From Myxococcus stipitatus DSM 14675 (lineage in GTDB: Bacteria; Myxococcota; Myxococcia; Myxococcales; Myxococcaceae), in contig NC_020126.1 of assembly GCF_000331735.1 (NCBI RefSeq), positions 5,846,501-5,910,500 of the forward strand: 64,000 nucleotides of DNA, read 5' to 3'. The notes beneath the pieces were generated by a model that was not told the DNA's origin, made no database searches, and worked only from the letters and a program-made list of their open reading frames with translations. Position numbers and translations under genes: made by a program. Numbering within the stretch: position 1 is the first letter of the stretch; every line of letters begins with the position of its first letter. Below, piece by piece: positions 1 to 64,000 of this stretch.

Positions 1-118
1 CGACCTCGATCTCCCGCGAGATCTTCCCCCGCTCGACGGACTGCAGGTGCTTCAGCTCGGACTTGAGCTTGCGCAGCCCGGAGGGGGTCATCGGGATGTT
101 GTCGCTCCCGCTAGCCAT
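1..118 (-). CDS. greA: transcription elongation factor GreA, N-terminal fragment
   Basis: Only the first 39 codons lie in the window; the rest runs off the left edge. GreA binds stalled RNA polymerase through the secondary channel and stimulates cleavage of backtracked RNA. The start of the visible protein (IPMTPSGLRKLKSELKHL, then a Glu/Lys-rich helix) is the typical first helix of the GreA N-terminal coiled coil. The ATG at 116-118 is preceded by an AAGGAG element at good spacing. A TTGACC/TACATT promoter on the same strand lies about 90 bases upstream. Family call is firm; GreB or another Gre homologue is less likely because the P-T-x-x-G-x-x-K-L opening is characteristic of GreA. Confidence 0.85.
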   Translation of the reverse strand, partial: MASGSDNIPMTPSGLRKLKSELKHLQSVERGKISREIEV

Positions 119-209
119 CGACACAGCTCCTTCCACCACTCCCAGGTTCACTAACGATTGAGGGCCGGCACCCCTCCCGGAGCCCGGCCCCCACCATGAT
201 GAAGGACTC

Positions 210-239
210 AATGTAGGGAACCCGAGTCCTGAAGGTCAA
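210..239 (-). promoter_or_regulatory. probable sigma-70 promoter of greA
   Basis: Read on the minus strand, TTGACC (234-239) and TACATT (210-215) are separated by 18 bases, close to the housekeeping consensus. The element points at greA with a leader of about 85-90 bases. The same TACATT -10 occurs at the rplC promoter in this window. Prediction from sequence only. Confidence 0.55.
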
Positions 240-304
240 CGAAACCCGTACATGGCCCTCGGAGTCGCTGGGCGCACGCGGGGTGAGCCGCTAGGCTGCC
301 CCTC

Positions 305-835
305 GTGCTGTCCGTCCAGGAACTGCGTGCCCTCGCCGCGTCTCTGTCCGCCAAGGACTTCGAGCGGCAATTGGGGCCCTTCGCCCTCATCCAGCGTCCC
401 CCCTCGGAGGCCTCGGCCGCGGTGCTCGCGCCCACCCGCATGGCGGACCCGGAGGACATCAGCCTGGGCATGATGTCGCTCCTGTTTGAATTCGAACACC
501 TGCGCGTCGCCACCCTCCCGCCCCTCCACGCGACGGACCGCCTGCGCATCGGCCGGCGCATGGACTGCGACCTGGTCATCGACGACGCGTCCGTCTCCAA
601 GCTGCACGCCGAGCTGCGCTGGAGCGAGGCCGACCACCGCTGCACCGTGCAGGACCTGGGCTCCACCAACGGCACCTTCCTCAACGCCGGCACCCTGGGA
701 CAGCGCGAGGCCACGCTGCGCGACGGCGACATCCTCAGCTTCGGAAACGTCCAGTACTGGTACCTGGAATCGAAGACGCTGCATGAGCGCCTGCGAGCGG
801 GCGAGGCCACCGGCCTGGGCTCGCGCAGCGGCTAG
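305..835 (+). CDS. FHA domain protein
   Basis: 176 residues. The FHA domain covers about residues 75-160: the strand-turn LRIGRRMDCDLVIDD, the S-x-x-H element (SVSKLHAEL) and the G-S-T-N-G-T-F motif are all intact, so phosphothreonine binding is expected. The N-terminal 70 residues resemble no domain I can name. There is no kinase, membrane segment or signal peptide, so it is probably a cytoplasmic adaptor reading Ser/Thr kinase signals, which are abundant in myxobacteria. The start is a GTG; an in-frame ATG lies further in, but only the GTG keeps the conserved-looking N-terminal helix. It is divergent from greA and followed by the ATL gene. Confidence 0.75.
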   Translation: MLSVQELRALAASLSAKDFERQLGPFALIQRPPSEASAAVLAPTRMADPEDISLGMMSLLFEFEHLRVATLPPLHATDRLRIGRRMDCDLVIDDASVSKLHAELRWSEADHRCTVQDLGSTNGTFLNAGTLGQREATLRDGDILSFGNVQYWYLESKTLHERLRAGEATGLGSRSG

Positions 836-889
836 ACCTCGCCTCGCCCCCCGTCCCGTGGATAGGTTGCGCCCAGGAGCCAGGACACC

Positions 890-1297
890 ATGACGCAGCA
901 GAGCCCTCGCGACGAGCGCGACTACTTCGAACGCATCTACACCGCCGTCGAGCAGGTGCCCTGGGGCAAGGTGGCCACCTACGGCGACATCGCGACCCTC
1001 GTCGGAGACGGCTGTGATGCCCGCGTCGTGGGTCATGCGCTCGGCGCCCTGGGCGCTCGCTCCGCCACCGTGCCGTGGCAGCGCATCATCAACCGCACGG
1101 GCGGCATCAGCCTCACCGGGCATGGGCAGCGCGAGCGGCTCGAAGAGGAAGGCGTGGCCTTCGACGAGCGCGGCAACGCGCGGATGGACGCGCACCACTG
1201 GAGCGGCCCCAGCGAGGAGTGGGCTCGCGCGAATGGCTTCCAGACGCTGCCGCGCACCGCCGAGAAACCGGCCTCCGCGCAGCTTCAGCTGTTCTGA
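890..1297 (+). CDS. alkyltransferase-like protein (ATL, MGMT DNA-binding domain family)
   Basis: 135 residues, the size of the MGMT/Ogt C-terminal DNA-binding domain alone. The helix-turn-helix (VPWGKVATYGDIA, about residues 22-35) and the arginine-finger region (ARVVGHALGAL) are present. At the active-site loop the PCHR motif of true O6-alkylguanine transferases reads VPWQRIIN: the acceptor cysteine is replaced by tryptophan. That is the hallmark of alkyltransferase-like proteins, which bind and flip alkylated guanine and hand the lesion to nucleotide excision repair instead of transferring the alkyl group. The ATG is well placed after the short gap from the FHA gene. Confidence 0.85.
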   Translation: MTQQSPRDERDYFERIYTAVEQVPWGKVATYGDIATLVGDGCDARVVGHALGALGARSATVPWQRIINRTGGISLTGHGQRERLEEEGVAFDERGNARMDAHHWSGPSEEWARANGFQTLPRTAEKPASAQLQLF

Positions 1298-1395
1298 CAC
1301 GTCACATCCTGCACCAAGGGCTCGGCCTCCCGGCTGCTTGCCTGCGGGAATAGACGCGCGAGAGTCGGGCTCTTGCCCTCGGGCCGGATTCCGCC

Positions 1396-1941
1396 ATGTC
1401 GCTCGCGCTATTCCGCTGGAGTGTCGTCCTGTTGCTGTGCCTGTTCACCTCGGCCGCCGTCGCGGGGGAGGTGCGCACGCGGAAGAACAAGGCGAAGGCC
1501 CCCAGGCTCGTGAGCCTCCCGGGAGGGCACCAGCTCCACCGAGACACCGCGACGGCGTACCAGCGCATGGCCCAGGATGCGGCGAAGCACGGCATCGTGT
1601 TGACAGTCACGAGCGGCTACCGCTCCCCGCATGAGCAGCGGTGGCTCTACGAGCAGTACCGGCAAGGCAGCGGCAACAAGGCGGCGCGGCCCGGCCAGTC
1701 GAAACACCAGCTGGGCATCGCGGTGGACCTCATCGTGGGCAAGCGCACGTCGAAGCGCTACCGATGGCTCAAGGCCAATGCCTGTCGCTTCGGCTTCCGC
1801 CGCACGGTGCGCTCGGAGCCGTGGCATTGGGAGTACCACCCTCGGAGCACCTTCCCTCCCGTGGCCGGCTTCGACTGCCTGGGCCGCAAGACGCGCCCGC
1901 CCGAGCCCCCCACGCCCGTGGCCACCCAGGACCCGAGCTGA
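1396..1941 (+). CDS. secreted M15-family D-alanyl-D-alanine carboxypeptidase (VanY-like)
   Basis: 181 residues with a hydrophobic signal peptide (about residues 5-23, ending AAVAGE). The mature part carries the M15 zinc-peptidase signatures: TSGYRSPHEQ, SKHQLGIAVD (S-x-H-x-x-G-x-A-x-D, zinc ligands His and Asp) and EPWHWEY (catalytic Glu and third ligand His). Expected role is trimming D-Ala-D-Ala or related bonds in peptidoglycan in the periplasm. The C-terminus ends in a Pro/Thr-rich tail of about 20 residues. It stands alone, without vanRS/HAX genes, so an immunity or wall-remodelling function is more likely than vancomycin resistance. Confidence 0.8.
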   Translation: MSLALFRWSVVLLLCLFTSAAVAGEVRTRKNKAKAPRLVSLPGGHQLHRDTATAYQRMAQDAAKHGIVLTVTSGYRSPHEQRWLYEQYRQGSGNKAARPGQSKHQLGIAVDLIVGKRTSKRYRWLKANACRFGFRRTVRSEPWHWEYHPRSTFPPVAGFDCLGRKTRPPEPPTPVATQDPS

Positions 1942-2056
1942 GTCACCCACGCCCCATGCGGGCGCTCACGACGTCACAAAGACGTCACGCGCTCAGGCTA
2001 TCGTCGCCTTCCGCGCCCCGTTCATGGGTGGGGAAACTCTCGTGGAGGTCGGCGCG

Positions 2057-2986
2057 ATGAATCCATTGGATTGGTCAGGTCCGCAGTTCCTCAGGGTGTA
2101 CGTCGCGATGTTCGTGGTGGCCGTGGTCACGGGCATCGCGCTTCGCCGCCTGCTGCGGGGCCCCGGCGGACGGACGGGACGCGAGCACCAGGCGCTCGAC
2201 CCGTACGACGTCGCGCTGTTGTCGGGTCCGAAGGAAGTCGTCCACACCGCCCTCGCCCGGCTCCTGCACGAGGGCGTGATTCGCATGGACGGCACGAACA
2301 TCGAGCTCACCGGAAAGCGTCCCACCCTCCGCTCGCCCGTCGAGCGCGCCACCTACGGCGCGGTCTCGGGTCAGTCCCTGCGCCTCGCGGAGCTGCATGC
2401 CCGAGCAGAGCCCGCCATCGAGCAGCTCAAGGAGCCGCTCATCCAACAGGGCTTGCTGGTCGACGCCCCTCGGGCACGACTCGCCCGGTGGCTGCCTCCG
2501 CTCCTCGGCGTCGTGCTGCTGGTGGTGGGGCTGGCCAAGATCCTCGTGGGCCTGTCGCGCGACAAGCCCGTGGGCATCCTGTTCCTGTTCAGCATCTTCA
2601 GCTTCATCGCCGTCTACCTGTTCTCCCGGAAGACCTGGCGCACCCGCCTGGGTGATGAGGTCCTGTGGGTCCTGCGGACGGAGCAACAGGCCCTGCGACT
2701 CACCGCGCGCAGCGCGAAGTCTCCCGAGGTGATGAACAGCCACGACCTGGCGCTCGCGGTGGCCCTCTTCGGTCTCGGGGTGGTCCCCCTGACCGACTTC
2801 GAGCTGTTGCGCCGGCAGATCGCCCCCGAGGTCTCCAGCGGAGGAGACTCCAGCTCCAGCAGCGGCGGCTGTGGTGGAGGGAGCAGCGGCTGCGCGGGCG
2901 GCAGCAGCGACAGCGGCGGGAGCTGCAGCAGCAGTAGCAGCTGTGGGAGCAGCGGCTGCGGCGGTTGTGGCGGAGGTGGTGATTGA
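2057..2986 (+). CDS. TIGR04222-type membrane protein with Cys/Gly/Ser-only C-terminal tail
   Basis: 309 residues from the ATG at 2057 (GGAGGTC ribosome site). One membrane segment lies near residues 10-30, then a soluble region with the TIGR04222-like motif DPYDVALLSGPKEVV and a second repeat (LRLAELHARAEPAIEQL), then two membrane segments around residues 150-200. The last 50 residues (260-309) consist almost entirely of Ser, Gly and Cys, with six cysteines at about 272, 279, 290, 296, 301 and 304. I recall the family as typically ending in such low-complexity tails. The gene overlaps the downstream DUF692 gene by four bases and forms a three-gene unit with it. My inference is that the tail is the substrate of that enzyme; this is not shown by the sequence itself. 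Confidence 0.75.
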   Translation: MNPLDWSGPQFLRVYVAMFVVAVVTGIALRRLLRGPGGRTGREHQALDPYDVALLSGPKEVVHTALARLLHEGVIRMDGTNIELTGKRPTLRSPVERATYGAVSGQSLRLAELHARAEPAIEQLKEPLIQQGLLVDAPRARLARWLPPLLGVVLLVVGLAKILVGLSRDKPVGILFLFSIFSFIAVYLFSRKTWRTRLGDEVLWVLRTEQQALRLTARSAKSPEVMNSHDLALAVALFGLGVVPLTDFELLRRQIAPEVSSGGDSSSSSGGCGGGSSGCAGGSSDSGGSCSSSSSCGSSGCGGCGGGGD

Positions 2987-3828
2987 GCGGGGTCTCGCTC
3001 CAGGGCGTGGGCATCGGCTGGCGACGGGAGCTGGCGCTGTTCATCGACCGGATGCCTTCCCCCGGCTTCGTGGAGGTCCTCGCCGAGCACCTTCCTCCCA
3101 CGGGCCCCATCCCCGTGCCGCTGGTGCAGCTTCGCAAGCGCGGTGTCCCCCTGGTGTTGCATTCCGTCTCCCTGGGCCTCGGCGCCGCGGAGCCGCTGTC
3201 CTCCGAGCGGCTGTCCTGGCTCGCGCGACTGGCGGAGCGGCTGGGCGCGGTCTGCATCAGCGAGCACCTGGCCTTTGTCCGCGCGGGAGGCATTGAGGCT
3301 GGCCATCTGCTGCCAATCCCTCGCACCACGGATGCGCTGGAGGTGTTGGCGGAGAATGTATCGCGAGCCCAAGCCGCGCTGCCCGTCCCGCTCGCGCTGG
3401 AGAACGTGGCCTCGCTGTTCGAGTGGCCCGACGCGGCCTTCACCGAAGCGGAGTTCCTGCGCGAGGTGCTCGCGCGAACCAGCGCCTCCCTGCTGCTCGA
3501 TGTCGCGAACCTCCACGCCCACGCGCTCAACCACGGCACGGACGCGGACGCGGTCCTGGCATCGGTGCCTCGTGAGCGACTGGCCTATGTGCATGTGGCC
3601 GGTGGCGTCCAACACGGCGGCCTGTATCACGACACCCACGCGCACCCCGTGCCCACGGGGCCGCTGTCCCTGCTGGAGCGATTGGCGCGGAGGCTCGGCC
3701 CGGTGCCGGTGATGCTCGAACGGGATGACCGCTTCCCCTCCGAGACGGAGCTGTCCGCGGAGCTCGCGGAGATGTCCCTCGCGATGAAGCGCGGTGTCAC
3801 ACGCGAGCGCGCGGAGGCTCACGGATGA
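2983..3828 (+). CDS. DUF692 / MNIO-family iron-dependent peptide-modifying enzyme
   Basis: 281 residues, a full-length DUF692 TIM barrel. Members (MbnB, TglH, ChrH, BufB) use two or three non-heme irons to oxidise cysteine residues of peptides into heterocycles or related groups. The metal-ligand motifs are all recognisable: LVLHSVSLGLG, CISEHLAF, LALENVASLF, LLLDVANLHAHALNHG, VHVAGG, DTHAHPVP and MLERDD. The start is a TTG whose last two bases overlap the upstream TGA stop (TTGA), implying translational coupling to the Cys-tail protein. It overlaps the next gene by ATGA. A sugar isomerase (same fold) is the alternative, but the motif set fits MNIO. Confidence 0.85.
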   Translation: MSGVSLQGVGIGWRRELALFIDRMPSPGFVEVLAEHLPPTGPIPVPLVQLRKRGVPLVLHSVSLGLGAAEPLSSERLSWLARLAERLGAVCISEHLAFVRAGGIEAGHLLPIPRTTDALEVLAENVSRAQAALPVPLALENVASLFEWPDAAFTEAEFLREVLARTSASLLLDVANLHAHALNHGTDADAVLASVPRERLAYVHVAGGVQHGGLYHDTHAHPVPTGPLSLLERLARRLGPVPVMLERDDRFPSETELSAELAEMSLAMKRGVTRERAEAHG

Positions 3829-4295
3829 GCGCGCGTGAGCGGCTGGCCCAGGCCCAGGGGGAGCTGGTGCGAGCGCTCGGCGTGGGAGGCCCCGTTCCCG
3901 CGGGCTTCGATACAGCGCGCGTCCAGGCCGCCGCCCAAGCCTTGATTCACAAGCGACGCCGAGCCGTGGAGAACACCTGGCCCCAGCTCGCCTCGGCCCT
4001 GGGCCCTGACTTCGCGCGCCACTTCGATTCCTGGGCCCGCGCCCATCCCATGTCCGTGGAGCCAGACCCACGCGCCGAGGGGCGACGCTTCGCTGAAACA
4101 CTCCGAGGACCCGGTCTCCTCCCCGCATCGGTTTCCGGGGTCCTGCTCGACTTCGATGCACGGTGGAACTGGATAGCTACAGGAGAAGCGGTGCGGCGCC
4201 GCGGATTCGCGCTCGTCATCCGGCGAGACACCTTCACCCGGCGATGGCAAGTGGCCCTGAGGCTCCCCGGCGGGCGAGTGATGCGGTGGGTCTGA
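3825..4295 (+). CDS. small DUF2063-like partner protein of the MNIO enzyme
   Basis: 156 residues, overlapping the MNIO gene by ATGA. The first about 75 residues are helical and carry the pattern RVQAAAQALIHKRRRAVENT followed by a W-P-x-L-A-x-x-L-G-x-x-F-x-x-x-F element and WARAHP. This resembles the N-terminal helical domain of DUF2063 proteins, which dock peptide substrates onto MNIO enzymes in other systems. The C-terminal half is predicted mixed strand/helix and not recognised. Assignment as partner rests on position plus this weak pattern. It has no signal peptide or membrane segment, so it should act in the cytoplasm with the enzyme. Confidence 0.55.
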   Translation: MSARERLAQAQGELVRALGVGGPVPAGFDTARVQAAAQALIHKRRRAVENTWPQLASALGPDFARHFDSWARAHPMSVEPDPRAEGRRFAETLRGPGLLPASVSGVLLDFDARWNWIATGEAVRRRGFALVIRRDTFTRRWQVALRLPGGRVMRWV

Positions 4296-4374
4296 CCGCA
4301 CATCTCCGATGAGGGCATGATTCCAGGTCCCATCTCGATTACCGTTATCGCTTCTCTTCGAGCCGAGGGGGCGC

Positions 4375-6729
4375 ATGCTCGTCGTGCCATCCATCCTGGA
4401 TGCGGTCACCGTTCACGCGGAGGGGGCGCTGTGTACACGCGTCGCCACCCTGCAACTGGTGGAGGGCCGCGTTCCAACCGAAGTCCAGCTCAACGGTCTT
4501 CCCCTGTCACTGCGTGCCGGAACACTCCGAGCCAGCGTGAGACAAGGACCACCCGGTCTCACCGTCCGCGCCATCCGCCCGACCTACGACGTCCAGCTTC
4601 CACCTGAAGTCGACGTGCCCAGCGAGCATCAAGCGCTGGAGGCGGCCCGCGCGCGGGTCTCGGATGTGACAACGCGGCTGGCGGGACTGCAGCGCGAGCT
4701 CCAAGCCATTGGCGCGCTCAAGCCCACGTTCGCTCCGAAGAACAAGGACCACTACCAGCCGCACGAGGCACCGCTGGCCGCGATGCTGTCGCTGACGTCC
4801 TTCGTGGACGCGGAGCTGGCCGCCTTGCACTCGCGACGTCTGGGGTTGGAGCGAGACCTGCGCGACGCGGAGGCCGACGTACAACTGCGGCGACAGCGCT
4901 TGCACGAAGCCTCCAGTGCCGTGCGCGGTGAGCGAGCCCGCGTGTATCGCGCCGCCGTGCTCACGTTGTCCGGCACCCCCTGGCCTCGCGAGACACCCGC
5001 GCTCATCGCCCTGGAGTACGCCGTACCGGGCGCGCGCTGGGTCCCCACGTATGACCTGCACCTGCCCAAGACGCTGGAAGAAGGAACGATGCGCATGCGC
5101 GCGTCCATCATCCAGCGCACGGGCGAGGACTGGTCCGGCGTGAAGCTGGCCGTGTCCACCGCCGCGCTGGACCGAAGGGCCGAGGTCCCCGAGCTCAAGG
5201 CCCTGCGCATCGGACGTCGGCAACCCGCACCGCCTCGCTCCGGTTGGCGCGAGCCGCCTCCGGGACTGGATGAGCTCTTCGCGGGCTACGACTCCTTCCG
5301 TCCCGCGCCCGCGTCCGCATTCAAGAACCAGCCCCTCAACGGCCCCGGCGCCGCTCCGTACCAGGCCGCCATCGGCGGCGTGCTCCCGCAGGAAGGCGCG
5401 GCGGCCCCGGACATGACGGCTCAGCTCGAGGAGGCCACTTCCGGCGGCGCGCCTCAGGCGAAGAAGAAGTCACGGCCTCATCGGGACGTCGACATGGCGG
5501 GGGCCCCGGCACCCGCGATGGCCGCGCCCGGAGGACCCGCCTCCGCGTCTGCCTCCCGGTCCGCGCCACGTCCCCCGTCGGCGCCCATGGCCTCGAAGCC
5601 CTCGCAGAACCTGGCCCGCATGGAGCCAGAGGACATGCCCGCACGCAGCCGCGCGCGCGGCTTCCGAGGAGGAGCCCCCTCCCCGAAGCAGTACGAGGGC
5701 ATGGACGACGATGACATGGCCAAGGAGAGCCTGTCCCTCGACGAGCCCATGATGGCGGACCTCGCCCCGGAGCCCGAGTCGGAGGATGGCTTCGGGGGCT
5801 CGGCCGAGAAGCCGGGCGCCACGTCGCGTCTGGACCCCGCCGACCAGTGGCTGGACTACGAGCGGCTGTCCCTGGGCCCCGCGGATGGCGAGTCCTCCGC
5901 GCGCGGCCGGCTCCACCCTCGCCCCAGTCACGTCACGCGCGAGGTGATGGCCCTGTCGGCCATCCAGGTCCAGGTCAACGTCGTCTCCTTCGTGGCCGTG
6001 TGTGAGCGGGAGGTGGCCAGCCTCTGGCGTGTCCCCGCCCCCGCTTGGACCGTTCCCCCGCGCGAGTCGGCGATGCACTTCGATGCGCGGTTCGACGTGG
6101 AGACCCGCGCGGACGTGCCCTCCGATGGGACGTGGCACACGCTGCCTGTCCTCTCCGTCCCCGTGGGATTGTCGCCCGAGTACGTCTGCGTGCCCTCCGT
6201 GGAGCCCCGCGCGTTCCGCACGGTGCGCGTGGAGAACCGGACGCCCTACCCGCTCCTCGCGGGCCCGGTGGATGTCACGCTCGGCGACGAGTTCCTGATG
6301 ACGTCACCGCTGCCCACCATGCCTCCAGGCTCGACGCAGCGCCTGGGCTTGGGCGTCGAGGAGTCCATCAAGGTCGCGCGCAACACGCGCTTCGACGAAG
6401 CCTCCGGCGGCATCTTCGGCGGCGCGACGATGCTCACGCACCAGGTCTCGGTGGAGCTGGCCAACCGGCTCACCAATCGAATCCTCATCGAGGTGTGCGA
6501 GCGCGTGCCCGCGGTGCCCTCGAACTTCGAGAAGGACATCAAGGTGGAGGAGACGGAGGTGGCGCCGCATTGGCAGAAACGCACGCCCTTGCCAGGGGAA
6601 GTCCCCGTGGAGGGAGAGCGCGCGTGGCGCGTGGTGCTCCAGCCCGGTGAAGCCCAGACGCTCAAGGCCACATGGACCGTGAAGATTCCCGCCAGCAAGA
6701 TGCTGGGCGGCGGAAACAGGAGGACCTGA
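4375..6729 (+). CDS. DUF4139 / MuiA-like protein with long low-complexity insert
   Basis: 784 residues. The N-terminal about 100 residues form the beta-rich DUF4140-type domain (VTVHAEGALCTRVATLQL opening), followed by a coiled coil (residues about 80-190) and the DUF4139 domain, which begins LEYAVPGARWVPTYDLHL and resumes near residue 530 (VNVVSFVAVCEREVASLW onwards). Between them lies a roughly 230-residue Pro/Ala/Met/acidic insert that is unusual for the family. Relatives (mucoidy inhibitor A) are of unclear biochemical function. There is no signal peptide. The stop overlaps the start of the next DUF4139 gene (TGATG), so the two are coupled. It begins 79 bases after the MNIO unit, after a GAGGGG ribosome site, and may or may not share its transcript. 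Confidence 0.75.
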   Translation: MLVVPSILDAVTVHAEGALCTRVATLQLVEGRVPTEVQLNGLPLSLRAGTLRASVRQGPPGLTVRAIRPTYDVQLPPEVDVPSEHQALEAARARVSDVTTRLAGLQRELQAIGALKPTFAPKNKDHYQPHEAPLAAMLSLTSFVDAELAALHSRRLGLERDLRDAEADVQLRRQRLHEASSAVRGERARVYRAAVLTLSGTPWPRETPALIALEYAVPGARWVPTYDLHLPKTLEEGTMRMRASIIQRTGEDWSGVKLAVSTAALDRRAEVPELKALRIGRRQPAPPRSGWREPPPGLDELFAGYDSFRPAPASAFKNQPLNGPGAAPYQAAIGGVLPQEGAAAPDMTAQLEEATSGGAPQAKKKSRPHRDVDMAGAPAPAMAAPGGPASASASRSAPRPPSAPMASKPSQNLARMEPEDMPARSRARGFRGGAPSPKQYEGMDDDDMAKESLSLDEPMMADLAPEPESEDGFGGSAEKPGATSRLDPADQWLDYERLSLGPADGESSARGRLHPRPSHVTREVMALSAIQVQVNVVSFVAVCEREVASLWRVPAPAWTVPPRESAMHFDARFDVETRADVPSDGTWHTLPVLSVPVGLSPEYVCVPSVEPRAFRTVRVENRTPYPLLAGPVDVTLGDEFLMTSPLPTMPPGSTQRLGLGVEESIKVARNTRFDEASGGIFGGATMLTHQVSVELANRLTNRILIEVCERVPAVPSNFEKDIKVEETEVAPHWQKRTPLPGEVPVEGERAWRVVLQPGEAQTLKATWTVKIPASKMLGGGNRRT

Positions 6730-15122: not shown

Positions 15123-15974
15123 CTACCTCTCGGACTGGATGTGGCCGCGAGCGGCGGATAGGGCACGAGTCGCCAGATCGGCGGCGTCAAATCGCAGTGT
15201 TTCCTCGAGCAGTACGGAGCGTCCCTTCCTTCCTGGTACTGAGACGCCAAAGACAATCTCCCCGGTCTCCTTGCTGCGCCAGAATCCCATCCAGAAAAGT
15301 GGAACGTCCTGCTCGCCGAGCCAGAAACAGTAACCGTAATAGGGCTCCGAAGACTTCCGCGCGAATGACCAAGCATTGCTGGCTCGATACGCAGTCTCCG
15401 TTTCCGCACTTTCTCTCAGGTGCGAATGAACCGTACTGAGGAACCGATACATCCTCGGCCAACGTCCCTCAATCGCACCTGCAATGAACCCGGCGAACTC
15501 CTCCTCCAGCACGTCTGCTGGCAGCGCCTCCTGGCGCCAGTCGAAGCTGGTGGTGACCTGCTCCAACAAAAGCTTCAGATTCACCTCCGTCGCCCTTTCG
15601 GCAACCTCGGCCCAGGTGACGACGGGCATTCCCACCGGTAGCTCTCGCCCATCTGGACGCAGCAGCACGACCAGATCAATCCTGCGCTCCTTGAGCGCCT
15701 CTTCCTGTCGCACAGTAAAGCCAGCAAGAATCTTCAGCTCGAGATAGGCCTTTGACTGAGCCCAAGCAACACAGAGGTCTGCACGCCACTTGGAGGACGT
15801 TTGCTCCTCCTCTGTCACCGATGGGACCTCTTCAAAACCAGGGCATTGCCTCCATTTGAGTCGTTCGAGCAACAACTTGCGAACACACGGCTCTGTCGTG
15901 ATCGCCCGCATGAGCAACCCCTGAGCGAGCCACTCAGGGCGGTGACGCGCCATCGACTCGAAGAGGCTCTGCAT
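15123..15974 (-). CDS. probable PD-(D/E)XK nuclease-fold protein, likely acquired
   Basis: 283 residues. Residues about 70-105 read like the PD-(D/E)XK core: KWRADLCVAW (catalytic Asp), then AYLELKI (E-x-K) and a downstream RQEEALKERRIDLVVLL helix-strand. The rest is not recognised. There is no signal peptide or membrane segment. Codon usage is visibly less G/C-biased than in neighbours (more A/T at third positions) and the flanks are also lower in GC, which suggests horizontal transfer. Such orphan nuclease-fold proteins are often part of defence or repair systems; no partner gene is evident here. Confidence 0.5.
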   Translation of the reverse strand: MQSLFESMARHRPEWLAQGLLMRAITTEPCVRKLLLERLKWRQCPGFEEVPSVTEEEQTSSKWRADLCVAWAQSKAYLELKILAGFTVRQEEALKERRIDLVVLLRPDGRELPVGMPVVTWAEVAERATEVNLKLLLEQVTTSFDWRQEALPADVLEEEFAGFIAGAIEGRWPRMYRFLSTVHSHLRESAETETAYRASNAWSFARKSSEPYYGYCFWLGEQDVPLFWMGFWRSKETGEIVFGVSVPGRKGRSVLLEETLRFDAADLATRALSAARGHIQSER

Positions 15975-16022
15975 TTTGGTTCCTCCTGATCGACACTACA
16001 CACACCGTTCGGATGCCGCGGT

Positions 16023-16643
16023 TCACGTGTCGAAGCGGAACACCGTCGCGGCGCACGAAGCCCGCGTCCCGAAGCGCTGACAGAACTCCGTCAGCGCCGT
16101 GTACGGCGCCGTCGGCAGGACCTCTCGAAACTCCAGGTGCTTCACGAGGCAGTAGAGCGAGACTTCCAGGAAGCTCACCTCACGCCCGGCGGGGAGCACG
16201 TTGAGTGCCGACGCCGCGTTCTCATCCAGCCAGCCCAGCATGTTCCCCAGGCTCAGGCGCATCTTGTCCTGGTGAGCACCGTTCTCAGTCCCACCGCTCA
16301 CTCGCGACATGATCAACGTCACTTCCGTCGCCATCGACTGGAGCACCAGCTCCTGCGCATTCGCGCTCACCGGCTCCGTGAGGTCCTCGGGCCAGCTCAC
16401 ATCCGGCTTGTGACTCGACTGCCGCCAGAGCTCGCGCGAGACATTGAGCGCCCCAAACCAAGACCCGCTCGGCGTCTTCAGCACGGGGATCTTGAGCGCG
16501 GGGTTGCCGCCGTAGTCCTCCGGCTTCGGAGACATCATGTCTCGCAGGATGTGGAAGTCGTATTCGACGCGCGACTCCTCCGCGAAGATGCGCGCGATGC
16601 GCGTGAAGTGTGAACTCGAACGGCCGATGATGACGGGCTTCAT
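16023..16643 (-). CDS. glutathione S-transferase family protein
   Basis: 206 residues from the ATG at 16643. Residues 1-80 match the thioredoxin-like GST N-terminal domain: PVIIGRSSSHFTRIARIFA (catalytic Ser region) and the cis-Pro of IPVLKTPSG. The C-terminal half is all-helical, with a W-L-x-E-N element and FLEVSLYCLVKHLEF. A longer in-frame extension upstream lies out of frame over the def gene and was not used. It is probably cytosolic; the substrate is unknown. Confidence 0.7.
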   Translation of the reverse strand: MKPVIIGRSSSHFTRIARIFAEESRVEYDFHILRDMMSPKPEDYGGNPALKIPVLKTPSGSWFGALNVSRELWRQSSHKPDVSWPEDLTEPVSANAQELVLQSMATEVTLIMSRVSGGTENGAHQDKMRLSLGNMLGWLDENAASALNVLPAGREVSFLEVSLYCLVKHLEFREVLPTAPYTALTEFCQRFGTRASCAATVFRFDT

Positions 16644-16672
16644 GTCGCCTCCCAGGACAAGTCCAGCAACCT

Positions 16673-17275
16673 TCAATCCGCCTTCTTCGGAAGCCCCAGC
16701 GCGGCCCTGACCTCGGCCGTTCCTCGCCCGGCCCAGTGCCGACGGTGGTTCTCCCCTGTCACGAAGCTGCGCGTCTCCATCCGGTCCACGTAGAGCGTCC
16801 CGTCCAGGTGGTCCAGCTCGTGCTGGAGGATGCGCGCATACCAACCTCGCGCGTGAATCGTCACCGGCCTCCCCTGCTCGTCCAGCGCATCCACCCGAAC
16901 CCCTCGCGCCCTCGCCACCAGCGCCGCGAACCCCGAGACACTCAGGCACCCCTCGTAGAACTCCGCGGGCGCCGGGTCCTCCACCGTCAGCTTCGGATTG
17001 ATGAGCACATGGAACGGAACCGGCGTCCGCTCGCGATCCGCCAGGTCCGCGGGCGCCACTCCCGCCTGGTACTCCGAGCGGTCCTCAATCACCACCAACC
17101 GCAACCCCACGCCCACCTGCGGCGCCGCGAGGCCCACCCCGGGCGCATCGCGCATCGTGTCGCGCATCAGCACGATGAGCCTTTGAATCTCGGGACTCCC
17201 CATCTCCTCCGGCGTCAGGTCTCGCGCCTTCTGCCGCAGCACCGGCTCTCCCGCCTGGACGATTTTGAGCACCAT
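16673..17275 (-). CDS. def: peptide deformylase
   Basis: 200 residues from the ATG at 17275. All three family motifs are intact: GVGLAAPQ (motif 1), EGCLSVSG (motif 2, metal ligand Cys) and HELDHLDG (motif 3, two metal-ligand His and catalytic Glu). It removes the N-formyl group from nascent proteins. It is separate from fmt, with which def is often linked. The C-terminal extension after the third motif (RSFVTGENHRRHW) is typical of the type with a longer C-terminus. The next upstream gene is divergent. Confidence 0.93.
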   Translation of the reverse strand: MVLKIVQAGEPVLRQKARDLTPEEMGSPEIQRLIVLMRDTMRDAPGVGLAAPQVGVGLRLVVIEDRSEYQAGVAPADLADRERTPVPFHVLINPKLTVEDPAPAEFYEGCLSVSGFAALVARARGVRVDALDEQGRPVTIHARGWYARILQHELDHLDGTLYVDRMETRSFVTGENHRRHWAGRGTAEVRAALGLPKKAD

Positions 17276-17500
17276 CCCGCGAGCGTAGCAGGCCCATCGA
17301 GGCATCCTCCAGCATCACTCGAGGCCCACCGCCACAGTCGACGAAGCGTCAGGCAGCACACGCTCCTCCGCCCCGGGGAGACTTCACCTCCCGCCCCGTG
17401 CCAACCTTGCCCCCGCGGGCTCGCATGTCGACTCGGAGATACTGATACACTTCAGTGACAATATTGGACGACACCGTTCCCACGGAGCTTGCAGGTCGCG

Positions 17501-18706
17501 ATGCGGCGGTCTCGACGTCTCGGGTGGGCCGCCCTGGCCTCGCTCGCCATTCACGCGGTGCTCCTCGTGCTCCTCGCGAACACGGAGCCCTCGTTACGCC
17601 CACCGCCCCATCCTCCCGACTCGAAGCCCGCCCCCTTGTTCGTGGAAGTCATCCACGCGCCCCCCAAAGTCCCCTCGGCGCCCGTCGTCGAAGAGGCCCC
17701 GAAGCCCGAGCCCCCCGCTCGCGACCGAGGCACCCCAGCGAAGAAACCTCGCACGGTGGTGACCCCTCCTGCCATCGCGCCCGCCGTCCCGCCCCCGGAC
17801 CGGAGCGACACACCTCGCGCGGCCGCGCCCCCTGCCTCCCTCCCGAAGCCGCTCGCGCCCGGAGGGCTCTCACTCCCCTCGGGTCTTCCCTTCCAGAGCG
17901 GACGCACCCTCCGGCCTGGAGACCCCGGCCCCTCCCGAGAGGCGCTCATCGCCGAGGAGCGCGAGCGTGTCCGAGGCCGCGTCCAGGGGCTCATCGACGA
18001 CCAGCAGGCGGCCCTCCGCGTGACGAACGGGTTGATCGACCCGTACTTCACCGAGGTCCGCAAGGCGCTCGAGAAGGGGTTCGAAAATGCGCCGGTGTTC
18101 CCAGGCAACCCGTTGGAGAAACAGATCGCCACGTCCTGGGCTGCTCAGGCGGGGAAGTTCGGAGCCTCCGGCTCACCAGGCGGTCCCGTCCCCAAGGCCA
18201 CCACCGCGTCCGAGCAGCTCAAGGCCCTGGAGGGGCGACTGGGCCGGAACACGCTGGAGCACCTGCGCAGCCGCGTCCAGGCGGGCTCGGAGCTGCATCA
18301 GCTCGCCGAAGGCAGCGGTGGGAAGCTCGTCGTCACCCTCGAGCTGCTCCAGGCCCCGGATGGCACCTTGCGCGAAGCAAAGCTCGTGTCGGTGAGCGGC
18401 ATCCCCGCCTACGACACCTTCGTGCTCAACGCCGTACCGAGCGCGCTCGCGAAGCTTCCCCCACCTCGAGACGGCGCGCGCGGCATCAAACCCGAGGGCA
18501 TCCACACCCTCTGGTCCGTGGAAGGACGCGTCGTCTACTACCGCAAGGTCAAGGACCTGAAGGGCCGGAGCGCCCTGTACCTCGGCGCCGCGATGGCAGC
18601 GGGCGTCCTGGCCGGCCGCTTCGAGGAGACCACGGGCGAAATCGAGGTCATCGACTTCACCAACCCCCGGTTCCTCTGCCAATCCAAGCTGCTGCGGGTC
18701 TACTGA
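17501..18706 (+). CDS. TonB-family (energy-transducer-like) protein
   Basis: 401 residues. A short basic N-terminus and one membrane anchor (LGWAALASLAIHAVLLVLLA) are followed by a long Pro-rich periplasmic spacer (residues about 30-135), a helical segment and a C-terminal domain with the TonB-like pattern LVVTLELLQAPDGTLREAKLVSVSG, then A-Y-D-T-F-V and a P-P-P turn. No exbB/exbD genes lie nearby. The ATG at 17501 is preferred; a TTG four codons upstream is an alternative. Probably an inner-membrane protein spanning the periplasm. Confidence 0.65.
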   Translation: MRRSRRLGWAALASLAIHAVLLVLLANTEPSLRPPPHPPDSKPAPLFVEVIHAPPKVPSAPVVEEAPKPEPPARDRGTPAKKPRTVVTPPAIAPAVPPPDRSDTPRAAAPPASLPKPLAPGGLSLPSGLPFQSGRTLRPGDPGPSREALIAEERERVRGRVQGLIDDQQAALRVTNGLIDPYFTEVRKALEKGFENAPVFPGNPLEKQIATSWAAQAGKFGASGSPGGPVPKATTASEQLKALEGRLGRNTLEHLRSRVQAGSELHQLAEGSGGKLVVTLELLQAPDGTLREAKLVSVSGIPAYDTFVLNAVPSALAKLPPPRDGARGIKPEGIHTLWSVEGRVVYYRKVKDLKGRSALYLGAAMAAGVLAGRFEETTGEIEVIDFTNPRFLCQSKLLRVY

Positions 18707-18767
18707 GCCCCAGGAGGCACGGGCCCCCATTGGCCTCGCTCGTGTCGGGGCGCTAGGCTGCCACGCC

Positions 18768-19268
18768 ATGGCTCGTCGCAAGAAGGCCGATGAGATGGCC
18801 GCTCGCGTCCGCAATCTGCTGGCGATGGATGCCGCCAGCATCATGCGCCGGCTGGAGTCCCGGCGTGACGAGATGTTCAACCTCTTCTCGCGCCTGCGCA
18901 GCCGCGAGCCGCTCCTGGAGACCATCGCCTCGCGCTACGCGGACGGTGCCTTCGAGCACCTCCTCCACCTGCCCGAGCAGGAGCAGGCCGTGGTGGACCG
19001 CTACTACGGCACCCTGGACGAGATGCGCTGGTACTTCACGTACACCGAGGACATGCCCGGCACCGCGCACCTGAACTTCACCAAGCTGCACAAGCGGCTG
19101 GAGGAGGCGTATCGCGTGCTGGTGGTGACGCTCGGCCCTCCTGTCTCCGCGGATGGCGCCCGCGTCGTGGACGCGGAGGTCCTGCGCCGAGAGGACACAC
19201 CTCCTCCCGAGGACAAGACGCTGGCCCGCGCGGCACTCCCACGTCAGCGGCGCGCCGCTCCGGGCTGA
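18768..19268 (+). CDS. conserved helical protein of unknown function
   Basis: 166 residues, almost entirely helical, opening with a basic stretch (MARRKKADEMAARVRNLL). The middle contains aromatic-rich segments (VVDRYYGTLDEMRWYFTYTEDMPG), and the C-terminal 30 residues are Pro/Arg-rich and probably disordered. There is no signal peptide, membrane segment or known motif. It has its own gene spacing and G/C-biased third positions, so it is a real gene. It converges on the desaturase gene. Confidence 0.6.
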   Translation: MARRKKADEMAARVRNLLAMDAASIMRRLESRRDEMFNLFSRLRSREPLLETIASRYADGAFEHLLHLPEQEQAVVDRYYGTLDEMRWYFTYTEDMPGTAHLNFTKLHKRLEEAYRVLVVTLGPPVSADGARVVDAEVLRREDTPPPEDKTLARAALPRQRRAAPG

Positions 19269-19296
19269 GGGCCCTGGGCGGCACGCACCACCCCCG

Positions 19297-20454
19297 TCAG
19301 GCTCCGTGTGCCTGGAGCCCGTTGGATGCGGCGGGAGATTCCGCGTCGACGGCGCGCGGCGCGAGCTTCCGCATGGAGCGCTTGCCCACCACCACGTCCA
19401 CCATCTTCCGGACGCGCGTCCAGACGCTCTCCTGCACGTAGGGGATGCCGTACTTCTCGCAGAGGGCGCGGACCTTCGGCTGCACCTCGCGGTACTTGAG
19501 CATCGAGAGGTCCGGCCAGATGTGGTGCTCGATCTGATAGTTCAGCCACAGGTGCGCGAAGTCGTTCAGGTCGCCACCGGTCCGGTAGTTCGCGCTGCCG
19601 ATGACCTGCTGCACGTAGCGCTCGCCCTTGTTCGCCGGGGACGTATCGAAGCGATACAGGTCCTCGCCCGTGTGGTTGGGGCCCACCACGAGGAACGTGT
19701 GGAGGCTGGTGAGCACGTCCGCCATCACCGAGTTGCAGAACGCGCTGAAGGCCGCCCACGGCCCGATGAGGAGGAACAGCGCGGGGAAGAGCACGAACTG
19801 CACGAGGGAGTACGGCAGGTAGCACTGGAGCAGGAGCTCCTTCCACTCGGCGCCCGTGAGCGCGCCACCGTCGCGGCGTCCCTTGCGGCGCAGGGCGCTC
19901 AGCGTCTCGGGCGCGTAGTACGAGGCACGCCAGGTGAGCGCCAGCAGGCCGAGCTGGAGATAGCGCAGCGCGAGCGGCCTGTCGGGGTTGCGCAGCGTGC
20001 CTTCCGCGTTGCGCTCCAGGAGGTCGGGGTCCGCGTCTTCCCCCGTGAAGGAGTGGTGCAGGACGTTGTGCTCGTAGACCCACGCATCGGGCAGCATCCA
20101 GTCGAGCCAGTCGAGGTAGCGCCGCGTGCCCTTCGCGAAGCCCTTGCCCGTCCGGGACGCGGGGACGCCGGGGACGCGGTCATAGCCACGGTGCCCCACG
20201 TGGTGCATCAGGAGCCACCGCGTCGAGCGCCCCACGCTGAGCGCCACGGCGCTGAACGGATTCGGCGCAATCCAGCAGGTGGCCATGCCCAGCAGCGTCC
20301 CGATGCGCCCCCAGCGCTCAATCTTGCGCAGGTGCTTCAGGTCCGCCTCGCCCACGTTGGCGTCCAGCTCCGCGCGCAGCGCCTTCAGCTCCCGATGGAA
20401 GCCCTCCACGTCCACGGAGGCGATGTTGAAGGTGGGGGGCACGGGGGACGACAT
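19297..20454 (-). CDS. membrane fatty acid desaturase
   Basis: 385 residues. The three histidine boxes of the di-iron membrane desaturases are present: HHVGH (first, about residue 85), HNVLHH (second, about 130) and the cytochrome-b5-type third box QIEHHIWP (about 310). Hydrophobic segments lie between them (LVQFVLFPALFLLIGPW and others). It introduces a double bond in lipid-bound or CoA fatty acids at the inner membrane, using electrons from a ferredoxin or similar donor. The position of desaturation cannot be read from sequence. Confidence 0.85.
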   Translation of the reverse strand: MSSPVPPTFNIASVDVEGFHRELKALRAELDANVGEADLKHLRKIERWGRIGTLLGMATCWIAPNPFSAVALSVGRSTRWLLMHHVGHRGYDRVPGVPASRTGKGFAKGTRRYLDWLDWMLPDAWVYEHNVLHHSFTGEDADPDLLERNAEGTLRNPDRPLALRYLQLGLLALTWRASYYAPETLSALRRKGRRDGGALTGAEWKELLLQCYLPYSLVQFVLFPALFLLIGPWAAFSAFCNSVMADVLTSLHTFLVVGPNHTGEDLYRFDTSPANKGERYVQQVIGSANYRTGGDLNDFAHLWLNYQIEHHIWPDLSMLKYREVQPKVRALCEKYGIPYVQESVWTRVRKMVDVVVGKRSMRKLAPRAVDAESPAASNGLQAHGA

Positions 20455-20571
20455 GCGTGAAGCTCCTCGAGCAGGGATGACGGAGGGGTGAACGGTAGTC
20501 GTGCTCGGGGCCCCCTCAAAGCGATTCCGGGCCTGCCGCCGCAGGCAGGCTCGGAGTCCCCGTTCACTCGC

Positions 20572-21600
20572 CTACTTCGGGGCCGCGGGAGGCGTCTTCT
20601 CCTCGGCCGGGGCCGTCGGAATCAGCTCCATCTGCCCACGACACACCGCCGGGAGTTCCTTGGCCAGGTCTCCCTGGACGCAAAAGAGCAGGATGGTCTG
20701 TGCCCCCTGGCGCGTGACACCGCTGAGTGACCGGAGATTCCCCGCGCCCATGGGCAACAAGAGCTGGCGGCAGACACCCTGCTCCCCCATCACCCGGCAC
20801 TCCACATCGCTCTCTTCCAGCACCGAGCCCTTCGAAGCCGCCAGGTCCTGGAACTGCTTGCGGATGGGCACCAGTTGCTCTTCACGAAACTTCTTCATGC
20901 TGGGGGGATGCGGCACCACGACCCAGCCCAGGAAGCTGCCGGAGCACCGAATCTGACCGGCCTCCTTCGGTCCCGAAACCGTACAGCCCTCCGGGACCAC
21001 CAGCTCCGTGGTCCCCACGACAGGCTTCGAAGGATTCGCGTGGGCTTTCAGGTCGATGGGCTCGGGCACGCCATGGACCGCGAAGAACTCCAGGATGCGC
21101 TCACAGTGCTTCACCGCGATGCGCCGCGCCGGATCCGCCGCGCAGGACACATACCAGCCGCCCTTCTCCTGACGCAGGAGTGAGGCGTGGCCCGCGGCCT
21201 GGACCTTCTTCCCATCCCCCAGGTCGCGAATCTGGAACTCCAAGGTGTCACGCTCGATGCCGCCCAGCGTCAGCCTGGTCTCCTTCGACTCCAGCTTTCC
21301 GGTCGACATCGCGGCGATTCCACTCCGGAAGTGCCCGAGCATCTGCTGGTCACTGAACTCCGCCGGCACTTCGACCCAAGCGATGGTCGCCGTCAGCCCC
21401 GGGCACAGGTAGTTGCGACCGATGGAGCCTTCCGGCTGAACCTTGCATGACGCGAACAAGGACCCGGCCTCGGGCCGATACGTCACCTTCGCCGACTGCG
21501 CGAACACCGTCGTGCACAGCATCAGCACGAGTGCGGTCAGCAGAGGGGCCGCCGCGCGAAGGCAACAGGCGGCCGAGACCCGCCAGACGGAAGTGGACAT
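20572..21600 (-). CDS. secreted protein of unknown function
   Basis: 342 residues from the ATG at 21600 (GGAGGGG ribosome site). A signal peptide covers about residues 1-35 (AAAPLLTALVLMLCTTVFAQ, cleavage after VFA). The mature protein looks like two related halves, each with spaced cysteines (SCKV, YLCPG, VSCAADP, HCERI in the first; EGCTVSG, RCSGS, ECRV, VCRQ, FCVQG, VCRG in the second). Each half has a W-V element (TIAWVEVP, LGWVVVP). This suggests a disulfide-bonded duplicated periplasmic domain. The C-terminus is Pro/Ala-rich. No family recognised. Confidence 0.6.
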   Translation of the reverse strand: MSTSVWRVSAACCLRAAAPLLTALVLMLCTTVFAQSAKVTYRPEAGSLFASCKVQPEGSIGRNYLCPGLTATIAWVEVPAEFSDQQMLGHFRSGIAAMSTGKLESKETRLTLGGIERDTLEFQIRDLGDGKKVQAAGHASLLRQEKGGWYVSCAADPARRIAVKHCERILEFFAVHGVPEPIDLKAHANPSKPVVGTTELVVPEGCTVSGPKEAGQIRCSGSFLGWVVVPHPPSMKKFREEQLVPIRKQFQDLAASKGSVLEESDVECRVMGEQGVCRQLLLPMGAGNLRSLSGVTRQGAQTILLFCVQGDLAKELPAVCRGQMELIPTAPAEEKTPPAAPK

Positions 21601-21666
21601 GGGCCCCTCCATACCCAGGCAGGGAGAGGCAAGTCCAGACACTCCCCCTTCAGTCCCTCGCAAGCA

Positions 21667-21700
21667 AACGGCCCCGCTCCCGTGAGGAAGCGAGGCCGTT
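21667..21700 (-). terminator. terminator-like hairpin after carB
   Basis: AACGGCC (21667-21673) pairs with GGCCGTT (21694-21700), extended inward by CGCT/AGCG across one mismatch. It lies just past the carB stop on the minus strand. The run after the stem (GTTTGCTTG) is only weakly U-rich. Confidence 0.55.
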
Positions 21701-21727
21701 CATGACTTCGGAAGTGAGTCGCGTCGG

Positions 21728-24700
21728 CTACCGGCGCGCGCGACCCGGCACCGTGCTGGTGACGCCCAGGTACTCCTGGAGCGGCTTCACCTCGAGCTCC
21801 GTGCGCTTGAGCGCCTCCAGCGCGCCCACCGCCATCCGCGCCGCCTGCACCGTCGTGTAGTACGGCACCGAGTGCATCAGCGCCTCACGGCGGATGGAGA
21901 AGCTGTCGGCGATCTCCTGCTTGCCGAAGGTGGTGTTGATGACCAGCACGATCTCCCCGTCGACAATCTTGTCGACGATGTTCGGCCGGCCCTCCTTCAC
22001 CTTCTGCACCACCTGCGCCTCGATGCCCTTGGTCGCCAGGTACTTGTGCGTGCCCGCGGTGACGATGAGCGTGAAGCCCATGGTGCGCAGCCGCTTGGCC
22101 AGGTCCACCACCGCCGGCTTGTCGTCATCCTTCACCGAGATGAAGACCTTGCCGGACTTGGGCAGCTTCACGCCCGCCGCCAGCTGGCTCTTGGCGAAGG
22201 CCGACGCGTAGTCCTGCGCCAGGCCCATCACCTCGCCCGTGGACTTCATCTCGGGCCCGAGGATGACGTCCACGCCCGCAAAGCGCGCGAAGGGGAACAC
22301 GCTCTCCTTCACCGCGACGTGCCGCATCTCCGGCTCCTTCGTCGCGCCGAGCTCCTTCAGCGTCTTGCCCACCATGCACAGCGCGGCGATCTTCGCCATC
22401 GCCACGCCCGTCGCCTTCGAGATGAACGGCACCGTGCGGCTGGCGCGAGGGTTCACCTCCAGGATGTAGATGACCTTGCCCTGGATGGCGAACTGCACGT
22501 TCATCAGGCCCACCACCCCCAGCTCGCGCGCCAGGGCAATGGCCTGGTCCTTCATGCGCTCCACGAGGTCCGGCGACAGCGAGTGCGGGGGCAGCGTCGC
22601 GGCCGCGTCACCCGAGTGCACACCCGCCTCCTGGATGTGCTCCAGCACGCCGCCAATCATCACGTCGCCCGTCCGGTCCGCGACCAGGTCCAGGTCCACC
22701 TCGATGGCTTCCTTCAGGAAGCGGTCGATGAGCACCGGATGCTCCGGCGACGCGCTCACCGCCTCACGCATGTACCGCTCCAGGCTGGCCGCGTCGTACA
22801 CCGTCTCCATCGCCCGGCCGCCCAGCACGTAGGACGGACGCACCATCACCGGGTAGCCGATGCGCTCGGCGACCTTGAAGGCCTCCGCGTGGCTGCGCGC
22901 CACCCCGTTCTCCGGCTGCTTCAGCCCCAGCTTCTCGATGAGCGTGCTGAACCGCTCGCGGTCCTCCGCCCGGTCGATGGCGTCCGGCGACGTGCCCAGG
23001 ATCGGCAGGCCCGCCTTCTCCAGCGGCACCGAGATGCGCAGCGGCGTCTGCCCGCCGAACTGCACGATGGCGCCGATGGGCCTCTCGCGCTGCGACACCT
23101 CCAGCACGTCCTCGATGGTGAGCGGCTCGAAGTAGAGGCGGTCCGACGTGTCGTAGTCCGTGGACACCGTCTCCGGGTTGCAGTTGACCATCACCGTCTC
23201 GTACCCGGCCTCGCGCAGCGCGAAGGCCGCGTGGACGCACGCGTAGTCGAACTCGATGCCCTGACCAATCCGGATGGGGCCGCTGCCCAGGATGAGGACC
23301 TTCTGGCGGTCCGTCGGAGGCGACTCGTCCTCTTCCTCGTAGGTCGAGTAGAGGTACGGCGTGAAGGCCTCGAACTCCGCGGCGCAGGTGTCCACGCGCT
23401 TGAACACGGGACGGATCTTGCGCGAGTGCCGGTGCGCCCGGACCTCCTCCTCCGGGTAGCCCAGGAGCTTGCCCAGGTACTTGTCGGAGAAGCCGTGCGC
23501 CTTCGCCTGGCGGAGCACGTCGTCCGGGAGCTGATCCAACCGGCCGTACTCCTGGATGGACTGCGCCTCGCGCACCAGCATCTCGATGTAGCGCAGGAAC
23601 CACGGATCGATGGCGGACAGCGCGTGCACGTCCTCCACCGTCATCCCCTCGCGGAACGCCTGGGCCACGAACCAGGGGCGCTCGGGACGGGGGACGCGGA
23701 GCGCCTCGCGCAGCACCTTCTCGCGCTCCTCCTTCTCCGCGGGCAGGTCCGGGGACTCCAGGCCCACGCGGCCCAGTTCCATGGAGCGCAGCGCCTTCAT
23801 GTACGCCTCGGGGAAGGTGCGGCCAATGGCCATGACCTCGCCCACCGAGCGCATGCTCGTCGTCAGCGTCCGGTCCGCGTGCGGGAACTTCTCGAAGTTG
23901 AAGCGCGGCACCTTCACCACCACGTAGTCCAGCGTCGGCTCGAACGAGGCCGGCGTGTCGCGGGTGATGTCGTTGCGCAGCTCGTCCAGCGTGTAGCCCA
24001 GGGCCAGCTTCGCGGCGATCTTCGCGATGGGGTAGCCCGTCGCCTTCGAGGCCAGCGCGCTGGAGCGGGACACGCGCGGGTTCATCTCGATGACGACCAT
24101 GCGGCCGTCCTTCGGGTTGATGCCGAACTGGATGTTGGAGCCACCCGTGTCGACGCCAATCTCGCGGATGATGGCCAGCGAGGCCTGCCGCATCCGCTGG
24201 TACTCGCGGTCGGTCAGCGTCTGCGCGGGCGCCACGGTGATGGAGTCACCCGTGTGGACCCCCATGGGGTCCAGGTTCTCGATGGAGCAGACGATGATGA
24301 CGTTGTCCGCCGTGTCGCGGACCACTTCCAGCTCGTACTCCTTCCAGCCCAGCACGCTCTCCTCGACGAGGATGGTGGACGTGGGGCTGGCCTTCAGGCC
24401 GGAGCGGCAGATGGCCTCGAACTCCTCGCGGTTGTAGGCGATGCCGCCGCCCGTGCCGCCCAGGGTGAACGAGGGGCGGATGATGGCCGGGAAGCCAATC
24501 TCGTCCACCAGCGACATGGCCTGGTCCAGCGTGTTCGCATAGCCGCTCTTCGGCAGCGTCACGCCGATCTTCTGCATGGCCGCCTTGAAGAGTTGGCGGT
24601 CCTCGGCCTTGTTGATGGCCTCCAGCGACGCGCCGATGAGCCGCACCCCGTGCTTCTCCAGGATGCCCTGCTCGGCCAGCGCCTTCGCCAGGTTGAGCGC

Positions 24701-24982
24701 CGTCTGGCCGCCCATCGTCGGAAGCAACGAGTCCGGCTTCTCTGCCGCGATGATGCGTTCGGCCGCATCCACCGTGATGGGTTCAATGTAGGTACGGAAC
24801 GCGAACTCGGGGTCCGTCATCACCGTGGCGGGGTTGCTGTTGAGCAGCACCACCTCCACGCCTTCATCCCGGAGAGCCTTGATGGCTTGAGTACCGGAGT
24901 AGTCGAACTCGACGGCCTGCCCGATGACAATCGGGCCCGAGCCAATCACCAGAACCTTGCGGATATCGGTACGCTTGGGCAT
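21728..24982 (-). CDS. carB: carbamoyl-phosphate synthase large subunit
   Basis: 1084 residues from the ATG at 24982, the normal length for CarB. It contains two homologous ATP-grasp halves: [20 protein letters not shown] near the N-terminus and [20 protein letters not shown] near residue 550. Nucleotide and metal-binding motifs [20 protein letters not shown] and [20 protein letters not shown] follow, and the C-terminal MGS-like allosteric domain ([18 protein letters not shown]). The enzyme makes carbamoyl phosphate for pyrimidine and arginine synthesis. carA is not in the window. Confidence 0.97.
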
Positions 24983-25181
24983 CGGGGCGCCCCCATACCA
25001 ACGTCTGACGCCGCATGCACGGATGTTGTGTGGCTCGTGCCTCCCGGGCGTCAGGACGCCTGGACGCCCGGGCGCCTCGGGGGCGGGAGCCCGGAGCATC
25101 CAGCCATCGAAGCGGGGGGAGGACAGGTGGGCACCCCACGCCCCCCGGCTCTGCTACGCTCCGCCCCTTCTCGGAGGTCGC

Positions 25182-26022
25182 ATGCGTCGCTGGTCCCTGG
25201 CCCTCATCCTCTCCTTCTCCGCGCACGCCCTCGCCCAGGCGCCCGCGACGCCCGAGCCCGCCGCCCCTCCCGCCGAACAGCCGGCCCCTGCTCCGACCAC
25301 CGTCCCCAAGGCCGAGGAGCCCGCCGCCCCCAAGGCCGAGGATCCCGCCTCCGCCCCGGTGGCCGAAGAGAAGCCGCCCGCGCCGCCCCCCGCCGCGCCG
25401 GAGGTGAAGCCTCGCCCGGCCAGGAAGAAGCCCACCGCCGAGGCCGCCGCGCCCACCGCGCCCGCCACCCCTGGCACCGAGGCCCGGCCCGAGACCATCG
25501 CCGCGCCGCCTCCGACGCCCGCCGACGCCCGCGCCCAAGCCCGCGACGGCCGCGGCCCCGCCTCCCGCCGCGCCCACCCCGGCCATCAACCGCCCGGAGG
25601 TGCCGCTGGAGCCGGAGGCGCCCCTCCTCACGCCCGAGGAGATCCGGCTCGCCGACATCAAGACGAGCGCGCGCTTCCTCTTCCAGACGCTGCTGACGGG
25701 GGACGTGCGCAGCACCGCCAACGAGCTGTTCTACCCCTTCCAGCTCGAGGAGAAGCGCTTCGCCACGCCCGAGGAGCTGGTGGCCTCGTGGGTGAAGCAG
25801 CTGCGGCTCAAGCGCACGGACCTGGTCACCCTCTACGACGTGGAGGTCCTGTCGCTCGAGGCGATGGAGAAGAAGTACGGCAAGCCTCCGGCCCGGCTCG
25901 GGCTGGACCTGCGCAACACGAAGGACGTCTGGGTCGCGGTGGGCAACCTGTCGGGCCGCGCGGGCGTCTTCCTCTACAAGCCCTACGCGAACGAGTACCG
26001 CGCCTTCGCCTACACCGACTGA
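25182..26022 (+). pseudogene. secreted Pro/Ala-rich protein, interrupted by a frameshift
   Basis: The gene opens at ATG 25182 (GGAGGTC ribosome site) with a signal peptide (MRRWSLALILSFSAHALAQ) and a Pro/Ala/Lys-rich linker. Near 25515-25530 the frame must shift: upstream the sensible reading has codons starting at 25182 plus multiples of three; downstream the sensible reading (PTPAPKPATAAAPPPA, then NRPEVPLEPEAP and a folded domain) is one base later, consistent with one extra base or two missing bases in the repetitive CGACGCCCGC region. The folded C-terminal domain (ARFLFQTLLTGDVRSTANEL through GVFLYKPYANEYR, ending at 26022) is of unknown family. It could be a true mutation, a sequencing error in GC-rich repeats, or a separate gene starting at GTG 25600. 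Confidence 0.6.
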
Positions 26023-26030
26023 GCCACACA

Positions 26031-26060
26031 GCCGGCGCCCTCTCCTCGAGCGGCGCCGGC
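26031..26060. terminator. perfect hairpin between convergent genes
   Basis: GCCGGCGCC (26031-26039) and GGCGCCGGC (26052-26060) form a nine-base perfect stem between the frameshifted secreted-protein gene and the aminotransferase gene. There is no U-tract. It is a candidate bidirectional terminator. Confidence 0.45.
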
Positions 26061-26077
26061 GGGGCTCGGAGCGTCGC

Positions 26078-27268
26078 TCAGCGCAGCGCCTGCACCATCT
26101 CACCCAGGCGCGTCAGGCCCTTGGCGAGCACCGCGCGCGAGGTCGCGAAGCTCATGCGGATGTAGCCCTCCGCGCCGAACGGGTCTCCCGGCACGGCGGC
26201 GACGCGGAAGTCGTCCAGCAGGATTTCGGAGAGCTGCATGGAGTCGGTGATGGCCTTGCCCTTGTAGGGGCGGCCGTAGAGCCCCCGCACATCCGCCAGC
26301 GCGTAGAAGGCGCCCTCGGGCATCCGGCAGCGCACCCCGTCCAGCGCGTTGAGCCCGCCGACGAAGAAGTCGCGGCGCGCGTGGTACTCGGCCGCCATGG
26401 CGGCGATGGTGTCGGGCGGCCCCTGCAGCGCCGCCAGCGCCGCCTTCTGGCCGATGGACGACGCGTTGGACGTGGACTGGTCCTGCACCAGCTGCATCGC
26501 GGCGATGACGGGCCGGGGACCCGCCGCGTAGCCCATGCGCCAGCCCGTCATGGAGTACGCCTTGCTCATGCCGTTGACGACCACGATTCGCGGCACCAGG
26601 TCCGGCGCCACGTCGCTGAGGCCCAGGCGCTCACCGGTGTAGACGAGCTTCTCGTAGATGTCGTCCGAGATGATGAGGCAGTCGTGGTCCCTCACGGCCG
26701 CGGCGATGCCCTCCAGCGCGGCGCGCGAGTACACCGCGCCCGTCGGGTTGCCCGGGCTGTTGATGATGATGGCGCGCGTGCGAGGCGTGAGCGCCCGGCG
26801 GATGGCGTCCGGGTCCGGCGCGAAGCCGTCCTCCTCGCGCGTGGCGACGATGACGGGCGTGGCGCCAGCCAGCCGCACCATGTCCGGGTAGCTGACCCAG
26901 TAGGGCGAGAAGATGAGGACCTCGTCGCCCTCGTCCAGCACCGCCTGGCAGAAGTTGTAGATGGCCTGCTTGCCGCCCGCGGTGACGAGCACCTGCTCCG
27001 GCGTGAAGCGCAGGCCGTTGTCGCGCTCCAGCTTGCGGCAGATGGCCTCGCGCAGCTCGGGGATGCCCGGGGTGGCGGTGTACTTGGTGAAGCCCGCCTT
27101 GATGGCGTCCACCGCGGCCTGCTTCACGTAGTCCGGCGTGTCGAAGTCCGGCTCCCCCGCCGCCAGGACGACGACATCCACGCCTTGTGCCGCGAGAGCC
27201 TTCGCGCGGGAGTTGAGGGCAAGCGTCGGAGACGGCTTGATGGCTTGGAGCCGGCGGGCGAGTTTCAT
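26078..27268 (-). CDS. class I pyridoxal-phosphate aminotransferase (aspartate aminotransferase type)
   Basis: 396 residues from the ATG at 27268. PLP-enzyme motifs are intact: AGEPDFDTPDYV (N-terminal substrate segment), VTAGGKQAIYNF, INSPGNPTGAVYS (PLP Asn), ISDDIYEKLVY (Asp and Tyr) and NGMSKAYSMTGWRMGY with the Schiff-base Lys in SKAYSMTGWR. The C-terminal SFATSR carries the carboxylate-binding Arg. The pattern matches the Ib subgroup of bacterial aspartate aminotransferases (Thermus/Bacillus type). It interconverts aspartate/oxaloacetate with glutamate/2-oxoglutarate; prephenate activity is possible in this subgroup. Confidence 0.88.
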   Translation of the reverse strand: MKLARRLQAIKPSPTLALNSRAKALAAQGVDVVVLAAGEPDFDTPDYVKQAAVDAIKAGFTKYTATPGIPELREAICRKLERDNGLRFTPEQVLVTAGGKQAIYNFCQAVLDEGDEVLIFSPYWVSYPDMVRLAGATPVIVATREEDGFAPDPDAIRRALTPRTRAIIINSPGNPTGAVYSRAALEGIAAAVRDHDCLIISDDIYEKLVYTGERLGLSDVAPDLVPRIVVVNGMSKAYSMTGWRMGYAAGPRPVIAAMQLVQDQSTSNASSIGQKAALAALQGPPDTIAAMAAEYHARRDFFVGGLNALDGVRCRMPEGAFYALADVRGLYGRPYKGKAITDSMQLSEILLDDFRVAAVPGDPFGAEGYIRMSFATSRAVLAKGLTRLGEMVQALR

Positions 27269-27318
27269 GCCCGATTGCCTAGCGCGCCCGCGCGTGCCCG
27301 ACAAGTGCCGCGAGGCCG

Positions 27319-27801
27319 CTACGTCTTCCGCGCGAACTTCGCCTTGAGCGCCTCGTGGACATTCGGAGGCACCAGGCCCGTGACGTCGCCGCCAAACGAG
27401 GCCACCTCCCGGACGAGCTGGGAGGAGATGTAGAAGTAGTCCTCCCCCGTCATCATGAAGACGGTCTCCACCGTGGGCGCCAGCTTGCGGTTCATGTTCG
27501 CGAGCTGGAACTCGTATTCGAAGTCCGACACGGCGCGCAGGCCTCGGACGATGACGCTGCCGCCCCGGCGCCGCACGTAGTCCACCAGCAGGCCGTGGAA
27601 CGCATCCACCTCCACCCGAGGGTCCTGCACCGCCTCGCGGATGAGGTCGCGGCGCTCGTCCTCGGTGAAGAGGGGGGTCTTCTTCGGGTTCACCGCGATG
27701 GCGACAATGACCTTGTCGAACATCTTCAGGCTGCGCTGGATGAGGCTCAGGTGCCCGTTGGTGAGCGGATCGAACGAACCTGGGTAGATGGCGACCGGCA
27801 T
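27319..27801 (-). CDS. coaD: phosphopantetheine adenylyltransferase
   Basis: 160 residues, the usual length. Motifs: the nucleotidyltransferase signature [16 protein letters not shown] (T/HxGH type), [19 protein letters not shown] and the [22 protein letters not shown]-terminal block. It transfers AMP from ATP to 4'-phosphopantetheine in coenzyme A synthesis. It lies immediately downstream of rsmD on the same strand (44-base gap), the common rsmD-coaD arrangement. Confidence 0.96.
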
Positions 27802-27845
27802 GTGCAGGGAGTCTCGGACGCGCCCGGATGCCGGTCAAGCAATGG

Positions 27846-28403
27846 TCATGGCGCCCGGTAGAAGCTCACCAGGGTGTCGCCGAACCGGCGCTGGTCCTCC
27901 CGGGTCAATCCCGCATGGGCCTCCGGGGCGGACTCGCGCTTGTCATGCTCCACCACGAGCATCCCTCCGGGTGACAACAGCCCCGCCGCCGTCACGCCCT
28001 CCAGCACCGTCTCCACCACCCGCGCCGCGTAGGGCGGGTCGGCGAAGATGAGCTCGAAGCGCGCGCCCCGGCGCTTCAGCGTCTCCAGGGCCCGCACGGC
28101 GGGCTGGGCGAGCAACTCCACCTGCGAGGAGAACCCCAGGGCGTCGGTGTTCTGCCGGCACAGGGCCTGGGCCTCGCGGTCCTGGTCCACCAGCACCACC
28201 CCACCCGCGCCCCGGGACAGGGCCTCCAGGCCCAGGGCACCGGTGCCCGCGTAGAGGTCCAGGACCTGCTGGCCATCGAGCATCTGGCCCAGCACGTTGA
28301 AGAGGGTCTCCCGCACGCGGTCCGCGGTGGGGCGGATGTGCCGCGACGTGGGCTTGGGGCCCGCCAGCGCCCGGCCCTTGGCGGAGCCTGAAACGATTCG
28401 CAT
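27846..28403 (-). CDS. rsmD: 16S rRNA (guanine966-N2)-methyltransferase
   Basis: 185 residues. It begins MRIVSGSAKGRALAGP and has RPTADRVRETLFNVL, the SAM-binding DLYAGTGALGLEALSRGA and the N-methyltransferase motif FADPPY. It methylates G966 of 16S rRNA in the small subunit. It is followed by coaD, which supports the assignment. Confidence 0.93.
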   Translation of the reverse strand: MRIVSGSAKGRALAGPKPTSRHIRPTADRVRETLFNVLGQMLDGQQVLDLYAGTGALGLEALSRGAGGVVLVDQDREAQALCRQNTDALGFSSQVELLAQPAVRALETLKRRGARFELIFADPPYAARVVETVLEGVTAAGLLSPGGMLVVEHDKRESAPEAHAGLTREDQRRFGDTLVSFYRAP

Positions 28404-28428
28404 GCGGCCCTTCTACACCGCGCGGCGG

Positions 28429-29466
28429 CTACTCGCCCCGGTTCTCCGCGAGGAAGCGCATGGCGGCATGTCCCGTCCCACCGGCCCCCAGCGCGGCGAA
28501 CACCTCCGTGGCCTCCGCGAAGGACAGCGCCTCCAGCCGCTCCCGAGCCCCTGGCGCCAGGGGCGGAAGGCTGTCCTCCAGCACGCTTACCAGCTCTCCG
28601 GCGGGCATCCCCGCCGCCGCGGCCTTCTCCTCCACCCCCGCGCGGATGTCCGGGGACCAGGCGCCCAGCGCCAGCCGCTCGAAGGGCCCCACGCAGTCCA
28701 CCTTCCGGGCGCCGGCCGCCACGTACGTGGGCAGCATCCGGGGGAAGCCCTCGCGCACGTCGCCCACGCTGACGGCCGCGCCGTAGTCCCGCGCCAGGTC
28801 CACCAGCGAGCGCAGCGTGCCCACATCCGGCTCGGCACCGCCCAGGTCCTGCTCCGAGACCCGCACGAAGCACACCGGCACCTTCCACTGGCTCAGCCCT
28901 TCCAGCAGCGTGCGGTACGCGTCCAGGAGGCCCCCCTGAGAGGGCGCCGGCGCGCTGACTTCCAGGGACAGCTCGCGCTCCGTCACCGGCCCCGCCAGCG
29001 CCTGGAGGGCCTCCACGGCCGCGTAGGAGTCCAGCCGGCTCAGGTCCAACGACACCAGCGCGAAGCCCGCGTCCACCATCCGGTAGAGACCCTCGCGCAG
29101 CGCGCCGAGCGACGCCTCGTCCGCCTTCGCCACGCGCACGGGCCCCGCTTGGAGGAACACGGGCCGGGCGTGCTCGGCCTCCACCGCAGCCTCGTGAACC
29201 GCGGCGACGAAGCGCTCCGCCGCGCCCCGGTCCGCCGTGGGGTGCGCGCAGGCGAGCCCCAACACCGCGTCTTCGGAGCGCGCCGCGCGCAGGAGTCCCG
29301 GCAGCGCGCCTCGGGCCTGCACTGGGAGGCATGGCAGCGCCGCCGGGGTGCGCTCCAGCGCGCGCAGCAACTCGCGAGGGTTGAGCAGCGGCACGCGGGA
29401 GCCGGGACCCACCCGGGCCACCGTGTTGCCCGGCCGCAATGACAGCACCTTGTCGAGCACGCTCAT
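28429..29466 (-). CDS. TIM-barrel protein resembling class II aldolases, catalytic histidines lost
   Basis: 345 residues from the ATG at 29466. The order of elements resembles class II fructose/tagatose-bisphosphate aldolases: an N-terminal LLNPRELLRALE helix; a strand PVFLQAGPVRV where true aldolases have H-L-D-H-G; GLYRMVDAGFALVSLDLSRLD; LSLEVSAPAP, with no metal His visible; and a late AAGARKVDCVGPFERLAL segment resembling the phosphate site. If the relationship is right it is a non-catalytic or altered-chemistry homologue. It lies upstream of rsmD on the same strand with a 25-base gap, so the genes may be cotranscribed. Confidence 0.45.
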   Translation of the reverse strand: MSVLDKVLSLRPGNTVARVGPGSRVPLLNPRELLRALERTPAALPCLPVQARGALPGLLRAARSEDAVLGLACAHPTADRGAAERFVAAVHEAAVEAEHARPVFLQAGPVRVAKADEASLGALREGLYRMVDAGFALVSLDLSRLDSYAAVEALQALAGPVTERELSLEVSAPAPSQGGLLDAYRTLLEGLSQWKVPVCFVRVSEQDLGGAEPDVGTLRSLVDLARDYGAAVSVGDVREGFPRMLPTYVAAGARKVDCVGPFERLALGAWSPDIRAGVEEKAAAAGMPAGELVSVLEDSLPPLAPGARERLEALSFAEATEVFAALGAGGTGHAAMRFLAENRGE

Positions 29467-29577
29467 GGGCCGCGGAGAATCGTCCGCGCGCACGGGCGAG
29501 CGCAAGGCGAAGGTTGCGCGAGCGTCCGTTGCGCTACGGGTGACCCACCCACGAGGGCAGGTCCGCGGTGCGGCGAC

Positions 29578-30606
29578 TCAGTGGACCTCACCCAGGTGCG
29601 CGTACGTCTCGCTCTCGATCTGGATGGTGGTGTGGTCGATGCCGAACCGGTCGAACAGGTCGTGCTTCACCGCGGAGAGAATCTCGTCGTTGTTGCAGAC
29701 CATGGGGTCCAGGACGACCAGGTGCGCGGACAGCGCGTAGACGCCGCTGGAGATGGTCCACACGTGCAGGTCATGCACCGCCGTCACGCCGGGCACGCGC
29801 AGGAGCAACTCCTTCACCTGCGGCATGTCCACATGCGCCGGCACCGCCTCCATCAGCACGTCCACCGCGTCGCGCACCAGCCGCAGCGCGCCCACCACGA
29901 TGACGACGGAGATGACGAGCGAGATGAGCGGGTCCACCACGTACCAGCCCGTGAGCGCCATGATGCCCGCGCCCAACAGCACCCCCACCGAGGACAGCGT
30001 GTCCCCCAGCACGTGGAGGAAGGCGCCCCGGACGTTCATCGAGTGGGTGTTGTGCAGGAAGCCCAGCGCGCCCAGGTTGGCCAGCAGGCCCACCGCGGCC
30101 ACCATCGCCATCGGCTTGACGTCCACCACCGTGGGCGCGTGGAAGCGCTCCCAGGCCTCGAAGAGGATGAAGCCGGTGATGCCCAGCAGCAGCACGCCGT
30201 TGAGCAGCGCGCTGAGGATCTCCATCCGGTAGTAGCCGTAGGTCTTCTTCACATCCGCCGGCTTGCCCGCGAACCACAGCGCCACCAGGCTCAGCCCCAG
30301 GGCGGACACATCCGTCAGCATGTGGCCGGCGTCCGACATCAGCGCCAGCGAGTGTGTCAACCAGCCGCCCACCGCCTCCGCCAGCGCGATGGTCGCCGTC
30401 AGGACCAGCGCGAAGATCAGCCGACGGCGGTCCTTGCGTCGCTCCTCCGCCAACCCACCCTTCCGGGGGCCAGGTCCATGCCCATGATGGTGCCCATGTC
30501 CGTGGTGGTGATGGTGACCATGGTCATGGTCATGGTCATGGTCATGCCCGTGCTCATGGTCATGCCCATGCCCCGCTCCGCCGCGCGTGTGAGAGAAGGT
30601 AGTCAC
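29578..30606 (-). CDS. cation diffusion facilitator (zinc/cobalt/cadmium exporter, CzcD-like)
   Basis: 342 residues. The N-terminal about 45 residues are nearly all His/Asp/Gly (many HGHDH and HHHHHGHG units), a probable metal-sensing or buffering tail. Six membrane segments follow with the transport-site pairs DAGHMLTDVSALG (H-x-x-x-D, TM2) and HVLGDTLSSVG (TM5). The C-terminal cytoplasmic domain has HDLHVWTISSG and HTTIQIE. It exports divalent metals, most likely Zn2+, in exchange for protons. It is divergent from the sigma-54 activator gene. Confidence 0.93.
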   Translation of the reverse strand: MTTFSHTRGGAGHGHDHEHGHDHDHDHDHGHHHHHGHGHHHGHGPGPRKGGLAEERRKDRRRLIFALVLTATIALAEAVGGWLTHSLALMSDAGHMLTDVSALGLSLVALWFAGKPADVKKTYGYYRMEILSALLNGVLLLGITGFILFEAWERFHAPTVVDVKPMAMVAAVGLLANLGALGFLHNTHSMNVRGAFLHVLGDTLSSVGVLLGAGIMALTGWYVVDPLISLVISVVIVVGALRLVRDAVDVLMEAVPAHVDMPQVKELLLRVPGVTAVHDLHVWTISSGVYALSAHLVVLDPMVCNNDEILSAVKHDLFDRFGIDHTTIQIESETYAHLGEVH

Positions 30607-30713
30607 GGGAGAGAGAAGTGAGGATACAGCCCGGTCATGAGGTAAGAGGGTCGAGAAACGCGATTCCGACGGCCCGGTCCCTCCCCGGTGCGCGGGGCCG
30701 GACGGAGGTAGGG

Positions 30714-32297
30714 ATGGACTTCGAGAAGCACCAGAGCCTGCACACCATCATCATGCTGAGGGATGTCATCCGCAAGTGGTGGCAGATGGAGCTCTCGTTC
30801 GCGGACCGCCACGGCGTGGTGCACGACTGGCAGCGCGGAGATATCACGCCGCCGCCCAACCCGTTCTGCCGCATCTCGCTCGACTCGCGCGAGGGACTGC
30901 GGCGCTGTAGTCAGTCCGTCCGGGTGCTGCACGAGAAGTTCCGCGGCAACAAGAAGCTGCGCCGCGCGCTCTTCCACGACTGTCACCTCAACTTCAGCAT
31001 CGTGGGCGCGCCGCTGTACGTGGACAACGACTACGCGGGCTGTCTCTTCGTGGAGGGCTTCGCCCGGCAGTCGCTCCAGCCGCGCGACGTGGACGTCCTG
31101 CACTCGCGGCTGCTCCAGTTCGCCCCCCCGTTGAGCGACCTGGAGCGCGCCGGGGAGCGGGTGCCGGTGCTGGATGGCGCGGAGCTCGCGAAGCTGTCCG
31201 ACCTGCTGGAGTACGCGGCGCAGGAGATCATCAACAACGAGGCGGAGCTGGCCCGGCGCGAGGACCAGCAGCCGCCGCCCTCCGCCGAGGTGCTGGAGCG
31301 CTACCGGTTCGAGAAGATCATCGGCCGCTCGGGCCCGATGATGGAGGTCTTCCGGTTGATGGAGAAGGTGGCCAACTCCGACTCCACCGTCCTCATCAAC
31401 GGCGAGTCGGGCACCGGCAAGGAGCTGGTCGCGCGCGCCATCCACCACAACGGGCCGCGCACGGACCAGCCCTTCGTGGTGCAGAACTGCTCCGCCTTCA
31501 ACGACAACCTGCTGGAGAGCGCCCTCTTCGGCCACACCCGAGGCGCGTTCACCGGCGCGCTGCGCGACAAGAAGGGCCTGTTCGAGGTCGCCGACGGAGG
31601 CACCTTCTTCCTGGACGAGGTGGGCGACATGTCCCCGGCGCTCCAGGTGAAGCTCCTGCGCGTGCTCCAGGAGGGCACCTTCCTGCCCGTGGGCGGCACG
31701 CAGCACAAGGAGGTCAACGTCCGCGTCGTCGCCGCCACGCACAAGGACCTGGGAGAGCTCGTCAAGCGCGGCGAGTTCCGCGAGGACCTCTACTACCGCA
31801 TCAACGTCATCCGCCTCCAGCTGCCCCCCCTGCGCGAGCGCCGCGACGACCTGCCCGTCCTCATCGACCACTTCCTGCGCAAGCACCACCGCGAGGGCCA
31901 GCGCACCCGTGGCTTGTCGCCCGAAGCCCTGTCCATCCTGGGCGCCTACGCCTGGCCGGGGAACATCCGCGAGCTGGAGAATGAAATCGAGCGGCTGCTC
32001 GTGCTCGGCGGAGACCTGGAGATGCTGCCCGCGGAGCTGCTCTCCAGCCGCATCCGCGACGCCGTCGTGCCCGGCGGGGGCCCCTTCATCCCGCCGCGCG
32101 CGCACGGGCGGCTGCATGAAGCGGTGGAGGCCCTGGAGCGGGAGATGATCCACCAAGGGCTCCTGCGCACGCGCAACAACAAGAGCCGGCTGGCGCGGGA
32201 GCTGGGCATCAGCCGCTCCAACCTCATCCTCAAGATTTCGCGCTACGGCCTGGACCGGGGCCTGCCCGACAACGACGAGCCGGAGGTGGAGGCATGA
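30714..32297 (+). CDS. sigma-54-dependent transcriptional activator with PocR-type sensor
   Basis: 527 residues from the ATG at 30714 (GGAGG site). Residues about 10-150 resemble a PocR ligand-binding domain (NPFCRISLDSREGLRRCSQS and HDCHLNFSIVGAPLYVD, with paired Cys and His that could bind a metal or small ligand). The AAA+ domain (about 195-430) has Walker A GESGTGKE, the sigma-54 contact loop GAFTGA, Walker B FLDEVGDM and arginine-finger motifs. A C-terminal Fis-type HTH (NKSRLARELGISRSNLILKI) ends the protein. The stop overlaps the start of the hydrolase gene by ATGA, so the hydrolase is part of the same transcript and likely functionally linked. Confidence 0.9.
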   Translation: MDFEKHQSLHTIIMLRDVIRKWWQMELSFADRHGVVHDWQRGDITPPPNPFCRISLDSREGLRRCSQSVRVLHEKFRGNKKLRRALFHDCHLNFSIVGAPLYVDNDYAGCLFVEGFARQSLQPRDVDVLHSRLLQFAPPLSDLERAGERVPVLDGAELAKLSDLLEYAAQEIINNEAELARREDQQPPPSAEVLERYRFEKIIGRSGPMMEVFRLMEKVANSDSTVLINGESGTGKELVARAIHHNGPRTDQPFVVQNCSAFNDNLLESALFGHTRGAFTGALRDKKGLFEVADGGTFFLDEVGDMSPALQVKLLRVLQEGTFLPVGGTQHKEVNVRVVAATHKDLGELVKRGEFREDLYYRINVIRLQLPPLRERRDDLPVLIDHFLRKHHREGQRTRGLSPEALSILGAYAWPGNIRELENEIERLLVLGGDLEMLPAELLSSRIRDAVVPGGGPFIPPRAHGRLHEAVEALEREMIHQGLLRTRNNKSRLARELGISRSNLILKISRYGLDRGLPDNDEPEVEA

Positions 32298-33232
32298 GCC
32301 GGGAGCCGGGCTACTTCCACCAGGACACCCTCCGCGTCCCCGACGGCGCGGAGCTGTACTACCAGGTCACCGGCGACGGGGAGCCGGGCGCGGTGCTGTG
32401 CGACGGGCTGGGCTGCGACGGCTTCGCCTGGAAGTACCTGGCGCCCTACCTGTCGCGTCACCACCGCGTGCTGCGCTGGCACTACCGCGGCCATGGCCGC
32501 TCCGGCATCCCCACGGACCGCGAGCGCATCGGCATGCTGTACACCTGCGATGACCTGCAGCGGGTGATGGACGCCGCGGGCATGGAGCGCGCCGTTCTCT
32601 TCGGCCACTCCATGGGCGTCCAGGTGGCCCTGGAGTTCCACCGCCGCTATGCCCGGCGCGTGCAGGGCCTGGTCCTCCTGTGCGGCAGCTACGGCAATCC
32701 GCTGGACACCTTCCACGACTCCAACGTCCTCAAGAAGATGTTCCCCACCCTGCGCCGGGTGGTGGAGCGCTTCCCGGAGCAGTCCGCCCGCCTCATCCAC
32801 GCGGCGCTGCGCACGGAATTGGCGGTGCAGCTGGCCATCACCCTGGAGATGAACCGGGAGCGCATCGCCCGCAACGATCTGGCGCCCTACTTCGAACACC
32901 TGGCCCGGATGGACCCCGTCGTCTTCGTGCGCACACTCGACTCGCTCTCCGAGCACTCCGCCTGGGACCACCTGCTCCATGTGGACGTCCCCACGCTCGT
33001 CGTGGCCGGGGAGCGCGACAAGTTCACCCCCGGATGGCTGTCCCGGAAGATGGCCGCCCGAATCCCCGACTCCGAGCTGGTGGTCATCCCCGAGGGGACC
33101 CACACCGCCCCCCTGGAGGCCCCAGGACTGGTCGAGCTCCGGGTCGAACGCTTCCTGCGCGAGCGGCTGGGCAAGCCCTCCACTCCCGGTGTGGATGGAG
33201 CACGCATTCTGCCCCCCGCGGCCCGTGCCTGA
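32294..33232 (+). CDS. alpha/beta hydrolase
   Basis: 312 residues. Alpha/beta-hydrolase core: oxyanion region GLGCDGFAWKYLAPYL, the strand-turn WHYRGHGRSG, nucleophile elbow GHSMG (Ser about residue 101), Asp region VVAGERDKFTP and catalytic His in PEGTHTAPLEAP. An extra cap segment lies between residues 130 and 230. Translationally coupled to the sigma-54 activator. The substrate is unknown; a lactone or acyl-ester signal would fit the regulatory context but is speculation. Confidence 0.85.
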   Translation: MSREPGYFHQDTLRVPDGAELYYQVTGDGEPGAVLCDGLGCDGFAWKYLAPYLSRHHRVLRWHYRGHGRSGIPTDRERIGMLYTCDDLQRVMDAAGMERAVLFGHSMGVQVALEFHRRYARRVQGLVLLCGSYGNPLDTFHDSNVLKKMFPTLRRVVERFPEQSARLIHAALRTELAVQLAITLEMNRERIARNDLAPYFEHLARMDPVVFVRTLDSLSEHSAWDHLLHVDVPTLVVAGERDKFTPGWLSRKMAARIPDSELVVIPEGTHTAPLEAPGLVELRVERFLRERLGKPSTPGVDGARILPPAARA

Positions 33233-33331
33233 GACGTGACAGGTGGGTATCGAACGCCTTCCCTGGGGGCAAATGCCCCTGTCGGGAGGGGTGTGCAGCC
33301 CGTTTGGATGCACGCTGACCTTCCGCGCTCA

Positions 33332-33360
33332 TTGCAGGGGACGCACTCACGGCATATAAG
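33332..33360 (+). promoter_or_regulatory. probable sigma-70 promoter of typA
   Basis: TTGCAG (33332-33337) and TATAAG (33355-33360) with exactly 17 bases between. It lies 85 bases upstream of the typA ATG and is the best housekeeping promoter in the region. The leader between the -10 and the ATG is GC-rich with small inverted repeats. Confidence 0.65.
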
Positions 33361-33444
33361 CCCCGGCCTTCCGGGTTCCGGTGGGGTTCGGGAGACCTGC
33401 CCACACAGGGCATCCCCACCCGCCATTCACCTCGGTTCCTACGC

Positions 33445-35292
33445 ATGATTCCTCGCGAAAATATCCGTAACGTCGCCATCGTCGCCCACGTCGACCATGG
33501 CAAGACCACGCTCGTCGATCACTTGCTGCGGCAGGCGGGCACCTTTCGTTCCAACGAGCACGTCGCCGAACGGGTGATGGACTCGAACGACCTCGAGCGC
33601 GAGAAGGGCATCACCATTCTCGCGAAGAACACGGCCGTTAATTACAAAGGGATGCAGATCAACATCATCGACACCCCGGGTCACGCCGACTTCGGTGGTG
33701 AGGTGGAGCGCGGTCTGCGCCTCGTCGATGGCGTCATCCTGCTGGTCGACGCCGCCGAAGGTCCCCTGCCCCAGACGCGCTTCGTGTTGAGCAAGGCGCT
33801 GGCCATGGGCCTGAAGACGGTGCTGGTCATCAACAAGATCGACCGTCAGGACGCCCGGGCTCCGGAAGTTCTGGACCAGGTCTACTCGCTCTACATCGAC
33901 CTGGGCGCGGACGATAAGCAGCTGGAGATGCCGGTTCTCTACACGATCGCGCGCCAGGGCCAGGCGTCCACGTCGCTCGAGGTTCCGGGCAAGACGCTGG
34001 AGCCGCTGTACGACGCCATCATCAACCACATCCCGCCTCCGCCGGCGTCCACGGAGACCACGCCGCAGCTGCTCGTGGCGAACCTGGACTACGACGACTA
34101 CGTGGGCCGTCTCGCCGTCGGCCGCGTGCAGGCCGGCCGCTTCACCCCGAACATGCCCGTCAGCGTCGTCCGCGAGGGCGGCAAGGTGGAGCAGGGCAAG
34201 ATCGTCAAGCTGTACGGCTTCTCCGGCCTGAAGCGCGCGGAGATCCTGGACGCGGGCCCCGGTGAAATCGTCTCCATCGCCGGCATCGAGGACGTGTCCA
34301 TCGGCGACACCATCGGCGACCCGGAGAACCCCGTCGCCCTGCCGCGCATCACCGTGGACGAGCCCACGATGATGATGATCTTCAAGGTGAACGACGGACC
34401 GCTGGCCGGCAAGGAAGGCAAGTTCGTCACCTCGCGCAACCTGCGTGAGCGCCTGTACCGCGAGGCCTACCGCAACGTGGCCGTGCGCGTGGAGGACACG
34501 GAGACGCCGGACGCGTTCCGCGTCGTCGGCCGCGGCGAGCTCGCGCTGGCCGTCATCATCGAGAACATGCGCCGCGAGGGCTATGAGCTGACGGCCTCCA
34601 ACCCGGAGCCCATCACCAAGACGGTGGACGGCGTGCTGCACGAGCCCATGGAGCTCGTGTTCTGCGACGTGCCGGAGAACAGCGTCGGCATCGTCACGGA
34701 GCGCCTGGGGCCCCGCAAGGGCCGCATGACGGACATGGCGAGCCTGGGCTCGGGCCGCACCCGCCTCCAGTACCGCATCCCCGCCCGTGGCCTGATTGGC
34801 TTCCGCTCGGAGTTCCTCACCATCACCCGTGGCGAGGGCATCATGAGCAGCCAGTTCGACGGCTATGAGCCGTGGTTCGGCTACATCCAGAAGCGCCAGA
34901 ACGGCGCCATCGTCTCCGACCGCCTGGGCGACACCGTCCCCTACGCGCTCTTCAGCATCCAGGAGCGTGGCTACCTGTTCGTGAGCGAGGGCACCACGGT
35001 GTACGAGGGGATGATCATCGGCGAGCACTCGCACCCCTCCGAGCTCAACGTGAACTGCTGCCGCGAGAAGAAGCTCACCAACATCCGCGCCGCCGGCCGC
35101 GACGAGAACGTCATCCTCGTCCCGCCGCGCGAGATGGGGCTGGAGAAGGCCCTGGAGTGGATCGCCGACGACGAGCTCGTCGAGGTGACGCCCAAGTCCG
35201 TGCGCATGCGCAAGAAGTCGCTGTCCTCCGGCGACCGCTACCGCGCCGAGCGTGACCGCAAGCGCGAGGAGCGCGCGGCCGACGCCGAGTAG
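33445..35292 (+). CDS. typA: GTPase TypA/BipA
   Basis: 615 residues, normal length. G motifs: [20 protein letters not shown] (G1), [12 protein letters not shown] (G2), [12 protein letters not shown] (G3), NKIDR (G4). These are followed by EF-Tu domain II-like, two EF-G-like domains and the TypA-specific C-terminal domain ([22 protein letters not shown]). It is a ribosome-associated translational GTPase involved in 50S assembly and stress adaptation. A consensus-like promoter lies upstream and a strong terminator hairpin lies 31 bases past the stop. Confidence 0.96.
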
Positions 35293-35322
35293 TCCCCAGC
35301 CCCACGGGGGCTGAAGCACCCA

Positions 35323-35352
35323 GGGCCCGTTCCCACTCCAGGGAGCGGGCCC
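35323..35352 (+). terminator. Rho-independent terminator of typA
   Basis: GGGCCCGTTCCC and GGGAGCGGGCCC pair over 12 bases (one G.T) with a six-base loop, followed by TTCGTGTTT. It is placed between typA and the convergent marR-type gene, so it may serve both. Confidence 0.75.
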
Positions 35353-35369
35353 TTCGTGTTTCCCCTCCC

Positions 35370-35825
35370 CTAGCGTCCCTTCGCGTCGGGCGTGGGCAGC
35401 AGCCGCTCGAAGATGGAGCGCAGCTGCTCCAGCTCCGCCATGTCGAGCTGGAGCAGCTCCGGCGGAGGCTCGTACATCCCCTCCTGGAGCTGGCGCCGGA
35501 CCTTGGCGCCTCGGGCGGTGAGCGTCACGCGCTTCACGCGGCGATCCTCCGGGTCCGCGGCCCGCGCCGCCAGGCCTCGGGACTCCAGCCGGTCCACCAC
35601 CCACGTCGCGTTCGACGCGTCGCACGCCCACTCCTCCGCCAGCGCGCGCATCACCTTGCCCTCGCCCTGGTCCAGGCTCGCGAGCGCCCGCGCGTCGTTG
35701 GGCGTGAGGTCCAAGCGCTCCAGCACCCTGTCCCGCTGCCCGCGCGTGCGCATGAAGAAGTTGAAGCAGCGGCGCCATGCCTCCGCCGCCAGCGCTTCCT
35801 TCCCTCTCGGACTGGTCCCGGCCAT
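35370..35825 (-). CDS. MarR-family transcriptional regulator
   Basis: 151 residues from the ATG at 35825; a longer form starting at 35894 would add 23 residues through the AT-rich control region and is less likely. The winged-helix core is LTPNDARALASLDQGEG, then EEWACDASNATWVVDRLESRGLAAR (recognition helix) and the wing DPEDRRVKRVTLTARG with the conserved D-x-R. The C-terminal helix is acidic and mediates dimerisation. It is divergent from the membrane protein/SDR pair, with palindromic repeats between them, so it probably represses both itself and that pair. Confidence 0.88.
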   Translation of the reverse strand: MAGTSPRGKEALAAEAWRRCFNFFMRTRGQRDRVLERLDLTPNDARALASLDQGEGKVMRALAEEWACDASNATWVVDRLESRGLAARAADPEDRRVKRVTLTARGAKVRRQLQEGMYEPPPELLQLDMAELEQLRSIFERLLPTPDAKGR

Positions 35826-35885
35826 GGGAGCAATGTGCCTCGCGCCCGACGCGATTGCGAGGGCCCCTTCACATAATTTAACCAA

Positions 35886-35922
35886 TTCAATCATTGAACG
35901 ACTTCAATCATCTTCCAATCAT
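35886..35922. promoter_or_regulatory. candidate MarR operator: palindrome plus two direct half-site repeats
   Basis: TTCAAT-C-ATTGAA (35886-35898) is a perfect 13-base palindrome. TTCAATCAT recurs at 35903-35911 and, as TTCCAATCAT, at 35913-35922. The cluster sits in a conspicuously AT-rich island between the MarR gene and the divergent membrane-protein gene, overlapping plausible promoter elements for both. It is the expected size and symmetry of a MarR-dimer site. Confidence 0.6.
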
Positions 35923-35979
35923 GGCGGGTGAACGGGTCAGGCGCGGCCTTCGCCGCCCTCGGCCCCTTGGGAGGTCGTC

Positions 35980-36459
35980 ATGCTGAAGAAGCGGTCGCTC
36001 TACATCCTGTTGTTCAACAGCCTGTTGTTCGGGGTGATGCTGGGGGCCGGCATCAGCGAGGCCCTCTTCGTGATGCCCACGTGGTTCAAGGCGCCGCCCA
36101 CGTCGCTGCTGCTGATTCAAGAGCGCGCCAGCAGCGCGATGTCCTTCTGGATTCCGCTGCAGATGGCGGTGCTCGGCACGCTCATCAGCTCGCTGGTCCT
36201 CAACTGGCGCGCCCCGGCCCGGCGCATGCTCATCGCGGGAGCGCTGGGGGTGTACGCCCTGGTCTGGGTGGCGACGGGGGCCTGGTTCGCGCCGGAGATC
36301 ATGTCGCTGTCGTCCCTGGCCGCGCAGGGCCCCTACGACGCGGACCTGGCCGCGCGAGGCAGCAGGTGGCTCCAGCTCTCCTGGGGCCGCCACGCCCTGC
36401 TGGCGTTCGGCTGGGTCCTGGTGGGCACGGCCATCTCGAAGTGGGAGGCCGCGTCATGA
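35980..36459 (+). CDS. four-helix membrane protein, DUF1772-like
   Basis: 159 residues with four hydrophobic segments (about residues 8-28, 55-75, 80-100, 135-152). The pattern of an early E-x-L-F-V-x-P-x-W segment and a W-x-x-P-L-Q second helix is reminiscent of DUF1772/anthrone-oxygenase-like proteins, but this is weak. It is coupled to the SDR gene by an ATGA overlap and placed under the putative MarR operator, so it likely belongs to a small-molecule detoxification or modification pathway. Confidence 0.5.
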   Translation: MLKKRSLYILLFNSLLFGVMLGAGISEALFVMPTWFKAPPTSLLLIQERASSAMSFWIPLQMAVLGTLISSLVLNWRAPARRMLIAGALGVYALVWVATGAWFAPEIMSLSSLAAQGPYDADLAARGSRWLQLSWGRHALLAFGWVLVGTAISKWEAAS

Positions 36460-37217
36460 GCCGCCGAGGACTGTTGGAGGGAAAGGTCGCCCTGGTCATC
36501 GGCGCCAGCCGAGGCATCGGCGCCCAGACGGCGAGGACCTTCGTGGAGGAAGGCGCCACCGTCGTCCTGGCGGCGCGCTCGGAGGACGCGCTCCACGCGC
36601 TCGCGGAGGAGCTGCGGACGCAAGGCGGCACGGCCCTGCCGGTGCCCGCGGACCTGGGAGACGAGGACTCCATCGCGTCGCTCGTGCGGACCACCGTCGC
36701 GCGCTTCGGCCGGCTGGACGTGGCCTTCAACAACGCCGCGGACGGGCACATGCCCGCGCCCCTGGCGGACCTCTCCGTCGAGGACCTGGACCGCTCCTAC
36801 CGCATCAACGTGCGCGGCTTCTTCCTGGCCATGAAGCACCAGCTCCACGCGATGCTGGCCTCCGGCGGTGGCTCCATCGTGAACATGGCCTCCACCGCGG
36901 GCCTCAACGGCGTTCGAGGCATGGGGGCCTACAGCGCGACCAAGCACGCCATCATCGGCCTCACCCGCTCCGCCGCGCTCGACTACGCGGACAAGGGCAT
37001 CCGCCTCAACGTCGTCGCTCCAGGGCCCATCCTCACCGGGCGCCTCCAGCAGATTCCCGAGGAGCGGCGGGCCCCCATCGTCCGCGCCGTGCCCATGGGC
37101 CGCATCGGAGGGCCGGAGGAAGTCGCCCGGGCCGTGGCATGGCTGGGCTCGGACGCGGCGTCGTTCGTCACGGGGACGACGCTGGCCATCGACGGCGGGA
37201 GGCTCGCGGGGGCCTGA
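36456..37217 (+). CDS. short-chain dehydrogenase/reductase
   Basis: 253 residues from the ATG at 36456. The cofactor motif is VIGASRGIGAQ (G-x-x-x-G-x-G), with NNAAD after the fourth strand, a catalytic Ser in VNMASTAG, Tyr/Lys in YSATKHA, and VAPGPILTG followed by the C-terminal TGTTLAIDGG. All catalytic residues are present. The acidic/hydrophobic end of the second strand is VVLAARSED, and Arg there favours NADP(H). Translationally coupled to the membrane protein and under the same likely MarR control. Confidence 0.9.
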   Translation: MSRRGLLEGKVALVIGASRGIGAQTARTFVEEGATVVLAARSEDALHALAEELRTQGGTALPVPADLGDEDSIASLVRTTVARFGRLDVAFNNAADGHMPAPLADLSVEDLDRSYRINVRGFFLAMKHQLHAMLASGGGSIVNMASTAGLNGVRGMGAYSATKHAIIGLTRSAALDYADKGIRLNVVAPGPILTGRLQQIPEERRAPIVRAVPMGRIGGPEEVARAVAWLGSDAASFVTGTTLAIDGGRLAGA

Positions 37218-37238
37218 GGGCCCGCGTCACGGCCCCGC

Positions 37239-37847
37239 TCAGAACGTGTACTTCACCTTCGGGAAGATGGCGAAGGAGGTGATGTCGGGGCCGATGACAA
37301 AGCGGGCCAGCACATCCGCGCCCACGGAGAAGTGGTCCATGCCCGTGTTGTACTCGAAGCCCACGCCCACGCCCGCGTTGGGCGCGCTGACGGCCCGGCC
37401 CGGGTCACCCTTGTCGGGGTCCACCGGCGCCGGGTCCAGTCGCGTGTAGCCCGCGACCAGCTTGGGCGTCAGGTACACCCGGTCCATCAACCGCAGGTGG
37501 TACGAGGCCGTGGCGTTGAGGAACTGCATGGTGAAGTTGTCGGAGAGCGCACACGTCTCCGAGCCCGGCAGGTAGCCCGCGAAGCAGTTCTGCGCGGACG
37601 CCCCCATGCCGAAGTGCGCGCCCAGCGAGATGCGCTCCGTCAGGTCATAACCGATACCCAGTTGCAGGTACGTCTGGGCGTTCGAGTAGGAGTTCTGCCC
37701 GCCGACGGTGAAGAACACCCCGACGTTGGTGTCGGTATAGAAGCCTCGGCGCGGTTGGAACTCCACGCCCTCCGGCGGCGTGCCCGCGAGGGCCGGAGAG
37801 GACAGCAGGGCGACTGCGAGCGCGGCGACCAGTTGGGACTTGTTCAC
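37239..37847 (-). CDS. nfsH: NfsH-like outer-membrane beta-barrel protein
   Basis: 202 residues from a GTG at 37847 (GGGGAGGT ribosome site). Signal peptide (VAALAVALLSSPALA) and a beta-barrel with alternating residues, ending in the outer-membrane Phe signature KVKYTF. Last gene of the nfs-type operon (112 bases after the FHA/TonB gene). In M. xanthus the eight-gene nfs locus encodes a gliding-machinery paralogue needed for spore coat assembly. The symbol is assigned by position and topology; the sequence alone only shows a small barrel. Confidence 0.6.
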   Translation of the reverse strand: MNKSQLVAALAVALLSSPALAGTPPEGVEFQPRRGFYTDTNVGVFFTVGGQNSYSNAQTYLQLGIGYDLTERISLGAHFGMGASAQNCFAGYLPGSETCALSDNFTMQFLNATASYHLRLMDRVYLTPKLVAGYTRLDPAPVDPDKGDPGRAVSAPNAGVGVGFEYNTGMDHFSVGADVLARFVIGPDITSFAIFPKVKYTF

Positions 37848-37959
37848 GGGACCTCCCCACACGAGGCCCTCCCGGTCCAACCGGAAGCGGCGTGGGACGT
37901 TAGTGACGCCCCCTCGACACGGCAACGAGGGGTGGGAATGAAGGACGCGCGGACGTCCA

Positions 37960-40017
37960 CTACCCCTCTCCGCCCTCGGAGCCCGCCGGCGAGAACATCC
38001 ACGGATACGTCACGGCCACCACACCGCCGCCCTTGGGCTCCGGGAACTTCCAGCGGCGGATGCGCGAAATCATGCACTGCTCCGCGCGGGAGTTGTTCAG
38101 CGTCGACTCCGACACGGTGGCGTCGGACACCGCGCCCGTGGGGTCGATGGTGAAGGCCACCGCGACCTTGCCCGCGAGGCTGGGCTCCTTGTTCAGCTCC
38201 GACTCGTAGCAGTACTTGATTTCATTCTGGTGGCGGCGAATCACCTTCGCGATGACGTCCTTGTCCAGGCCGCCCACCACGGTCGTCTTGCCGGGGATGA
38301 CCTTGGTGATGGACTTGCCGCGTCCCCCCAGGTCGATGCCACCCGTGCCGCCCGTGCCGCGCCCATCGCCCCGCGTGCCCAGGCCGCCGATGCCCATGGC
38401 CGTGCCACCGCCACCCGTGCCGGCGCCGCGAGAGCCCAGGCCGCCCGCGCCCTGCGCGTCACCCATGGCCGCGCCGCCCTTGAGGCCGCCCAGCATGTTG
38501 TTCAAGCCCGTGCCGAAGCCGCCCGGCCCGAACACGTCCGAGGCACCGCCCTTCAAGCCCTTGAACGCGCCCAGGAGGCCGACCTTGCCCACCACCTTGC
38601 GGTCCTTCTCCTTCTTGGACTTGTCCACCATGGGCGTGCCCGGCTTGGACGGCGCGGCCTCCTGCTGCTTCGCGTCCTCCTTGCCGAACTTGCCTTCCTC
38701 GTCCTTCGCCTTCGCGCCCTCTTCCATGCCGGAGAGCTGGAGCTTCTTCTGCTCGATGCGCTTCTCGGGGGTGACGAGGAACTTCGCCACGCGCTGCTGT
38801 GACTCGAAGATGTCGTCGTGCGGCGCCATCTCCGCGCGCGGCGTCAGCATCATCGCCAGCACCACCGCCAGGCCCGTGAGCACGCAGATGCTGGCGATCT
38901 TGAAGAACGTGAAGTCCGTCTCCGCCAGCGTGCTGGTGGCGATGGCCGGCGAGGGCTTCACGTACCGGGCGACGAAGGTCATCGTCCCGACCGTCACCTC
39001 CACGCGGTGATGCAGGCCCACCTTGAAGACCTGCTCCGCGTCCTCGGCGGAGCCCGTGAGCTGGCCCGCGGCGCGAAGCGTGTCCTTCGGCTTCACGTGC
39101 CCGCGCTCGGTGACGATGACGCCCGAGCCCTTCGGCGCGTGCACCTCCAGCAGCTCACCCCGGCCGACGGCCAGCACGTGCCGCGCGCCCACCGACGGCG
39201 CGTTGACGTTGAAGCAGCTCTTCTTTCCATCGCCGATGGTGACGGGGACTCCGTCTCCGAAGTGCCGCACCTGCAACAGCGTGTCGCCCCACAGCATCGC
39301 CACCTGGAGCACCTTCTCCCGGGCCGTGGGCATCGCCTCGACGGGGAGCGGCTCGCGCAGCTGCGGGAGCACCACGCGGCCCGGGGCCTCGCCGACGGCG
39401 GGCCTGGACACGGAGGGGCGGACCGGCGGCGAGGGGGGAGGCACCGCCACGGGTGTCACCGCGGGCTTCATGGTGCGCTCGGTGCGAAGCCCCCCACCCG
39501 AGGAGCCCGAGGACTCCGTGCGCGCCTGCGAGAAGACGAACTCGCCTCGCGCCGTGCTCCCCGCGGCCGACGGCGGCGTCACCACCTGGGGCCTGGGCAT
39601 GGACTCGCGCGGAGGTGGAGGTGGTGTCCGCTGCGTCACCGAGCCTTGGAAGGGCTGCCCCGAGACCTGCGCACCCGCGGGAGCACGACGCTCCGGCGCG
39701 GCGCTGTCGAAGAGGACCTCCACGCGCGTGCCGCCCACGCACAGCACATCACCGGGCTTGAGCGCCGTGGGGATGACCAGCCGCTGGCCGCTGATCTCCG
39801 TCCCCGCCTCGCTGCCCAGGTCGATGGCCGTCACCGAGCCATCCTTGTCCACCTTGAGCATCACATGGAGGTTGGAGACCCGAGGGTCCTGGAGCTTCAC
39901 CGCCGCCTGGGCACCCGAGCCCACGATGACGCTGTCACCCTCGGAGATGGTCTCCACGGTGGAGCCATCCGGGCCTGTGATTCGAAGGGTCAAGCTGTTG
40001 TTCTTCGCCGCCGCCAT
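37960..40017 (-). CDS. nfsG: NfsG-like FHA / AgmX-PglI (TonB-type) inner-membrane protein
   Basis: 685 residues from the ATG at 40017. An N-terminal FHA domain (about residues 25-105; VIVGSGAQAAVKL, then S-N-L-H-V-M), a Pro-rich linker and a second FHA-like segment (about 255-330) precede one membrane helix (about 385-405, IASICVLTGLAVVLAMML). Beyond it lies a charged Lys/Glu region, a Gly-rich region and the AgmX/PglI C-terminal domain (VIRRHQNEIKYCYESELNK ... RRWKFPEP). This is the layout of GltG/NfsG, which couples the cytoplasmic/inner-membrane Agl motor to periplasmic and outer-membrane parts. The FHA domains suggest control by Ser/Thr phosphorylation. Confidence 0.75.
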   Translation of the reverse strand: MAAAKNNSLTLRITGPDGSTVETISEGDSVIVGSGAQAAVKLQDPRVSNLHVMLKVDKDGSVTAIDLGSEAGTEISGQRLVIPTALKPGDVLCVGGTRVEVLFDSAAPERRAPAGAQVSGQPFQGSVTQRTPPPPPRESMPRPQVVTPPSAAGSTARGEFVFSQARTESSGSSGGGLRTERTMKPAVTPVAVPPPSPPVRPSVSRPAVGEAPGRVVLPQLREPLPVEAMPTAREKVLQVAMLWGDTLLQVRHFGDGVPVTIGDGKKSCFNVNAPSVGARHVLAVGRGELLEVHAPKGSGVIVTERGHVKPKDTLRAAGQLTGSAEDAEQVFKVGLHHRVEVTVGTMTFVARYVKPSPAIATSTLAETDFTFFKIASICVLTGLAVVLAMMLTPRAEMAPHDDIFESQQRVAKFLVTPEKRIEQKKLQLSGMEEGAKAKDEEGKFGKEDAKQQEAAPSKPGTPMVDKSKKEKDRKVVGKVGLLGAFKGLKGGASDVFGPGGFGTGLNNMLGGLKGGAAMGDAQGAGGLGSRGAGTGGGGTAMGIGGLGTRGDGRGTGGTGGIDLGGRGKSITKVIPGKTTVVGGLDKDVIAKVIRRHQNEIKYCYESELNKEPSLAGKVAVAFTIDPTGAVSDATVSESTLNNSRAEQCMISRIRRWKFPEPKGGGVVAVTYPWMFSPAGSEGGEG

Positions 40018-40069
40018 GAGGATTCTTCCTTCTTCCCTTCCACACCCGACCAACGCCTGACCGCCACCG

Positions 40070-40360
40070 CTACAGGTTGTCGACGGACTTCTGCAGCTCC
40101 GGGTCGAAGTTCTCCCGGACCTTGATGAGGCTCTGGAAGTCCGTCTTCTTGCGGTGGAGCACGTACGAGCCTTCGGGCTTCGTCAGCTCGCCCTCGACCG
40201 CGACATCCGTGAAGTCGATGACTGTCTTCTTCTTGAAGACAGTCCGGTCCTCCTCCTGGATGACTTTCACCGAATCCTTGGGACGCTCCGGTGTCTGCGC
40301 CATCACCGCCGGCGCCCAGAGCAACCCCACCCCGGTCATCACCGCTGCCAGTCGTCTCAT
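40070..40360 (-). CDS. nfsF: NfsF-like small periplasmic protein
   Basis: 96 residues from the ATG at 40360 (AGGAGGCGG ribosome site). A signal peptide (LAAVMTGVGLLWAPAVMAQ) is followed by a short mature part with KKKTVIDFTDVAVEGELTKP, then YVLHRKKTDFQSLIKVRENF. It matches the position and size expected for GltF/NfsF between the TPR lipoprotein and the FHA/TonB protein. No enzyme motif. Confidence 0.65.
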   Translation of the reverse strand: MRRLAAVMTGVGLLWAPAVMAQTPERPKDSVKVIQEEDRTVFKKKTVIDFTDVAVEGELTKPEGSYVLHRKKTDFQSLIKVRENFDPELQKSVDNL

Positions 40361-40489
40361 CACCGCCTCCTGTTGCATGGGGCGGTCCAAATCCAAGTCC
40401 TCGATTCCCATGGACCTGGCTTGTCGCCCTCTCAACAGGGGCATGGAGGGTGAAAAAACTTCTCCCCTGCCCCTGTCATGATTCCTGTC

Positions 40490-41956
40490 CTACTTCGACG
40501 GAGAGGGGCTCTCTCCGCCCGCTTCTGGAGTGGCCGGAGCGCCCTGATCCTCGAGCGGCTCGGGGGCTCCCTCGGAAGTGTTCTCCGGTGCATTCTCGGG
40601 AGCATTCGCGTCCTGGGGCAGCTGGTTCAGCAGGGAGCCCGCGCCGCCCGTGGCCGCGTCCTGCTTGTCCTCGGCGCCGTCCTTCTTCGGGTCTCCCTCG
40701 GGGCTCGCCACCGCCGCCGCCGCGTTCGCGGGCGGGGTCTTGAGCATGTTCTGGAGCCCTTGGACCTTGGCGGTGATGAGCTGTCTGTCTTGTTCGCTCG
40801 TGGACTGCATTCCCTTGCAGCGGTCGAGGAAGGCGATGGCTCGCTCCCAGCCCGAGCGCTCCGAGGCGAAGGCCCAGCCCGCGCCACACACCGCCTCCGG
40901 GAGGTTGTCTCGTGTGGCGAGCACCTTCTCGAAGGACTCTCCCGCCGCGAGCCCCTTCTTGGGGTCGCGCCCCTTCTGACCATCCAGCGCCCAGGCGAGC
41001 GAGAGGCGGGCCTCCATCGAGTCCGGCTCGAGCTCCAGCGCGCGAGAGAAGGCACGCTCCGCGCCCGCGTAGTCGCGATAGCGCAGCGCCAGCGCCCCGA
41101 GGTTGAGATAACCAGGGCTGTATTTGTCATCCAGTGACACGGCCTTCTGGAACTGCGCGAGCGCCCGGGAGCGCTCATCCAGCTTCAGGTAGACCATGCC
41201 CAGCAGGTTGTAGAGCGACGGGTCCTTCTCCGACTGCTTGCGCGCGGTGCCCACGAGCAGCTCCGCCAGCCGGTACTTCTCCCGCGCGTACGCGACATAG
41301 GCCAGGTTCTTGTACGCCCCCGGGTTGTCCTTGTTCCGCTCGAGCACCCGGCGCGCGGTGGCCTCGGACTCGTCGAGCTTCCCCGCCTGCCGATACGTCG
41401 CCGACAAGCCATTGAGCAGCATCGCGTCGTGCGAATGCCCGGGTGCCTTCAGCGCCTTCTCGAAGAGCGCAATCGCCTCCGGCCCGCGCTCCTGCTTGCG
41501 ATACACCGCCGCCAGGTTGAGCACCGAGGACGTGTGCGACGGGTCTCGCTGGAGCACCTGCTCGTAGGCGCCGCGCGCATCCTCCACGCGCCCCTGCCGC
41601 TCGGCGATGAGGCCCAGGTTGAAGCGTGCGTTGAGGCTCCCCGGCGCCTTCGCCAGCACCATCTCGAAGCCATGGCGCGCGCCGTTCAGGTTCCCCGCCT
41701 CGAAGGCCTTGATGGCGGCGGCGAACTCCTCGGAGGCCGTGAGGTCCTTCGGCGGCGGAGGCTGCGGTGCCACCGCTGGGGGAGGAGGCGCCGCCGGAGG
41801 GGCCTTCGCCTGGGTCGTGACGGGCTTGGGCGTGGGGGCCGTCGCACACGCGGCCATGAAGGCCGCCGAGCCCACGAGGAGCGAGCGCCAATACCCGAGG
41901 AGTGGCCTCGTCACGGGACGCGCCTTCGTCTTGTCATGCATGCGGAGCCAGCTCAT
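40490..41956 (-). CDS. nfsE: NfsE-like TPR lipoprotein (AglT/GltE paralogue)
   Basis: 488 residues. An N-terminal hydrophobic stretch ending AAFMAAC gives a lipobox-like cysteine. After a Pro/Ala linker come about nine TPR units from residue 70 to 360 (for example the GSLNARFNLGLIAERQGRVE and HDAMLLNGLSATYRQAGKLD units), then a Glu/Pro/Ala-rich acidic tail. The start overlaps the upstream giant TPR gene (ATGA). AglT/GltE is its gliding counterpart, an outer-membrane-associated scaffold. Confidence 0.78.
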   Translation of the reverse strand: MSWLRMHDKTKARPVTRPLLGYWRSLLVGSAAFMAACATAPTPKPVTTQAKAPPAAPPPPAVAPQPPPPKDLTASEEFAAAIKAFEAGNLNGARHGFEMVLAKAPGSLNARFNLGLIAERQGRVEDARGAYEQVLQRDPSHTSSVLNLAAVYRKQERGPEAIALFEKALKAPGHSHDAMLLNGLSATYRQAGKLDESEATARRVLERNKDNPGAYKNLAYVAYAREKYRLAELLVGTARKQSEKDPSLYNLLGMVYLKLDERSRALAQFQKAVSLDDKYSPGYLNLGALALRYRDYAGAERAFSRALELEPDSMEARLSLAWALDGQKGRDPKKGLAAGESFEKVLATRDNLPEAVCGAGWAFASERSGWERAIAFLDRCKGMQSTSEQDRQLITAKVQGLQNMLKTPPANAAAAVASPEGDPKKDGAEDKQDAATGGAGSLLNQLPQDANAPENAPENTSEGAPEPLEDQGAPATPEAGGESPSPSK

Positions 41957-44900
41957 GGCCGCACCTCCTTCGCTTCGGCGGTGGGTGCCTGGGTCCTCTC
42001 CTCCGAGGCGGGAGGCGTCGGTGAGCCCTCGCGCTTCCCCGAGGGTGCGGCGGGAGCCTGCGGCGTCGAGTGGGGAACGGGCGAGGCGGCGGCCGCCGTC
42101 GCGTCCCCGGGCTCGCGCGCGAGCTCCGCCAGGGCCAGGGCATCGCTGGCGCGGAAGTCCACCTGCTTCACCTGGGCATAGGTGCCGGGGTGGAAGCGGT
42201 TCACCTGCTCCTGCGCGGCGAGCGTCCAGGGGCTGTAGACGCCCAGCTCGTAGGCCTTCTCGAGCGCCTTCTCCAGCGCCTCGTTGGCCTTGTCCTCCAG
42301 CGGCAGCGCCAGGTTCTCCAGCTCACCGCGGTACATCCCGAGCTGCTCCTCGTCGAGCCCCGTCGGGTCCGGCGAGTCCATGATGTTGCGCGCGAAGTCG
42401 GCATACGCGAGGCCGATGCGCGTCAGCGACGCGATGCCCCACTCGCCCGAGCCCGTGGCGAGCACCGCGAGGTACTCCTTCTCCACGCGCTGGATTTCGC
42501 GCTGCTTCGCGGCCAGGTCCCTGCGGATGGTGCTCACGCGGGAGAAGCGGATGTCCGAGTACCGCTTCCACGCGGGCTCCAGCGCCAGGAAGCGCGCGTG
42601 GGCATAGGCGTTGAGCATCGTGTCGTCCTTGCGCGCGGCCTCCGGCAACCGGCTCCAGGAGCGGACCAGCTCGCCCTGGAGCTGCTCCTGCTCACGTGAG
42701 TTCTTGAGGTGCTGCCACGCGAGCAGCTCGTGGTAGCGCGCCAGGTAGAGCTGCGAGGCCGTGGTGCGGGAGTCCCGGCCAAAGCCATCCGCGAAGGCGC
42801 CGAAGGCCCGCGCCGCCTCGCTCCACTTGCGCTCCTTCTCCCAGACGAGCGCCGCCGACCAGGCCACCTGCGGCACGTCCTTGCGCTCGCGGAACCGCGA
42901 CACGTAGGCGTTGTAGGCGGCCACGGCCTTCTGGGCTTCCCCCGCGCCCTCCCACCACACGCCCGCGTTGAACTGGGCGTCCGCTACCCAGGCGCCCGCT
43001 TCATCCACCAGCAGCTTGCGCTCGGCGGCCAGCTGTCCGTTGCGCGAGGCCGCGTCTTCGTCCATCCCCTGGACGTCGCTCTTCTTCGGCGCAGGCTTCG
43101 CGCGAGCGCTCTTGCGCTTCTTTCCTTCCGACTCCCGAGCGCTGACCGCGGCGTCGTACGCGGAGATGAACGACTCCGCCATGAAGGCGGCCTTGCGGTA
43201 GTCAGCGACCTTCTCGTAGAGGCCCGCGAGCGTGTAGCGCGCCTTCAGCTCGAAGGGCGTGCGGGGGTACTCGGCGAGGACCCGTTCACCGGCCTCGATG
43301 CCCCGGTCCAGCTCGCCCGTCTCCTGCGCGATGGACATGGCGTAGGTGAGCGCGCGGTCCGCGTTCTCCGACCTGGGGAACTCCTTGACGAACTTGAGGA
43401 ACTCCTCCGCGGCCTTCTTCGGATTCTTCTCCTGCTTGTAGACGACCTCGTCCACCCACTTGTAGTGGCTGCCTTCCACGACGCGCGACACGCGGGCCGC
43501 GAACTCGGAGCCGGGCTTGGACAGCTTCTTGTTCTCGAGGAACCGCCGCGACAACGTGGAGAGCTCCAGCCACTCCTGCCGGCTCTCCAGCACGTACATC
43601 GTGAGGTCCGCCGCGTCGCGCGAGCGCCGCTCCTCCGGGAACTTGTCGATGATTTCGCCGAAGCGGTGCGCCGCGTCCACGAAGTGGGCCCGGTCGTAGA
43701 GGATGACGGCCGCCTGGTAGCGCAGGTCGATTTCGTCCTGCGTGTCCGGGTAGAGCTTCACGAAGGTGTCGCACGCGGACACCAGGCGCTCCTCGAAGCG
43801 GGTGAGCTGCTCGGCCTCCCGCTGCTTCGCGTCGCGCTTGACGATCTTCTGCCGGGCGACGTCGCCCTTGTCCTTCTTCTCGTCGACCTTCTGTCCGTCT
43901 CGCAGGTCGCTCCGGGCGAGCTGCCCCCGCTCGATCTTCACCAGCTTGTCGTAGGCGAGGATGGCGTTGAACGCCGCGCTCTTGCGGTAGCTCTCGTTGG
44001 AGACCTCGCGCGCCGAGTCGCGGTCCGGGACCTTGAACGCGACGACGGCGTCGTACTCGGCGGCGGCGGCCTCCCACTCCTCCAGCGCCCAGAGAATCTC
44101 CGCGTAGAAGAAGCGGAGGTTGAACGCGGAGTCCGCGACGAAGTCGGGATTGGCGTTGGAGGCGAACGCATCCACGTATTGTTTGTAGATGTCTCGCGCG
44201 AGCCGGTAGGTCTCCACCTGGCGCGTCTTCTGCGCCTCCTGGTGGTACTCCGTCACCATCACCCGCATCGCCTCTTCGGTGACGTTGAAGGCGTTGCGCA
44301 GCACGGTGGCCTTGCCCTCGTTGGCCTTCCACCACTCGCCGCCGGGGCTGTAGAGGTCCACCATCCGCTTCATCTCCTTGCGGACCTGCTGACGCTGACG
44401 CAGGCCCTCGAAGGCGCGGACGATGGCTTGTTGGTACTCGGGCGCGCTGGCGCCCATCGCGTCGCTGTCGATGAGCGTGCGGTACAGGAGGATGGCGCTG
44501 TCGAAGTGGCCCGCGTCGACCAGGCCCGCCGCCGTCTTCGCGATGAGCCGCCCCTGCCGCGCCGCGGGCGCCTTCTCGCGGAAGTACGCGATGGCCTGCT
44601 TGGGCTGGTCCAGCTGGACGTAGAAGACCGTCAAGTCATTGAGCGCCTCGGTGCGCAGGTCGCCCAGCTCCGGCTGCTTCGCGGCGTAGTCCACCACCTC
44701 GTGCAGCTTCTGGAGGCCCGCGTCGTAGTCGCCGGTGTTGTAGTCACACCAGGACAGCTTGTAGACGGCGTAGCCATAGATCTTCGGCACCTTCGAATCG
44801 CGTGCCTTCTCGTAGTTGGCCTTCGCTGGGATGAGCTTGTTCGACTCGAAGTAGTGATTGCCGAGCTGGATGTAGGCGTCCGGCACGAACTGCGAGCGGG

Positions 44901-45615
44901 GAAACTCCTGGATGAGCTCCTCGTAGCGGGCCACGGCCTCCTCGCGCCGGCCCAGCTCGTAGAGGTTGTAGCCCATGGAGAAGAGGACTTCGTCGCGCTG
45001 CGGATAGTTCGGATACGCCTTCAGGATGTCCGCGTAGATGGCCATGGTCTCCGTGCGGAACCGCTCGCTGTCGCGATGGTCCTGCTTGGGAGCCTCGGCC
45101 TTCTCGCCGCGGGCCACGGCCTCGTCGTACTTCTTCTCCGCCGCGAGGAAGCGGTCCATCTCCAGCTGGTAGAGGTACTTGGACTTCTCCCAGTACAGCT
45201 CCGAAAGCCGGTAGAGCATCTCCGCCTTCTGCGGGTTGCCGTCCTGGAGCTTGGGGATGAGGCGCTTGAAGGCCTCGATGGCCTCGTCGCGCTTCTTGTC
45301 CGCCAGCGCGTTCTTCCTCGAGTCCGCGATGCGGGGAACGTCCGCGAACTTCGCGGTGGCGGGCTTCACGCGCGCCGGACCTCGCCGCACATCCTCGGCG
45401 GCGACTCCGGGCGGCGGCGGTGTCTTCGCCTCCGCCTTCTTCGCCTGTGCTCCCTTTCGTCCGCCCTTCTCCGCCGCACCCGAGGACTTCGACGTCGACG
45501 CCGCCGCGGGCTTCTTCACCGCCTTGCGCGCGGGCGCTTCCGCCGCCTCTCCCACCCCGCTGGCTGCGAGCGCCACGCCCACCGCCAGCGCACCGAAACG
45601 AAGCACCACCTTCAT
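41953..45615 (-). CDS. nfsD: NfsD-like giant TPR periplasmic protein (AgmU/GltD paralogue)
   Basis: 1220 residues from the ATG at 45615, the same length class as AgmU/GltD. A signal peptide (RFGALAVGVALAASGVGEAA), a Lys/Ala-rich linker, then TPR and Sel1-like helical repeats across nearly the whole protein (for example YNLYELGRREEAVARYEELI, and AYIQLGNHYFESNKLIPAKA). A basic coiled segment (SEGKKRKSARAKPAPKK) lies near residue 850. In the gliding machine GltD decorates a periplasmic track; the Nfs version is required for spore coat surface assembly. 121 bases separate it from nfsC. Confidence 0.82.
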   Translation of the reverse strand: MKVVLRFGALAVGVALAASGVGEAAEAPARKAVKKPAAASTSKSSGAAEKGGRKGAQAKKAEAKTPPPPGVAAEDVRRGPARVKPATAKFADVPRIADSRKNALADKKRDEAIEAFKRLIPKLQDGNPQKAEMLYRLSELYWEKSKYLYQLEMDRFLAAEKKYDEAVARGEKAEAPKQDHRDSERFRTETMAIYADILKAYPNYPQRDEVLFSMGYNLYELGRREEAVARYEELIQEFPRSQFVPDAYIQLGNHYFESNKLIPAKANYEKARDSKVPKIYGYAVYKLSWCDYNTGDYDAGLQKLHEVVDYAAKQPELGDLRTEALNDLTVFYVQLDQPKQAIAYFREKAPAARQGRLIAKTAAGLVDAGHFDSAILLYRTLIDSDAMGASAPEYQQAIVRAFEGLRQRQQVRKEMKRMVDLYSPGGEWWKANEGKATVLRNAFNVTEEAMRVMVTEYHQEAQKTRQVETYRLARDIYKQYVDAFASNANPDFVADSAFNLRFFYAEILWALEEWEAAAAEYDAVVAFKVPDRDSAREVSNESYRKSAAFNAILAYDKLVKIERGQLARSDLRDGQKVDEKKDKGDVARQKIVKRDAKQREAEQLTRFEERLVSACDTFVKLYPDTQDEIDLRYQAAVILYDRAHFVDAAHRFGEIIDKFPEERRSRDAADLTMYVLESRQEWLELSTLSRRFLENKKLSKPGSEFAARVSRVVEGSHYKWVDEVVYKQEKNPKKAAEEFLKFVKEFPRSENADRALTYAMSIAQETGELDRGIEAGERVLAEYPRTPFELKARYTLAGLYEKVADYRKAAFMAESFISAYDAAVSARESEGKKRKSARAKPAPKKSDVQGMDEDAASRNGQLAAERKLLVDEAGAWVADAQFNAGVWWEGAGEAQKAVAAYNAYVSRFRERKDVPQVAWSAALVWEKERKWSEAARAFGAFADGFGRDSRTTASQLYLARYHELLAWQHLKNSREQEQLQGELVRSWSRLPEAARKDDTMLNAYAHARFLALEPAWKRYSDIRFSRVSTIRRDLAAKQREIQRVEKEYLAVLATGSGEWGIASLTRIGLAYADFARNIMDSPDPTGLDEEQLGMYRGELENLALPLEDKANEALEKALEKAYELGVYSPWTLAAQEQVNRFHPGTYAQVKQVDFRASDALALAELAREPGDATAAAASPVPHSTPQAPAAPSGKREGSPTPPASEERTQAPTAEAKEVRP

Positions 45616-45736
45616 GCCAGCCCCCGCCTGTGAAGCCGCCCCGACCACCGCACCGCCGTCCGCCCGGCGACAAGGGACGAACGAAAGTAGACGCGCCCCC
45701 CTTCATTGAGAAGTGGCGGGCCACCCGCTCACGGCA

Positions 45737-47278
45737 TCAATGCGTCTGGGTTTCCGGTGTCTTCGCCGGACAACCACGCTTCAGCGTGTATTGGTAGTAA
45801 CCAATCTCGTCGATCCAGAACTCGCCCTGGAACTTCCAGTAGTTCCACGCAGGCCCCGGCATCTTGGGGCGATAGAGCGACTGACGTGTGAGCAATGCCT
45901 TCTGGTCCACTCCCGCCTGCAGCAAGTCCTTCTCGTCCAGCGCCGTCTGCACCCGGATGATCTCCGCCTGGTCGGAGAACGTCCGCAGGTTGTCCACCGC
46001 CTCGCGCATGCGGCTGCGCGCGAGCGTTCCACCCACCTGGAGCAAGGTGCCTCGCACGTCCTCCAGCGCGGCCACCGTCTGCTTCGCCAGCGGAGTGCCG
46101 CGCCAGGGCCCGGCGCGCAGGCCCTGCTTCTCCTCGTCCAGCCGCGAGAGCACCCGCATCACCTCGCGGATGCGCTCGTTGTTGCGCATCCACAGGTACA
46201 CCGGACGCGGCAGCCCCTTGTTCTCCGAGGCGACCAGGTTGAACGCCTGCACCAGGTCCCCGTTCTCGGCGGCGAAGGGCTCCAGCTGCTTCGCCATGGG
46301 GCCATACAGCGCGTCGAAGGCCGCCAGCGTCGTCTTCACCTCGTCGTAGAGGCACGAGTAGTAATAGACGGTCGCCTTGAGGATCCACGACTCGGGCTGG
46401 AAGGCTCCCGCGAACTGGGGCGCGTGCAGCGCCTGGAGGCTGCCCAGGCTCCCGCCGAAGTCCTCGTTCTGGAAGCGCGCGAAGCCGTTCTCGAAGAGGG
46501 CCTGGTCCCAGTAGCGCGAGTAGCGAGGCACCTGCTCGTACGCCGCGGAGGCCTCCGCGTATTCGCCCCGCCGGTAGTGCAGCCGCCCCAGGCCGATGAG
46601 GGCCAGGTGCTGCGTCGCGCGAAGCTCCACCTGCGGCTCCGTCCCGGACAGCGCGACGTTGAAGGCGGCCAGCGCCTCCTTGTCCAGCGTGTCGCCCTCA
46701 CCCGGGCGCCCCGGGAAGCGAGGGTCCGCCAGCACCACGCCCAAGAGGTAGCGCGCCTTCGAGTAGACGCGGCTGTCCTTCGGCACCGCCTCCAGCAGCG
46801 TCCGCGCCTCCTCGAAGCGCATGCGGCGCTGGCTCACCGTGCCCACCAGGTAGTTGATGCGAGCCAGCACCTCCTTGGGCAGCGTCACCCACTGGTCCCG
46901 CACCTCGTCCGAGTACGCCTGGTTGAGGATGCTGGGGATGAGGTTCTGCTCGTCGAGCTGCTGCTGCATGTCCACCAGCCCCTCCACGCCCTTGAGGTAC
47001 GAGGGGTGCGAGGGCCCGGCGTTGACGATGGCCGCGTAGGAGATGAAGGCCGACACCAGCAGCCCCTCCTTCGCGAGCGACTGGGCCAGGAAGTACTCGG
47101 CCTTGCCGCGCACCTGCGCGTCACCGCCGGACTCCGAGGCCTGGAAGAAGAGCGGCGCGGCGGTGTCGAAGTCCCCCGCGTTGAAGGCGGCCAACGCGCG
47201 GTTGTAGCCACCGGAGTCCTGCTGCGCGGCCGCCGCCAGCGGCGCGAGGACGACAAGGAGTCGAAGCAGTTGGTTCAT
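45737..47278 (-). CDS. nfsC: NfsC-like TPR protein (GltC paralogue)
   Basis: 513 residues from the ATG at 47278. Signal peptide LLRLLVVLAPLAAAAQQ; TPR-like repeats over residues 25-330 (YNRALAAFNAGDFDTAAPLF, then YEQVPRYSRYWDQALFENGF); the rest is helical, with a short Cys-containing tail (LKRGCPAKTPE). It sits between the second barrel gene and the giant TPR gene, the position of nfsC. Gliding GltC is a periplasmic TPR protein that joins the outer-membrane barrels GltA/B; the same role is inferred here. Confidence 0.72.
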   Translation of the reverse strand: MNQLLRLLVVLAPLAAAAQQDSGGYNRALAAFNAGDFDTAAPLFFQASESGGDAQVRGKAEYFLAQSLAKEGLLVSAFISYAAIVNAGPSHPSYLKGVEGLVDMQQQLDEQNLIPSILNQAYSDEVRDQWVTLPKEVLARINYLVGTVSQRRMRFEEARTLLEAVPKDSRVYSKARYLLGVVLADPRFPGRPGEGDTLDKEALAAFNVALSGTEPQVELRATQHLALIGLGRLHYRRGEYAEASAAYEQVPRYSRYWDQALFENGFARFQNEDFGGSLGSLQALHAPQFAGAFQPESWILKATVYYYSCLYDEVKTTLAAFDALYGPMAKQLEPFAAENGDLVQAFNLVASENKGLPRPVYLWMRNNERIREVMRVLSRLDEEKQGLRAGPWRGTPLAKQTVAALEDVRGTLLQVGGTLARSRMREAVDNLRTFSDQAEIIRVQTALDEKDLLQAGVDQKALLTRQSLYRPKMPGPAWNYWKFQGEFWIDEIGYYQYTLKRGCPAKTPETQTH

Positions 47279-47309
47279 GGCGAATCGTGCCCTCATGACG
47301 CGCTCACAC

Positions 47310-48548
47310 TCAGAAGAGGAACGAGAAGCCGGCGTAGAAGCTGATGTTGTTGAGGACGTCCGAGGAGGGCTCGGCCACCAGGTCCCTCCCCAGGATGATG
47401 TCCTCGCGGTAGTTCTTCTTCGTCTTGGGGTCCACGCCGTCGAACTTCTGGTACTTGCAGCTGCCACTCAGTTGCAGCGTGCCGAAGTCCTGACCGCTGG
47501 TGCGCGCGGCCTCCAGCTTCTCGAAGTCCGCCAGGTTGCACCCATCCACCTTGTCCACCCGGGCCGTGTAGATGAGGTCCCTCACCTCCAGGCGCAGCGC
47601 GTACGACTCGCCGAACTGGAGCCGGAAGCCGCCGCCCACCGAGCCGAGGAACTTGGTCCCCGTGTCACCGAAGCGCGCGGGCACCGTGTAGCGACGGCCC
47701 TCCACTTCGTTGGCGACCTCGGGGCGGATGAGGTGCCGCGTGGAGCCCACGCCCGCGCCCCCGCTCAGCACCAGGCTGAACTGCGCCAGCTTGTCGTCGA
47801 GGAACGCGAACTTCCCATACAGCGGCGTCACCTCCACGCCCGCCTGCGCGCCCCACACCAGGAGCAGCGACGAGGCCGCTTGCGCCTGCTCGCGCACCTT
47901 GTCGATGAGCTCGAGGTTGAAGTCGCTCTCGTTCGTGTGCCAGTTGTATTGGCCCGTCACCTGGACCGCGAAGTTCTCCTGCAGGTGGTAGCTGTAGTGC
48001 AGCGCCGTGCCCGCGTGGTTGGTGTACTTGCCGTTCACCTGGACGACGGCGGGGTACAGCGCCAGCTCGTGCTTGCTCTCGTCCGCGAAGCGCTTCTTCT
48101 GCACGATGTGCAGCGACACGTTCGGGTTGTAGAGCGGCGCGCCGTTCACCAGCTCCTGCTGCCGCGCATCCGTGGTGCGAGGCGCCTCGTCCGAGGACGC
48201 CAGCAGCGGCGCGTCATCGGGCGTCACCGGCGCGGCCTCCTCTTGCGCGTGCCCCGGCATCTCCACCACCTCCGGCACCGGCGCGCTGTCCTCCATGGGC
48301 GCGAGCGCGGGCTCCACCGACGGCACCTCCGTGGGTGCGACCGGGGCGGGACGCGACATGGGCGCCCGAGGCCGCTCCGGCTTCGGCGCGGGGCTCTCGG
48401 GAGGCGGAGGCACGGAGGTCTCCGCGCCCGGCGCGGGCACGGACGGGCTGCCCTCCAGCTGGGCGAGCACCTGCCCGGGTTCAGGAAAGCGCGGGGCGGA
48501 CTGGGCCGCCGTCGCGACGAGCAGCGCGAGGGACAGAATCGGTCGCAT
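47310..48548 (-). CDS. nfsB: NfsB-like outer-membrane beta-barrel protein
   Basis: 412 residues from the ATG at 48548. A signal peptide (LSLALLVATAAQSAP), a Pro-rich linker of about 110 residues, then a barrel of the myxobacterial outer-membrane family ending SFYAGFSFLF (C-terminal Phe). Barrel strands are recognisable (LALYPAVVQVNGKYT, and ALHYSYHLQENFAVQVTGQY). It lies 13 bases after nfsA and 31 before nfsC. Gliding homologue: GltB. Confidence 0.72.
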   Translation of the reverse strand: MRPILSLALLVATAAQSAPRFPEPGQVLAQLEGSPSVPAPGAETSVPPPPESPAPKPERPRAPMSRPAPVAPTEVPSVEPALAPMEDSAPVPEVVEMPGHAQEEAAPVTPDDAPLLASSDEAPRTTDARQQELVNGAPLYNPNVSLHIVQKKRFADESKHELALYPAVVQVNGKYTNHAGTALHYSYHLQENFAVQVTGQYNWHTNESDFNLELIDKVREQAQAASSLLLVWGAQAGVEVTPLYGKFAFLDDKLAQFSLVLSGGAGVGSTRHLIRPEVANEVEGRRYTVPARFGDTGTKFLGSVGGGFRLQFGESYALRLEVRDLIYTARVDKVDGCNLADFEKLEAARTSGQDFGTLQLSGSCKYQKFDGVDPKTKKNYREDIILGRDLVAEPSSDVLNNISFYAGFSFLF

Positions 48549-48561
48549 GGTTGAGCGGGCC

Positions 48562-49386
48562 CTAGAAAGAGAAGGTGTAGCCAAGATCGAACTGCACCAG
48601 GTGGGTGAGCCCCGGGCTGCGCGCGGACTCTCCCGTCACACGGCCGGACTCCCACTCCTCGCGGACCAGGTTCACCCGGTACTGGTCCTTGAACACCCAG
48701 TCGCGCAGCTCCAGCCGCAGGCCGTGCCGGTTGAGGATGAAGAAGCGGAAGCCCACCGCCGCGGACACCATGGGCGCCACGCGCGTCTCCCGGACCCAGT
48801 AGTCCTCCGACGCGGAGTCCCGGTCTCCCAGCTCGCCGCGGTTGTCGCAGACGCCCTGCTCGCGGTTCACCACCTGCGAGCACTGGATGACGGAGTTGCG
48901 CTTGAAGCTGCCCATGCCCCCGCCGGCCCAGACGTAGGCCTGGAAGTGCGCGGGGAGATCAGAGACCAGGCTGAGCTTCCCGTAGATGGGCGCCCAGCGG
49001 ATCCCCGCCACGCCGTGGAAGTTCATCTGCCAGAGATCTTCCAGCTCGTCGGTGACGCGCTTGTCCTCGCGCGCCAGGAAGCTCTCGGAGATGGAGCGCG
49101 CCAGGCCCGTGTGACGGCTGGCCGCGTAGCCGACCCGCGCCTCGACGGCCAACGTGTTGAAGACGTTGTAGGCCAGCCCCGCGTCGAAGAAGTAGTGCGC
49201 CGTCAGGTGCGTCTGGAGCGGCAGCCCCACCCCTAACGACACTTCCAGATGTCCGCCCGGCTCGTACAGCCGGTTGCGGACAACGACGTTGTCGAGGACG
49301 GCCTCGTCGGCCTCCTGCGCGGCAGCCCCCGCGGCCGTCAGCCACACCATCAATGGAGCAAAAACGCGAAGCGTGCGTGCGTTCAT
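48562..49386 (-). CDS. nfsA: NfsA-like outer-membrane beta-barrel protein
   Basis: 274 residues. Signal peptide VFAPLMVWLTAAGAAAQ, then an outer-membrane barrel (LEVSLGVGLPLQTHLTAHYF, and FFILNRHGLRLELRDW strands) ending FDLGYTFSF, the outer-membrane insertion signal. It shares the barrel family with nfsB, and several strand motifs (LRLELRDWVF versus LRLEVRDLIY) recur in both. First gene of the eight-gene operon, separated from rplC by a 400-base gap with a terminator. Confidence 0.72.
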   Translation of the reverse strand: MNARTLRVFAPLMVWLTAAGAAAQEADEAVLDNVVVRNRLYEPGGHLEVSLGVGLPLQTHLTAHYFFDAGLAYNVFNTLAVEARVGYAASRHTGLARSISESFLAREDKRVTDELEDLWQMNFHGVAGIRWAPIYGKLSLVSDLPAHFQAYVWAGGGMGSFKRNSVIQCSQVVNREQGVCDNRGELGDRDSASEDYWVRETRVAPMVSAAVGFRFFILNRHGLRLELRDWVFKDQYRVNLVREEWESGRVTGESARSPGLTHLVQFDLGYTFSF

Positions 49387-49689
49387 GGTTCCTGCCCGGC
49401 CCCAGGCACCTGGGTCCGCCGTGTGAGGGAGTCAACTGCCTCCCGCATCCCGGGCACCCGCCTCACCCCTCGTGCAGGTCCCTTCGTGGCGAATCCATGT
49501 GCGCACGCCTTCCACTCGCGACAAGCCACGGAGCCCCAGGGACGGAACTCTTTTCCCCCCAGAAGCCCTCGCCCCGCCCACCGGTCAACGTTTCCCGGAC
49601 CGGGGATGCCCCAGCGCTGGCGACTCCCACCTCAGGGCGTCTCCACCCTGGGCACACCCCTACCCACCCCCGGGCAGCCCAGCTTCGAC
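49387..49689. other. intergenic region upstream of nfsA
   Basis: No convincing gene. It must contain the nfs promoter on the minus strand. TTGACC-like and TTGACT-like boxes are present, but I find no well-spaced -10, nor a -24/-12 sigma-54 element, so the promoter type is unresolved. Confidence 0.4.
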
Positions 49690-49749
49690 CCGCAAAAAGC
49701 AAACGCCCCGCCCGGATGCCCGAACGAATCGGGCCCGGAAGCGGGGCGT
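49690..49749 (-). terminator. Rho-independent terminator of rplC
   Basis: On the minus strand a nine-base stem (ACGCCCCGC at 49703-49711 with GCGGGGCGT at 49741-49749) with additional inner pairing is followed by TTTGCTTTTTGC. It lies about 40 bases past the rplC stop and separates rplC from the nfs operon. Confidence 0.8.
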
Positions 49750-49788
49750 CTCAAGAGGGCTTCCCGGAGGAAGCCTCTCGACAGCGGA

Positions 49789-50463
49789 TCAGGCGCGCTT
49801 GGCGGCCTTGTGCTGCTCGCGCATCGCGACCTTGATGCTGGGGCGCAGGAACACGATGCCGTTGTTGTGGCCGGGGACCGCGCCCTTGACCAGGACGAGA
49901 CCCTTCTCCGTGTCCACCTCGACGACGGTCAGGTTCTGCGTGGTGACCTGATCCACGCCGTAGTGACCCGGCATCTTCTTGTTCGGGTAGGTACGGCCCG
50001 GCGTCTTACGCTGACCGATGGCGCCCGGGTGACGCTGATACTCGTGCGTACCGTGCGTCTTCGTCTGCGAACCCTTGAAGCTCCAGCGGCGCATGACGCC
50101 GGAGAAGCCGCGACCCTTGGTCACACCCGTGACATCCACGAGCTGGCCCTTGGAGAACAGGTCCGCCTTGACGGCGTCGCCCACATTGAAGGAGCTGGAC
50201 TCCTCCACCGTGACGCGGAACTCCTTCACGTGGCGGCGGAACGGGACGTTGTTCTTCTTGAAGAACCCCCGCTCGCACTTGTTCAGAATCTTCTCGCGAA
50301 TCTCACCAAAGCCCAGGGTGACCGCGGAGTACGAATCCTTCTCCGGGGTACGCTTGCCCACGACCTGGCAGGTGCTCACGTCGATGACCGTCACGGGAAC
50401 GAGGTTGCCCTCGTCATTGAACACCTGGGTCATCCCGATTTTCTTGCCAATCAGACCCTTCAC
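49789..50463 (-). CDS. rplC: 50S ribosomal protein L3, free-standing gene
   Basis: 224 residues starting at a GTG (GAGGACGAC upstream). L3 signatures: MKGLIGKKIGMTQVFNDEG, the RGFSGVMRRWSFKGSQTKTHG core with the methylated-Gln region, and YPNKKMPGHYG. L3 seeds 50S assembly. In most bacteria rplC is the second gene of the S10 operon, preceded by rpsJ and followed by rplD. Here the neighbours are a coiled-coil gene and the nfs operon, and the gene has its own promoter and terminator. It is either a relocated sole copy or a second copy; the window cannot tell. Confidence 0.95.
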   Translation of the reverse strand: MKGLIGKKIGMTQVFNDEGNLVPVTVIDVSTCQVVGKRTPEKDSYSAVTLGFGEIREKILNKCERGFFKKNNVPFRRHVKEFRVTVEESSSFNVGDAVKADLFSKGQLVDVTGVTKGRGFSGVMRRWSFKGSQTKTHGTHEYQRHPGAIGQRKTPGRTYPNKKMPGHYGVDQVTTQNLTVVEVDTEKGLVLVKGAVPGHNNGIVFLRPSIKVAMREQHKAAKRA

Positions 50464-50560
50464 GTCGTCCTCACACTGCCAGCGCGCGTAGGCGCGGAAA
50501 AACCCAATAAAATCAATGATCTGGCCCGCGAACTACCCTGCGGTCCCCAGGAAGCGGCGC

Positions 50561-50588
50561 AATGTAGCAGACACGCCCATCACGTCAA
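50561..50588 (-). promoter_or_regulatory. probable extended -10 promoter of rplC
   Basis: On the minus strand TTGACG (50583-50588) and TACATT (50561-50566) are 16 bases apart, and the -10 is preceded by TGC, giving an extended -10 (TGCTACATT). The leader to the GTG is about 90 bases and AT-rich in its middle, which might host autogenous control by L3. Confidence 0.65.
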
Positions 50589-50610
50589 GCACTACGGGCG
50601 GCAGGCCGCA

Positions 50611-51381
50611 TCACTGTGCGCGATCAAGCCGTGGGTAGAAGGCCGTGAGCTGCGCATCAGCGATGCGCTGAGAGTACACGTCCTCCCCCAGCAGGAACAG
50701 CGCTTGATCCAGATAATCCTCGGCGGCCTTCACCTGTTCCTCCATGTTGGCGATGGATTGATCCAGGTCGGCCATGCGCTGATCATGCTCGGCCAGCCGG
50801 GCCTCGGCCTCGTCCTCCATCTCCAGGATGCGCTTGTGCGCCAGGATGCCGGGGGCGCCGGGCTGGCCGGGCTCGGGCGTGAGGGCGGTGGCCAGGCGGG
50901 CCTCCAGGTCCTCCACCTCCCGCCCCAGCCGCATCTGGGCCAGGCGGTTCTTCTTGAGGTTGGTGCGCGCGACGTCGATGCGAGCGGGGTCCTGCCGCGT
51001 CAGCTCCATGTCCTCGATCTTCTTCTCCAACTTGAGGAGGCCATCCTGGGCGTAGCGCAGCTCCGCGCGCCGGCTGGCGAGCGTCTTGCGCAGGTCCTTC
51101 ACCTTGCCGTCGATGGCATCCACCGCCTTCTTCCACTTCCGGACCGTGGCGGAGAGGCCGACCTTCTCCCCTGCCTGCTCGTCCTGGAACTGCTGATAGG
51201 CGGCGTCCTCGTCGTTCATCTCCTGATCCAACCCGGCCAGCTCCTCGCGCCGGGCCACCACCGCTTCCTCCGCCTTGTAGACGCGGTCCATGGAGCGGGG
51301 GCAGTTCGGCTTGCCCGGGAGCCTGTCCCGGGCGAGGTCGCCGAGCTGAAAGATGAGGTCGTCGTAGCTCTCCTTCGCCAT
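50611..51381 (-). CDS. coiled-coil protein of unknown function
   Basis: 256 residues, highly charged and helical. Long coiled-coil heptads cover about residues 30-150 and 155-235. Short landmarks are GKPNCPRSMDRVYK near the N-terminus and EDYLDQALFLLGEDVYSQRI near the end. There is no signal peptide, membrane segment or known motif. Good third-position G/C bias supports a real gene. It ends just upstream of the rplC promoter and is followed at its 5' side by the ferritin-like gene. Confidence 0.6.
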   Translation of the reverse strand: MAKESYDDLIFQLGDLARDRLPGKPNCPRSMDRVYKAEEAVVARREELAGLDQEMNDEDAAYQQFQDEQAGEKVGLSATVRKWKKAVDAIDGKVKDLRKTLASRRAELRYAQDGLLKLEKKIEDMELTRQDPARIDVARTNLKKNRLAQMRLGREVEDLEARLATALTPEPGQPGAPGILAHKRILEMEDEAEARLAEHDQRMADLDQSIANMEEQVKAAEDYLDQALFLLGEDVYSQRIADAQLTAFYPRLDRAQ

Positions 51382-51446
51382 GGGCGGGTTTGTACGCCCA
51401 AGCGGCCCGGACTGTCACCGGGAGAGCAAGCCTCCGGCGCGTGTTT

Positions 51447-51920
51447 TCAGGGGTCGGCGGGCGCGGCGGCGGCGGGAGCGCTGACCATGGTGGACGAGGC
51501 CAGGGCCCCCTCGGCCAGGGCGAGCAGCTCCCGGGCACGGTCCTGCTCCTCGGTGCGGTTGAGCTCGCAGACCCAGGCGGAGGACAGGTCCGCCTGCTGG
51601 CGGGCCAGCTCGGCGGTCGTCTCATAGCGCGCGGCGGAGGCACGGGCGAAGGCGCCCTCCCGCCGCAGCTCCAGGAGCGTGTCCGCGTCCAGCTCGATCT
51701 CCTCGGGAGGCACCGGCAACGGCCCTCGTCCCAACGCGGCCAGCCGCGCGAGCAGCCTCGAGGCGTGCGCGCGGCAGAACGCGGCGAGCACCATGAGCCT
51801 CGCGCGGACTCTCGCGTCCATGATTCGCTCGGCGAGCATCGTCATCCGTCGGGCGGAGACGACCTCCGCCTCCCATGCGGCCGCCAGTGCCGCGGCCAGC
51901 CGGGTATGCCTCGCACCCAT
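51447..51920 (-). CDS. all-helical protein resembling the ferritin-like fold
   Basis: 157 residues. Two helical hairpins: EAEVVSARRMTMLAERIMDA with RARLMVLAAFCRAHASRLLARL, then REGAFARASAARYETTAELARQ with SAWVCELNRTEEQDRARELL. The spacing of E, D, R and H along the helices recalls ferritin-like/rubrerythrin four-helix bundles, but the metal-ligand Glu and E-x-x-H motifs are not convincingly conserved. The C-terminus is Ala/Pro-rich. Function unknown. Confidence 0.45.
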   Translation of the reverse strand: MGARHTRLAAALAAAWEAEVVSARRMTMLAERIMDARVRARLMVLAAFCRAHASRLLARLAALGRGPLPVPPEEIELDADTLLELRREGAFARASAARYETTAELARQQADLSSAWVCELNRTEEQDRARELLALAEGALASSTMVSAPAAAAPADP

Positions 51921-51978
51921 CTACGTCCCCCGATCCCTACCCTCTTCGAGCCCAACGTAGGGATGGGTGCCGCCAGAT

Positions 51979-53058
51979 TCAACCGAGTGCCCGCTCGACC
52001 ATCCAGTACCCACCAGCAGCGAGGATGCACACGGACAACACTCTCACCACCCCCCTGTGCACGGAGGGCCTGCGCTGAAGCATGCGCAGTGGCGGTAGCA
52101 ACACGATGACCACGAGCGCCTGACCCAGCTCCACGCCCAGGTTGAAGCCCAGCAGCCCCTTCGCCACCGAGTCCCCCAGGCCATAGCCCGCCAGCACGCT
52201 CGCGAAGCCGAAGCCGTGCACCAGGCCGAAGAGGAAGGTGATGAGCGCGCGGTGGCGGTGCTCGCGCAGCACCAGGTTCTCCACCGCCACGTAGATGATG
52301 GACGCGGCGATGGCGGCCTCCACCCAGCGCGTGCGCTCCGCGTCCAGCACCAGCCACCCCAGCGCCGTGGCCCCCAGCGTGAGCGAGTGCGCCACCGTGA
52401 AGGAGGTCACCAGGAGCAGCACGCGCTTGAGCCCCCCGCCGACGAGCAACACCGCCAGCAGGAAGGCCAGGTGGTCCACGCCCTCGAAGATGTGGCGCAT
52501 TCCCAACCCCACCCAGCCCGCGAAGCCCTCCACCGCCGACGGGGCGGCCTCTCCTGGACCTGGAATGGACAGCGACGGCTGCGCGGCATCCGCGAAGAGC
52601 GCGCCGGGGAACTCCCCTTCCGTCACGCTGCCCAGGATGACGCGATAGCCCTCCGGCAGCACCGACAGCAGGGGGTAGCGCTGGCGCAGCGCCCCCTCCG
52701 GGCAGGCGTAGGTGGCCGACAGCTCCACGAAGGTCTGCCGGACGAGCGCCGCATGGGACGTGCGCGTGCAAGGCTGACCGCCCGCGGTGAGCGGCATCGC
52801 ATCCCAGACGCCCACCTCCAGCGCGGCGCGGCGCAGGTCCAGGTCCGCCTGGGACACGGCTCCGTCCGCGTCGGCGTCCGCGGGGACGAGCAGGCCCAGC
52901 GAGGCCGCCGTCAGCGTCAGGACCTGCCGCACCTCGGCCGCCCCGGGTCCGGCGCGGCGCACCTGCGTGTAGAGGATGTCCGCGTCGTGCGCGGAGGCGA
53001 CGCTCGAGGCGAGCACGAACCAGCCCACGAGCAGCCGGCTCCAGGAGACCTTCGTCAT
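51979..53058 (-). CDS. HupE/UreJ-family membrane protein with periplasmic N-terminal domain
   Basis: 359 residues. Signal peptide ending SSVASAHDAD, then a periplasmic region containing a 12-residue EF-hand-like calcium loop (DADADGAVSQAD, near residue 60) and two cysteines. About seven membrane segments follow with the HupE/UreJ motif RHIFEGVDHLAFLLAVLL, FTVAHSLTLGA and LVHGFGFASVLAGYG. HupE/UreJ proteins transport Ni/Co in some bacteria; the conserved His and Asp residues of that family are present here. No hydrogenase or urease genes are nearby, so the metal and role are open. Confidence 0.75.
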   Translation of the reverse strand: MTKVSWSRLLVGWFVLASSVASAHDADILYTQVRRAGPGAAEVRQVLTLTAASLGLLVPADADADGAVSQADLDLRRAALEVGVWDAMPLTAGGQPCTRTSHAALVRQTFVELSATYACPEGALRQRYPLLSVLPEGYRVILGSVTEGEFPGALFADAAQPSLSIPGPGEAAPSAVEGFAGWVGLGMRHIFEGVDHLAFLLAVLLVGGGLKRVLLLVTSFTVAHSLTLGATALGWLVLDAERTRWVEAAIAASIIYVAVENLVLREHRHRALITFLFGLVHGFGFASVLAGYGLGDSVAKGLLGFNLGVELGQALVVIVLLPPLRMLQRRPSVHRGVVRVLSVCILAAGGYWMVERALG

Positions 53059-53109
53059 GATGGCGCGCGAGCCTGCCGTCCTCGCGGGCCCGCGTCCACC
53101 CCGGGGGCA

Positions 53110-53676
53110 CTATTCCGGGATGAGCTCCAGGTGGACCTGCTGCCGTCCGCTCAGGCCGCCATGTCTCGCGCCGCAGCGAGGACAGAAGATGAGCTGGTCC
53201 CAATCCCAGAGCATCTTCACGTCCTCGCCACAGCAGAGCATGGGAATCACGCGAAGGAGCTCGTCGGGCTCCGGGTCCATGGGCCCGGGCATCGACTCCG
53301 GCGCCACCGCGACGAACGTCGGCCTGGGATTGAGCGACAAGGTGCGGGTGACGTGTGAGAGCTGCTCGTAGCGGACGTGGTTGCCCCACGCGCGCGCCAC
53401 GGACTCCAGATGCGTCTGCTGCGCGGGCGTGAGGAACGCATCGGCGCCCGCGCGGTGGCCGCAGTAGGGACAGCGCCAGACGGGCAACCCCTCCTCGCCC
53501 TCGTGTGCGTTCTCCAGCGAGAAGAAGGCTTGCAGCTTGTGGAGCAGCGCGCGGGCGTCGTGCGGGCCCGGTCGTGTCTTGAAGGGACGCAGGCAGCCGG
53601 GGCACTCACGGCGCGTGAAGCCCGCCGTGTCCCGGGGCAGGTCCACGCCCTCCGCCTCCAACCCTCGAGCCCTCAT
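53110..53676 (-). CDS. zinc-ribbon protein of unknown function
   Basis: 188 residues from the ATG at 53676. Three CxxC-type knuckles (ECPGC, RCPYCGHRAG, FCPRCGARHGG) plus a CC pair (MLCCGED) indicate one or two structural zinc sites. The middle (LTPAQQTHLESVARAWGNHV) is helical. The start overlaps the stop of the small membrane protein gene (ATGA). It may bind nucleic acid or act as a metal-dependent adaptor; no specific family recognised. Confidence 0.6.
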   Translation of the reverse strand: MRARGLEAEGVDLPRDTAGFTRRECPGCLRPFKTRPGPHDARALLHKLQAFFSLENAHEGEEGLPVWRCPYCGHRAGADAFLTPAQQTHLESVARAWGNHVRYEQLSHVTRTLSLNPRPTFVAVAPESMPGPMDPEPDELLRVIPMLCCGEDVKMLWDWDQLIFCPRCGARHGGLSGRQQVHLELIPE

Positions 53677-53831
53677 GTCACCGCCGTCCGCCGCCCCCGC
53701 GACATCACGCCCAGCACGAAGGCCCCCAGCGCGAAGAGCAGGAACAGGTGAACCCAGTTGCCTTCGGTGGAACCCGCCGTCAGTCCCAGGCACCACAACA
53801 CCAGCAGGATCATCCCCATCGTCCAATACAC
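53673..53831 (-). CDS. lmo0937-family small membrane protein
   Basis: 52 residues from a GTG at 53831 (GGGGAGGTGG ribosome site about 8 bases upstream). Two hydrophobic segments (MGMILLVLWCLGLTAGST and WVHLFLLFALGAFVLGVM) followed by a basic end (SRGRRTAVT) match the short lmo0937-type family (W-T-x-x-x-x-L-L-x-L-W-x-x-G opening). Function unknown; members often appear with stress genes. It overlaps the zinc-ribbon gene by ATGA and is probably translationally coupled to it. Confidence 0.7.
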   Translation of the reverse strand: MYWTMGMILLVLWCLGLTAGSTEGNWVHLFLLFALGAFVLGVMSRGRRTAVT

Positions 53832-53888
53832 GCGACCCACCTCCCCTCGCCCCTGGTGGAACCGCCCCAAACTAGGAACGTGGCTTCC

Positions 53889-53910
53889 CACCGGCAACCC
53901 GGTGTTTTTC
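53889..53910 (+). terminator. orphan Rho-independent terminator-like hairpin
   Basis: CACCGG (53889-53894), loop CAAC, CCGGTG (53899-53904), then TTTTTC. It reads in the plus direction, but no plus-strand gene ends before it; it lies in the gap between divergent genes. It may be a leader attenuator for the downstream transglycosylase or the end of an unannotated small transcript. Confidence 0.5.
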
Positions 53911-54125
53911 ACAGGAAGTCCGCTTCCCACTTCCGGGCATTTTTTCCGGCCGGTGAGAGGCCGCTCGGCGCGAGGGGAAGCCGTCGCCGCCGTGGATCCA
54001 AGGAGATGCACGCCCCGCACACCCGCGGAGAAACTGGCATGCCGTCTGCTTGAGTGCCCTCCCGTTGGAGCCGGATGAACACCCGGCGGCATGGGCGTGG
54101 CGGCACGGGGTGCCAGGAGGGCGGG

Positions 54126-54863
54126 ATGAGGGGCTTGACGGTGGCGGTGGCTGCGGCGGCGATGCTCGTGAGTGGTGGGGCTGGTGCCTTCCCGGTGCAG
54201 GTACCGGTGGAGCCCCTGGGGGAGCCCGCGGAGATGACGCAGCTTCGCGTCCGGTTGGAGCAGGCGGAGGCGGAGCTGAGCGTGGCGCTCACCCGGCTCC
54301 AGGCCTATGAGGATGAGGCCGCCTATGAAGAGGCGGAGCGGCTGGGGGTGGCGGCGCAGGTGAGGGCCTCCGGGCTGCCCGAACATCAGCAGCGCCGCCT
54401 GGCGGTGGCCATCGTCCGCGAAGCGCAGAACAACGGCGTGGACCCGATGCTGGTCATCGCCGTCATCCGCTGTGAGAGCTCCTTCAACAACTATGCGGTG
54501 TCCCATGTGGGCGCGATGGGCTTGATGCAGGTGATGCCAGACACGGGGACGTGGCTTGCGGACAAGGCCGGCTTCCGGCTGGGTCGGAAGACGAACCTGT
54601 TCGACGCGGAAACCAACGTGGCCCTGGGGACGGCCTATCTGGCGGAGCTCATCGAGCGCTTCGGCACCGTGGAGAAGGCCCTGGTCGCCTACAACGCGGG
54701 CCCCACCCAGGCGCAGAAGATCCTCTCGAAGAAGGAGTCCCGCACGAGGTTCATGGCGGGCTATCCCACCAAGGTGGTGAAGGAGTTCCGCAAGCTGAAG
54801 GCACAGCAGGTGCGGGAGCTCACCACGCTGGAGGCACCCAAGACGGCGGGGCGCGAGGGTTGA
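54126..54863 (+). CDS. lytic transglycosylase (SLT family)
   Basis: 245 residues from the ATG at 54126 (AGGAGG site). Signal peptide (LTVAVAAAAMLVSGGAGA), a coiled linker (about residues 45-95), then an SLT domain with catalytic Glu in VIRCESSFN, the motif GAMGLMQVMPDTGTWLA, an N-V-A-L-G-T-A-Y-L helix and LVAYNAGPT. It cleaves the MurNAc-GlcNAc bond of peptidoglycan in the periplasm. The C-terminal 30 residues are basic. Followed by a gap with a palindrome and the STAS gene. Confidence 0.88.
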   Translation: MRGLTVAVAAAAMLVSGGAGAFPVQVPVEPLGEPAEMTQLRVRLEQAEAELSVALTRLQAYEDEAAYEEAERLGVAAQVRASGLPEHQQRRLAVAIVREAQNNGVDPMLVIAVIRCESSFNNYAVSHVGAMGLMQVMPDTGTWLADKAGFRLGRKTNLFDAETNVALGTAYLAELIERFGTVEKALVAYNAGPTQAQKILSKKESRTRFMAGYPTKVVKEFRKLKAQQVRELTTLEAPKTAGREG

Positions 54864-54886
54864 TGGATGGGTGACAACCGCGGCGC

Positions 54887-54900
54887 CTGTCACATGACAG
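54887..54900. promoter_or_regulatory. perfect 14-base palindrome
   Basis: CTGTCA-CA-TGACAG lies 24 bases after the transglycosylase stop and about 190 bases before the STAS start. It is the size of a dimeric regulator site or, on RNA, a small hairpin. No matching regulator is adjacent. Confidence 0.35.
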
Positions 54901-55088
54901 TCGTGCAGTTGTTGCCGCGTGGAGGCTGAAATTCCTGTCCCTCCCAGTGCACTGTTCGCGCCCGGCTCGCGCAGGCCATGGACATTCCATGGTTTCCACA
55001 ACCGCGAAGCTGGTCCGAAACGTGCTCCTACCGCCTGGCCCGCGTCCAAGGCACGGCGCGGACACGTCAGCCACGGGAGAGCACGACG

Positions 55089-55409
55089 ATGGCGGGATTG
55101 GAGATCCACCGCGAGGACCTCGCAGGACAGGTCACCTTGCGGCTGGAGGGGATATTGGACGGCAAGACGGCCCTGCAGGTGCAGACGTCGTTGGAAGCCT
55201 TGCGGGGTCAACCCGTGGTGCTCGACTTCACCCACCTGCGCGAGTTCAAGGACAGCGCGGTGGGGGTGTTGACGCGGAGCATGGAGCACTCCGTGACGCT
55301 GCGCGGCCTGGCCGCCCACCATGAGCGGATGTTCCGCTACTTCGGTGTCACCACCGGCGCGGCGAGCAGTCAGCCGTACTACACCCCGGAGGACATCCTC
55401 ACCCTCTGA
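55089..55409 (+). CDS. STAS-domain protein
   Basis: 106 residues from the ATG at 55089 (GGGAGAG upstream). The STAS fold is recognisable: LEIHREDLAGQVTLRLEGIL, QPVVLDFTHLREFKDSAVGV (the phosphoacceptor-type Ser lies in KDSAVG) and L-R-G-L-A-A-H-H near the end, followed by a short tail with SSQPYYTPEDIL. Single STAS proteins act as anti-anti-sigma factors or adaptors. No anti-sigma kinase is adjacent. It precedes the MoxR operon by 85 bases. Confidence 0.75.
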   Translation: MAGLEIHREDLAGQVTLRLEGILDGKTALQVQTSLEALRGQPVVLDFTHLREFKDSAVGVLTRSMEHSVTLRGLAAHHERMFRYFGVTTGAASSQPYYTPEDILTL

Positions 55410-55494
55410 GCAGCGGAGGGAGCGGGCGTCCTGAGCCGGACACCCGGGAGTTGGGTGTGCCGGCTCCCTGGGGAGTCGGATAGAGTGCCGGCAG

Positions 55495-56478
55495 ATGAAT
55501 CAGCCCGCCCGCGTCCTCGCCGCCGCAGCCCCCTCCCCCGCTACAGCGCACACGACGATGGACCGCATCGCCGCCGAGTTGGGGCGGGCCGTCCAGGGCA
55601 AGGAAGCCCAGGCGCGGCTGGTGACGACGTGTGTGGTCTCCGGCGGCCACCTCCTCCTGGAGGACGTGCCGGGTGTCGGCAAGACGACGCTGGCGGAGGC
55701 CCTGGCCCGCTCATGCGGGCTGAGCTTCGCGCGCATCCAGTTCACCGCGGACCTGATGCCGGCCGACATCCTGGGCGCCCAGATATTCCAGGCCCAGACG
55801 GCCACCTTCCAGTTCCGCCCCGGCCCCCTCTTCCGTCAGCTCGTGCTGGCGGATGAGCTGAACCGCGCTCCGCCCCGCACCCAATCCGCGCTGCTGGAGG
55901 CCATGGCCCAGGGCCAGGTGTCGCTGGACGGCACCACCCACGCGCTGCCCGCGCCCTTCACCGTCGTGGCCACGCAGAACCCCGTGGACTTCTCCGGCAC
56001 CTACCCGCTGCCGGACTCGCAGCTGGACCGCTTCATGGTGCGCATGTCCCTGGGGCACCCCGCCCCCGAGGTGGAGGCCCGGCTCCTGGCCACGCGAGGA
56101 GGCGCCCCCGCGCTGGACGCCGTGAAGACGGTGTCGAGCCCCGAGGAGGTGGCCCAGCTGCGCGCGCTCGCGGCGGAGCAGCGGCTGGACCCCGCGGTGG
56201 CCGACTATGTGGTGCGGCTGGCCAGGGCCACCCGCGAGCACGGCGACATCGAGCGCGGGGCATCCACGCGCGCGGTGCTGGCCCTGGGGGCGGCGGCTCG
56301 GGCCCAGTCGCTGTGGGAGGCGCGCGACTTCGTGACGCCTGGAGATGTGCGGGCGGTGCTGGTGCCCTGTTGGGCCCACCGCGTGCTGCTCCGAAGCGCC
56401 GTGCAGGGCGTGACCGCACGCGATGAAGCGGCGCACCTGCTGGAGGAGCTGGTCCGAAAGGTTCCGGCGCCCCGGTGA
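55495..56478 (+). CDS. MoxR-family AAA+ ATPase
   Basis: 327 residues. AAA+ motifs: Walker A in EDVPGVGKTTLAEALA, Walker B LADELNRAPPRTQSALLEAM, sensor-1 VVATQNPVDFSGTYPLPDSQ, an arginine finger in DRFMVR and the C-terminal lid with ERGASTRAVLAL. MoxR ATPases act as chaperones for complexes with DUF58 and von Willebrand-type proteins. The stop overlaps the DUF58 gene (GTGA), and a transglutaminase gene follows, the classic MoxR-DUF58-TgpA unit. Confidence 0.92.
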   Translation: MNQPARVLAAAAPSPATAHTTMDRIAAELGRAVQGKEAQARLVTTCVVSGGHLLLEDVPGVGKTTLAEALARSCGLSFARIQFTADLMPADILGAQIFQAQTATFQFRPGPLFRQLVLADELNRAPPRTQSALLEAMAQGQVSLDGTTHALPAPFTVVATQNPVDFSGTYPLPDSQLDRFMVRMSLGHPAPEVEARLLATRGGAPALDAVKTVSSPEEVAQLRALAAEQRLDPAVADYVVRLARATREHGDIERGASTRAVLALGAAARAQSLWEARDFVTPGDVRAVLVPCWAHRVLLRSAVQGVTARDEAAHLLEELVRKVPAPR

Positions 56479-57449
56479 AGCGGAAGCAGCAGCAGCGCTG
56501 GGCGCGGCTTCGCGCCTGGCTCACCCCGCCGCGCACCCTGAAGGTGACGCGCATCGGCCGCACCTATCTGGTGGTGACCTTCGGCGTGGGCCTGGGCGCG
56601 CTCAACACCGGCAACAACCTGCTCTATCTGCTGCTCGGCCTGCTGCTGAGCATGGTGGTGGTGTCGGGAGTCCTCTCGGAGCGGTGTCTCCGGGACTTGT
56701 CCGTGCGGCGCGTGGGCACGGATGAAGCCTTCGCCGGTGAGCCCTTCGCCTTCCGCTGGGCGGTCTCCCGCAAGCAGGGCCACGCCTTCGCCCTCACGCT
56801 CTCGGAGGAAGGCGCGCCCCTCGCGGGGGGCGGTGGCGTGGGCTACCTGCCCGCGGGCGTGGAGCACGTCGTGCGGGCCAACCTCACCGCGACCCGGCGA
56901 GGCCCCGTGCGCCTGACGGGCGTGCGGGTGACGACGACGTGGCCGCTGGGGTTGTTCGCCAAGACGCGGATGTTGCCCGTGGACGGGCTGCTGCTCGTCT
57001 ATCCCCGGCGCGGTTACGCCTGTCAGGACCCGGGCGACGCGGAGCGAGGCCCCGTCGGGGAGGCGGGCAATCCCCGCCGCAATGACGGCAGCGGTGACGT
57101 GACGGGCTTGAGGGAGCTCGCCGAGGGAGAAGACGCCCGGCGCATCCACTGGCTCAAGAGCGCGTCGGTGGGAAAGCTGCTGCGCGTGGAGCGCGAGCGC
57201 GAGGAGCGCCGCACCTGGATGCTGGTGGTGGAGCCGGGCCTCGAGGGCGACGCCTTGGAGCGGCGCTGCGAGGAGGTGGCGGCCCTGTCCCACCGGCTGC
57301 TGGGCGAGGGACATGAGGTGGGCCTCGACACGGGCGAGCGGAGGATCCGCTCCGGCGCAGGCAACGCACAGGAGCGGCGCATCCTCCGCGCCCTGGCGTG
57401 GCTGGGCTTCGAGGGCGAGCGCGCGGAGAAGGACGAGGAGGCGGCATGA
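56475..57449 (+). CDS. DUF58 domain protein
   Basis: 324 residues from a GTG overlapping the MoxR stop. Two membrane segments near the N-terminus (YLVVTFGVGLGAL and LLYLLLGLLLSMVVVSG) are followed by a beta-rich part (RRGPVRLTGVRVTTTWPLGLF) and the DUF58 core (GSGDVTGLRELAEGEDARRIHWLKSASVGKLLRVE). It is a membrane partner of MoxR proteins, of unclear biochemistry. ATGA overlap with the downstream transglutaminase gene. Confidence 0.9.
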   Translation: MKRKQQQRWARLRAWLTPPRTLKVTRIGRTYLVVTFGVGLGALNTGNNLLYLLLGLLLSMVVVSGVLSERCLRDLSVRRVGTDEAFAGEPFAFRWAVSRKQGHAFALTLSEEGAPLAGGGGVGYLPAGVEHVVRANLTATRRGPVRLTGVRVTTTWPLGLFAKTRMLPVDGLLLVYPRRGYACQDPGDAERGPVGEAGNPRRNDGSGDVTGLRELAEGEDARRIHWLKSASVGKLLRVEREREERRTWMLVVEPGLEGDALERRCEEVAALSHRLLGEGHEVGLDTGERRIRSGAGNAQERRILRALAWLGFEGERAEKDEEAA

Positions 57450-59479
57450 GGCAAGGCGCGCGGCTGCGGCTGGTGCTCAGGGACCTGGCCTCCGGATGCG
57501 CCTTCGCGTCCATGGCGGTGTCGGGCCAACTGCCGCTGTGGACGTTGGGCCTCTACTGCGTGGGGCTGGTGGCGGCGCTCGCGGGCAAGCGCCTGTTCGC
57601 CCGCCGCGCGAAGCTCACCGCGCTCCTGCTGCTGGGGGTCGCGGCCGTGCTCGTCCTGAACGTCACCTCGGGCACCCTCAACCTGGTGGTGGCGGCGTGT
57701 GCCTTCGCGGGGCTCATCTCCGCGCACCGGTTGTTGTCCGCCCCCGACCCGGCCACGGACGGACAGGTGCACCTGTCCGGGCTGCTGATGGTCGCGGGCG
57801 GCGCGGCGCTGTCGGGCGAGCTCGTGTACGGCCTGTTCCTCATCGCGTTCGGCGTGCTGGCCAGCCTCTCGCTGGCGCTGGGCGTGGTGGAGGCCGCCGT
57901 TCCAGAGGGCGAGCCGCTCCCGGTGCGCGCGGTGATGCCGCCGCTGTCCGTGGGCGTGGGCTTCGCCGTGGCCGGGGCCATGGCCTTCTTCATCCTCTTC
58001 CCCCGGCTCAACTGGAACATGACGGGGCCTCGCGCGGCGCCGGGGTTGGGGCCCGCGACCACGGGCTTCTCCAACACCGTGCGCCTGGGTGGTACGGGGA
58101 CCATCAAGGGCAACCCGCGCGTCGTCCTGCGCGCCACGCTGAACCCGGACCCGGGCGGGGACGCCCTGGGCGCCTACTGGATTGGCCGCACCTACGACAT
58201 CTTCGACGGACAGGAGTGGACGAGCGCGGGCGGCGTGAAGCGCATGCGCGAGCCGCTGCTGACGCTGCGCCCCGGTGGCGACAACCTGGTCCACCAGCGC
58301 GTGGAGCTGTTGCCCGCCTATGGAGGCCAGACGCTCATCGCCCTCGAGACCCCGTCGAGGCTGGGCAACGCGGTGGCCAACAGCACCACCGGCAGCCGCC
58401 GCGCGCCCCTTCAAGAGATGTATGGCGGCGAGGCGCGCTTCGCGGAGCCCGGGCTCTCCTATTCCTATGAGGCCTACAGCCTTCCGCCCGGAGGCAGCGG
58501 GGACTCGTTCCGGCGGCTGCCCTCGGTGGAGCAGGACGCGCTGCTCGCGCTGCCGGAGGCCTTGGACCCTCGCGTCTCCCAGACCGCGGCGCGCATCCTC
58601 AACGGCGAGCGCGAGCCCCTGGCCGCCGCGCAGAAGCTGGCCGCCTGGCTCCAACGCGAGTTCACCTACACGCTGGAGCTGAGCGGAGACCATGACGACC
58701 CGCTCGCGGACTTCCTCTTCGAGCGCAAGGCCGGCCACTGCGAGCACTTCGCCACCGCGCTCACGTTGATGCTGCGCACGCAGGGCATCCGCGCGCGGCT
58801 GGCCACCGGCTTCTTCGGCGGTGAGCGGGTGAATGACGCGTACATCCTCCGTGCGGGCGACGCCCACGCGTGGACCCACGTGCTGGTGCCCGAGCGCGGC
58901 TTCGTCACCGTGGATGCGACGCCTCCGGCGCACCGCCCCAGCCAGGGCTCGAAGTGGGTGCAGCAGCTGCTCGCGCTGTACGAAGCCCTGGAGTCGCGAT
59001 GGCGCAACTCCGTGGTCGACTACTCCTTCCGAGACCAGGTCGATGTCGCGCGCGCCCTGGTGCGCCCGCCCAAGGGATCCGAGAAGGCCGAGCAGCGCCG
59101 CCTGCCTCCCCCCCGCGCCTGGGGCGCCGCGCTGGTGGCCGGCCTGGTCGTCTATGTCGCGTGGAGGGCGGTGACCCGCCTCGCGGGGCGGCCGCGGCCG
59201 CTCGACGCCACGCGCTTCGTGGACGCGGTGGAGGCCGTGCTCGCCTCGGCGGAGGTCTCACGCCGCACGGAGGAGACGCTCGAGGAGCTCGATGCGAGGC
59301 TCGCGCGAGAGCACCATCCGCTCACCGGCGCGCTCTCCCCTGTCACCCGCCGCTACCTGGAGGCCCGCTTCGGCGGCCGTCCCTTGCGTCAGGGTGAGGC
59401 GAGGCAGTTGCTGCGCACGCTCGAGGAAGCCGTCACGCAGCACACGCGGCTGACGGCCCGGGCCTCGCGCGCATCCTGA
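57446..59479 (+). CDS. TgpA-type membrane transglutaminase-like protein
   Basis: 677 residues from the ATG at 57446. About six membrane segments in residues 1-195, a periplasmic region, the transglutaminase-like triad in Cys of RKAGHCEHFATAL, His of GDAHAWTHVLV and Asp of FVTVDATPP, then a final membrane segment (GAALVAGLVVYVAWRAV) and a C-terminal DUF4129-like helical tail. TgpA of Pseudomonas is essential and its periplasmic domain has the same triad. Last gene of the MoxR-DUF58-TgpA operon. Confidence 0.9.
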   Translation: MRQGARLRLVLRDLASGCAFASMAVSGQLPLWTLGLYCVGLVAALAGKRLFARRAKLTALLLLGVAAVLVLNVTSGTLNLVVAACAFAGLISAHRLLSAPDPATDGQVHLSGLLMVAGGAALSGELVYGLFLIAFGVLASLSLALGVVEAAVPEGEPLPVRAVMPPLSVGVGFAVAGAMAFFILFPRLNWNMTGPRAAPGLGPATTGFSNTVRLGGTGTIKGNPRVVLRATLNPDPGGDALGAYWIGRTYDIFDGQEWTSAGGVKRMREPLLTLRPGGDNLVHQRVELLPAYGGQTLIALETPSRLGNAVANSTTGSRRAPLQEMYGGEARFAEPGLSYSYEAYSLPPGGSGDSFRRLPSVEQDALLALPEALDPRVSQTAARILNGEREPLAAAQKLAAWLQREFTYTLELSGDHDDPLADFLFERKAGHCEHFATALTLMLRTQGIRARLATGFFGGERVNDAYILRAGDAHAWTHVLVPERGFVTVDATPPAHRPSQGSKWVQQLLALYEALESRWRNSVVDYSFRDQVDVARALVRPPKGSEKAEQRRLPPPRAWGAALVAGLVVYVAWRAVTRLAGRPRPLDATRFVDAVEAVLASAEVSRRTEETLEELDARLAREHHPLTGALSPVTRRYLEARFGGRPLRQGEARQLLRTLEEAVTQHTRLTARASRAS

Positions 59480-59867
59480 GCGACGCGGGCTCCTGGGTGA
59501 ACGTCTCGCACGCCTGAGGTCGCCTGCTCTCCGGGCGTCCCCTCGCGCGCGAAAAAAGCCCCCGGACAGCATCCAGCGGCGTCGTTAGCGGTTCCTTCAC
59601 GGGAAGGTGGATGCGGCCCTCGAGGTCCTCTCGCCAGAGGCTCCCTTGCCTGCTGAGTGGGGGCCGCTCGCTCGCCCGGTGCCAGGGTGAAACACGCCTT
59701 GGCGCTCCTCCCTGGAGGCGTCTCGTGCATCGACGGGCACATTCTACAGCCGCGAAGTCGCGCCGAGTTCCCATGCCGGCCGTAACGGTTACAGCCCTTC
59801 TTCTTTGTACATGAGCGCCGCCGACGCCAACCCCCCGCAGACATTGGGGAAGGCGCGGAGCACCGCC
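59480..59867. other. intergenic region without a clear gene
   Basis: About 390 bases between the transglutaminase gene and the sigma-54 element. It holds an 11-base perfect palindrome GTAACGGTTAC (59782-59792) and a short A-run, but no open frame with normal codon use. It probably carries the regulatory region (activator sites) for the sigma-54 promoter downstream. Confidence 0.4.
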
Positions 59868-59884
59868 CTGGCACCGCGGTTGCT
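59868..59884 (+). promoter_or_regulatory. consensus sigma-54 (-24/-12) promoter of the RpoH-like sigma gene
   Basis: CTGGCAC at 59868-59874, five bases, then TTGCT at 59880-59884. The -24 GG and -12 GC have the invariant spacing and the flanks match the consensus at nearly every position. It lies 87 bases upstream of the sigma factor ATG. A strong match by sequence; activator not known. Confidence 0.75.
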
Positions 59885-59970
59885 CCAGACAGACACCGTT
59901 CAGTCATCACGCGGTCCGAAAACCTAGCGGCCTCATCATCGGCGAGGCCCCACGTCGGGAGAACCCATCC

Positions 59971-60858
59971 ATGCAGGCGTCCACCGAGCAGTCGTCCAAC
60001 TCTGGCTCCCTGGCGATGTACCTCTCGGAGATCAACCACTACAACCTCCTCACCGTGGAGGAAGAGCAGGCGCTGGCGCGCACCTTCATCCGAGGAGAGC
60101 TGGCCGCGGGCCACCGGCTCGTCACCTCCAACCTTCGCTTCGTCGTGAAGGTCGCCTACGAGTACCGCTCCTACGGCATCAAGATGTCGGACCTCATCCA
60201 GGAGGGAAACATCGGCCTGATGAAGGCGGTGCAGAAGTTCGACCCGGACAAGGGCATCCGCCTCATCTCGTACGCGGTCTGGTGGATTCGCGCATACATC
60301 CAGAACTACATCCTCAAGAGCTGGTCGCTCGTGAAGCTCGGCACCACGCAAGCGCAGCGAAAGCTGTTCTTCAGCCTGGCGCGCACCCGGCGCGAGCTGG
60401 AGAAGTTCGGCAACGGCGAGGCCGTCGTCAACGTGGAGGAGATTGCTCGCCGGCTGCACGTGAAGCCAGGCGAGGTGCGGGAGATGGAGCAGCGCATGGG
60501 CGGCCGGGACTTGTCCCTGGACGCGCCCATGGGTGAGGACGGCGGCAACAGCCACGTGGACTTCGTGGTCAGCGCCGCCGCGCCCCAGGACGATGAGTTC
60601 GCCGACAAGGAAGAGGCGGGCCTCATCAACGCCCGCGTCCGCACCGCGCTGATGCGCCTGGACCCTCGCGAGCGCTTCATCATCGAGCAGCGGGTCATGA
60701 ACGAGCGACCCATGACGCTCAAGGAGCTGGGCGAGCATTTCGGGTTCTCCCGGGAACGGGCCCGTCAGCTGGAGATTCGCGCCAAGGACAAGCTGAAGGC
60801 GGAGCTGGCGGCGCTGATGGCGGAGGTGGACCCGGAGGCGGCGTCCCTGCAGCAGTAG
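59971..60858 (+). CDS. RpoH-family (sigma-32-like) RNA polymerase sigma factor
   Basis: 295 residues. Region 2: [58 protein letters not shown] (region 2.4). It is followed by an RpoH-box-like [20 protein letters not shown], region 3 ([14 protein letters not shown]) and region 4 with [35 protein letters not shown]. The length equals the 295 residues I recall for M. xanthus SigC, an RpoH-like factor, but identity cannot be settled here, so no symbol is given. A consensus sigma-54 element upstream implies a cascade in which sigma-54 plus an activator turns on this heat-shock-type factor. Two hairpins follow. Confidence 0.9.
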
Positions 60859-60880
60859 GGCCCATGTGACGCGGCAAGTC

Positions 60881-60935
60881 GGCCCTCCGCCGTGGGGAGG
60901 GCCCCTCGAGCGACCTTGCCCTTCGCGGGGCAAGG
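60881..60935 (+). terminator. tandem hairpins after the sigma factor gene
   Basis: GGCCCTCC/GGAGGGCC (60881-60903) and CCTTGCCC/GGGCAAGG (60914-60935), the second followed by CGCTTGTCATTT. Likely transcription end of the sigma gene, 23 bases past its stop. Confidence 0.6.
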
Positions 60936-61019
60936 CGCTTGTCATTTGAGGAGCTTGGCTTCGCTGGCGGGCGGGGCCCTGCTAGAAGGGGCCCACGTCC
61001 CACCTAAGGAGCCTTTCGC

Positions 61020-63479
61020 TTGGCCCACGGTACCCCGCCGGTCGTCGACGAGCGTGTCCCGCTCGCGCAATCGCCCGAGTCCCCTCTGTACACACCGTTC
61101 ATTCCCCCGACCCAGTCTCCCACGGAGATGACCCTCCGGGCCCTGTTGTTGGGCTCCGTGCTGGGCATCGTGTTCGCGGCGTCGTCCGTGTACCTGGCCA
61201 TCAAGGTGGGCCTCACGGTGTCCGCGTCCATCCCGGTGGCGGTGCTCTCCATCGCCATCTTCCGGGCGATGGGCAAGTCCAACATCCTGGAGAACACCAT
61301 CGTCCAGACGACGGGCTCGGCGGGTGAGTCGCTGGCCTTCGGTGTGGCGGCCGCGCTCCCGGCGCTGCTGCTGCTGGGCTACGACATCAGCCTGACGCAC
61401 GCGTTCCTCACGGCCGCGCTGGGCGGCGTGCTGGGCGTGCTGATGATGATTCCGCTGCGCCAGGGCCTCATCGTCCAGGAGCACGGCAAGCTCCCCTACC
61501 CCGAAGGCACCGCCAGCGCGGACGTGCTCATCGCGGGCCAGGAGGGCGGCACCAACGCGCGCACCGTCATCATCGGCTTCCTGGTGGGCGGCATCTACAA
61601 GTTCGCCTACTCCGGCATGAAGCTGTTCCGCGAGGTGCTGAGCACGCCGCTCAAGGGCCTCAAGAGCGCCACCCTGTCGACCGAGGTGAGCCCGGAGCTG
61701 CTCGGCGTGGGCTACATCATCGGCCCGCGCGTGGCCGCCATCACCTTCGCCGGGGGTGTGCTGAGCTACCTCATCCTCATCCCCGCCATCTCCTTCTTCG
61801 GCAGCGGGCTGGACAAGCCGCTCCTGGTCCACACCGGGACGCTCATCCGGGACATGTCGCCGGACCAGATTCGCAACGCCTACGTGCTGTACATCGGCGC
61901 GGGCGCGGTGGCGACGGGCGGCCTCATCAGCCTGATCCGCTCGCTACCCACCATCATCGGCGCCTTCAAGCGGGGCGTGGAGTCGCTCAAGGCCTCGCGC
62001 GCGCACGGCGGTGTTCCGCAGATGCTACGCACCGACCAGGACCTCCCCATCACCGTGGTGCTGGTGGGCAGCGCGCTGCTGGTGCTGGCCATCTGGCTGG
62101 CCCCGCCGCTGCAGGTCAACTTCATGTCGGCCCTGCTCATCATCGTCTTCGGCTTCTTCTTCGTGACGGTGAGCGCGCGCATCACGGGTGAGATTGGCAG
62201 TTCCTCCAACCCCATCTCCGGCATGGTGGTGGCGACGCTGCTGGTCACCTGCCTCGTGTACCTGCTGATGGGCTGGACGAGCTCCGAGGACCGCTTCATG
62301 GCCCTCACCACGGCGGCCATCGTCGGCATCGCCGCGTCCAACGGTGGCACCACCGCTCAGGACCTGAAGACCGCCTTCATCGTCGGCGGTACTCCCAAGC
62401 GCCAGCAGATCGCCCTCTTCGTGGGCGTGCTCACCAGCGCCATGTTCATCGGCCTGGTGCTGGTGACGCTCAACCGTGGCGCCACCGTGACGATTCCGGA
62501 GCCGCACCCCGGCGTGACGGTGACGGAGATGACGCAGGAGACGCGCACCCAGTACACCTTCCCGTGGGCGGTGTCCGCGGACGCGCTGGCTTCTCGCGGC
62601 CTGGACGAAGCGGCGCTGCGCAAGGCAGCGTGGGCCCAGGGTTATGACCTGGCCTCGAACGGCGGCGCGATGGAGCTGCGCAGCTGGCGGCAGGTGAGCG
62701 CGCAGGACGTGGGCGCGGTGACGTTGAGCCCCACGGGCGGCTCGCAGGTGAAGGTCGCGGACCTGGGCGGCGTGACGCAGGGCCCGGAGCGCACCTTCAA
62801 GGAAGGCTTCGTGCGCGGCGCGGACACCCCGGTGCCCGCGGGCAAGTACCTGGTCGATGACGCGGGCAGCATCCAGTACGTCGTGGACCCGGGCATCGGC
62901 GGCCGCATCAGCACCTACGAGGGCCAGGCGCTCACGCGCTACGCGGCGCCCAAGGCGCAGCTCTTCTCGCTCATCATCGACGGCATCCTCACGCAGCGGC
63001 TGCCCTGGGACCTGGTGCTCCTGGGCGTGTTCATCGCGCTGATGCTGGAGCTGTGCGGCGTGTCCTCGCTGCCCTTCGCGGTGGGCGTGTACCTGCCCAT
63101 CAGCAGCAGCGCGCCGCTCTTCGTGGGCGGCATGGTGCGCTACTTCGTCGACCGCGTGCGCGGCGGCGAGTCCGACTTCTCGCCGGGCACCCTGCTGTCC
63201 TCCGGCTACATCGCCGGCGGCTCCATCGCGGGCGTGCTCATCGCCTTCCTCGAAATCGTCACGGACGGCGCCGGCTCTCGCGCCATCAACCTGCCGGCGC
63301 TGCTGGGTCACGAGGGAGTCATCGGCGGCTTCTTGAACACGGTGGGCGAGAGCGAGCTGGCGCACCCGGTCTGGTCCAACATCTGGGGTCTGCTCTTCTT
63401 CGCGGGCATCACCCTGTTCCTGCTGCGCTCCGCGCTCAAGGGACAGAGCGCCGCGCCGTCGACGCCCCACGGGAAGTAA
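61020..63479 (+). CDS. OPT-family oligopeptide transporter
   Basis: 819 residues starting at a TTG, chosen because an AAGGAG site sits nine bases upstream and no good ATG exists before the first membrane helix. About 15 membrane segments, with OPT-like elements TGSAGESLAFGVAAALPAL, PYPEGTASADVLIAGQ, SSNPISGMVVATLL and SNGGTTAQDLKTAFIVGGTP. A soluble insert of about 140 residues (about 500-640) lies before the last membrane block. OPT transporters import oligopeptides or metal chelates with protons. The peptide or metal specificity is not evident. Confidence 0.9.
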   Translation: MAHGTPPVVDERVPLAQSPESPLYTPFIPPTQSPTEMTLRALLLGSVLGIVFAASSVYLAIKVGLTVSASIPVAVLSIAIFRAMGKSNILENTIVQTTGSAGESLAFGVAAALPALLLLGYDISLTHAFLTAALGGVLGVLMMIPLRQGLIVQEHGKLPYPEGTASADVLIAGQEGGTNARTVIIGFLVGGIYKFAYSGMKLFREVLSTPLKGLKSATLSTEVSPELLGVGYIIGPRVAAITFAGGVLSYLILIPAISFFGSGLDKPLLVHTGTLIRDMSPDQIRNAYVLYIGAGAVATGGLISLIRSLPTIIGAFKRGVESLKASRAHGGVPQMLRTDQDLPITVVLVGSALLVLAIWLAPPLQVNFMSALLIIVFGFFFVTVSARITGEIGSSSNPISGMVVATLLVTCLVYLLMGWTSSEDRFMALTTAAIVGIAASNGGTTAQDLKTAFIVGGTPKRQQIALFVGVLTSAMFIGLVLVTLNRGATVTIPEPHPGVTVTEMTQETRTQYTFPWAVSADALASRGLDEAALRKAAWAQGYDLASNGGAMELRSWRQVSAQDVGAVTLSPTGGSQVKVADLGGVTQGPERTFKEGFVRGADTPVPAGKYLVDDAGSIQYVVDPGIGGRISTYEGQALTRYAAPKAQLFSLIIDGILTQRLPWDLVLLGVFIALMLELCGVSSLPFAVGVYLPISSSAPLFVGGMVRYFVDRVRGGESDFSPGTLLSSGYIAGGSIAGVLIAFLEIVTDGAGSRAINLPALLGHEGVIGGFLNTVGESELAHPVWSNIWGLLFFAGITLFLLRSALKGQSAAPSTPHGK

Positions 63480-63490
63480 CGCGACACCGG

Positions 63491-63560
63491 ACGGCGCTCC
63501 CCAGGGGCGCCGTTCTCACCTGGATGTCATCGAGGCGGCGTGGGGCAACCCCGCCGCCTC
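63491..63560. terminator. two hairpins between convergent genes
   Basis: ACGGCGC/GCGCCGT (63491-63513), followed by TCTC, and the stronger GAGGCGGCG/CGCCGCCTC with inner GGGG/CCCC (63532-63560), followed by GCTGTTCTTCC. Termination for the OPT gene and, in reverse, for the Bor-like gene. Confidence 0.65.
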
Positions 63561-63589
63561 GCTGTTCTTCCACCCGCAACGCCGCCCGC

Positions 63590-63919
63590 TCAGAGCGGGG
63601 CAATGGAAGCGGGCACCTGCTGCTCCGGGCTGACGCCACGCGGCATCTCCGCGCACACGTACTCGGTGCGCAGCGGCATGACGAGGCCCACCGTCGCCAC
63701 GGTGACGAGCGCCCCCCACCACGGCGAGAACACGTCCACCCGGGAGACACCGTGGCGGCACTCGGATGCCGTCACATGGGGCGTCGTCAGCCCGAAGAAC
63801 AGGCTCATCCCGGTGCGAGTCTCGGGCAGGCCATCCCGGGGGGCCCCTGTCCTCACACTCGTCCGAAAGCACCCCGACAACCCCACCACCAACATCCCAC
63901 AGGCCATGACTCGCAGCAT
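63590..63919 (-). CDS. Bor/Iss-like small lipoprotein
   Basis: 109 residues from the ATG at 63919. The hydrophobic start MLRVMACGMLVVGLSGC gives a clear lipobox cysteine. The mature part has the Bor-family layout: a short N-terminal segment, SLFFGLT, a central cysteine (ASECRHGVSRVDVF), W-W-G-A-L-V-T-V-A-T-V-G-L, and a final YVCAEM. In E. coli/lambda, Bor is an outer-membrane lipoprotein for serum survival; that role is not implied here. A GTG three codons upstream is a poorer start. Confidence 0.6.
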   Translation of the reverse strand: MLRVMACGMLVVGLSGCFRTSVRTGAPRDGLPETRTGMSLFFGLTTPHVTASECRHGVSRVDVFSPWWGALVTVATVGLVMPLRTEYVCAEMPRGVSPEQQVPASIAPL

Positions 63920-63928
63920 GGGCTCCAC

Positions 63929-64000
63929 GCTCCTCGCGATACACCAGCCCGTGAAACATACCTGGGAAATCCTGGACGACCGTGTCGTGCTGGCCCCAGG
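63929..64000. other. window end, no gene seen
   Basis: The last about 70 bases contain no recognisable start, motif or repeat; probably the upstream region of the Bor-like gene. Confidence 0.3.

Follow-up and report, generated by a model that had tools for sequence, protein, structure and literature searches.

A candidate peptide-modification operon in Myxococcus stipitatus that joins a TIGR04222 membrane protein with a Ser/Gly/Cys tail to an MNIO enzyme and its probable partner

What does an MNIO enzyme act upon when the gene next to its own encodes a membrane protein? Characterized MNIO substrates are, to our knowledge, nearly all short peptides. The question is raised by three genes in a 64,000-nucleotide stretch of the genome of Myxococcus stipitatus DSM 14675 (contig NC_020126.1), which we call the window. 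An earlier note, made from the sequence of the window, had proposed that the enzyme modifies the cysteine-bearing tail of the membrane protein. If that tail is the substrate then MNIO chemistry reaches proteins that undergo neither export nor cleavage, and whether metal is buffered inside or outside the cell depends on which side of the membrane the tail lies. With its three genes, the operon offers a compact test case from a soil myxobacterium.

The three genes lie on the forward strand. Gene A (2057..2986; ATG start, stop at 2986) encodes a TIGR04222 membrane protein of 309 amino acids, gene B (2983..3828; TTG start, stop at 3828) an MNIO enzyme of 281 amino acids, and gene C (3825..4295; ATG start, stop at 4295) a protein of 156 amino acids, probably an MNIO partner of the PME-type 2 kind. 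A check of the open reading frames confirmed these coordinates as first given, together with the overlaps of four bases each, at 2983-2986 between A and B and at 3825-3828 between B and C. The TTG at 2983 is the earliest start possible for B, as the codon just 5′ of it is an in-frame stop. Six bases 5′ of this TTG the sequence GGAGG, which resembles a ribosome-binding site (2972..2976, forward strand), is found within the Gly codons of the tail of A. A scan of positions 1900-4500 for promoters and terminators found none.

The enzyme is intact, as had been claimed. B matches Pfam PF05114 with 257.2 bits (cut-off 25), and all nine iron ligands are present (H60, H95, E140, D173, N176, H204, D217, H219 and E246), as mapped from TglH, seven by alignment and H60 and H95 by eye. 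In 151-152 of 152 B homologues H60, H95, E140, H204, D217, H219 and E246 are conserved, a count that leaves out D173 and N176, which were mapped only. The closest curated MNIO model is that of the bufferin maturase BufB, where the score of 197.5 bits is below the NCBIfam equivalog cut-off of 310. By analogy with its relatives, we infer that B oxidatively modifies a peptide.

Protein C has no match in Pfam or NCBIfam at E 1. Its AF2 model (pLDDT 94.0, pTM 0.84) gave a clearer lead when 1000 chains were re-aligned with VIA-align: the best four rows are 8hi7_A (Z 7.7 over 144 residues), 8hci_A (7.4), 3dee (6.7, with an rmsd of 3.8 over 115 residues) and 7dz9_C (5.7), and the next row has a Z of 3.2, bearing in mind that values below 8 may reflect only a common arrangement. 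Of these, 3dee is NGO1945, which serves as the type structure for DUF2063, and 7dz9_C is chain C of MbnABC, the MNIO partner MbnC. The chains 8hi7_A and 8hci_A belong to TglHI and have 268-269 residues; we read them as TglI, because the DUF692 chain of that complex has 304 residues. Foldseek alone gave no match for C at E<=0.001. A sequence search of solved structures with the C alignment produced weak FlgJ matches (E 0.16-0.19), which we took as noise.

By sequence, the kinship of C to DUF2063 is weaker than by fold and points the same way. Nine of 73 relatives of C match DUF2063, the best at 5.5e-7, and the window protein itself has no such match; a profile of C matches the DUF2063 set at 65.1% (E 6e-5), compared with 0.1% and 1.4% for two mismatched controls. 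The DUF2063-like helical N-terminus that had been ascribed to C is thus borne out by its fold and its relatives, not by a Pfam match on C. The mark of PME-type 1, the Pfam DUF2063 signature, is absent, and C is probably a PME-type 2 partner, with a modelled structure like that of NGO1945 but without the signature.

The description of A as a three-helix TIGR04222 protein with six cysteines in a Ser/Gly tail also held. The match to NCBIfam TIGR04222 is 143.7 bits, with a cut-off of 43. The protein is made up of three membrane helices, a winged-helix-like domain that is predicted to be cytosolic and is related to DUF2207_C, and the Ser/Gly/Cys tail. By profile comparison the head is distantly related to the C-terminal region of DUF2207 (97.0%, E 1.1e-10, against a template typed by Pfam). 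Membrane proteins of the DUF2207 type (PF09972/PF20990) share with A this homologous C-terminal region and Gly/Ser tails. Unlike A, they have a large extracytoplasmic N-terminal domain and no cysteines in the 22 tails that were seen. In the AF2 model of A (pLDDT 84.2) the tail is disordered.

The tail, the proposed substrate of B, covers residues 256-309 (2822..2983, forward strand). Its 54 residues include 20 Ser, 20 Gly, 6 Cys and 3 Asp and end in CGGCGGGGD; A has no cysteine elsewhere. Such tails recur in 161 homologues, therefore the reading frame of the tail is not a product of chance. These homologues were picked because they align through the tail, and so they inform on its make-up and not on its frequency: they carry a mean of 4.39 cysteines in the last 60 residues versus 0.69 in the remaining protein. 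Of 707 tail cysteines 689 come directly after Gly or Ser, the commonest spacing between cysteines is six, and in 114 of the 161 proteins the last cysteine is two residues from the C-terminus. At the tail end of alignment A2 (n=99) the last cysteine, C304, and the glycines G302, G303, G305 and G306 are nearly invariant or invariant.

How does this operon relate to known systems? The tail of a membrane protein as an MNIO substrate had been presented in the earlier note as a departure from these. That view is outdated, going by the available part of the text of Antoine et al. 2025 (PMC12452194), where TIGR04222 proteins with C-terminal Ser/Gly/Cys regions are described next to MNIO genes and subsets of them are proposed as MNIO substrates. 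By the same part of that text, 10% or more of the TIGR04222 clusters have a PME-type 2 partner, many clusters are partnerless, and 490 of 1372 TIGR04222 genomes are without MNIO genes. An older paper on Pseudonocardia (PMC5183585, 2016) mentions, in the portion available, a predicted bacteriocin cluster that includes a TIGR04222 peptide, and among the papers listed by our literature search no further one uses the term TIGR04222.

Judged by its sequence, the window operon belongs to the TIGR04222-MNIO-PME-type 2 kind, and the basic idea is already published. The window set has the TIGR04222 signature, the adjacent MNIO gene and the Ser/Gly/Cys C-terminus. As in those clusters, to the extent that the available text of PMC12452194 describes them, each of the three families has its corresponding role and there is no DUF2063 gene. 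The partner is found in at least 10% of the published clusters; here C is found in all 80 of the loci nearest to B, the best 80 of 151. The bufferins (BufA/BufB/BufC) are also similar, with BufB nearest to B among the curated models, cysteines as targets and a DUF2063-type fold in the partner. They differ in that their precursors carry Sec signal peptides and their partners are DUF2063 proteins of PME-type 1 (PMC12452194, available part); A is a three-helix membrane protein, and B falls under the BufB cut-off. TglHI and MbnBC resemble the set in pairing an MNIO enzyme with a partner, in the TglH iron ligands that are found in B and in having the chains nearest in fold to C; however, their substrates are short carrier or precursor peptides, where here it would be a membrane protein.

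In order to see how firmly the genes travel together, we collected 151 relatives of B, and the best 80 of these 151 gave the loci L005-L084, a set picked by similarity to B that also served to train the profiles of A, B and C. It spans Myxococcus relatives, planctomycetes, one Dormibacterota genome and many Actinomycetota. Within this set of the best 80, C is at most 1.5 kb downstream of B in 80/80 loci and A at most 3 kb upstream in 75, the other five having no upstream DNA. Two to four copies of A are present in 28 of the 80, and each of the 75 loci with A has at least one copy with two or more cysteines in its last 50 residues.

Genome searches, where misses are possible and counts are therefore to be read as at-least figures, give a similar picture. 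Among 144 Myxococcota genomes a B-type MNIO, defined by at least 50% identity (the next best match has 41%), occurs in 24; A is over its cut-off in 26, those 24 included, and C is found in all 24, with one further weak match in G086. Fifteen of the 27 genomes of the window's genus have A, B and C and 12 have none of them. Two genomes from a different genus, G127 and G137, depart from this pattern, with A and B at one locus and A and C at a separate one. In a sample of 200 genomes from one actinobacterial order, TIGR04222 is found in 70 and MNIO in 64, with 61 having both, nine TIGR04222 alone and three MNIO alone; Fisher's test on 61/9/3/127 gives a p of 1.4e-37, a value that ignores relatedness. 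C is present in 57 of the 58 loci of this order where A adjoins B, and B and C are fused in one reading frame in G250, G269, G299 and G318. This co-inheritance supports the view that A, B and C form one functional unit.

No fourth gene common to the Actinomycetota and the Myxococcus relatives was found near the loci. In Actinomycetota the neighbours are msrB-, hemQ-, hemY- and hemE-like genes, forming clusters of 32, 22, 22 and 16 of 81 loci, each typed by Pfam in one locus; in the Myxococcus relatives they are VanY (6 loci) and MuiA (7 loci). As the two sets differ, we attribute them to local synteny and not to the system. Furthermore, neither a protease nor an exporter accompanies the A-B-C set in a conserved way, which suggests that a modified tail would stay anchored in the membrane.

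Do the tail cysteines follow the enzyme? We counted them in 69 of the 70 TIGR04222 genomes of the actinobacterial order, leaving out G144. At least two tail cysteines are present in 73 of 82 A proteins that adjoin B, in 7 of 24 with an MNIO elsewhere in the genome and in 1 of 9 in MNIO-less genomes. The nine that adjoin B with fewer than two each share their locus with another A that has at least two. In G409, which has MNIO only and no TIGR04222, an open reading frame of 164 residues with a Cys/Ser/Gly tail directly follows the MNIO gene. The covariation of tail cysteines with DUF692, for which the earlier note had suggested a test, is therefore seen in the raw counts, but it is not significant once corrected for the tree (260 heads; median p 0.5), because there are too few independent contrasts. 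With 7-9 supported contrasts, the figures are 2.7 and 2.4 for the same direction and 0.4 and 0.5 for the opposite one.

The earlier note had also held that its proposal would be refuted if such tails turned up routinely in genomes without any MNIO gene. This is partly the case: the genome of G068 lacks MNIO altogether although its A carries a Cys tail, and MNIO-less G518 has an A with a two-cysteine tail. In Planctomycetota TIGR04222 is found in 12 of 294 genomes, and B adjoins A in seven of them (G146 and six others); there is no C match in four of six planctomycete B-A loci (L383, L385, L386 and L387), and in G616, also a planctomycete, A is partial and lacks a Cys tail. Around the Cys tails of G740, G622, G777 and G541 no B, C or radical SAM match was seen in the stretch read, which in G541 is a contig of 3.8 kb.

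These exceptions bear on an alternative, namely that the tail cysteines are free and bind metal or sense redox directly, with B and C modifying either some different protein or A outside its tail cysteines. Cysteine-less A proteins adjoin the B-C fusions of three genomes (G269, G299 and G318), and this, the planctomycete Cys tails without a neighbouring enzyme and the tail of G518 would all be expected if it were so. However, a Cys-tailed A stands at B in 75 of the 75 loci with upstream DNA (from the best 80 of 151), in the order sample eight of nine TIGR04222 proteins from MNIO-less genomes carry at most one tail cysteine, and no other Cys-bearing gene is common to the loci among the best 40 neighbour clusters. 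We consider free cysteines unlikely, and it is likely that the tail of A is the substrate of B.

On which side of the membrane would B meet this tail? Helix 1 (residues 8-33; 2078..2155, forward strand) was located by hydropathy and charge over 161 homologues, agrees with an AF2 helix at 8-33 and is predicted to insert with the N-terminus outside. Hydropathy and the AF2 model place helix 2 at residues 137-167 (2465..2557, forward strand) and helix 3 at 173-189 (2573..2623, forward strand), followed by a basic stretch that is predicted to be cytosolic. Averaged over the 161 homologues, the K+R count rises from 0.04 ahead of helix 1 to 2.49 behind it; it is 2.70 ahead of helix 2, falls to 1.04 between helices 2 and 3 and reaches 4.08 behind helix 3, hence in the family profile the positive charge comes after helix 1 and not before it. 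The charge rule predicts an outside N-terminus and an inside tail in 161/161 tailed homologues, and a cytosolic tail for A is very likely. It contradicts, as a prediction, the periplasmic tail inferred in PMC12452194, and with it modification before export is no longer needed.

Were the tail periplasmic, B would modify it in the cytosol, late translocation would follow, and the product would work outside as bufferins do. The published inference comes, in the available text of PMC12452194, from two TIGR04222 proteins that were modelled and whose topology was predicted. Bufferins act outside the cytosol, and the window protein does have a fourth hydrophobic stretch at residues 225-251. That stretch, however, is an 11-residue helix in the AF2 model, and its hydrophobicity disappears when the family is averaged, no 19-residue window beyond residue 195 then exceeding 1.2. 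With the uniform charge pattern and the kinship of the head to DUF2207_C added to this, we find a periplasmic tail improbable.

The reading that we prefer, and hold to be probable, is that A, B and C are a self-contained unit in which C presents, and B modifies, a membrane-anchored Cys tail in the cytosol. A would insert with its N-terminus outside, leaving the winged-helix-like domain and the tail in the cytosol. C would then bind A, at a leader or at the tail, and hold the tail to B, whose iron centre would oxidize the tail cysteines and the preceding Gly or Ser. The most likely products would be thiooxazole-type heterocycles as in bufferin 1, although we name this chemistry only tentatively. 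The modified tail would remain membrane-anchored on the cytosolic side. Metal binding there, most likely of copper or another soft metal, is conceivable, if somewhat short of an even chance.

The modified tail might instead act as the sensor of a regulator bound to the membrane, signalling its modification or metal state to the winged-helix-like head, and not as a chelator. A predicted cytosolic head with winged-helix-like elements would suit this role, as would the lack of fixed effector genes, the neighbours being different in Myxococcus relatives and Actinomycetota. Against it, a fold search with A returned for the head generic helical matches (bundles and ferritins), together with GOLPH3 rows (Z 7.9 over 151 residues and 7.1 over 145) that are too middling to use, and direct support for DNA or partner binding was not found. 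We give a regulator little credence.

Least of all can the tail cysteines be a by-product of GGC/AGC repeat drift in a trio linked for other reasons, an extremely improbable account: most codons of the tail are AGC or GGC, from which a single base change gives TGC, but Arg (CGC) is equally near, at one base from either, and the tails hold 703 Cys versus 4 Arg (701 versus 35 in a fixed window of the last 40 residues), with the last tail Cys nearly invariant. The tails of 22 DUF2207 relatives have 0 cysteines among 648 residues. By these counts, the tail cysteines are under selection.

Only two of the 26 Myxococcota genomes with A over its cut-off lack the B type, G068 and G051. G051 has one unrelated MNIO, and its A is broken by a TAG. 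In both, the tails are rich in Gly and Cys and a radical SAM/SPASM gene lies beside A, the two enzymes being 50% identical. For G068 an exchange of enzymes fits this arrangement better than an unmodified tail. The best or second-best curated models for these enzymes are ACGX and SbtM, maturases of Cys-rich peptides, far under cut-off; these are unrelated to B and absent from the window. A profile of the two enzymes, run against overlapping sets of 84+69+108+11+17 loci, matches only G068, G051, G026 and G030.

In G026, G030 and G123 there is no MNIO, and a radical SAM/SPASM gene adjoins the gene of a tail protein. Five Myxococcota genomes without a B-type MNIO thus have such an enzyme adjoining a Cys tail, suggesting that enzymes have been swapped. 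Cytosol-facing Cys tails of the TIGR04222/DUF2207 type could be a general platform for unrelated maturases (MNIO with its partner, and radical SAM/SPASM), an idea that we hold to be somewhat short of an even chance. If true, membrane-anchored proteins with modified, cytosol-facing tails would form a class found across lineages. Should the radical SAM loci be confirmed, the question of the substrate could be tested with either of two unrelated enzymes. In the literature searched, its coverage stopping short of subscription papers and preprint servers, radical SAM enzymes were nowhere seen to be reported with TIGR04222, and in the available part of PMC12452194 radical SAM appears in the reference list only.

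The Myxococcota genomes with under-cut-off TIGR04222 matches only are G026, G030, G123, G133, G124 and G028, and the G133 protein has no Cys tail. The matches of G026, G030 and G123 are weak (27.7, 25.6 and 22.2 bits), and when the proteins of G030 and G123 were scanned over their full length against NCBIfam no family matched at E 0.001, so that their kinship to TIGR04222 rests on these weak matches. The tail proteins of G026, G030 and G123 are 927-956 residues long, with a signal-peptide-like start and membrane helices, and their tails consist of ACHS/CHSA repeats, (CHSA)n, with 11-12 cysteines in the last 60 residues.

Tails rich in cysteine also stand beside a different kind of enzyme. In two Myxococcota genomes without a B-type MNIO gene (one with at least 50% identity to B, the window's MNIO enzyme), a Gly/Cys-tailed TIGR04222 gene adjoins a radical SAM/SPASM gene, at L337:10623-13645 (G068) and at L169:4193-6282 (G051); in G051 the radical SAM frame begins directly 3' of the tail gene. 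Likewise, ACHS/CHSA repeats form the C-terminal end of 927-956-residue, weakly TIGR04222-like proteins in three further Myxococcota genomes, each encoded next to a radical SAM/SPASM gene (L397:3381-7714 in G030, L398:3519-7856 in G026 and L399:2934-7207 in G123), with a DegT-type aminotransferase downstream in G030.

At four loci (L333, L334, L335 and L336) a single frame joins MNIO and partner. The TIGR04222 protein adjoining this fusion lacks tail cysteines in L333, L334 and L335, and L333 and L336 have a TAP-like peptidase gene next in line. In G409 (L339:5890-7573) an MNIO gene is followed by a 164-residue ORF ending in a Cys/Ser/Gly tail, which had no TIGR04222 match at the threshold applied. 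The window's own genome has two MNIO genes besides B, C1:7044589-7045694 and C1:4805531-4806262; one adjoins a DUF2063 gene and the other lies within a 717-codon frame.

Many Actinomycetota loci, e.g. L015, have A-B-C (membrane protein, enzyme and partner) with an msrB-like gene on one side and hemQ-, hemY- and hemE-like genes on the other, these neighbour clusters occurring at 32, 22, 22 and 16 of 81 loci, respectively. In the window, two adjacent MuiA-family (DUF4139/DUF4140) genes lie 3' of the operon (4375-6729 and 6672-8291), a pair seen again beside it in close relatives. An 804-residue ORF occupies 8345-10759 on the minus strand; judged by eye, it seems to consist of a pair of solute-binding domains with a lytic transglycosylase domain C-terminal to them. 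The modelled head of A (residues 42-257 of the protein encoded at 2057-2986) gives a middling alignment to GOLPH3 (Z 7.9, 151 residues).
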